NCBI GenBank assembly: GCA_023256455.1
Contig: JAGDXN010000080.1
Span: 1-29,815 of the forward strand
Direction: 5' to 3'
Source: Cuniculiplasma sp.
GTDB taxonomy: Archaea > Thermoplasmatota > Thermoplasmata > Thermoplasmatales > Thermoplasmataceae
Length of the DNA: 29,815 nt
Both the position numbers and the translations under genes were made by a program. Positions 1-29,815 of the stretch are shown in pieces (within the stretch, counting starts at the first letter, position 1; every line of letters starts with the position of its first letter). Under the pieces are notes generated by a model. It searched no databases. It saw only the letters and a program-made list of their open reading frames with translations, and was not told the DNA's origin.

Positions 1-163
1 ATTTATTTCCTCACGAATTTACATGGAAAAAATAACTATAATATTTGTTAACCAGTTTTTCGGGATGAAATAAATGGCATGACTTAAGATAAATAGCACC
101 CCTGACCACCCTGGTTTCGTACCTGGTGAATCTAACGTCGAGGGAAAGATTGGATAGACATAA

Positions 164-172
164 TTTTAAATA
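164..172 (+). promoter_or_regulatory. TATA box for the 192-629 gene
   Basis: TTTTAAATA is centred about 24 bases before the ATG at 192. That spacing predicts transcription starting at or next to the start codon, so the mRNA is probably leaderless. Bases 1-160 show nothing else I can support; the open frame on the minus strand there lacks any recognisable feature. Confidence 0.45.
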
Positions 173-191
173 GGCTTTCCATTTCTTTACA

Positions 192-629
192 ATGGATGAA
201 TTATTCATCAAAAGAAAGGCAGATTCAGTTTTAAATGATGGCAGAATGGGATTATTCCCTGACGACTACCTGTCCAAAGATTCAAATTACAGGGAGATAG
301 AAATTCCCCAGGGAAAGGATATTTTTCTTTACAGAGAAACCGAAGGCGTAAATCTAGTTATTGACGGAAATAAGATGTACTTCAATGAAAGACACATGGC
401 AAAATATTTCTTTTACTGCGCCGTAATAGGCCACAAAAGGATAAGGGTACCAGATGTTTTGGAATCAGGTGAAGTGCTGAAAAGATTTGAGTCTGATCTT
501 CAGAGGGCATCCTCCATAATAATGGACCTCAGGAAGAAAATGTTCATACAGGATTTTTACAAAATGCAGGAAATGCTTGAATCTGCCAATCCTTCATACA
601 AAATAATTTTTTATGAGTGGAATGATTGA
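192..629 (+). CDS. Hypothetical soluble protein, 145 aa
   Basis: I do not recognise this protein. It has no signal peptide, membrane segment, cysteine pair or nucleotide-binding motif. The first 80 residues look like mixed alpha/beta, with alternating hydrophobic stretches such as NLVIDGNKMYF. The rest is charged and probably helical (residues about 95-135, rich in Lys, Glu, Met and Leu). The ATG at 192 follows a TATA box at leaderless spacing, and codon use matches the neighbours, so the gene is likely real. It stands alone, convergent with the zinc-ribbon gene 11 bases away, and the two share a hairpin at their ends. It may be a lineage-specific Thermoplasmatales protein; no function is proposed. 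Confidence 0.7.
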   Translation: MDELFIKRKADSVLNDGRMGLFPDDYLSKDSNYREIEIPQGKDIFLYRETEGVNLVIDGNKMYFNERHMAKYFFYCAVIGHKRIRVPDVLESGEVLKRFESDLQRASSIIMDLRKKMFIQDFYKMQEMLESANPSYKIIFYEWND

Positions 630-647
630 AACTCTTTTGTTTAAATC
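624..647. terminator. Shared hairpin at convergent gene ends
   Basis: GATTGAAAC and GTTTAAATC form 9-base arms with one mismatch around the loop TCTTTT. The repeat covers the stop codons of both flanking genes (TGA at 627-629 on plus, TAA at 641-643 on minus). It is a likely bidirectional 3'-end or termination element; see the finding on stop-codon hairpins. Confidence 0.4.
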
Positions 648-1282
648 CTGAATCCTCCGTTCTGAAAACCCGGGCCAAGAAACTCTCCTGAACTGACAGC
701 ATGCTGCAAAGTCTTGAAAAGAAGATAGGTTACAAATACAGGTGCCGGAATATCACCTGTGATTGTTCCTTCAAAATATCTGCTTGCAATGTGATGTTTT
801 ATCTCAGCCACATCCTGCCCGTTTGCCCTTATTTTCATGTCCGATCCTCCCAGGCTTTCAGTAACTTCATATTCCTGCCCGGAGGATGTTCTTAACACGG
901 CCTTTCTTGTGTGTATGTCCATCTGCCCAATCTCGTTCCCTGATGGATCAAGTATGGAATAGTTCCTGAATGCACTTATGAGTTTTTTTGGCCTGTTGTG
1001 CCGTGTCATCACAAGGACATTTCCCGATGGATCATTTAGCTGGAAATCTTCCTCGAACATACCTCTTACGCCCCCACTGAAACTCACTGAACCGATCACG
1101 CCATTATCATTGGCGATTTCCACAGAGGGCATTCCTCCCATGACGGGTGTTTTCCCCATTGTTTTGAAATGGTTTCCCGTAATTCCATTTACTCCAGATT
1201 GCCCCGGTTGTGCTGCACCGCATTGAGGGCAGAACTGGGCATTATCATCAATGGTTGCTCCACACGAACTGCACGTTGCCAT
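641..1282 (-). CDS. Zinc-ribbon protein with LURP-one/scramblase-like domain
   Basis: The 213-residue product starts with a zinc ribbon (C4-x2-C7 and C18-x2-C21, the second as FCPQCG). A Gly-rich linker follows, then a beta-rich domain from about residue 50 to the end. That domain resembles the LURP-one-related/phospholipid scramblase fold (Tubby C-terminal superfamily): short strands such as YSILDPSGNEIGQM and a final hydrophobic helix with VTYLLFKTLQHAV. Family members are generally thought to act at membranes or bind lipids, and the biochemical role of archaeal ones is unknown to me. The ATG is 26 bases from a TATA-like element, which suggests a leaderless monocistronic gene. The zinc ribbon is firm; the fold of the second part is by resemblance. 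Confidence 0.65.
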   Translation of the reverse strand: MATCSSCGATIDDNAQFCPQCGAAQPGQSGVNGITGNHFKTMGKTPVMGGMPSVEIANDNGVIGSVSFSGGVRGMFEEDFQLNDPSGNVLVMTRHNRPKKLISAFRNYSILDPSGNEIGQMDIHTRKAVLRTSSGQEYEVTESLGGSDMKIRANGQDVAEIKHHIASRYFEGTITGDIPAPVFVTYLLFKTLQHAVSSGEFLGPGFQNGGFRI

Positions 1283-1300
1283 AATGCAATATGTGGCATG

Positions 1301-1314
1301 CTATATTTAAATAT
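1301..1314 (-). promoter_or_regulatory. TATA box for the zinc-ribbon gene
   Basis: On the minus strand this reads ATATTTAAATATAG, itself nearly palindromic. It is centred about 26 bases before the ATG ending at 1282, which is the spacing expected for leaderless transcription. Confidence 0.4.
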
Positions 1315-1378
1315 TTTGTCAGTAATTAGCATATTTTTACATTAAATCAAGATTAGTGAAAGAGTATCTGCATTTTTT

Positions 1379-1399
1379 AATAATTTAAAAAAAATTATT
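1379..1399 (-). terminator. A/T hairpin after the PhoU-like gene
   Basis: AATAATTT and AAATTATT are perfect 8-base arms around a five-base loop. On the minus strand the loop and inner arm make a T8 run, six bases past the stop codon of the 1405-2373 gene. Archaeal polymerases terminate at U-rich tracts, so this is a plausible terminator. Confidence 0.4.
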
Positions 1400-1404
1400 G
1401 GAAT

Positions 1405-2373
1405 TTAAACCTTCACAGTCTGGTTTCTATATATATATCGATCCATTGTAATTTCTGCTATGTCTGTGGAATATAAACCGATCCTGGATATCTCTTCCAT
1501 AATGGATGAGACCGTAACATCATTGAATTTTTTCTCCATGACAGAGGCTTTCATCTGCCTTATCTGATCCTTGCTGTTAATTATGGTGTTAAGCGACTGA
1601 AGATCCGAACCCATAAAGGCAATTGTTGATTTTTGCAATATATCGTTGCAAAAATTCATGAAATCAAGAACTGTCTTCTTCTTCTCCTCTGAGTTTATCT
1701 CCCCGTTTTTCATCAAAATGCATATGTTTACAGAGTGGTCTGCAATCCTTTCCAGTATTCTGGAAAATATGAGGTAAAATGTGAGCTCACCTCCCTCAAC
1801 CTTCTGGTTTCCTATTTCCTTCATTATATAGAAATGGTATCTATCTACCTCGTCATCCCTTGAGATGATGCTGTCCATAAGTTCATTTTCATTCTTTTCT
1901 ACCGCCCTTATGGTATCCTGGAACATATTCTGAACATTCATGATCATTCTCTTCAGTGCGTTTGAAAGGGGGAAAGAATTGGAATCAAGTACATTCTGCA
2001 AAACTATGGACCTTGCACTCTCTTCAAATATTTCAACTCCCATCACAAGCCTGGTAAATTTCTTTACCACATCCCTCACACCCTGTGAAAGATAACTTGA
2101 AGATCTTATTATCAGTGTATCAAAACCCGATATGTATACAGAGATCATTGATCTCTGGAGGAGTTCTTCAGTTGCGGACTGGCTTATTTCCATAGTTCTG
2201 GTTATTTCCTTTTTTACCTCTTCTCCCGGAAATATCCTGAGATCTTCCCCATTTATATCCATGCTTACCAGGCTTCCCTTGCCTATGCCATTCCTTTTTA
2301 TCCATTCCTGGGGAAGGGAAACTATGAATGTTGAACCTCCTGTTAACTGTACCCTTCTGGATTCAATCGCCAT
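1405..2373 (-). CDS. AbrB-PhoU family phosphate-uptake regulator
   Basis: The product has 322 residues. Residues 1-50 form a SpoVT/AbrB-type DNA-binding swapped-hairpin domain (RRVQLTGGSTFIVSLPQEW, then a Gly-rich turn and DLRIFPGE). The rest is all-helical and PhoU-like, with two copies of the three-helix unit. The acidic stretches MDSIISRDDEVDRYH and RILERIADHSVNI are the usual metal-binding PhoU signature. This AbrB-PhoU fusion is common in archaea and is generally inferred to regulate phosphate transport or the pst/pit genes. No phosphate transporter lies in the window, so the target is not shown here. The ATG has a TATA box 23 bases upstream. Whether it truly senses phosphate is inference. 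Confidence 0.85.
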   Translation of the reverse strand: MAIESRRVQLTGGSTFIVSLPQEWIKRNGIGKGSLVSMDINGEDLRIFPGEEVKKEITRTMEISQSATEELLQRSMISVYISGFDTLIIRSSSYLSQGVRDVVKKFTRLVMGVEIFEESARSIVLQNVLDSNSFPLSNALKRMIMNVQNMFQDTIRAVEKNENELMDSIISRDDEVDRYHFYIMKEIGNQKVEGGELTFYLIFSRILERIADHSVNICILMKNGEINSEEKKKTVLDFMNFCNDILQKSTIAFMGSDLQSLNTIINSKDQIRQMKASVMEKKFNDVTVSSIMEEISRIGLYSTDIAEITMDRYIYRNQTVKV

Positions 2374-2390
2374 GGATGTACATATTTATT

Positions 2391-2400
2391 AAATATATAG
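2391..2400 (-). promoter_or_regulatory. TATA box for the PhoU-like gene
   Basis: The minus strand reads CTATATATTT, centred about 23 bases before the start codon that ends at 2373. This is consistent with a leaderless transcript separate from the membrane-protein gene upstream. Confidence 0.4.
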
Positions 2401-2420
2401 ATTTTTGGAAAATAAATAGT

Positions 2421-3239
2421 TCAATTATGCATATGTTCTCTTCTGTAAGCCGCACTGTTCGAAAGACTTCTGGCAATTAAAAGTCCAGCTATATAGATTA
2501 TTCCCAATAGTAATATAAAGAGGAATGAGTAACTATATAGAAGATACTCTCCATAGCTGTAAATGTTTTCATTTATTGGACCCTTAATGAAACCTGTGGT
2601 CACATTACCCTTTGTTGTGTTTAGATTCACTATGACAAAATATTCACCGGAGGGAATGTTGGTGAATGTGTGTGAAACGTTTATATACCCATGAGTTGGA
2701 GTGGTGTTTTGCATTACATAATAACTCACGTTAGAAAGGGATGTTGCATCAACAATCACAATTACTGGCTTGTATTCAGTTGTTTTATTCAGACCTGTAA
2801 AGTTAGCATATATGAGATGAGAGTTGCTGTAGCCTGTATATGGGGATATTTCCATACTTATGGAACTGTCACCCTGAGTCTGAAATTTCAAAACGCCCGG
2901 GCTCTGGTAAGTTACGGGAGTCATGATCAAAACCATCGCAATTAACAAAATTATGATGGCTGCAAAGCCATATTTCAATCTCTTCTTGAAACCCCATATG
3001 CCCGTATAATGAATGGATATGAATATTACAACCGGAATGGCAAAGAGAAGTTCATAAAGACCTATGAATATGAACAGTATTTCAAATATTATAGATGGCA
3101 CTATGGCAAAGAGCAGAAAAAAATAGAGCTGATGCCTCCTTATTATTTCCTTAATGCTTTCTTTTTTAGTTTGATCTTCCAATTTACTCAACATGGGATT
3201 GAATCTTTTAAAATAATGTTTCCTATTACTGGTAATCAT
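2421..3239 (-). CDS. Multi-pass membrane protein with sequon-rich external domain
   Basis: I do not recognise the family. The 272 residues hold a charged N-terminus, three hydrophobic segments (about 38-60, 62-82 and 90-110), a polar beta-type domain (about 112-228) and a last membrane helix (about 232-256) with a basic C-terminal tail. The polar domain carries seven N-x-S/T sequons (Asn 146, 151, 170, 178, 187, 207 and 212), which fits an N-glycosylated domain facing the acidic outside. The start at 3239 is supported by GGTGGA about eight bases upstream on the minus strand. The gene is divergent from the XRE-CBS regulator. A sensor or cell-envelope role is possible but nothing shows it. Confidence 0.7.
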   Translation of the reverse strand: MITSNRKHYFKRFNPMLSKLEDQTKKESIKEIIRRHQLYFFLLFAIVPSIIFEILFIFIGLYELLFAIPVVIFISIHYTGIWGFKKRLKYGFAAIIILLIAMVLIMTPVTYQSPGVLKFQTQGDSSISMEISPYTGYSNSHLIYANFTGLNKTTEYKPVIVIVDATSLSNVSYYVMQNTTPTHGYINVSHTFTNIPSGEYFVIVNLNTTKGNVTTGFIKGPINENIYSYGEYLLYSYSFLFILLLGIIYIAGLLIARSLSNSAAYRREHMHN

Positions 3240-3293
3240 TTAAAATTCCACCATGCAGGGATAAAAATATTACCAAGAATGCAATCTTAGCCC

Positions 3294-3884
3294 ATGCTTC
3301 CCTCGGTACAGGAACTGGGAAAGATGAGAAAATCCCTTGGAATAAGCCAGAAAGACGTCGCAAATGCGTGTGGGTTGAGCCAGTCCTATATTGCAAGGAT
3401 GGAGAAGGGCGATATCAATCCCACATATGATAATGTGAAGAAGATATATTCCTATCTCACTTCCCACGCGGACAAAACAAAAAGCATTGATCTTGTTGCC
3501 TCAAAAATCATGACGAGGAATGTGATTGTTTGCAACCCTTCTGATTATGTAATAAAGGCACTGGACGTAATGAAGGAGAAAGGGGTTTCACAAATACCTG
3601 TAATTACGGATGATGGAAGGATTACAGGAACAATTTCGGAATCTGATATTAATGAAATTTTAATAAGAGGTGTAAGCCCTGAATCTCTTAAGAAAATGAG
3701 CGTTTCAAAAATAATGAGCTCTCCCCTCCCCCAGCTTCCAATGGATACACCAGTATCTGCCATATATCCCATGCTCAGATTCTCAAATGCCGTGCTTATC
3801 ATGGATGGAATCTCACTGAAAGGAATAATAACCAAGGCAGATATACTGAAGGCTGTTGAAGACTATGCAGAACCTGTTTTATGA
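3294..3884 (+). CDS. XRE-type helix-turn-helix regulator with two CBS domains
   Basis: The 196-residue product has an XRE/Cro HTH at about residues 6-55 (LGISQKDVANACGLSQSYIARMEKG is the motif region, of which the recognition helix is SQSYIARMEK). A CBS pair follows: CBS1 at about 68-125, starting IMTRNVIVCNP, and CBS2 at about 135-192, starting KIMSSPLPQLP. CBS pairs bind adenine nucleotides or AdoMet, so this is probably a transcription factor gated by an adenosyl ligand; that is family knowledge, not seen directly. It is the first gene of an overlapping operon with carS and pth2, which suggests control of its own operon. The ATG has an A/T-rich TATA-like element near 3260-3269. Confidence 0.88.
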   Translation: MLPSVQELGKMRKSLGISQKDVANACGLSQSYIARMEKGDINPTYDNVKKIYSYLTSHADKTKSIDLVASKIMTRNVIVCNPSDYVIKALDVMKEKGVSQIPVITDDGRITGTISESDINEILIRGVSPESLKKMSVSKIMSSPLPQLPMDTPVSAIYPMLRFSNAVLIMDGISLKGIITKADILKAVEDYAEPVL

Positions 3885-4419
3885 AGTGATTGTCGGTCTG
3901 ATTGCATTTATTCCTGCACTTGCTGCCAATCCCGGGGCGGTCATCACAGGCGGGCATGGCCTGATGGATGGGGGCAAAAACTGGATAGATAACAGGAGAA
4001 TATTTGGTGACGGGAAAACAGTGAGCGGATATGTTGGAGGAATATTTATTGGAACCGTGGCGGGTATAATTGTATTTCTTATTTTGAATGAATTTTCACT
4101 GTTTCCATATAAATTGGACTTGGAAACTATAGTTCTGGCACCCTTTGCCCTTGCCTGGGGTTCTCTTACTGGTGACCTCTTAGGATCATTTATAAAAAGA
4201 AGGCTGAATATGAAGAGCGGCCAGAAGGGAAACCTTCTGGATATGTGGCCCTTTGTAATTGTGGCCTTTCTCTTTTCCCTGATCATAACGGAAAAATTCT
4301 TTATGGAACTTTATTCCAATTTTATCGACATAATATTGATTCTTGTCATAACACCCATACTCCACAGAGGCGTGAATATTCTTGCATACAGAATGAAATG
4401 GAAGGATGTCCCATGGTAG
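3865..4419 (+). CDS. carS: CDP-archaeol synthase (CarS)
   Basis: This integral membrane enzyme transfers CMP from CTP to 2,3-di-O-geranylgeranylglyceryl phosphate, giving CDP-archaeol, the activated precursor of archaeal polar lipids. The 184-residue product has the family signature near its N-terminus: ALAANPGAVITGG, then GGKNWIDNRRIFGDGKTVSG, where the DGKT motif is diagnostic. It also has about five hydrophobic segments and a second polar loop with GDLLGSFIKRRL and KSGQ. I chose the ATG at 3865, which overlaps the regulator's stop by 20 bases. An upstream TTG at 3856 is in frame but adds only three residues. The 3' end overlaps pth2 by seven bases. Confidence 0.9.
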   Translation: MQNLFYEVIVGLIAFIPALAANPGAVITGGHGLMDGGKNWIDNRRIFGDGKTVSGYVGGIFIGTVAGIIVFLILNEFSLFPYKLDLETIVLAPFALAWGSLTGDLLGSFIKRRLNMKSGQKGNLLDMWPFVIVAFLFSLIITEKFFMELYSNFIDIILILVITPILHRGVNILAYRMKWKDVPW

Positions 4420-4772
4420 ATGAGATGAAAATGATCATTGGTGTGAGGAAGGACCTGGATATGGGAAAGGGAAAGATTGCGGCACAGGCATCCCACGCAG
4501 CTGTGAACTGTGCCCTGTGGGCACAGAAGAATAACAAAAAGATTTTCAAGAAATGGAGTGAGCAGGGCCAGAAAAAAGTGGTTATAAGACTGCAGAATCT
4601 TGAGGAACTTTACAGGCTTAAGGATGAGTGCGAAAGGGAAGGGTTGAACACATCGGTGATTACGGATGCGGGCCTGACTCAGATCGATCCTGGAAGCGTC
4701 ACATGCATTGGAATAGGACCTGCCCCATCTGAAATAGTTGATAAAATCACTGCAAAATATCCCCTATTATAG
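4413..4772 (+). CDS. pth2: Peptidyl-tRNA hydrolase, archaeal/eukaryal Pth2 type
   Basis: Pth2 cleaves the ester between peptide and tRNA in prematurely released peptidyl-tRNA, recycling tRNA. The 119-residue length and motifs are typical: the N-terminal strand with VRKDLDMGKGKIAAQASHAA (catalytic-site Lys, Gln and His), then QKKVVIRL, NTSVITDAGLTQIDPGS and the end TCIGIGPAP. The ATG at 4413 overlaps the carS stop by seven bases, so translation is probably coupled. An in-frame open stretch extends further upstream but lies inside carS. Its pairing with a lipid gene looks like housekeeping linkage rather than a shared pathway. Confidence 0.95.
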   Translation: MVDEMKMIIGVRKDLDMGKGKIAAQASHAAVNCALWAQKNNKKIFKKWSEQGQKKVVIRLQNLEELYRLKDECEREGLNTSVITDAGLTQIDPGSVTCIGIGPAPSEIVDKITAKYPLL

Positions 4773-4803
4773 AAATTATCTTTCTTCCTGATCCAGGGGA
4801 TAT
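4757..4803. repeat. Long-loop inverted repeat over pth2/nob1 convergent ends
   Basis: ATATCCCCT (4757-4765) and AGGGGATAT (4795-4803) are perfect 9-base arms 29 bases apart. A smaller repeat, AGAAA-TTATC-TTTCT (4771-4785), sits between them over both stop codons. The outer arms are coding: each encodes Tyr-Pro-Leu near the end of its own protein, on opposite strands. It may act as a shared 3'-end structure. Confidence 0.35.
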
Positions 4804-5306
4804 CTGGTGATTTTGTGACCGCATATTTTGCATTCTTCCAGTTTATCCTCATACTTTGCGCCACAGCCCTTGCAAACATAACCCCATCTTATCCTTGATT
4901 TTATGCATTCCAATCCGCAACCCTGAAACTCTATTTTCAGCTTCGAGCTTACGTTTTGAAGGGAATAATCGTCGGAAATTATAATACCGTTAATCTCCAG
5001 GGCAACCGCAATTATGTCCATATCCGTCTGGCTCAGATAGGGAAGATCTCCTGTTTCCCTTGCTGCAGCCCTGACAATTTCCATATATTTTTCCTTTGGA
5101 TCAATAATCTGTATAACACACATTTCATGATCCATCAGCCTTCCCATCTTTCCCTTTCTGATCTCCTTTATTACCCCAGATGGGACAACACATTTCATTG
5201 ATAAAATATCTATTTTTCCTGTTAAAATTGCTGAGGTATCGGGGACAAAAATCTTCCCCGAAAACCCTTTATTTCCATCCTCCTGGACCATCTCATTCTC
5301 TTTCAT
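4776..5306 (-). CDS. nob1: Ribosome-assembly endonuclease Nob1
   Basis: Nob1 makes the final cut forming the 3' end of small-subunit rRNA. The 176-residue protein has a PIN domain: VPDTSAIL with D23, E48 in the segment VIKEIR, an acidic pair in TDMDIIAVA (D95/D97) and SDD (112-113). These match the metal-binding acidic cluster. A zinc ribbon (C145-x2-C148 and C159-x2-C162) and a short basic tail ending RYPLDQEER follow. The ATG at 5306 overlaps citrate synthase by 14 bases; a second in-frame ATG at 5291 would leave no overlap and keep the whole PIN domain. It is co-directional with and directly downstream of gltA, and convergent with pth2. Confidence 0.92.
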   Translation of the reverse strand: MKENEMVQEDGNKGFSGKIFVPDTSAILTGKIDILSMKCVVPSGVIKEIRKGKMGRLMDHEMCVIQIIDPKEKYMEIVRAAARETGDLPYLSQTDMDIIAVALEINGIIISDDYSLQNVSSKLKIEFQGCGLECIKSRIRWGYVCKGCGAKYEDKLEECKICGHKITRYPLDQEER

Positions 5307-6450
5307 TCATTGGCTTATATTTCAACGGGCCCTTCTCTCCAACATATTTTGCCTTTGGTCTGAACAGCTTGTTGTCCTGTATATATTCAAGGGACCTGGC
5401 AACCCAGCCGGAAATTCTTCCCACTGCGAATATCGGGGTAAATATCTCTGTCTTGAATCCAAGGGCTGAATATACCATACCTGAATAGAAATCAACATTG
5501 GGGAATATTCCCTTGCTTCCAAACCTGTTAATCATTAGCTCTTCAATTTTGTTTGCCGTAAGATACAGGTTTTTGTTGTTCCTCTCCGTAATGTACTGGG
5601 CATATTGTTTGAGTATTTTTGCCCTGGGGTCATATACCTTGTATACCCTGTGGCCAAATCCCATTATCTTCTCTTTTCTTTCGATCATCTCTGAGAGAAC
5701 CTTCTCGGCATTTTCAGGTGTACCTACGGTCTGAATGAGCTTCAGTGCCCTTTCATTGGCACCTCCATGAAGCGGACCCTTCAGTGTTGATACTGCTGAT
5801 GTTATGGCTGAGTACATATCGGCCATGGTTGATATGGTCACAAGTGCTGAAAATGTGGACGCATTCATACCATGATCTGCGTGTATTATGAGGGCCGTAT
5901 CCATCATCTTGCTTTCCATTGGATCAGGCTTTCTTCCCAGAGACATGTAAAAGAAGTTGGCAGCATATGAAAGATTCTTATCGGGTTTGACTATTTCCTG
6001 GCCCGTATAAACTCTGTGTATTGCACCAACAATTGTGGGCATTTTTGCTATGATCTTGATTGCCATCTCTTCCTGGCTTGCAAAATCGCTTTCTGATTCC
6101 TTCTTATCAAAGGTTGCAAGGTATGAGATTGCAGTTCTCAGAGAAGTCATTGGATGTGTCCTTCCCGCCTGTTTTTTTATGATCTCGTAGAGCTCATCGG
6201 GAAGATCGCTCTCATTGCGGAGCTTTTCCACATATTCCTTATATTCCTTCTCATTGGGCAGATGGCCATATATGAGAAGATAGGAGACCTCCTCGTAGTT
6301 GCTCTGTTCTGCAAGGGTATTGATATCATATCCCCTGTAGGAGAGTCTTCCTTCCTGGCCATCCACAAATCCAATCTTTGTTTCAGCTGCCAGTATGCCT
6401 TCAAGTCCTCTGTAAACAACAGGTTCATTTGAATTATTCGAATTCTCCAT
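5293..6450 (-). CDS. gltA: Citrate synthase
   Basis: This enzyme condenses oxaloacetate and acetyl-CoA to citrate, the entry to the TCA cycle. At 385 residues it has the usual length for archaeal enzymes. The N-terminal GLEGILAAETKIGFVDG and LSYRGYDI, then HADHGMNAST (substrate His), PLHGGANE (catalytic His) and GFGHRVYKVYDPRA (oxaloacetate-binding Arg and catalytic Asp) are all present, so it should be active. The same family includes 2-methylcitrate synthases, which cannot be excluded by eye. Nob1 overlaps its 3' end. A TATA-like TTTAATTA lies at about 6484-6491 on the minus strand, and GAGATG just before the ATG could serve as a weak ribosome-binding site. Confidence 0.94.
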   Translation of the reverse strand: MENSNNSNEPVVYRGLEGILAAETKIGFVDGQEGRLSYRGYDINTLAEQSNYEEVSYLLIYGHLPNEKEYKEYVEKLRNESDLPDELYEIIKKQAGRTHPMTSLRTAISYLATFDKKESESDFASQEEMAIKIIAKMPTIVGAIHRVYTGQEIVKPDKNLSYAANFFYMSLGRKPDPMESKMMDTALIIHADHGMNASTFSALVTISTMADMYSAITSAVSTLKGPLHGGANERALKLIQTVGTPENAEKVLSEMIERKEKIMGFGHRVYKVYDPRAKILKQYAQYITERNNKNLYLTANKIEELMINRFGSKGIFPNVDFYSGMVYSALGFKTEIFTPIFAVGRISGWVARSLEYIQDNKLFRPKAKYVGEKGPLKYKPMNERE

Positions 6451-6562
6451 TATTATTCATCTCATAACCCATATTGCTAATTATTAATTAAATCTTAAAA
6501 GCTTTAATTACTTGAAAACAAAAATTTTAATCCATGTCATCAAAGATATCATTTTACAAATA

Positions 6563-6570
6563 TTTATATA
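6563..6570 (+). promoter_or_regulatory. TATA box of the padR gene
   Basis: TTTATATA is centred about 26 bases before the ATG at 6593, so the transcript should start at the start codon. The palindrome 6574-6591 fills the whole space between TATA box and start. Confidence 0.55.
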
Positions 6571-6573
6571 CAA

Positions 6574-6591
6574 ATATCGGATATCCGATAT
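6574..6591. promoter_or_regulatory. Perfect 18-bp palindromic operator
   Basis: ATATCGGATATCCGATAT is identical to its reverse complement. It lies between the TATA box and the padR start codon, where a bound dimer would block RNA polymerase. PadR proteins bind palindromes as dimers and often repress their own gene, so autoregulation is the simplest reading. The binding itself is inferred. Confidence 0.6.
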
Positions 6592-6592
6592 C

Positions 6593-7009
6593 ATGAACGG
6601 AATGTTTGGTGGTAGAAGAAAGGATTTGAGAATGTGGATTGTTTTCTCTCTGAACTCTGGCCCTAAGAACGGAGTTGAGATCATGGATTCAATGGAGAGG
6701 CAGAGCTTTGGAATGTGGAGACCGTCTCCAGGTTCCATATATCCCATGCTTGAAAACATGGTCAATGAGGGTACCATAAGAAAGAGAGAGGACGGGAGAT
6801 ACGAACTGACTGAAGAGGGCAAAGGCTTCTTTGGGTTCAGAGGAGGGTTTTTCTCCAGCGGGCCCAGAAGCTTTGACGACGCTGTCAGCGAAATATCATC
6901 CCTTGTGACCTATATGGAGGAACTGAAGCAAAACGGTACCAAAAAATATGAGGAATACAGGGAGAAACTCCTTGAGATTTCAGAGAGAATCAAAAAGATT
7001 GCAGATTAA
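6593..7009 (+). CDS. PadR-family transcriptional regulator
   Basis: The 138-residue product has the PadR winged helix: residues 9-85 with RMWIVFSLNSGPKNGVEIMD, the characteristic PSPGSIYPMLENM recognition region and the wing RKREDGRYELTEEG. A Gly/Phe-rich linker (about 86-100) and a coiled C-terminal helix (about 105-138) for dimer formation follow. I chose the ATG at 6593, not the longer frame from 6512, because the TATA box and palindrome sit just before it. The target genes are unknown; it is divergent from citrate synthase, so both could respond to the operator. Its 3' end overlaps the convergent gene by four bases. Confidence 0.88.
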   Translation: MNGMFGGRRKDLRMWIVFSLNSGPKNGVEIMDSMERQSFGMWRPSPGSIYPMLENMVNEGTIRKREDGRYELTEEGKGFFGFRGGFFSSGPRSFDDAVSEISSLVTYMEELKQNGTKKYEEYREKLLEISERIKKIAD

Positions 7010-7024
7010 TCTTCAATTAATCTG
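7002..7024. terminator. Perfect hairpin over overlapping convergent stops
   Basis: CAGATTAAT and ATTAATCTG are perfect 9-base arms around the loop CTTCA. The stop codons of padR (7007-7009) and of the minus-strand AMP-binding-like gene (7006-7008) both fall inside the left arm. It probably defines the 3' ends of both transcripts. Confidence 0.5.
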
Positions 7025-8421
7025 AAAATCTCAGGTGGGACCCTCCGGGAAAATATATCCCTCAGGGTTTTCCTGTTTAATTTTTCTGAGGATTTTAGAA
7101 TAATTTTTTCTCCATCTTTTACAATTCTCAAATCGTCAATTTTCATTTCCCTTTTTATCAATTCTTCCATATCCCTTACAGGATAGGATTTCCCCAGGGA
7201 TATTATTACGTTTTCGTCAAGGATGATTCTTTCCTCCAGTCCCGATTCTGTCATGAATATGTCTGTTTTCACATATTCATTCTCACCGGCAGATACCATT
7301 GTGCCGCTGGCCATTATATTTCCGTCCCTTTCCATTAACTTCAATTCTTCTTCATTTTCAATGAATTTTACAAATTTTCCATTTTCTGACTCCTGTTTCC
7401 AGTAAAGGGGGACAGGAAGATGCTCATCACATAGAAGGGTGAAAACCGATGATCTCTTTTCCTTCAGACCTTCAATTATCTGCCTTCCCATAATGCCTCT
7501 GGAAAAGATAAGAGATATCTGTGATCTCTCCTTCTTTTCAGCGTCCCTCAGGAAATCTGATCTGCAGGAGTTTACGTTGAAAATGAATGAGCTCTCTGAA
7601 GAATATTTCTTTTCAACAGCTTTCAAATCATTCTCATCATCCGGAAATTCCATTCCAATTCCGTGGCCATAATGGAGAGGATAGATGTAAGAAAGAATGA
7701 CAGACTGGGCATCGGAAGGTTCATGGGCCTGTATGAATGTGGAATTTTCCCTTGATATGAGTTTTTCCATATATTTCCTTGCTGCTTCCACAACTTCACC
7801 TGCAGTGAATTTAACAATGGAAAAGGAGCCATTGCTTTTCCAGACTATATTGGCAAGGGCAGGATCAGTATAGGGATCAATCTTCTCACTGTCACCCTCC
7901 TCCCCGTAGCAGCTTTCCTCCAGAACTGCCCTCTGCCTTGTCCCCTTTGGCCTGTAAAGGAGAAAATCTTCCGGCGGGTCCTGGAAATGGGCCAGAAAAT
8001 CTCCCGGATCTGTGAGGAGATTGAATATGCTCGATGTATCCTCTCTGTTTATCTTGCTATAAAGGCCCTCGTATGTTATAATTCCCGAGATTTTTCCGCT
8101 TGATACGATCTTATCAATGGCCGATACAGGCATTCTTGAATCTATGGGAACCGGCACCAGACCCTTTTTCCACAGAGCAAAATAGGAAAGAATTGACTGC
8201 ACAGACTGGGGAAGGCACACACCAATAATATCACCCTTTTTAACTGAAAACCTGTCCATTATTGCCTCTGAGAGTGAACCTGCCATGCTTTTAAAATCGC
8301 TGTAACTCCACACGTTCCCACCGTAGAAAACCGCAGGGTAGCTTTCATACTTCTCTGCAGCCTCCGAAAGGAAATTCCAGGGTGATCTTACCGATTCCGA
8401 TCTTTCCATTGTGCCAATCAC
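7006..8421 (-). CDS. Degenerate AMP-binding (acyl-CoA synthetase-like) protein
   Basis: The 471-residue product starts as an ANL-family (acyl/aryl-CoA ligase) protein: WNFLSEAAEKY, VWSYSDFKSMAGSL, GDIIGVCLPQSVQSILSYFALWKKGLVPVPID. The catalytic core is eroded. The P-loop TSGTTGxPKG is replaced by WKSNGSFSIVKF, no YGxTE motif is seen, the YxTGD motif reads YVKTDIF, and the C-terminal catalytic-Lys region reads SEKLNRKTLRDIF. It is therefore probably not a normal adenylating enzyme. The GTG at 8421 overlaps the nnr stop as GTGA, which implies translational coupling; an ATG at 8409 is the alternative. The frame is intact, so it is a maintained paralogue rather than a pseudogene. Its role is unknown. 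Confidence 0.75.
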   Translation of the reverse strand: MIGTMERSESVRSPWNFLSEAAEKYESYPAVFYGGNVWSYSDFKSMAGSLSEAIMDRFSVKKGDIIGVCLPQSVQSILSYFALWKKGLVPVPIDSRMPVSAIDKIVSSGKISGIITYEGLYSKINREDTSSIFNLLTDPGDFLAHFQDPPEDFLLYRPKGTRQRAVLEESCYGEEGDSEKIDPYTDPALANIVWKSNGSFSIVKFTAGEVVEAARKYMEKLISRENSTFIQAHEPSDAQSVILSYIYPLHYGHGIGMEFPDDENDLKAVEKKYSSESSFIFNVNSCRSDFLRDAEKKERSQISLIFSRGIMGRQIIEGLKEKRSSVFTLLCDEHLPVPLYWKQESENGKFVKFIENEEELKLMERDGNIMASGTMVSAGENEYVKTDIFMTESGLEERIILDENVIISLGKSYPVRDMEELIKREMKIDDLRIVKDGEKIILKSSEKLNRKTLRDIFSRRVPPEIFRLIED

Positions 8422-9830
8422 CCCCTGGTATTTACGTAATCATAATATTCTTTCATTGTGGGGCCAAGATTTTCAATGAGATCGGATGTGTTCCACCAGT
8501 ATCCGGAAAACTTTTCCAGAGATTCCGCGGCCTTCTTGTTTATCATGGATGCAAGGACTGCTGCCCTGAAGGGTTTCATGCCCCTTGCAAGAAGTCCCGC
8601 AGCCAGACCTGCAAGAACGTCACCTGTGCCTCCCGTGGCCATTCTTGGGGTTCCACCTGAAGACATTATTGTTCTCTTTCCATCTGTGATTATATCGGTT
8701 TTCCCCTTCAGAAGGATCACGCATCTGTTCTCCCTTGCGAACCTTTCCGCATTTTCCCTGTTTGCTTCATAACCTGACAGTACCCTGAACTCCTCACTGT
8801 GGGGTGTATAAATGGCATTTTCCATAACAGGAATAATTGCTTCGCCCGTAATCCTGATGGCGTCTGCATCCAGTACCGCATATTTCCCCGATTTCTGTAT
8901 GATCTCCATGGCCTTTACAGCCTCATAGGATTTTCCCATTCCCGGGCCTGCAAGAATTGCAGTGGATTTTGATATCAATTTTTTCATTATATCTTCATCA
9001 TATACGGAAACCATCTGATCCGTGAGTCTTGATGCAAAAACATGGTACTTATTTTCAGGGACAAGTATTTCTACGAGATCAGGTAAACCTCTGAGAGATG
9101 CCTGCGCGGACATTATTCCTGCGCCATGATGCTCCCATCCCCCTATTATTAGCAATCTTCCATTCATTCCCTTATGTGTATCTGGATCATATTTTGGAAA
9201 GAAAACCATGTCCCCCCGGCCTGCATTTTCAATGAGAGATCTGTCTATGCCGATATTTTTCAGAACTATTTCACCGGAATTGGATTCATCCATCCCTTCC
9301 TTTATATCCGTGAATGTCACAGTTATTTTTGGTTTTACGGCAACATCTGATCCAAGGCCTGATGGAATGTCCACAGATATTACGGGCTTGCCTGTTCTGT
9401 TAATTTCCTGAATCACAGAAAGATAGGGTTCTCTCATTTTTCCCTTAATTCCAGTTCCGAGCAGGGCATCCACAATGACTTCTGCCCATCCCAGTTCACT
9501 TTTAACCGCATCCTTTGATGGATTTTTTATTATGGATGCGTTTTTCATCTCCCTTATGGCCATGGATGGGAGTTCACCTATCTGACCATCCGGTCCTGTA
9601 AAGAGAAGAATTCTCACCCTGTTTTCATAACTTAGAAGGGATGCGGCGATGAGGCCGTCACCACCATTGTTGCCCTTTCCGCATACAAACAGTACATTTT
9701 TGCCTCCGCCATAGAAATCCTTAATCGATTCGTATACCGCCTTCCCTGCATTCTTCATCAATGGGAAAAGGTCTCTGTGCTTTTCCAGATAGTTGAAGTC
9801 CAGCCTCCGGCTTTCATCGAAATCCATCAT
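8418..9830 (-). CDS. nnr: Bifunctional NAD(P)HX epimerase/dehydratase Nnr
   Basis: This repair enzyme converts damaged hydrated NAD(P)H back to NAD(P)H. The N-terminal YjeF_N-type epimerase domain (about 1-205) has LMKNAGKAVYESI, GKGNNGGDGLIAA (residues 51-63), DALLGTGIKG and SVDIPSGL. The C-terminal ribokinase-like ADP/ATP-dependent dehydratase domain (about 215-470) has GRLLIIGGW, LAGPGMGKS, TPHSEEF, LLKGKTDII and the catalytic GGTGD at 400-404. The length is normal for the fused bacterial/archaeal form. Two ATGs are adjacent (9830 and 9827). It is the first gene of a two-gene operon with the degenerate AMP-binding protein and is divergent from glnA. Confidence 0.93.
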   Translation of the reverse strand: MMDFDESRRLDFNYLEKHRDLFPLMKNAGKAVYESIKDFYGGGKNVLFVCGKGNNGGDGLIAASLLSYENRVRILLFTGPDGQIGELPSMAIREMKNASIIKNPSKDAVKSELGWAEVIVDALLGTGIKGKMREPYLSVIQEINRTGKPVISVDIPSGLGSDVAVKPKITVTFTDIKEGMDESNSGEIVLKNIGIDRSLIENAGRGDMVFFPKYDPDTHKGMNGRLLIIGGWEHHGAGIMSAQASLRGLPDLVEILVPENKYHVFASRLTDQMVSVYDEDIMKKLISKSTAILAGPGMGKSYEAVKAMEIIQKSGKYAVLDADAIRITGEAIIPVMENAIYTPHSEEFRVLSGYEANRENAERFARENRCVILLKGKTDIITDGKRTIMSSGGTPRMATGGTGDVLAGLAAGLLARGMKPFRAAVLASMINKKAAESLEKFSGYWWNTSDLIENLGPTMKEYYDYVNTRG

Positions 9831-9860
9831 GACACAATATAGGTTAACGTCATAGAAAAA

Positions 9861-9870
9861 ACTTTATGCA
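9861..9870 (+). promoter_or_regulatory. TATA box of glnA in the nnr/glnA spacer
   Basis: ACTTTATGCA is centred 26 bases before the glnA ATG at 9891. Read on the minus strand, TGCATAAAGT lies about 35 bases from the nnr start and could also serve that gene, so the 60-base spacer may hold overlapping divergent promoters. Confidence 0.4.
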
Positions 9871-9890
9871 GCTTTCAATAAGTCAATCCC

Positions 9891-11222
9891 ATGGAAGATA
9901 AGATTCAGATCAGCCTTGAAAGGCTGAGAAAGGAACAGATTGACTTTCTGCACATGCAGTTTACAGATATACAGGGCATTGTGAAAACTGTTACACTGCC
10001 AAAAAACAGATTTGAGGATGCACTCAATGAGGGTGTGGTCTTCGACGGAAGCTCTGTGGCAGGTTATGCCCAGATTGAAGAATCTGATATGCGTGCCGTT
10101 CCTGATCTTGACACCTATGCAGTTTACCCCTATTCTTCCCAGGGAAACGCTGCAAGATATATTTGCAACATTTACAACCCCGATGGGACAAGGTTTGAGG
10201 GTGATCCCAGATATGTCCTTGAGAGAAACCTCAAAAAGGTCTGGGAAAAGAACATGGAGTTTTTTGTTGGGCCCGAGTTTGAATTTTTCGTGTTTAAGAG
10301 AGATGCCAGTGGAAATCCTGTGAATGAACCCGGAGATTATGGAGGCTATTTTGATCACACACCAAATGACAGGGCAGCACAGATAAGGCAGGAAATTCTA
10401 ACATATCTTAGACTGCTTGGCTATGAACCGGAAGCTGCCCATCATGAGGTTGCATGGGGCCAGCAGGAAATAGATCTGAGATATGCAGCAGCCATGACCA
10501 TGGCAGACAGGATCACTGTTTTGAAAAGCGTGATAAAGAATGCCGCAGAAAACCATGGCATGTATGCATCCTTCATGCCCAAGCCCATAAACGGCGTAAA
10601 CGGATCGGGTATGCATATCCATCAGAGTATAATGGCAAAGGATCAAAAGAAAAATTACTTTTATGATGAATCAAATGCCCATGGTTTGAGTGAAATGGCA
10701 AGGCAGTACACCGCAGGCATATTGAAATATATCAATCAGGGTTCTGCCATTCTGGCATCATGGGTAAATTCCTACAAGAGGCTCATACCCGGATATGAGG
10801 CGCCGGTGTATATTTCATGGGCCAACAGGAACAGAACGGCTCTGGTTAGAATACCTGCGGGAAAGAACATGAGAAAGAGGATTGAGTTGAGATGCCCCGA
10901 TCCCGCAGGAAATCCATATCTTCAGTTTGCCACGGTCCTTGGAATGGGTCTGAAGGGAATTGAGGAGAAGCTTGAACTGCCAGATCCTGTGGAGAAGGAT
11001 ATATTCCACATGACTCCTGAGGAAAGAGTGAAAAATGGAATATATGCCATGCCTGAGAGTCTTGGTGAGGCATTGCACCATCTGAGGTCAAGCACAGCGA
11101 TGAAGGAGATTCTCGGTGAACACGTTTACAACAATTTCATAACCGTGAAGCAGAAGGAATGGGATGCCTTCAGATCCCACGTGACAGAATGGGAATTAAA
11201 GAGATACCTCAATATTCTCTAA
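9891..11222 (+). CDS. glnA: Glutamine synthetase, type I
   Basis: GlnA makes glutamine from glutamate, ammonia and ATP as a dodecamer. The 443-residue length and motifs are those of GSI: the latch VVFDGSSVAGYAQIEESDM, the metal and glutamate-binding VGPEFEFFVF, NGSGMHIHQS, the Glu-flap region PGYEAPVY and RIELRCPDPAGNPY. The region where adenylylated bacterial enzymes have a NLYxLPP tyrosine here reads IFHMTPEE, so control by adenylylation is unlikely. That fits the shorter GSI-alpha group. The ATG has a TATA box at leaderless spacing. It ends two bases from the convergent PP-loop gene with a shared hairpin. Confidence 0.96.
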   Translation: MEDKIQISLERLRKEQIDFLHMQFTDIQGIVKTVTLPKNRFEDALNEGVVFDGSSVAGYAQIEESDMRAVPDLDTYAVYPYSSQGNAARYICNIYNPDGTRFEGDPRYVLERNLKKVWEKNMEFFVGPEFEFFVFKRDASGNPVNEPGDYGGYFDHTPNDRAAQIRQEILTYLRLLGYEPEAAHHEVAWGQQEIDLRYAAAMTMADRITVLKSVIKNAAENHGMYASFMPKPINGVNGSGMHIHQSIMAKDQKKNYFYDESNAHGLSEMARQYTAGILKYINQGSAILASWVNSYKRLIPGYEAPVYISWANRNRTALVRIPAGKNMRKRIELRCPDPAGNPYLQFATVLGMGLKGIEEKLELPDPVEKDIFHMTPEERVKNGIYAMPESLGEALHHLRSSTAMKEILGEHVYNNFITVKQKEWDAFRSHVTEWELKRYLNIL

Positions 11223-11239
11223 AATCAACATTTTGATTT
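11222..11239. terminator. Hairpin shared by glnA and the PP-loop gene
   Basis: AAATCAA and TTGATTT are perfect 7-base arms around CATT. The glnA stop codon TAA ends at the first base of the repeat and the minus-strand stop TGA (11225-11227) lies inside the left arm. Confidence 0.45.
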
Positions 11240-12625
11240 AATCCATTTTCCATCATCAAGGGACCAGCATCCGGAAGTATATTCCGAAAATATTTTTCCG
11301 ATCCTTTCCCTGAAATCCTCAGGTATCTGGGAAAGGGCATTTTTTTCCCCGGGAATTATGTGTATTCCAGACACATGGGTTTTTTTGTTGAATTTTTTTG
11401 ACTGCAAACCTTCCATCATGAGATTGAGCTCATCCGGATCAAGTTTGAGCCTTTCCCTGCCGATCAGATCTGGAATGTCATCGGGCTTTCCATAAAATAT
11501 CTTTTCCGGATCGCCTGAAGCATATTCAATGAAAAGCCTGACACCAAGGCATTTTGAACATTTTCCGCATGGCACAACATTTCCCATTTTATCGTAATGG
11601 CATGAATGACATGATCTTTGAAGCATGTAAAGATCGGGATATCTGTTTACAAGGATGTCCTCCACAACACAGCCATAAATGGCATATACTGCAGACCACA
11701 GACTGCAGGCTATGCCCTTGCTTTCCATATAGGATGTGAATGCGTTCTGAAAATCAGGGCTCTGGTCATAAACTCCGTAATAGTGTTTAATCCCCATGTA
11801 GGGTGGTTCTTCCACAGGATCGTCAAACTCGTTGCCCATAAGTATATTCCCTATTCCATTTTTGATTATGGCCGGAAGGAATGACATTAAGTATGGGGTG
11901 AAGGTGAACAGCTGCACGGGATAGTCATCTGCCCACCTGAAGGCCCTTTCGTCCAGAATCTTCATATTCCTGTTCATGAAATTGTAAAAACGGTCTATGT
12001 TGGACCATACCCTTACACTTTCAATTCCATTTTCCTTAAAATATCTGTGGGACGGGAGGGCCAGTTTCCAGTGTCCACCGGATTCGTTGAAGAACAGTGC
12101 CAGCGGATTTTCGCCCAGTTCCCTCATCATGCCTGCTGTCATCAGACTCTCCTTCCCTCCTGAAGAGAGAACAGCAACTCTCTTTCCTGCTGGAAAGGAC
12201 TGATCCTGAAAGCTTTGGGTGAATATGAATTCTGTATTTCCCTCTGCATTTTTCTGGTTAATATCCTTCTCCTCAGGGAGATATTCCTGCCTGAAAAATT
12301 CATACCTTCTTCTGCAGAGCCTGTTTACAAAAACCTCAATATTATTTATTCTGGCCATTTCCCTTATGAATTTCCTGTCCTCTTCAGATGTGGGAAAATC
12401 AACAACGATTTTTCCCGTGAAAAGTGAGTAGTTTATAACTGCCCATATACCTGCAAGGCCTGCAAGATTCTGGCTATTTTTAATATCAGTGTCATATTTG
12501 AATATAAGCTGGAATGATAAATCGGGATCTTTTATTATAATATCAATAACAGATTCTTCCCTGTTGAATCTGTTAACACTGACCCTTATTTCAGAAAAGC
12601 ATCTTATTTTCTGGATATAATCCAA
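11225..12625 (-). CDS. PP-loop ATPase with QueC-like cysteine cluster
   Basis: The 466-residue protein has an N-terminal domain of about 145 residues that I do not recognise. A PP-loop pyrophosphatase motif follows (VLSSGGKESL, SGGKES at 155-160), then conserved-looking blocks such as FNESGGHW and ILMGNEFDDP. A cysteine cluster (C339, C342, C353, C356, C359) ends in CGKCSKCLGVRL. The C-x10-C-x2-C-x2-C pattern resembles the zinc site of QueC, the 7-cyano-7-deazaguanine synthase. PP-loop enzymes adenylate a carboxylate or carbonyl before amidation, nitrile formation or thiolation. The TTG start is chosen because AGGGTG lies six bases upstream and no ATG is near. It is the last gene of a three-gene operon. 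Substrate unknown. Confidence 0.75.
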   Translation of the reverse strand: MDYIQKIRCFSEIRVSVNRFNREESVIDIIIKDPDLSFQLIFKYDTDIKNSQNLAGLAGIWAVINYSLFTGKIVVDFPTSEEDRKFIREMARINNIEVFVNRLCRRRYEFFRQEYLPEEKDINQKNAEGNTEFIFTQSFQDQSFPAGKRVAVLSSGGKESLMTAGMMRELGENPLALFFNESGGHWKLALPSHRYFKENGIESVRVWSNIDRFYNFMNRNMKILDERAFRWADDYPVQLFTFTPYLMSFLPAIIKNGIGNILMGNEFDDPVEEPPYMGIKHYYGVYDQSPDFQNAFTSYMESKGIACSLWSAVYAIYGCVVEDILVNRYPDLYMLQRSCHSCHYDKMGNVVPCGKCSKCLGVRLFIEYASGDPEKIFYGKPDDIPDLIGRERLKLDPDELNLMMEGLQSKKFNKKTHVSGIHIIPGEKNALSQIPEDFRERIGKIFSEYTSGCWSLDDGKWIKSKC

Positions 12626-12628
12626 GGA

Positions 12629-13660
12629 CTACACCCTTTCGAGGATTGCCTTTCCCATTTCGTCTGTGCTTTTAAGGGGATTGAAAACAGGAATTCCATA
12701 CTTTTTTTCAAGCCTGTCCATCTCAATGCCGATTTCCTCTTCATTCATGTTTTCCACATTGAGGGATATGCCAATAACATCCCTGTCTGAAAGCATCTGC
12801 AGAATTTTAATAAACTTCTCCAGAGGGGGAATGGGTATTCCATCGAAACCGTCATAATCCTTTCTTTTAGGTGCATGCTGAAGTATGATTGCGTCAGGCT
12901 TCCCTGCAGCAATTATTTCAAAACTTCCCGGATATGCCGGGTGAAGTACAGATCCCTGGCCTTCAAGAAACATGTAATCAGGCTTCTCCCTATCCCATGC
13001 CTCAAGAATTGCACTTTCAATTCCCCCTGCAACAAAATCATTTATCATGGAATCGATCACAACAGTATAGGGAAACCCCTGCATCCATGCGGTCTGTCCT
13101 GTGCCAATCATCACAGATGTTTTTCCAAGTTTTTTCATGGATTGGTTCAAATATACAGCAGTTGTCCTCTTTCCTATGGCACTGTCAGTACCAAGGACGG
13201 CGATCCTTTTTGATCTTACTTCCCTGATTCTGCCTGTGTAGAAGTCCCTTCTCTTCATGAATATTTTTCTTACATCCACAATTTCTGTTCCCTTTTTCTG
13301 TGCAATACTGGAAAATTCTGGATCGTCGCTAATAAACTCATGAAGACCACTCACAACCTTCAGCCCTGATTCCAGGGCCTTTCTTATGTATGGCCGGTAA
13401 TTCTCAGGTAAAAATCCTCCATCTGTTGCAACACCCACAACCATGGTCTCCATACCAAGATCCATGGCCTCTTCCAGGCTTCCCACTATTTTTATGGATT
13501 CCTTTGCCCTTGGGACTATCTTCCCAATGGGCAATCCCTTCTTTGTGCTATCTATTGCAGCAACAACGTCAAACCTTGTTGTATATCTGCACAGTCCATT
13601 TGCCGTCTTCCCGTAAGTTGTGCCGAGAAAACCCTCTGAAAGTACCGCAGCTTTTTCCAT
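12629..13660 (-). CDS. DUF1611 family P-loop protein (DgcN-like)
   Basis: The 343-residue protein matches the DUF1611 layout: an N-terminal Rossmann-like domain (about 1-140, with KAAVLSEGFLGTTYGKTANG and VVGVATDGG) and a C-terminal P-loop domain (about 150-343) with Walker A GTDSAIGKRT at 157-166, YMFLEGQGSVLHPAYPG and QHAPKRKDYDGF. Some bacterial members (DgcN) are reported as D-glutamate N-acetyltransferases acting with a dipeptide-epimerase partner. No such epimerase is in this window, so the reaction here is open. Its ATG directly follows the stop of the PLP-enzyme gene with no gap, and its stop is three bases before the PP-loop start, so the three are surely co-transcribed. Confidence 0.82.
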   Translation of the reverse strand: MEKAAVLSEGFLGTTYGKTANGLCRYTTRFDVVAAIDSTKKGLPIGKIVPRAKESIKIVGSLEEAMDLGMETMVVGVATDGGFLPENYRPYIRKALESGLKVVSGLHEFISDDPEFSSIAQKKGTEIVDVRKIFMKRRDFYTGRIREVRSKRIAVLGTDSAIGKRTTAVYLNQSMKKLGKTSVMIGTGQTAWMQGFPYTVVIDSMINDFVAGGIESAILEAWDREKPDYMFLEGQGSVLHPAYPGSFEIIAAGKPDAIILQHAPKRKDYDGFDGIPIPPLEKFIKILQMLSDRDVIGISLNVENMNEEEIGIEMDRLEKKYGIPVFNPLKSTDEMGKAILERV

Positions 13661-14614
13661 TTAATTTCCACGACCGGTAAGGATAACTGCAACATCCCCA
13701 TTATAATTTTTGTTTCTCAGCAGTCTGTATGTGGCCGAGAGTGCTGAGGCTGATGCGGGAAGAACCTGCAATGACTGCATATTTGCGATGAGCCTTGAGA
13801 ACTTTACCATCTCCTGATCGTTAATGCCTATGGCCACACCCCTTGATTCATATATGGCATTGAGCGCCTTCTGACCGTCCAGAGCCCTGAAGGATACCAG
13901 TGGCTCATTTACCTCTGTCTCCACGATCCTTGCCGGCTCAAGTTCCTGTATCTTCCTGTATCCATGCTTCCATGAATAGACGATTGGGTTTCCAAGGGAT
14001 GTGCTTGATCCTATCAGCCTTGGAATGCTGTTTATTTTCCCTGAACGGTACATCTTCTTGAAACCACTGTAAATTCCTGCAATAGTTGTTCCATTTCCAA
14101 GAGGACATGCAACATAGGCAGGGGAATGACCCATCTGGTTTACAATCTCATAGGCTATGGATTCATAACCTATGGAATCAACCCATGAATTGATCGAACC
14201 CGGACTGCAGTCATACCAGTTCTCTTCCACCGATTTATCCTTTATGTATTCTACCAGATCCTCATATTTCATATCTTTCTTTATGAGGGTTGCACCACTG
14301 TCATATATTTCATCATTCCTCGCACCTGTGTAGAATGATGGTGTTGCAACTACAGCCCTTATTCCCATCTGAGAAGCAAAGTATGCCACAGATGCACCGT
14401 AATTGCCACAGGTTGCAACGGAGATGGTATCATAACCCATCTGAATTGCCCTCTTAACATGAAGCCTTGATATCCTGTCTTTCTGCGTTCCCGTTAACGA
14501 GGACCCCTCATATTTGAAAAAGATGTTTTTGAGGCTCAGGGCTTTCTCAATATTTACTGCCCTGAACAGGGGCGTTAATCCGGGAGGTTTTTCTTCCTCC
14601 AAAAGCTGTTCCAT
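13661..14614 (-). CDS. Threonine synthase-like PLP enzyme (fold type II)
   Basis: The 317-residue protein has the fold-type-II PLP pattern: the Schiff-base lysine K45 in SLTGTQKDR, the substrate loop CGNYGAS (69-75), the PLP-phosphate loop PLGNGTTIAG (171-180) and LPASASALSA near the end. It most resembles threonine synthase/cysteate-synthase relatives, but the CGNYG loop differs from the usual SxGNT(S/A) of threonine synthase and SGNHG of dehydratases. The exact beta- or gamma-replacement reaction, or a racemase activity, cannot be told. The ATG at 14614 is preferred over the GTG at 14626 because GGTGA sits eight bases before it. It is the first gene of the operon with DUF1611 and the PP-loop enzyme. 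Confidence 0.82.
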   Translation of the reverse strand: MEQLLEEEKPPGLTPLFRAVNIEKALSLKNIFFKYEGSSLTGTQKDRISRLHVKRAIQMGYDTISVATCGNYGASVAYFASQMGIRAVVATPSFYTGARNDEIYDSGATLIKKDMKYEDLVEYIKDKSVEENWYDCSPGSINSWVDSIGYESIAYEIVNQMGHSPAYVACPLGNGTTIAGIYSGFKKMYRSGKINSIPRLIGSSTSLGNPIVYSWKHGYRKIQELEPARIVETEVNEPLVSFRALDGQKALNAIYESRGVAIGINDQEMVKFSRLIANMQSLQVLPASASALSATYRLLRNKNYNGDVAVILTGRGN

Positions 14615-14622
14615 TATGTATT

Positions 14623-14627
14623 TCACC
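14623..14627 (-). promoter_or_regulatory. Ribosome-binding site deciding the PLP-enzyme start
   Basis: GGTGA on the minus strand, eight bases before the ATG ending at 14614, matches the anti-Shine-Dalgarno sequence. The in-frame GTG start at 14626 would use bases of this site itself, so the ATG is the better start. Confidence 0.5.
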
Positions 14628-14663
14628 AGACCTTACTTGAGGTCAATCAGTTATTGATAAAAA

Positions 14664-14673
14664 GTATATAAAG
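14664..14673 (-). promoter_or_regulatory. TATA box of the PLP/DUF1611/PP-loop operon
   Basis: CTTTATATAC on the minus strand predicts transcription starting near 14642, which gives a leader of about 28 bases containing the GGTGA site. This operon is thus one of the few units here that is not leaderless. Confidence 0.5.
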
Positions 14674-14934
14674 ATTGGTTAAAAATTCCGACAAAAATGT
14701 TGTATGGCGACCCTGATTTTTTCAGTGATTATAAAAATTATGAAATGATTATACAATAAGATTTATTAATTTTTAAATATGTTTATAATCAAATTTAATA
14801 GTTGCACTCTTAAGCCTGTAAAATAGGTATTTTGTAAGAATATGAAAATTTAAATCGATCAATGGAAGAAAATCAATTTTTTCAGTAAATAAAGTGTCAG
14901 GATGCAATATGATATATAATTGTTAAATAATTTT
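14674..14934. other. A/T-rich spacer with three TGATTATA copies
   Basis: No gene or RNA is recognisable in this spacer. The octamer TGATTATA occurs at 14726-14733 and 14746-14753 (20 bases apart, two helical turns) and inverted at 14784-14791. They lie upstream of the operon's TATA box and could be activator sites. The A+T richness makes chance copies possible. Confidence 0.3.
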
Positions 14935-14961
14935 ATTATAAATATATTAAATATTTATAAT
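14935..14961 (-). terminator. Hairpin over the dtdA stop codon
   Basis: ATTATAAATAT and ATATTTATAAT are perfect 11-base arms around ATTAA. The dtdA stop codon (14947-14949) lies in the loop. This is the longest perfect arm of the stop-codon hairpins in the window. Confidence 0.5.
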
Positions 14962-15702
14962 TTCCAGTCCTCTCTCTTCCGATACCCTTTTTACCATGTT
15001 GTAACCCTCAGATTTTGTGCCCTTTTTGTCCACAATAAATCCGCGGCAGTTTTCAGTCCTTTCCACAGCCATATTTATCTCTCTTTCACCGATCTCCTGA
15101 AGCCTGTATTTTGATATGATATGCCCCACATTTACCCTATTTTCCACGATATATGATGAGAATTTTGGTGCATAATGTCCTCCGCCCACAGCAACATAGT
15201 TTGGATAGTTCTCTTTTTTGTACTCCGTTGCACCCTTATAGAGAACATCCAGTGCAACCGGATCCTTCCAGTTTTCCTCTTCTGTTCCAATCTCTGCAAA
15301 TATTATGGGTCTTTTCGTTAAAGGTCCGTGATGGGTTGCCTCAAAGGTCACAGCATATTTTTCCCCTTGATAGGCGTTGATCATTCTTCTCAGCATGGCT
15401 GTCTGCACTTCCGGGGAAGAAGGGCATATTTCCCCCTCCTTTCCCCCAAGATCGGCCCTGCTGAAATTTCCAACTGGGTGAACGGTGATTGAATTTACCT
15501 TTTTCTCAGATGAATGCCTGCTCAGAAACACGATTATATCATATTTTTTATCCACAATTTCCTCCACATCATCCAGCAGAGGCAGCCTCCTGTCTGCAAG
15601 AAAATATCTTTCCTTATTTTGATCCCTTTCCCTGAAATAGTTGTATATGGTTATGCTTGCATCATCTGCGGTTGTTCCAATAAATGCAATATTTTCTGTC
15701 AT
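14947..15702 (-). CDS. dtdA: D-aminoacyl-tRNA deacylase, archaeal DtdA type
   Basis: DtdA hydrolyses D-amino acids mischarged on tRNA. The 251-residue protein has the family blocks: AFIGTTADDASITI at the start, FLSRHSSEKKVNSITVHPVGN, the metal-site stretch TFEATHHGPLTKRP, FAEIGTEEENWKDP and VGGGHYAPKF with VGHIISKYRL. This is the GEK1/DTD2 family of archaea and plants, not bacterial DTD1. The start ATG overlaps the upstream gene's stop as ATGA (15699-15702), so the two are co-translated. The downstream operon with a DUF1611 protein may share a D-amino-acid theme, which is inference. Confidence 0.95.
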   Translation of the reverse strand: MTENIAFIGTTADDASITIYNYFRERDQNKERYFLADRRLPLLDDVEEIVDKKYDIIVFLSRHSSEKKVNSITVHPVGNFSRADLGGKEGEICPSSPEVQTAMLRRMINAYQGEKYAVTFEATHHGPLTKRPIIFAEIGTEEENWKDPVALDVLYKGATEYKKENYPNYVAVGGGHYAPKFSSYIVENRVNVGHIISKYRLQEIGEREINMAVERTENCRGFIVDKKGTKSEGYNMVKRVSEERGLEIINI

Positions 15703-16115
15703 AATTGCTTCTCCACAAGATTATGATAGAGATATTCCACATCTATCCTCAGTTTATCCATTGCCTCTACATATTTTTTAACGTAATCCTGATTGAGATC
15801 TTTAATCATTTCCTTTTCACTGTTGACTTCTTCACCGAGCTTCCCTGAAATATACAGGAGGACGCTTTGCAAACTTTCAGGGTCTGCCTTTCTGACTTCC
15901 CTGAATGACCAGATTTTCATATCCTCTTTCTTTGTTCCAGTACATATTTTATTCTTTTCTTCAAGGCATCTTGAATATTTGCCCATCTCCTTTATGATCT
16001 CATCCACTATCATTACTACATTGGAGTGTTTTGAACTCCTTTTAATAGAATCGAAATCCTTCCTCAGATTGAAATTTCTCGACCTGATCTGATCAACAAT
16101 CGTTTCTTCATCCAT
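15699..16115 (-). CDS. Hypothetical helical protein upstream of dtdA
   Basis: The 138-residue product is not recognised. It is charged and predicted almost all-helical, without membrane segments. Two Cys (in YSRCLEEKNKIC) are close together in the middle but form no clear metal motif. The ATG at 16115 follows GTGATCC, which can pair with the 3' end of 16S rRNA. A GTG at 16130 would add five residues and would nearly match a leaderless start. Its stop overlaps the dtdA start by four bases, so it is expressed with dtdA and may assist it or simply share its promoter. Confidence 0.7.
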   Translation of the reverse strand: MDEETIVDQIRSRNFNLRKDFDSIKRSSKHSNVVMIVDEIIKEMGKYSRCLEEKNKICTGTKKEDMKIWSFREVRKADPESLQSVLLYISGKLGEEVNSEKEMIKDLNQDYVKKYVEAMDKLRIDVEYLYHNLVEKQL

Positions 16116-16145
16116 AGGATCACATTGCACCCATATAGGGAAAGT

Positions 16146-16156
16146 GTTTTAAAAAG
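16146..16156. promoter_or_regulatory. Near-palindromic TATA between divergent valS and dtdA operons
   Basis: GTTTTAAAAAG reads almost the same on both strands. It is about 23 bases before the valS ATG and about 36 before the ATG at 16115, so a single TBP site could serve both directions in the 58-base spacer. Confidence 0.4.
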
Positions 16157-16173
16157 TTTTAAATTAACTATCC

Positions 16174-18513
16174 ATGGATCTGGATGTGGATCAGATAGAG
16201 AGGAAATGGGAGAAAGAATGGAAAAATAATGGGAAAAAGGAATCGACTGAAATTGGTGATTCAAAAAGAATATTTTCCATTGACACACCCCCACCCACGG
16301 TCTCAGGCTCCCTTCATATGGGCCATGCCTATTCCTATCCACACCAGGACATAATGGCCAGATACAAGAGATTGAGAGGATTCAGAGTTTTTTACCCCTT
16401 TGGGTTTGACAATAACGGCCTTGCAACAGAAAGATTTGTAGAAAAGGAGTTGCATCTTAATATAAATAAAATGGAGCTGAAAGATATTCTTGAAGCCTGT
16501 GAAAGGGTTTCTGGTGAGGCCATAGAGAAGATGAAGGCATTTTTCAGCAGGGCTGGATTCAGTGCCGATTTTGAAAATGCCTATACTACATATTCCAGGG
16601 AATCCTGGAAGATTGCACAGTCAATGTTCATTGACCTTTTTGAAATGGGAAGGGCTTACAGGGAATCTGGCATGACAGTTACCTGCCCCACATGCAGGAC
16701 TGCCATATCCCAGATAGAAATGGAAGACCAGGAAAGGGAGACAGATTTCATATATATCACGTTCAAATCGGAAAGCGGAAAGGAGATCGAAATTGCGACC
16801 ACAAGGCCTGAAATGCTTTCGGCATGTGTTGCCATTGCGGTTAACAATGGGGATAGGCGTTTAAAGGAATTAAATGGCGAAACGTTTTTTGTTCCGATCT
16901 ATGGTAGAAAGGTGCCCCTTATAGGGGATGAAAGGGTCATTATGGACAAGGGTACGGGTGCGGAGATGATATGTACCTTTGGGGATCAGAATGACTATGC
17001 CATATGGAAGGACCATAATCTTGAATTAAGGAAAATTCTGGACGAAAGGGGATTAATACATGATGATGGCCCCCTTGAGGGAATGAAGATTGAAGAGGCA
17101 AGGAAAAAAATAAAGGAAATCCTCAGGTCAGAGGGTCTTGAAAACAAAAGGGAGAGAATAAGGCATTCTGTGAATACACACGAAAGATGCGGCACACCCA
17201 TTGAAATTGGGGTAAGCAGCCAGTGGTATTTGAAATATCTTGACCTCAAGGATGAGCTCATTTCCCAGGGCAGGAAGATAAAATGGTATCCCGAATTCAT
17301 GAGAGTCAGATATGAAAACTGGATAAATGGCCTGAAATGGGATTGGTGCATATCAAGGCAAAGAAACCTTGGCATACCCATACCTGTATGGTACTGCAAC
17401 AGTTGCGGATCCATCCTATTGCCCCCAAAGGAAAAACTTCCGGTTGATCCCAGATTCGACAGGGGAATCAAATGCCAGAAATGTGGATCAGAGGATCTCA
17501 CGCCGGAAAAAGATGTCCTTGATACATGGTTCACGTCTTCCATTTCACCCACACTGGGGATGGAAATTGGTGGAGTTGAAAAACACTATCCCATGACCGT
17601 AAGATTCCAGGGGCATGATATCATAACAACATGGGCCTTTACAACCATTTATAGATCCCTGATACATTTCAAAAGCGTTCCATGGGAGAATATTGTAATA
17701 AGCGGAAATGTGTTTGATTCAAAGGGAGAAAAGATGAGCAAAAGCAAGGGAAATGTTGTTTATCCCGATGAAATCATAGGAAAGTATGGGGCAGATGCCA
17801 CAAGGCTGTGGGCATCCTCGTCCTCCATATACGAAGATATAAACCTGAAGGATCAGGAACTTGTGAGGGGAAGGCGTACGGTTGTGAAAATATACAATGC
17901 CGTAAAGCTTGTTTCTTCCCTACCTGATGTAAAAATTCAAGGTGAATTGAAACTCCCCTTCAATAGATGGATGAAATCATCCTTAAATAATACTGTAAAG
18001 AAAGTACAGGAGGCTTATGATAACTTTGATATATCAAGGGCAAGGCTTGAAACAGACAATCTTTTCTGGAACAGCTTCTGCGACAATTACCTTGAGATGA
18101 TCAAATATTACGTTCAGAGCGGAACGGAGGAAGAAAAGATGGAGACTGCGGCATGCGCCAGAGAGTTCGCCGCATCCATAATGAAGCTGTATGCCCCCAT
18201 TGCACCATTCATAACGGAGGAGGCATACAGCATGCTTAATATGGGCAGAAGTGTCCATTCTCCAGGATGGCCTGAGACAGAGGAAGAATATTCTGAAGAC
18301 AGGAAAGATTTTCAGAAGGTTATTGATATAATAGATGCAATCAGAAGAGAGAGAAGCAAACTCAAATCATCCAGACAGGCCTATTCTGGCTTCTCTGTGG
18401 AGTGGCCCTCCATCCCCGGAGAGAAGTGCCAGGAAATAATCAGGAAAACTCTAAGAGAAGATAACATAAGATTCAGCAATGGGGAAATTGAAAAAATAGA
18501 AGTATTAAAATAA
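16174..18513 (+). CDS. valS: Valyl-tRNA synthetase
   Basis: This class I synthetase charges tRNA-Val. The 779-residue product has the HIGH motif as HMGH (48-51) within PPPTVSGSLHMGHAYSY, the editing (CP1) domain with IATTRPEMLSACVAIAVN and KGTGAEMICTFGDQNDY, and the KMSKS motif at 520-524 in GEKMSKSKGN. Two Cys pairs are seen, CPTC near residue 170 and CNSCGS with CQKCGS near 410-440, as in archaeal ValS zinc modules. CISRQRNLGIPIPVWYC is typical of ValS. The C-terminus ends after the anticodon-binding helices and lacks the long bacterial coiled coil. The start is leaderless by TATA spacing. Confidence 0.97.
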   Translation: MDLDVDQIERKWEKEWKNNGKKESTEIGDSKRIFSIDTPPPTVSGSLHMGHAYSYPHQDIMARYKRLRGFRVFYPFGFDNNGLATERFVEKELHLNINKMELKDILEACERVSGEAIEKMKAFFSRAGFSADFENAYTTYSRESWKIAQSMFIDLFEMGRAYRESGMTVTCPTCRTAISQIEMEDQERETDFIYITFKSESGKEIEIATTRPEMLSACVAIAVNNGDRRLKELNGETFFVPIYGRKVPLIGDERVIMDKGTGAEMICTFGDQNDYAIWKDHNLELRKILDERGLIHDDGPLEGMKIEEARKKIKEILRSEGLENKRERIRHSVNTHERCGTPIEIGVSSQWYLKYLDLKDELISQGRKIKWYPEFMRVRYENWINGLKWDWCISRQRNLGIPIPVWYCNSCGSILLPPKEKLPVDPRFDRGIKCQKCGSEDLTPEKDVLDTWFTSSISPTLGMEIGGVEKHYPMTVRFQGHDIITTWAFTTIYRSLIHFKSVPWENIVISGNVFDSKGEKMSKSKGNVVYPDEIIGKYGADATRLWASSSSIYEDINLKDQELVRGRRTVVKIYNAVKLVSSLPDVKIQGELKLPFNRWMKSSLNNTVKKVQEAYDNFDISRARLETDNLFWNSFCDNYLEMIKYYVQSGTEEEKMETAACAREFAASIMKLYAPIAPFITEEAYSMLNMGRSVHSPGWPETEEEYSEDRKDFQKVIDIIDAIRRERSKLKSSRQAYSGFSVEWPSIPGEKCQEIIRKTLREDNIRFSNGEIEKIEVLK

Positions 18514-18540
18514 ACATAAGCATGGGATGGTGTTAACATA

Positions 18541-19053
18541 ATGTTTCTTAAGGGTGAAACTGCACTGAAAATGGGGATTGTTCTTCTTATAGTTTCAATT
18601 GTAGTTTTCAGTGTTTCCATATTTGGCATTTACAGCACAATAAACAGTTTCACGGATGTGAAATCAATGGGCCCTTCCCCCAATATATTTTCCATAAACG
18701 CATCTGCAGGTGAGCCCCTCAGCTACACGGTTGATATCAATACAAATACAACCAACAATTTTACCACCTATCTTGTTTCTCCCGGAGGTCAGAAATATCT
18801 TGAATCAAACTTCACAGGTGCAGGAGTGTCAAGGTCCATGGTTGCGAACCAGAATGGCAACTGGCATCTTTATGTTATTAACAGGGGAAATCAAAGTTCA
18901 AATATAAGCGTGCACCTGGGTTCCCTTCCATTCTATCTGGAAGCGGGTGCATATGCAGGTCTGACCATACTTGTGGTTGGAATTGTCCTGATCATATATT
19001 CCTTTGACATGGCAAGAAGGGAAAAGAACAGGCAGGCTGAAAGATTCAGGTAA
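18541..19053 (+). CDS. Small two-helix membrane protein with sequon-rich external domain
   Basis: I do not recognise the family. The 170 residues form an N-terminal membrane helix (about 10-32), an external beta-type domain (about 35-130) and a second helix (about 134-154) with a basic tail, so both ends should be cytoplasmic. Six N-x-S/T sequons occur in the outer part (Asn 53, 69, 73, 90, 117, 121). The layout resembles the larger membrane protein at 2421-3239, though I cannot align them. GGTG eight bases before the ATG, and a gap of 27 bases after valS, suggest co-transcription with translation from an internal ribosome-binding site. Confidence 0.7.
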   Translation: MFLKGETALKMGIVLLIVSIVVFSVSIFGIYSTINSFTDVKSMGPSPNIFSINASAGEPLSYTVDINTNTTNNFTTYLVSPGGQKYLESNFTGAGVSRSMVANQNGNWHLYVINRGNQSSNISVHLGSLPFYLEAGAYAGLTILVVGIVLIIYSFDMARREKNRQAERFR

Positions 19054-19075
19054 TTTTAAATTTAAAAATTTAAAA
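19054..19075. terminator. Perfect 22-base palindromic hairpin at convergent ends
   Basis: TTTTAAATTT and AAATTTAAAA are perfect 10-base arms around AA. The plus-strand stop (19051-19053) abuts the left arm and the minus-strand stop TAA (19070-19072) is in the right arm. It probably ends both transcripts. Confidence 0.5.
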
Positions 19076-21460
19076 AGATTTTGCGGTTTTTGTGTAAATC
19101 TCCCTTATCTCCTCTATTCTTCCAATGGTCTTTTCAAACTTTTTCATGAACTCCATTTCCTTTATATGTTTGAGTGATTCATCATTTCCCAGCGTTGCAA
19201 AGGGGACTGTATTTTCCATGGTTCTTGTTGTTGTCCTTGATGCTTCAAATATGGAGTGCAGCCTTTCCATAAGAGGCTGGAAATTGCCCACGAAAAAGTT
19301 CCTTGCATGCATGTTTGTTCCAAGGCTCACAATATAGGATGGCAGATCCTGCTTCTTTATGTTCCCGGCCATAACATAGTCAAAGCCTTTCTTCAATCCA
19401 TCCTCATTTCCTATCTGGCCAAGGGCAGATATGAGCTTTACCCTGTCCTCATCGTTTTCTGATTTCTCTATAAACTCAATTATTTTTTCTGCCTTTCCCT
19501 CTTCCACTGCGAAGGCCCTGGCAATCATTGCCCTGGATTCAGGTTCCTGCTCAAAGAAAGAATTAAACTGTGAGGATAAATCCCTTCTGAAATTCCTGTC
19601 TGATCTGGAATATACTGAAATTAGGGAATTGTATGCGATCTTCACATTGGGATCAGATTCATCCTCCTTCTTCATATCTTTGTGGATTGAATAAAATTCC
19701 TTAATTTCCTTTCCAATCTTTTCCGAGCCATCCAGAAGGGTGTAAAGAAGATCCAGTTCCCTTGAAATCTCCCTTATTACCATTGGATATTCACTCTTCC
19801 ATACTATTTTCATTCTTTTGAGGAATTCAGAACCCCTTATCATGCCTGCAGAAAGAATGGCAAAGTTATCCGAAAGGAAGTTATACATTTCAAATTCGTT
19901 CAACTGATTCATATTTTTTGAGATTGAATCAAGAAGATCCTCTGAAATTTTTACCCTGTAAAAACCTGCAGAATGACCATTGAATGATGATATGCCATCA
20001 AGCTCAATTTCCATCTCCTTTCCATCCATGAGATGGCTTTCATATTTTCCGTTCCTCTTTATTACCAGAGGTATGGGCCATACCTTGCTTCCGTCAATAT
20101 TTCCATTGCCATAGAATCTTCCCTGTTCCAGATGGATCCTGTTACCATTTTTTTCTGCAACTATGATCGGATAACCTTCCTCTTTGATCCATTTCTCCAT
20201 AATTCTGGATATTTCCATGCCAGATTCCCTTTCAAGGCTTTCCCAGAGGTCCCTGCCTTCTGCATTGGAATAGGAAAATTTCTTCAGATAGGCGCTTATC
20301 CCTTTCCTGAAATTCTCCCTTCCCATGTATGTTTCAATCATTCTCAGGATGCTTGATCCTTTCCCATAGGATATCTCATCAAAGATCTCTGCAATTTCAG
20401 AGGGGTCCTTAACCTTTGCATCTATGGGGTGGGTAAGTTTGAAAGAATCGTTTCTCAGGGCCCCCTCTGTCCTTAAAAATATCTGGTCTCCCACGGGATT
20501 CCATTTTTCCTTAATTTCCTGTACAATTTTATAACTCATAAATGTTGCAAAACTTTCATTTAACCAAAGGTCGTTCCACCATTTCATTGTTACAAGGTTG
20601 CCGAACCACTGGTGGGCAAGTTCATGGGCAATAACCTCTGCAGTACCCTTATATGTGGACAGACTGGTGGATTTGCCAATGCTCAGATAAATTTCCCTGA
20701 ATGTTATTGCACCCCAGTTTTCCATTGCTCCTGCAGCAAATTCAGGAACAGAAATGATGTGCACCTTTGGCAGAACATAATCTATCCCAAAATAGGCATT
20801 GAACCTTTTGAGCACCTCATAGGTTATTTCATCAGGGAATGTGGAATCTGTAAGATGTTTTTCAGGCGCAGCCAGTATTATGTCGGTATTTCCTGATCTG
20901 CTCTTCCTCTGGGAGAACTTTCCAATTCCCAAATAAATGAGATAGGTGGACATTCTCGGGGTTTCCTCAAACTCTACCGTTTTTGTCCCATCCCCATTCC
21001 TCACTTCAGATTTTACAGGCATATTTCCTATGGCATCCAGATCCTGGCCGATCCTCACTCTTATGGAGAATACAGCCTTGGATGAGGGATTGTCTGCACA
21101 GGGAAATACCCTTCTTGCACCTGTGCTTTCAAACTGGGTTGTGAGCATGACACCTTCTTTATATTTTGCTCTGTACAGTCCGGAAAGCTTTTCATTAACA
21201 TTGCCTGTATAATCAATTTCTATCCTTTTCTTTCCCTTTCCTGTGCTGATTTTGAGAATTCTATTATCATCAAGGATGCTAAATTTTCCATCATTCCCGT
21301 TTACACTCACACCCTTAATTTCCATATCTTCCATATCAAGAAATAGATCTTCCTCTCTGTTTTCCACATTTATTCTTACCTTTCCTGAGAATGGTCTCTT
21401 TTCCATATCTATATTCAAATCTATTTCATATCTTTCAAAAACTGCGTCGTTGGTGTACAT
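19070..21460 (-). CDS. M1 aminopeptidase, tricorn-interacting factor F2/F3 type
   Basis: This zinc aminopeptidase trims the short peptides made by tricorn protease and proteasome into amino acids. The 796-residue product has the M1 signature GAMENWG (244-250), HELAH (279-283), the third zinc ligand E302 in LWLNESFA, and a YGKG tyrosine segment near 365. The N-terminal beta domain and the long helical C-terminal domain (about 500-796) are complete. Factors F2 and F3 of Thermoplasma are close relatives and I cannot separate them by eye. No tricorn gene is in the window. TTTAGTA about 25 bases before the ATG may be its TATA box. Confidence 0.93.
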   Translation of the reverse strand: MYTNDAVFERYEIDLNIDMEKRPFSGKVRINVENREEDLFLDMEDMEIKGVSVNGNDGKFSILDDNRILKISTGKGKKRIEIDYTGNVNEKLSGLYRAKYKEGVMLTTQFESTGARRVFPCADNPSSKAVFSIRVRIGQDLDAIGNMPVKSEVRNGDGTKTVEFEETPRMSTYLIYLGIGKFSQRKSRSGNTDIILAAPEKHLTDSTFPDEITYEVLKRFNAYFGIDYVLPKVHIISVPEFAAGAMENWGAITFREIYLSIGKSTSLSTYKGTAEVIAHELAHQWFGNLVTMKWWNDLWLNESFATFMSYKIVQEIKEKWNPVGDQIFLRTEGALRNDSFKLTHPIDAKVKDPSEIAEIFDEISYGKGSSILRMIETYMGRENFRKGISAYLKKFSYSNAEGRDLWESLERESGMEISRIMEKWIKEEGYPIIVAEKNGNRIHLEQGRFYGNGNIDGSKVWPIPLVIKRNGKYESHLMDGKEMEIELDGISSFNGHSAGFYRVKISEDLLDSISKNMNQLNEFEMYNFLSDNFAILSAGMIRGSEFLKRMKIVWKSEYPMVIREISRELDLLYTLLDGSEKIGKEIKEFYSIHKDMKKEDESDPNVKIAYNSLISVYSRSDRNFRRDLSSQFNSFFEQEPESRAMIARAFAVEEGKAEKIIEFIEKSENDEDRVKLISALGQIGNEDGLKKGFDYVMAGNIKKQDLPSYIVSLGTNMHARNFFVGNFQPLMERLHSIFEASRTTTRTMENTVPFATLGNDESLKHIKEMEFMKKFEKTIGRIEEIREIYTKTAKSF

Positions 21461-21515
21461 AAACGATCATGGCAAACACATACTAAATCTGTTTGCTCCC
21501 TTATTTTGAATGTTT

Positions 21516-22031
21516 TTATGAATCAAGACCATATGCCTTCTCTATTTGATGTATTGTATCCTCATCCTGAGCCTGTGCATATTCTTCCAGAAGATTTCCG
21601 TTGATTTCAAGGAACGTATGACCCCAGTGGAACTTTGACATGATTTTCTCCGCCATTTCCTTAAATCCTGTAATATAAAGTAATGCGCTCAGGGCCTCTG
21701 CAGAGGATAGCAAACTCCTTTTTCCATAGTTTACGGGATTTGCTGCAATGAGTGCTGGCAGTTTCCTCTCAAATGATCCATGATCACCATATAGGAGATC
21801 GCCCCTTTTCCATGAACCCTCTATTAGGCAGATTCCTCTTTTAATTACCAGTTCCCTGTCATTCTTTGTACAGAATTTTTCTGAATCTGCTCTGAGGATC
21901 AGATGAACTTTCATGGACCTCCTGCTGGTTTCTGATGCAATGCCAAGATCCCTGAGTTTTCTCATTGTTGCCTTTTTTGGATCATCCTGCTTCAGATCCA
22001 CATAGTATATTTTTGGTACACCTTCCATCAT
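21516..22031 (-). CDS. tsr3: 16S rRNA aminocarboxypropyltransferase Tsr3
   Basis: Tsr3 transfers the 3-amino-3-carboxypropyl group of AdoMet to a hypermodified uridine near the decoding site of small-subunit rRNA, a late ribosome-maturation step. The 171-residue product has the family blocks: YYVDLKQDDPKKATMRKL, SEKFCTKNDRELV, LIEGSWKRGD, LPALIAANPVNYGKRSLLSSAEALSALL in segments, and KFHWGHTFLEIN. I chose the ATG at 22031 because AGGT lies seven bases upstream; a TTG at 22046 would start exactly after the upstream stop. It is the last gene after the MBL hydrolase. Nob1, another rRNA-maturation factor, is elsewhere in the window. Confidence 0.92.
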   Translation of the reverse strand: MMEGVPKIYYVDLKQDDPKKATMRKLRDLGIASETSRRSMKVHLILRADSEKFCTKNDRELVIKRGICLIEGSWKRGDLLYGDHGSFERKLPALIAANPVNYGKRSLLSSAEALSALLYITGFKEMAEKIMSKFHWGHTFLEINGNLLEEYAQAQDEDTIHQIEKAYGLDS

Positions 22032-22046
22032 ATTTTTTACCTGCAA

Positions 22047-22835
22047 TCAGTCATAAAACTCCTCTATCTTTGGATCGGATGGATCTCCCTTAATATATGC
22101 CCCTGAATGTTCAGTGTCGTGTGAAAATAGAATCAAAAACTTCTCATCTATGGCCTTTCTTAATAAATCCTTCTTCACCCTGAGCGTGGTCAGGGGCATG
22201 GAATCTATGGCGGTTATCCTTGAGGGCTTCAGATGAAAGGATGATGGGATTATATCTCCTGCATACATTATTCTGGTTGAGCCTTTTTCATAAAAGATTA
22301 TCTGGTGACCGGTGGTATGCCCTGAAGATCTTACAATATTGAAATTACCGACCTGTATGTTTCCAAAGAGAGGTCTGATTTTGGTTCCTGAAAAGGTTTC
22401 ATCCCATTTTACATAACTTCCCCTTGAAAGTTCATCGGGATTTTTCATATTCCCGATTTCTGTGTTTGAAACGTAAATGGTTGCCCCGGGAAAATCCCTG
22501 AAGCTATGCCCCATATGATCGAAATGAAGATGGGACTGGAATATGCCATCAACTTTTTCTATTCCTCTTTTTCTGATCTCTTCAAGAAGATCAGAATCCT
22601 TTGTGCACTGAAACCATTTTCTGATATTTTCCTCTGGCTCCTTTCCAATGCCCGAATCAAGAATGTATATTTTGCCATCATCCTCAATCACAGGAACGTT
22701 TGCCCTCAGTGTAACCCTGTGTTCATTATTTTCCTTAAACGCCCTTGACCATACATTCCTTGGCGTTATGCCGAAATATGCCCCCGGATCAAGGGTAAAA
22801 TGGCCATCTTTTGCAACAAAAAAATCGGATTCCAT
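22047..22835 (-). CDS. Metallo-beta-lactamase-fold hydrolase
   Basis: The 262-residue protein has a full binuclear metal site: SHLHFDHMGH (102-110), the His of SSGHTTGH (172-177), the bridging Asp of YAGD (194) and a late His in LFSHDTEH. The closest subfamily by eye is the lactonase-like group (N-acyl-homoserine-lactonase relatives), but a general esterase, lactonase or glyoxalase-like role is equally possible. There is no signal peptide, so it is cytoplasmic. It sits between the methyltransferase (23 bases upstream) and tsr3 (immediately downstream), so it is probably co-transcribed with both. Its substrate cannot be inferred. Confidence 0.85.
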   Translation of the reverse strand: MESDFFVAKDGHFTLDPGAYFGITPRNVWSRAFKENNEHRVTLRANVPVIEDDGKIYILDSGIGKEPEENIRKWFQCTKDSDLLEEIRKRGIEKVDGIFQSHLHFDHMGHSFRDFPGATIYVSNTEIGNMKNPDELSRGSYVKWDETFSGTKIRPLFGNIQVGNFNIVRSSGHTTGHQIIFYEKGSTRIMYAGDIIPSSFHLKPSRITAIDSMPLTTLRVKKDLLRKAIDEKFLILFSHDTEHSGAYIKGDPSDPKIEEFYD

Positions 22836-22858
22836 GATTCCCTAACCCCTGCAAGCAA

Positions 22859-23917
22859 TTATTCCTTTTCTGTTTTTTTATATCTTCGCCCCTTCTTCTT
22901 TTCCATGATGAATATATATTCATGTTTGAAAACATAAAAATTTCCCATAAGGGCCCTGTATCTCCACAATTCTTCCTGATTTGACTTTCCCCTTGTGAGA
23001 TCGTAGTTTTTTACCACAATGGATTTTAAATTGAAACCTGAGGCCATCAATTCATTCATGGTGAGAAATCCCAGAGGAATCCATTCGCCTCCTGAATATT
23101 TATCCCCGATTACCAGAACTGCCATCCTTCCATCTTCAAGAACATCATACACCTTTTCTCCGAGGATTCTCATGGATTTTAGAAATTCCTTTGTTGAAGG
23201 CATGTTTGAAAGATCTTCCGTGTCATCTGAGAATTTTATAATATCCCAGTATGGTGGATGAAGTATGGCAAGCTGGAACTTTTCAATGCCATTTTCTTCC
23301 ATGATCCTTTTGTAATCAATTTTTATTGAATTCCCCTTGATTACCCTGGTTTTGACATTGAATCTGTTCTCTTCATTTTCAATGTTTTTCTCAGACGTTT
23401 CAACTGCATTGGGCGATATGTCTATTCCAATGCCGTTCCTGCCATTCCTTCTGCATTCAATCAGAGTTGTTCCGCTTCCAGCAAAGGTGTCAAGCACCCA
23501 CTCATTCTTTTTAGTATACCGGTTAATCATCTGATATGGGATCTGAGGAATAAAGTTCCCCCAGTAATCTGCGTTGTGGGCACCCGATCTGTCCCTTTTT
23601 TTAATTATCCAGAGGCTGTCTGTTATAATATCCTCATATTCACGCCACCTGTTCATATCCATATCATTAATCTTCCCCCTCTTCGGGCCAGAAAGGGATT
23701 TAAGGGCAATTCTTGCATAATGTACCGCCCTTTCCTGTGAAAGCGATTCCCTGATTTTTAAAACATCTTCCCTTATATATTTTAACTCTGAATCATCCGG
23801 CAGGGATTCAACCTGAAGAAGAATCTGGTCTGCAATTTCCCTTATTTCCTGAATATCCTGTTTCTTTAAAATTGATGATATTTTTGAAACTATATTATCA
23901 TAAATGTTTGATTCCAT
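22859..23917 (-). CDS. Orphan N4/N6-type DNA methyltransferase
   Basis: The 352-residue protein has an N-terminal helical extension (about 1-110) and then an amino-methyltransferase core: AdoMet-binding motif I DTFAGSGT (143-150), the acidic loop GIGIDISPNAV, and the catalytic motif IV as LHPPYWD (HPPYW at 220-224) in place of the usual (D/N/S)PPY. The order I then IV fits the N6_N4_Mtase family. C-terminal blocks include LVIGDKYSGGEW and FKHEYIFIMEKKKG with a Lys-rich tail. The ATG at 23917 has a TATA box at 28 bases; a TTG at 23923 would add two residues. No restriction enzyme is nearby. A Trm11-like RNA methyltransferase is the alternative. Confidence 0.78.
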   Translation of the reverse strand: MESNIYDNIVSKISSILKKQDIQEIREIADQILLQVESLPDDSELKYIREDVLKIRESLSQERAVHYARIALKSLSGPKRGKINDMDMNRWREYEDIITDSLWIIKKRDRSGAHNADYWGNFIPQIPYQMINRYTKKNEWVLDTFAGSGTTLIECRRNGRNGIGIDISPNAVETSEKNIENEENRFNVKTRVIKGNSIKIDYKRIMEENGIEKFQLAILHPPYWDIIKFSDDTEDLSNMPSTKEFLKSMRILGEKVYDVLEDGRMAVLVIGDKYSGGEWIPLGFLTMNELMASGFNLKSIVVKNYDLTRGKSNQEELWRYRALMGNFYVFKHEYIFIMEKKKGRRYKKTEKE

Positions 23918-23940
23918 TCTCAAACAATGATCTTCAAAAT

Positions 23941-23950
23941 ATATATAAAA
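23941..23950 (-). promoter_or_regulatory. TATA box of the methyltransferase operon
   Basis: TTTTATATAT on the minus strand, about 28 bases before the ATG ending at 23917, indicates that methyltransferase, MBL hydrolase and tsr3 have a promoter separate from mat. Confidence 0.45.
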
Positions 23951-23960
23951 TATTTATTAT

Positions 23961-23982
23961 CTGCATTCCTTTCAGAATACAG
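23961..23982 (-). terminator. Hairpin with the mat stop codon in its loop
   Basis: On the minus strand CTGTATTC and GAATGCAG pair over eight positions, one of them G-U, around TGAAAG. The loop starts with the mat stop codon TGA. An A/T-rich tract follows. It would separate mat from the downstream operon. Confidence 0.45.
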
Positions 23983-25174
23983 GTATCTTTTCGTCCACAA
24001 ACATCTGGGTGAGGTCAAAGATGTGTTCCAGTTCATAGTCTGCTATGGCTGTGATGTTGTTTTTGTGTTTTGATGCATCCACATTGTCTGCATATATTAC
24101 CTGAAGATCTGCAACGTGTGGGTTGTCTATGCTTCTTCCTATCTGGGAAACTATCCTCACGAATACCTCAACCACATCGTTTCCCTCTTCCTTGACAACC
24201 TTATCTGCTATCTTGTTGGAAAGCACATTGTACAGTTTTCCAACGTGGGTTACCGGGTTCTTTCCAGCTGCAGCCTCCATACTCATGGGCTTGTATGGGG
24301 TAATTATTCCGTTAACCCTGTTTCCTCTTCCCACAGAACCGTCGTCTCCGTTTTCCATGGAAAGGCCTGTGACTGTTAAGTAATGGCTTGTTATTTTGTC
24401 TCCATCCTTATCCGCAGTGTTTATGAATATCTTAACATCCTCGTCTGTGACCTTTTTTGCATGATCTTCCAGAAGGTTCTGGAGCTGTTCCTTTACCGAG
24501 AAATATTCAGAACTATCCTTTACATACTTATCCACATATGCAGCAGCAACTGTTAGATTTATTGTTTTGTTCTGCCTGTATCCCATGACCTTAATATCAT
24601 AGCCAATAGCTGGAAGCTTTGATTTTAATTCCCCATTAATGTACTTCTCTGTTTCCTTTACAAGCCTCTCTGTATCTGTGAATGGCGCAAATCCAACTCC
24701 AAAGGATGTGTCGTTTGCCCTGTGCTTTGATGTATCGTATACATCTCTGAGATCAACTGATCCATGGCCTATTCTTGAATCGATCATTACATCTCCGTCA
24801 AGATCGAGATGTTTGAACTGTTTCTCAAGATATCTCTTTGCGGCCTTCACAGCCACAGCTTTCACGGGCAGCCTTTCATTATTTACAGTGGTTGTTGCCC
24901 TTCCGCTCAGAAGAATATAAACCGGATCAAGAACTGCTCCTCCACCGAATTTTGGCGATGACTGGCCGCCAACCACTTCAACCTGATCTGTGTTGTGGTG
25001 CAATATCTTTCCGAACTCTTTTATATAATACTTGCTCAGTTCCCTGCTTACTGCCTCTGCAATTCCATCAGAAACGCTGTCTGGATGACCAATTCCCTTT
25101 CTCTCTACAAGTTCTACCTCTCTCTGAAAGGTTGGTACCTGCTTGATTGCCTCTACTGAAATGTTTCTTGCCAT
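23972..25174 (-). CDS. mat: S-adenosylmethionine synthetase, archaeal type
   Basis: The enzyme makes AdoMet from methionine and ATP. The 400-residue product is the archaeal family, not bacterial MetK: ISVEAIKQVPTFQREVELVERKG in part, KGIGHPDSVSDGIAEA, DQVEVVGGQSSPKFGGGAV, SRIGHGSVDL, GRGNRVNG and AAAGKNPVTHVGKLYN. It supplies the donor used by the methyltransferase and Tsr3 encoded downstream. A TATA box at 25205-25215 gives a leader of only about 10-15 bases, with GAGAGG eight bases before the ATG. That leader is too short for a riboswitch. A hairpin at the stop codon probably ends the transcript. Confidence 0.96.
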   Translation of the reverse strand: MARNISVEAIKQVPTFQREVELVERKGIGHPDSVSDGIAEAVSRELSKYYIKEFGKILHHNTDQVEVVGGQSSPKFGGGAVLDPVYILLSGRATTTVNNERLPVKAVAVKAAKRYLEKQFKHLDLDGDVMIDSRIGHGSVDLRDVYDTSKHRANDTSFGVGFAPFTDTERLVKETEKYINGELKSKLPAIGYDIKVMGYRQNKTINLTVAAAYVDKYVKDSSEYFSVKEQLQNLLEDHAKKVTDEDVKIFINTADKDGDKITSHYLTVTGLSMENGDDGSVGRGNRVNGIITPYKPMSMEAAAGKNPVTHVGKLYNVLSNKIADKVVKEEGNDVVEVFVRIVSQIGRSIDNPHVADLQVIYADNVDASKHKNNITAIADYELEHIFDLTQMFVDEKIPVF

Positions 25175-25182
25175 TTATTATT

Positions 25183-25215
25183 CCTCTCAGGAGGCAAGAT
25201 TTCTTTTTTATAAAA
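25183..25215 (-). promoter_or_regulatory. mat promoter and ribosome-binding site
   Basis: The TATA box TTTTATAAAAA is at 25205-25215 and GAGAGG at 25183-25188, eight bases before the ATG. CCTC and GAGG (25183-25194) around TCAG form a four-pair inverted repeat that includes part of the ribosome-binding site; whether it is wholly in the mRNA depends on the exact start. Confidence 0.4.
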
Positions 25216-25258
25216 TGTTTTGTCAATTTAAAGAATAAATTACCTGACAAAATGAATA

Positions 25259-25273
25259 ATTACCATGGGTAAT
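25259..25273. promoter_or_regulatory. Inverted repeat in the purH promoter region
   Basis: ATTACC and GGTAAT are perfect 6-base arms around ATG, 36 bases before the purH start and next to the TATA-like TAATAATAAAG (25270-25280). A further ATTACC lies 20 bases upstream at 25239-25244. It could be an operator; the evidence is the symmetry and position only. Confidence 0.3.
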
Positions 25274-25308
25274 AATAAAGATATTATGACAAGAATTACT
25301 GTTGAACC

Positions 25309-26772
25309 ATGAATATACTTGTGAGCGTTACAGATAGGGATGGTTTAACTGACTTTTTTAAAAAGGTTAAGGGCAATAATATATTTGCCTCTTCCGGGAC
25401 AGCCTCCTTCCTGAAAAATAATGGCATCCAGTGCAATGATATATCTTCTTTGACTGGATTTTCAGAACTTCTTGGAGGAAGGGTAAAAACACTCCACCCT
25501 GCAATATTTTCTGGCATACTTGCAAGAGATAATGATCAGGACAGGAAGGAAGTTGAAAACCTCAAATATCCCATCTTTGACATGGTAATATGCAATCTGT
25601 ATGATTTCAGGGGGAACATGGGAAAGGGAATGGACACCATGGTTGAAAATATTGACATTGGTGGAGTTTCCCTCATAAGGGCAGCTGCAAAAAACTGGAG
25701 CAGGGTTGCAATCCTCACGGATAAGGATGATTACAATGCTGTATCAAACGAAATAATGATGGAAGGAAAAATATCAGAAGAAACGAGAAAAAGGCTTGCC
25801 ATCAAGGCCTTTGAACTCACATCCTCCTATGACAGGATGATTGCCAGTGCCCTTTCCGGTAAAAAGGAAAGTTATGAGGAAATAAAACTTGAAGGGCCAA
25901 AGAAACTGAGATATGGGGAAAACCCTGATCAGGAAGGATATCTTTATGAAGTTCCTGAATTTGGAAAACTTGAAGTCTTCCATGGGAAGGAGATGTCATA
26001 TAACAACTATATGGATGCGTCATCGGCCATTGAAACCGCCCTTGAATTTGATGAGCCCTTTGCCGTTGTAATCAAGCACAACACACCATGCGGTGCTGCC
26101 ACAGGAAAGGATTTTTCAGAGGCACTGGAAAGGGCAATAGATGGAGACAGAGAAAGTGCCTATGGGTCAGTAATATGCGTCAATGGGAAAATTGATGAAA
26201 ATGTGGCTTCTAAGATTAAAGACCTTTTCGTTGAAGTGCTCATTGGAAAGGAGTTCACAGAGGGTGCAAGGAAGATTCTTGAAAAGAAGAAAAATTTGAG
26301 AATGGCCATATACTCTGGAAAAGGACCGGAGAAAAAGATCAGAACTGTATTTAATGGATATCTGCAACAGGACGTTGTTCCAGCTGCTCCAAAGAAAGTT
26401 GAGACAATTTATGAAATGGATAGAGTCAGGGAGAGCGATCTGATGCTTGCATGGAAAATAGTTGCCCACTGCAGGAGCAATGCTATCGTTCTTGTGAAGG
26501 ATGGGGCAACCGTTGGAATTGGGGGTGGACAGACTTCAAGGGTTCAGGCCGTAAAGATTGCTTCGGAAAGGGCCGGTGAAAGAGCAAAGGGAAGTGTGAT
26601 GGCCTCTGACGCCTATCTTCCATTCAGCGACAATGTGGATGTGGCTGCCTCTGCCGGAATCAGAGCAATAATTGAACCGGGAGGATCCATAAGAGATCAG
26701 GATGTGATGGATGCATGCAAAAAATATGGGATTTCCCTTTATTTCACAGGAAAGAGGGTTTTCCTTCATTAA
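25309..26772 (+). CDS. purH: Bifunctional AICAR transformylase/IMP cyclohydrolase PurH
   Basis: PurH performs the last two steps of IMP synthesis. The 487-residue product has the N-terminal IMP cyclohydrolase (about 1-190: VSVTDRDGL, ASSGTASFLKNNG, GGRVKTLHPAIFSGILAR, ENIDIGGVSLIRAAAKN). The AICAR-formyltransferase domain follows, with KLRYGENPDQEG, the catalytic Lys-His in VIKHNTPCGAA, GIGGGQTSRV, SDAYLPFSDNVD and the C-terminal EPGGSIRDQDV. All key motifs are present. It is somewhat shorter than typical bacterial PurH (about 510-530). Many archaea use PurP and PurO instead, so a bacterial-type PurH here may reflect old transfer. It is divergent from mat and monocistronic. Confidence 0.95.
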   Translation: MNILVSVTDRDGLTDFFKKVKGNNIFASSGTASFLKNNGIQCNDISSLTGFSELLGGRVKTLHPAIFSGILARDNDQDRKEVENLKYPIFDMVICNLYDFRGNMGKGMDTMVENIDIGGVSLIRAAAKNWSRVAILTDKDDYNAVSNEIMMEGKISEETRKRLAIKAFELTSSYDRMIASALSGKKESYEEIKLEGPKKLRYGENPDQEGYLYEVPEFGKLEVFHGKEMSYNNYMDASSAIETALEFDEPFAVVIKHNTPCGAATGKDFSEALERAIDGDRESAYGSVICVNGKIDENVASKIKDLFVEVLIGKEFTEGARKILEKKKNLRMAIYSGKGPEKKIRTVFNGYLQQDVVPAAPKKVETIYEMDRVRESDLMLAWKIVAHCRSNAIVLVKDGATVGIGGGQTSRVQAVKIASERAGERAKGSVMASDAYLPFSDNVDVAASAGIRAIIEPGGSIRDQDVMDACKKYGISLYFTGKRVFLH

Positions 26773-27195
26773 ATCATCAAAGTGGTAAAAACAGGAACAT
26801 TGAAAATACAGCATTATAATATGTATATTTCTTATTAAATATGGAAATTATTAATTTAAAAAATCTATACATAATAATCACTTTTCTTGTTAATACATAA
26901 GAAAGCGACCATATTCAGATTTTATTCCTGTGGCTTTTGGTGAGCGCCAGGGGCTTCTAATTTTTATCTAATCTGATGGGGCAAGTCTGATGAGCCAATA
27001 AATAGGGCTGGAGTTCAGTGTTGCATCACAACTGAAATCCATAATAAAATAATTTCATTTTTGCCTTATTTAATGGGGTTTTGAGAGCAAAGAGGTTGAT
27101 TAAGGATTCTCGTAAAATGATCCTGATAAAAATGTTTTAAAGGATTGAATCTGACATTTTTCCATCATCCCAAATATATTATAATGCACCTGTTT
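26773..27195. other. Long spacer without a recognisable gene
   Basis: The spacer between purH and the presenilin-type gene has no gene or RNA I can name. A more G+C-rich island (about 26905-27040) stands in A+T-rich sequence. It contains TCTGATG twice (26972-26978, 26986-26992) and a frame of about 33 codons with no start (from 26977, beginning Trp-Gly-Lys-Ser-Asp-Glu-Pro). It may be a small RNA, a gene remnant or nothing. Confidence 0.3.
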
Positions 27196-27211
27196 AAAAA
27201 TAGAGATTTTT
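27196..27211 (-). terminator. Hairpin with T-run after the presenilin-type gene
   Basis: On the minus strand AAAAAT and ATTTTT pair around CTCT, starting at the last base of the stop codon and ending in a T5 run, a conventional-looking weak intrinsic terminator. Confidence 0.45.
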
Positions 27212-28077
27212 CAGAAATGGGCAAGGAGAAGGGCAAGGCCAAATCCTATGAGTACTCCAGTGTTTATGAATGGAAGGCCTGGCGCTGGCCTTTTTATGAA
27301 CAGGAACATTATGAAAAGAGCCACAATCCCACCCAGGAGGGGAAGGATATAATAGGGATAGAAAAGTGACCCGCCGTAGAGGAATGATGATATTACCATA
27401 ACATTGGGTATGGCAATATCACCAAAGCCGATCAATATGGCACCCCTTTCTTCGCCGGGCGTATCAATATCGATGCTTGATGTTTCAAAACCCCTTGAAT
27501 CGGGCACAACAAAGAACAGGGGCATCTGCGATCCAGTGGACGCTCTGGCTATGTCAAGCATGTGTTTTGTTTTGTACACTGCAATATAATCATAAATTGC
27601 AAACACAAACATCAGAATAACTGCTGAATATATTCCAAGGTCTACCCCCCATATGGCAGCAAGGCCTGCAGATGTAAGTATACCAACTATATTTATTATG
27701 ATCCAGTTTTGCCTGAACAGTAAAAAGTACAGGAAAATGAAGGGTGTTACATATACAAGAACATAGTACTCATCAAGGGTTATGGGGAGCAGGGCATAGA
27801 GTAAGGAACCAACCACAAATATAACAAAGGCTATGGATATGGCAAACACATATCTAAGAATGCCCATCCTCTTTTTTCTTGCCACAAATATGATAAGGGC
27901 AGACATTACCACTACGGCAATGATGAAATAAATGACGTACCCTGCCCCTGCACCCGGATTGCTTGAAGGGTGTGTGGGAGTAATCTCTTCTAACTCAAGT
28001 GCCATTACAACCGCAATGAGTGAAGATATGACGAATAAAATTGCGGTTCCTGTTTCAGATACCAGCTTTCTTTGCAA
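27211..28077 (-). CDS. Presenilin/signal-peptide-peptidase-type intramembrane protease
   Basis: The 288-residue protein is an archaeal GxGD aspartyl protease that cuts membrane helices. It has about nine hydrophobic segments. The two catalytic aspartates are in YD (162-163, within FVFAIYDYIAVYKT) and GFGD (217-220). The third family motif, PAL(P), appears as PAPGLPF (264-270), a slight deviation. The 50 polar residues between the catalytic helices match the usual loop. The only start that keeps the first helix is a TTG at 28077, which overlaps the 3' end of topA by 23 bases; the next Met lies inside that helix. It is thus probably co-transcribed with topA. Substrates are unknown. Confidence 0.88.
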   Translation of the reverse strand: MQRKLVSETGTAILFVISSLIAVVMALELEEITPTHPSSNPGAGAGYVIYFIIAVVVMSALIIFVARKKRMGILRYVFAISIAFVIFVVGSLLYALLPITLDEYYVLVYVTPFIFLYFLLFRQNWIIINIVGILTSAGLAAIWGVDLGIYSAVILMFVFAIYDYIAVYKTKHMLDIARASTGSQMPLFFVVPDSRGFETSSIDIDTPGEERGAILIGFGDIAIPNVMVISSFLYGGSLFYPYYILPLLGGIVALFIMFLFIKRPAPGLPFINTGVLIGFGLALLLAHF

Positions 28078-29815
28078 CCTTTTTCACCTTTCCTCTGCTC
28101 TTTCCGGTGCCTTTCTTTGACGTGGAACTTTTTTTAGACTTTTCTGATTTTATTACCTTCCCAACGTTTTCTTTTTTGTCAGATTTTTTACCGTTAAATT
28201 CACAGTTCATATTTGGACAAAACTCCTTTGAATATTTTCCATTTTCAACAATCATTATGGGTGCTCCGCAGAACTGGCAAACCTTTCCTGTTGATCCGAT
28301 TTCTCCCTTCTGTGGAAGGGGATAGGTTTGTTTGCACTTTGGGAAGTTCAGGCAACCGAGGAACCTCTTTCCATACTTTGACTGCCTTATTACCAGATCG
28401 CCCCCATCTGCAGGGCATTTTCCAGCCGCACGCCTTTCCGTGTTGTATTTGCACTGTGGATTAATGCATATAACTTCAGGAGACTGTCCACGCCTTATTA
28501 CAGTTACCAGTGGCAAACCACATTCAGGGCAGTTTTTCTCAGATTCTTTCAGCATTCCCCTTATCTTATGGTAATAATCAATGGTGCATCCTTCTGTTTC
28601 ACACTTAAACCTGATGCTGTCCCTTATCTTTACTGCCTGTATATCTGTTCCATGAATGGGACATTTACCCACGGGCTTTCCGGTTTCCAGTGCGTTTCTT
28701 ATTATTGTTGATATCCTGTCCCTGTTTTTGTCCAGATCAGAAAGGACATTGCTCAGCATGTTTTTGGATATTTCCACAACCTTGCCCTTTGTATCCTTCC
28801 CGGAGGCTATGTTGTCCATAAATTTCTCAAGTTCTGCCGTCATATCAGGTTCGGATATTTTTGAATCCACACTCATGACCCCTTCTATCAGGGCCTTTCC
28901 CAGAGGCGTTGGCCTCACTGGATTCCCCTCAATAAAGCCTCTGGACTGAAGTTTTTCTATTATGTCATGCCTTGTGCTCTTTGTGCCAAGATTGAGGCTT
29001 TCCATCTCCTTTATGAGAGAAGCCATGTCGTATCTTGATGGCGGTTTTGTTTCACCCTCCTCCATTCTCCAGTTATTTGCCCTTACATTCTCCCCGACTT
29101 CAAGATCGGGATGATATATGTCATTAACTTTCCTGTATGGATATATCTGCAACCATCCAGGATCTGTAACAACAGACCCATGGGTTTTGAACTTCTCCCC
29201 ATTGATCTCTATTATAGATTCCCTTACATCTCTCTTTCCTTCCATATAGAGTGTTGCAAGGAAACGCCTTGCAATAAGTTCATACACCTTCCATTCGTCC
29301 GGTCTCAGATCCTTTTTTGATGCAATTTCTGTTGTATATATGGGAGGGTGATCTGTAGCCTCCATTTTTCCCCTTGAAGGATAGATTTTTTCCTGGGAAA
29401 GTACCATTTCAGCCTCTCTGGAAAAATCACTCTTCTTCATCTTCTCCACAATTGCCTTGAGGTTTATGCTCTTCTGGTAAACCGTGTTATCTGTTCTTGG
29501 ATAACTGATGTATCCCCTCACATACAGTGATTCGGCAATTTTCATTGCTCTTCCCGGCATTATGCCTATTCTTGAGGCTTCCCTCATAAATTCTGTTGTG
29601 TTGAATGGGGATGGCCGGTATATTCTTTCTTCCTTCTTTTCAAATGACAGAACCTTACCATCCTTTCCATCTATTTTTTTCAGGATTTCTTCAGCCCTTT
29701 CCTTATGGAAAATTCTTCCCTCCTCATTAATGCCTGTAAAAATGCCATCCCTGTCAAAATCTACCTTAATTTCCCAGAACTTTTCAGGAACAAAATTTTC
29801 AATTTCCTCTTCTCT
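28055..29815 (-). CDS. topA: DNA topoisomerase I (type IA), C-terminal part, cut by window end
   Basis: The reading frame is open to the window edge, so the N-terminal Toprim part is missing; 586 residues are visible. They include RPSPFNTTEFMREAS, the active-site tyrosine in GYISYPRTD and ATDHPPIYTTE, all typical of type IA enzymes that relax negative supercoils. Four C-terminal zinc-finger modules follow: one with Cys/His, two of the clear CxxC...CxxxxC type (CPECG...CINPQC and CQFCG...CPNMNC), and one with C...C-x5-C. The last 45 residues are a Lys/Ser-rich tail that should bind DNA. The ATG at 29587 is only internal. The presenilin-type gene overlaps the 3' end. Confidence 0.94.
   Translation of the reverse strand, partial: REEEIENFVPEKFWEIKVDFDRDGIFTGINEEGRIFHKERAEEILKKIDGKDGKVLSFEKKEERIYRPSPFNTTEFMREASRIGIMPGRAMKIAESLYVRGYISYPRTDNTVYQKSINLKAIVEKMKKSDFSREAEMVLSQEKIYPSRGKMEATDHPPIYTTEIASKKDLRPDEWKVYELIARRFLATLYMEGKRDVRESIIEINGEKFKTHGSVVTDPGWLQIYPYRKVNDIYHPDLEVGENVRANNWRMEEGETKPPSRYDMASLIKEMESLNLGTKSTRHDIIEKLQSRGFIEGNPVRPTPLGKALIEGVMSVDSKISEPDMTAELEKFMDNIASGKDTKGKVVEISKNMLSNVLSDLDKNRDRISTIIRNALETGKPVGKCPIHGTDIQAVKIRDSIRFKCETEGCTIDYYHKIRGMLKESEKNCPECGLPLVTVIRRGQSPEVICINPQCKYNTERRAAGKCPADGGDLVIRQSKYGKRFLGCLNFPKCKQTYPLPQKGEIGSTGKVCQFCGAPIMIVENGKYSKEFCPNMNCEFNGKKSDKKENVGKVIKSEKSKKSSTSKKGTGKSRGKVKKVAKKAGI

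Follow-up and report, generated by a model that had tools for sequence, protein, structure and literature searches.

A conserved operon of a PLP enzyme, a DUF1611 protein and a PP-loop protein in Cuniculiplasma: possible involvement in N-acyl amino acid metabolism

Organization of the three-gene operon

The window, that is, the whole stretch of 29,815 nucleotides of Cuniculiplasma sp. DNA that was analysed, contains three consecutive minus-strand open reading frames, coding for a PLP enzyme, a DUF1611 protein and a PP-loop protein of 466 residues (Table 1). The gaps of 0 and 3 bases described in the initial annotation were confirmed from the sequence: the stop codon TAA of the PLP gene (13661-13663) is followed directly by the ATG of the DUF1611 gene at 13660, and the TAG of the latter (12629-12631) precedes the TTG of the PP-loop gene at 12625. 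The PLP gene starts with GTG at 14626, an alternative in-frame ATG being located at 14614, and 320 bases separate it from the end of the next same-strand gene upstream. The single TATA box noted at that stage is visible as the TATA-like sequence TTTATATA, about 40 bases ahead of the GTG, but it is a candidate by consensus match only. A scan of positions 11000-15000 with a sigma-70 model, which is not a model of archaeal promoters, gave 12 sites versus 9.9 (sd 3.5) in shuffled sequences.

Table 1. Features of the operon and its upstream neighbour in the window
Feature	Position	Strand	Basis
Fold-II PLP enzyme, NCBIfam PRK06381	13661..14626	-	PF00291 E 1.3e-49; NF004996 422 bits
DUF1611 protein with an N domain of Rossmann-like type and a C domain of P-loop type	12629..13660	-	PF07755 7.5e-63, PF17396 1.3e-27
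PP-loop protein, 466 aa, probable zinc site	11225..12625	-	Remote relative of MurL, QatC and QueC
TATA-like box upstream of the operon	14665..14672	-	Read from the sequence; candidate
D-aminoacyl-tRNA deacylase DtdA, neighbour, possibly related in function	14947..15702	-	PF04414 5e-63

Conservation of gene order and partner genes

Relatives were chosen by the PP-loop protein alone, and 80 of the 129 were kept as named loci. The DUF1611 gene adjoins the PP-loop gene in 72 of the 80, and all three genes are aligned in the same order and on the same strand in 58, which include both archaeal and bacterial records; for the other 14 of the 72 DUF1611 loci, some of which are cut by contig ends, the PLP gene is not adjacent. 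Among wider loci from the phylum of the window, 36 of 40 show this arrangement, two of the 36 having the PLP gene cut by the contig end. Among 292 genomes of this phylum, PRK06381 was detected over its cut-off in 53 of the 56 with the PP-loop protein versus 2 of the 236 without it, and DUF1611 in 55 of 56 versus 26 of 236. One genome consisting of a single chromosome (G126) carries the PP-loop protein without either partner. The gene order is thus conserved more than expected by chance, and the operon is real and not a local oddity. The trio extends far past a single species, whereas restriction to one species would have refuted the proposal of the initial annotation.

The trio ranges from Thermoplasmatales to genomes labelled Bathyarchaeia, Thermofilum, acidobacterial and spirochaetal, and orthologues in Thermoplasma volcanium and Picrophilus were found among the matches listed (120 of 837). 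The labels of metagenome-assembled records can be wrong: one locus titled Proteobacteria (L078) codes for three proteins 100% identical to those of L050 in genome G043 of the phylum of the window, and was therefore not counted as bacterial. The pairwise distances of the three proteins, calculated for 53 of the 58 complete loci, are correlated with r of 0.61, 0.71 and 0.78 (Mantel p 0.001 each), but common descent alone could yield such correlations, which were therefore not used as proof. The trio, being kept in order across archaea and bacteria, probably does one job. In agreement with the initial view that no pathway with this trio had been described, our literature search on DUF1611, which turned up work on phages and on Dickeya, met no description of it, and by term search a 2026 survey of the QueC family mentions neither DUF1611, MurL nor threonine synthase.

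Additional partner genes occur in some of the 80 loci, including GNAT genes (24 loci), an enolase-type epimerase (16 loci), a creatininase (11 loci, fused in 7) and an M14 gene (8 loci); epimerase, creatininase and M14 genes do not adjoin the trio in the window. Of 18 wide loci (L052-L069), 16 have the DtdA gene ahead of the PLP gene, with both genes read in one direction. Literature searches found no D-aminoacyl-tRNA deacylase study for Thermoplasma and, for D-amino acids and racemase in Thermoplasma acidophilum, work on other enzymes. Together, the epimerases, amidohydrolases, GNAT proteins and D-aminoacyl-tRNA deacylase move the theme of the operon toward N-acyl and D-amino acids.

Properties of the three proteins

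The PLP enzyme passed the cut-off of NF004996 (PRK06381; 422.2 bits against 266), which is named threonine synthase in NCBIfam. Its nearest PDB sequences are threonine synthases, with which it shares the PALP fold and the PLP lysine motif (Lys49 within TGTQKDR). An ordinary threonine synthase standing beside two unrelated genes is nevertheless highly improbable, given the gene order and co-occurrence described above and the score of 76.6 bits for thrC TIGR00260, below the cut-off of 167.1. Two differences from threonine synthase (thrC) lie in the residues, compared with 55 of the 59 relatives' PLP enzymes after short or stop-containing ones were dropped. The arginine of NPxR, presumably involved in phosphate binding in threonine synthases, is present in all five threonine-synthase-type sequences and missing in all 56 trio PLP enzymes. 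The STGNT loop of threonine synthases is replaced by TCGN[YF]G (TCGNYG in the window), in which Cys73, preceding Gly-Asn of the asparagine loop, is invariant (56 of 56). We take this position to be equivalent to Ser84 of serine racemase, the proposed re-face base of that enzyme. Moreover, relatives carry separate thrC-type genes over the cut-off, and in the genome of the window a PRK06450-like gene is present as two fragments flanking masked bases. The gene of the PLP enzyme is therefore not the sole threonine-synthase-type gene of its genome; the original proposal would have been refuted had this enzyme been the only threonine synthase, with the other two genes unrelated to it. Judging from these sequence features, a threonine synthase function of the PLP enzyme is improbable.

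The DUF1611 protein passed both of its Pfam cut-offs (PF07755, 212 bits against 25; PF17396, 96.4 bits against 22.6), and its PDB relatives are 2g0t, 7xrj and 2obn. By sequence, it is related to the D-glutamate N-acetyltransferase DgcN. The DgcN-DgcA pathway likewise includes a DUF1611 protein, and the epimerase found in relatives of the trio is related to DgcA and to L-Ala-D/L-Glu epimerase. In contrast, the scores stay far under the DgcN and DgcA cut-offs (180.4 bits against 480 for DgcN NF041892), the PLP enzyme and the PP-loop protein are added in the trio, and an adjoining epimerase gene is lacking in the window.

The PP-loop protein carries SSGGKES and a Cys/His cluster, in which Cys339, Cys353, Cys356 and Cys359 form a probable zinc site. 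It matched no Pfam family at E 0.1 or at E 10 and no NCBIfam model at E 0.1. The earlier label 'QueC-like' holds for the fold, the structure model being a PP-loop fold of the QueC superfamily with QatC and QueC nearest, but not for Pfam, where QueC was matched by 2 of 24 family members (best E 0.33) and by the window protein not at all at E 0.1. The protein also differs from QueC, QatC and Cap9 in its first cysteine spacing, 13 in place of the 8 of the QueC motif C(x)8CxxCxxC (L034 was left out of this comparison because of a stop). A QueC function was rejected, since a separate QueC is encoded elsewhere in the genome and PF06508 gave no match. Two further candidates were set aside: a link to DUF6395 (weak matches for 8 of the 24 members, at best 0.019; 1 of 274 genomes at E 0.001, none over the cut-off) and anti-phage defence (the sole PADLOC match was QueC, for 2 of the 12 members and at best 0.00098).

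By profile comparison MurL is closer than QueC, and the initial assignment was changed in this respect. With hhalign, the family alignment A4 matched MurL with E 9.8e-9 over 198 columns, QueC (11 of 12 loci) with 2.5e-6 over 202 columns, and the PP-loop control MnmA (4 sequences) with 8.8e-5 over 36 columns; the 17 bacterial-labelled members, from a comparison using 78 of the 80 proteins, matched MurL with 2.3e-10 over 263 columns. The MurL alignments cover the PP-loop motif, a SLLRPLSEL-like motif and the C..CxxCxxC cluster. The control pair QueC-MnmA (1.2e-8, 175 columns) is as strong as this link, which therefore indicates superfamily kinship and not common function. Alignment A2 reached only 58.6% probability against MurL, and its profile search of 274 genomes gave G292 and weak matches only and did not recover the MurL genes, detected by NF041275 in six of the genomes. 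With hmmscan, MurL was matched by relative L101 (5.9e-6, 25 bits versus the cut-off of 700) and by 1 of 12 A2 members (0.011), with no match in L128, L137 and L141; the window protein stays under this equivalog cut-off of 700 bits. Searches of PDB sequences gave at best 0.094 for A4 (a designed protein; Cap9 0.13) and 0.45 for the MurL alignment A3. As judged from these profiles, MurL is the nearest of the three families compared, as a remote relative at the superfamily level. MurL is an ATP-dependent peptidyl-glutamate epimerase; its mechanism is called unclear (PMC5808125, PMC8788868) and its gene is linked to murD2 (PMC8788868). In contrast to this linkage, the PP-loop gene is located beside DUF1611, PLP enzyme and glutamine synthetase genes. 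To our knowledge, peptidoglycan is not expected in the host archaeon.

A possible pathway through N-acyl amino acids

We propose, with a probability of roughly 0.4, that the operon represents a conserved pathway which N-acylates an amino acid, adenylates its carboxylate and then performs ATP-driven stereo-inversion or ligation. The PLP enzyme would make or racemise the amino acid, and the DUF1611 protein would acylate its amine in the manner of DgcN acting on D-glutamate. At the expense of ATP, the PP-loop/zinc protein would then convert the carboxylate of this N-acyl product to an acyl-adenylate, a step that has been proposed for MurL, where the substrate is peptidyl-L-glutamate; the adenylation of a carboxylate, suggested at the outset, remains the best reading of this protein. 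The adenylate would be either epimerised at C-alpha and hydrolysed, with net ATP-driven stereo-inversion, or attacked by an amine, resulting in ligation, the former being slightly preferred. Removal of the acyl group or completion of the inversion may, in relatives, fall to a hydrolase of creatininase or M14 type and to an enolase-type epimerase. The analysis itself establishes the operon, its broad conservation, the homologies, the residues that set the PLP enzyme apart from threonine synthase and the partner genes, whereas we infer each of these reactions, their direction and the acidic nature (Glu- or Asp-like) of the substrate.

If ligation is the outcome, the PP-loop protein would couple ammonia or another amine with the (N-acyl) amino acid, the PLP enzyme providing an unusual amino acid; the product would be a solute, a cofactor, a dipeptide or a small amide. 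This reading, which corresponds to the general idea of the initial annotation, is possible without being probable. QueC-fold enzymes employ amines or ammonia, and the QueC relative Cap9 joins a carboxylate compound to the amine of a protein at its N-terminus; a glutamine amidotransferase gene lies between the DUF1611 and PP-loop genes in L051, and genes for a PP-loop protein, a D-Ala-D-Ala-ligase-like ATP-grasp protein, a GNAT protein and a DapF-like protein are consecutive in Nitrosomonas L118. However, just one of the 80 loci has the ATP-grasp/DapF set, the amidotransferase was seen in a single wide locus, and epimerases and hydrolases are the more frequent partners. These partners would also fit scavenging of D-amino acids, for instance from bacterial murein, in which acylation of a D-amino acid by the DUF1611 protein would be followed by its inversion, through either the PP-loop protein or an enolase-type epimerase, and by release of the L-amino acid by a hydrolase. 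The DgcN pathway is catabolic for D-glutamate, eight archaeal-labelled loci contain M14 and L-Ala-D/L-Glu-epimerase-like genes, and DtdA adjoins the trio in Thermoplasmatales. Scavenging is unlikely, however, since MurL is reported to work only from L to D (PMC5808125, PMC8788868) and the DtdA linkage may reflect shared descent.

A more specific form of the proposed N-acylation and adenylation pathway, in which MurL-type chemistry extends beyond murein, is doubtful but worth stating. Here, a two-base PLP racemase (Lys49 and Cys73) would act together with an N-acyltransferase and with a PP-loop/zinc epimerase (or ligase) that spends ATP, in a broad pathway of archaea and bacteria that would both make and use an N-acyl D-amino acid, and the whole PRK06381 family would belong to this system. 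The reading is open to testing, because orthologues exist in harmless archaea that can be cultured. The trio is a conserved unit without description in the literature searched, and its PP-loop protein is without a Pfam or NCBIfam family model. If the proposal is true, the 'threonine synthase' annotation of PRK06381 would be corrected, MurL would be tied to the QueC/QatC superfamily, and ATP-driven epimerisation or activation of amino acids would reach beyond peptidoglycan.

Gene organization and conservation within the phylum

The initial annotation described three minus-strand genes separated by 0 and 3 bases, and this was borne out by the window sequence, all three open reading frames being found as described. 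Its TATA box stands as a TATA-like sequence matching the consensus only. The source assembly has 1.5 Mb in 90 contigs (87.55% completeness), and the best named protein match among the matches listed is from Cuniculiplasma sp. SKW4 (P0003, 69%), a genus in Thermoplasmatales.

Features of the three-gene operon and its flanks in the window
Feature	Position	Strand	Remark
Glutamine synthetase gene	9891-11222	opposite to trio	end two bases from third gene
Third (PP-loop) protein, 466 residues	11225-12625	minus	ORF
DUF1611 protein	12629-13660	minus	ORF, both Pfam domains found
Fold-II PLP enzyme	13661-14626	minus	ORF
TATA-like box	14672-14665	minus	consensus match only
DtdA, D-aminoacyl-tRNA deacylase gene	14947-15702	same direction as trio	upstream

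The third protein is encoded in 56 of the 292 genomes of the phylum: all 29 listed for the window's own family (f1), 2/2 of family f3, 0/5 of family f2, and 25 more-distant genomes. PRK06381 (NF004996) scored above its cut-off in 55 of the 292, namely in 53 of the 56 genomes with the third protein versus 2 of the 236 without it (G077 and G251), and in none of 14 control genomes; the third-protein genomes lacking such a score are G262, G126 and G199, the gene in G199 being cut by a contig end. Matches below the cut-off are frequent (229/292 at E 0.001) because other threonine-synthase-type enzymes are related. DUF1611 was detected in 81 genomes, including 55 of the 56 with the third protein and 26 of the 236 others. 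Among 40 loci retrieved with wide flanking sequence, 36 have the PLP enzyme first, DUF1611 second and the third protein last, counting L034 and L037, where a contig end truncates the PLP gene. Among the exceptions, L032 and L033 lack an adjoining PLP gene and L042 and L044 lack both partners; the genome of L032 (G113) carries a PRK06381 gene on another contig. Among the 18 wide f1 loci (L052-L069), 16 have DtdA upstream and pointing the same way as the trio; in L055 it is on the other side, and in L064 it was not found. In L051, a glutamine amidotransferase class-I gene (8286-8882), encoded on the opposite strand, separates the DUF1611 gene from the PP-loop gene.

Relatives outside the phylum and their partner genes

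Named genomes were scanned with an alignment of the PP-loop family (A2), giving 129 relatives, of which 80 were kept; genes were counted by tblastn (E 1e-5 and >50 bits). DUF1611 occurs in 72 loci and the PLP enzyme in 59. The trio is not confined to one species, a possibility raised earlier, since all three genes lie on the same strand and in the same order in 58 loci, archaeal- and bacterial-labelled, and in 56 of these 58 the PLP and DUF1611 alignments are no more than 90 bases apart. Archaeal titles include Thermoplasmata, Bathyarchaeota, Thermofilum, Methanodesulfokora and Thaumarchaeota; the 17 bacterial-labelled loci (L078 excluded) include Acidobacteria, Myxococcales, Spirochaetaceae, Nitrosomonas, Gemmatimonadetes, KSB1, Rhodothermales, Calditrichaeota, Caldiserica and others. 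Labels can be wrong, because the majority of these genomes are MAGs. The three proteins of L078, from a MAG titled Proteobacteria, are 100% identical to those of L050, whose genome is placed in the window's phylum; the Proteobacteria label is probably wrong.

DUF1611 is missing from eight loci (L096, L118, L119, L125, L139, L144, L149 and L152, the last beginning at a contig end). DUF1611 and PP-loop genes occur without an adjoining PLP gene in L138, L146, L150, L151, L153, L155, L079 and L083, not all of them contig-end cuts; such loci may do without the PLP step or encode it elsewhere. For seven bacterial-labelled loci (including L101, L147 and L133), identity to the best archaeal-labelled partner is 65-75% for the PLP enzyme and 61-65% for DUF1611, and only 36-39% for the PP-loop protein, pointing to either inter-domain transfer or very uneven rates.

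Other genes in the 80 loci encode GNAT (24), DtdA (18), enolase-type epimerase (16), creatininase (11) and M14 (8). In bacterial-labelled loci, the PP-loop protein is fused in frame to a creatininase domain (L086, L093, L101, L135, L141, L142 and L154) or has a creatininase gene after it (L111, L128, L137 and L149), as identified by Pfam (L101, L137, L142 and L149), NCBIfam (L141) or tblastn (the others). Eight of these 11 loci also carry the epimerase; for the L137 protein the closest model is L-Ala-D/L-Glu epimerase (240 bits, cut-off 500), and DgcA ranks third (171, cut-off 400). GNAT, M14 and epimerase occur together in eight archaeal-labelled loci, the M14 match of L045 being marginal (21.7 bits, cut-off 21.6). 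In L118 (Nitrosomonas, 7995-12027), genes for the PP-loop protein, a D-Ala-D-Ala-ligase-like ATP-grasp protein, GNAT and a DapF-like epimerase are consecutive and resemble a separate operon for small peptides or D-amino acids. Searches of L139 and L144 did not find these partners.

Identity of the PLP enzyme

The PLP enzyme of the window scored 422 bits with PRK06381, above the cut-off, and fell below that of thrC (TIGR00260, 76.6 versus 167.1). We aligned 56 trio enzymes (window and 55 relatives) with six other enzymes encoded in the phylum, five of threonine-synthase type and one IlvA. The NPxR Arg, which in threonine synthase binds the substrate phosphate, is present in 5/5 threonine-synthase-type rows and 0/56 trio enzymes. 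All 56 trio enzymes carry Cys73 in their Asn loop, [ST]CGN[YF]G, at a position occupied by Thr in the three ThrC rows, Asn in the two PRK08197 rows and Ala in IlvA; the motif recurs in 58 of the 59 PLP genes counted across the 80 loci, the remaining one (L102) being cut. This residue, directly ahead of Gly-Asn, presumably corresponds to Ser84 of serine racemase. For that enzyme, PMC6424897 gives Ser84 as the proposed base on the re face and Lys56 as the base on the si face. The correspondence suggests, but does not prove, a two-base racemase using Lys49 and Cys73.

Whether the PLP enzyme is the organism's only threonine synthase had been left as a doubt. On contig C74 of the same genome, masked bases split a gene into two pieces, the first with two CxxC pairs and the second (223 aa) scoring 187 bits against PRK06450, where the cut-off for the entire protein is 301. 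These pieces argue against a sole threonine synthase, as do the separate genes kept by relatives; among the four scanned, L186 (251 bits) and L187 (258 bits) exceed the cut-off of thrC, and L185 and L189 that of PRK08197. Since PRK06381 exceeds its cut-off in this phylum nearly only together with the PP-loop protein (53 of 55 genomes), the name threonine synthase for NF004996 is probably wrong.

Proposed reaction of the three enzymes

The nearest functional model to the DUF1611 protein is DgcN (180 bits, below the cut-off of 480). DgcN-DgcA convert D-Glu to L-Glu, according to PMC10845958. A description of the trio was not found among the open-licence papers searched, also when queried by the term DUF1611. 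The earlier proposal of a non-standard amino acid that is made and then activated or attached is partly supported, the unit itself being confirmed and its reactions predicted.

The trio is a conserved three-enzyme unit, and the enzymes that accompany it target amide bonds, N-acyl groups and C-alpha stereochemistry. The DUF1611 protein would N-acylate an amino acid whose carboxylate would be adenylated by the PP-loop protein, a remote relative of the peptidyl-glutamate epimerase MurL. The main rival to stereo-inversion is ligation by the PP-loop protein. On chemical grounds, N-acylation followed by carboxylate activation would raise the acidity of the C-alpha proton, which would account for the presence of an N-acyltransferase next to a relative of MurL.
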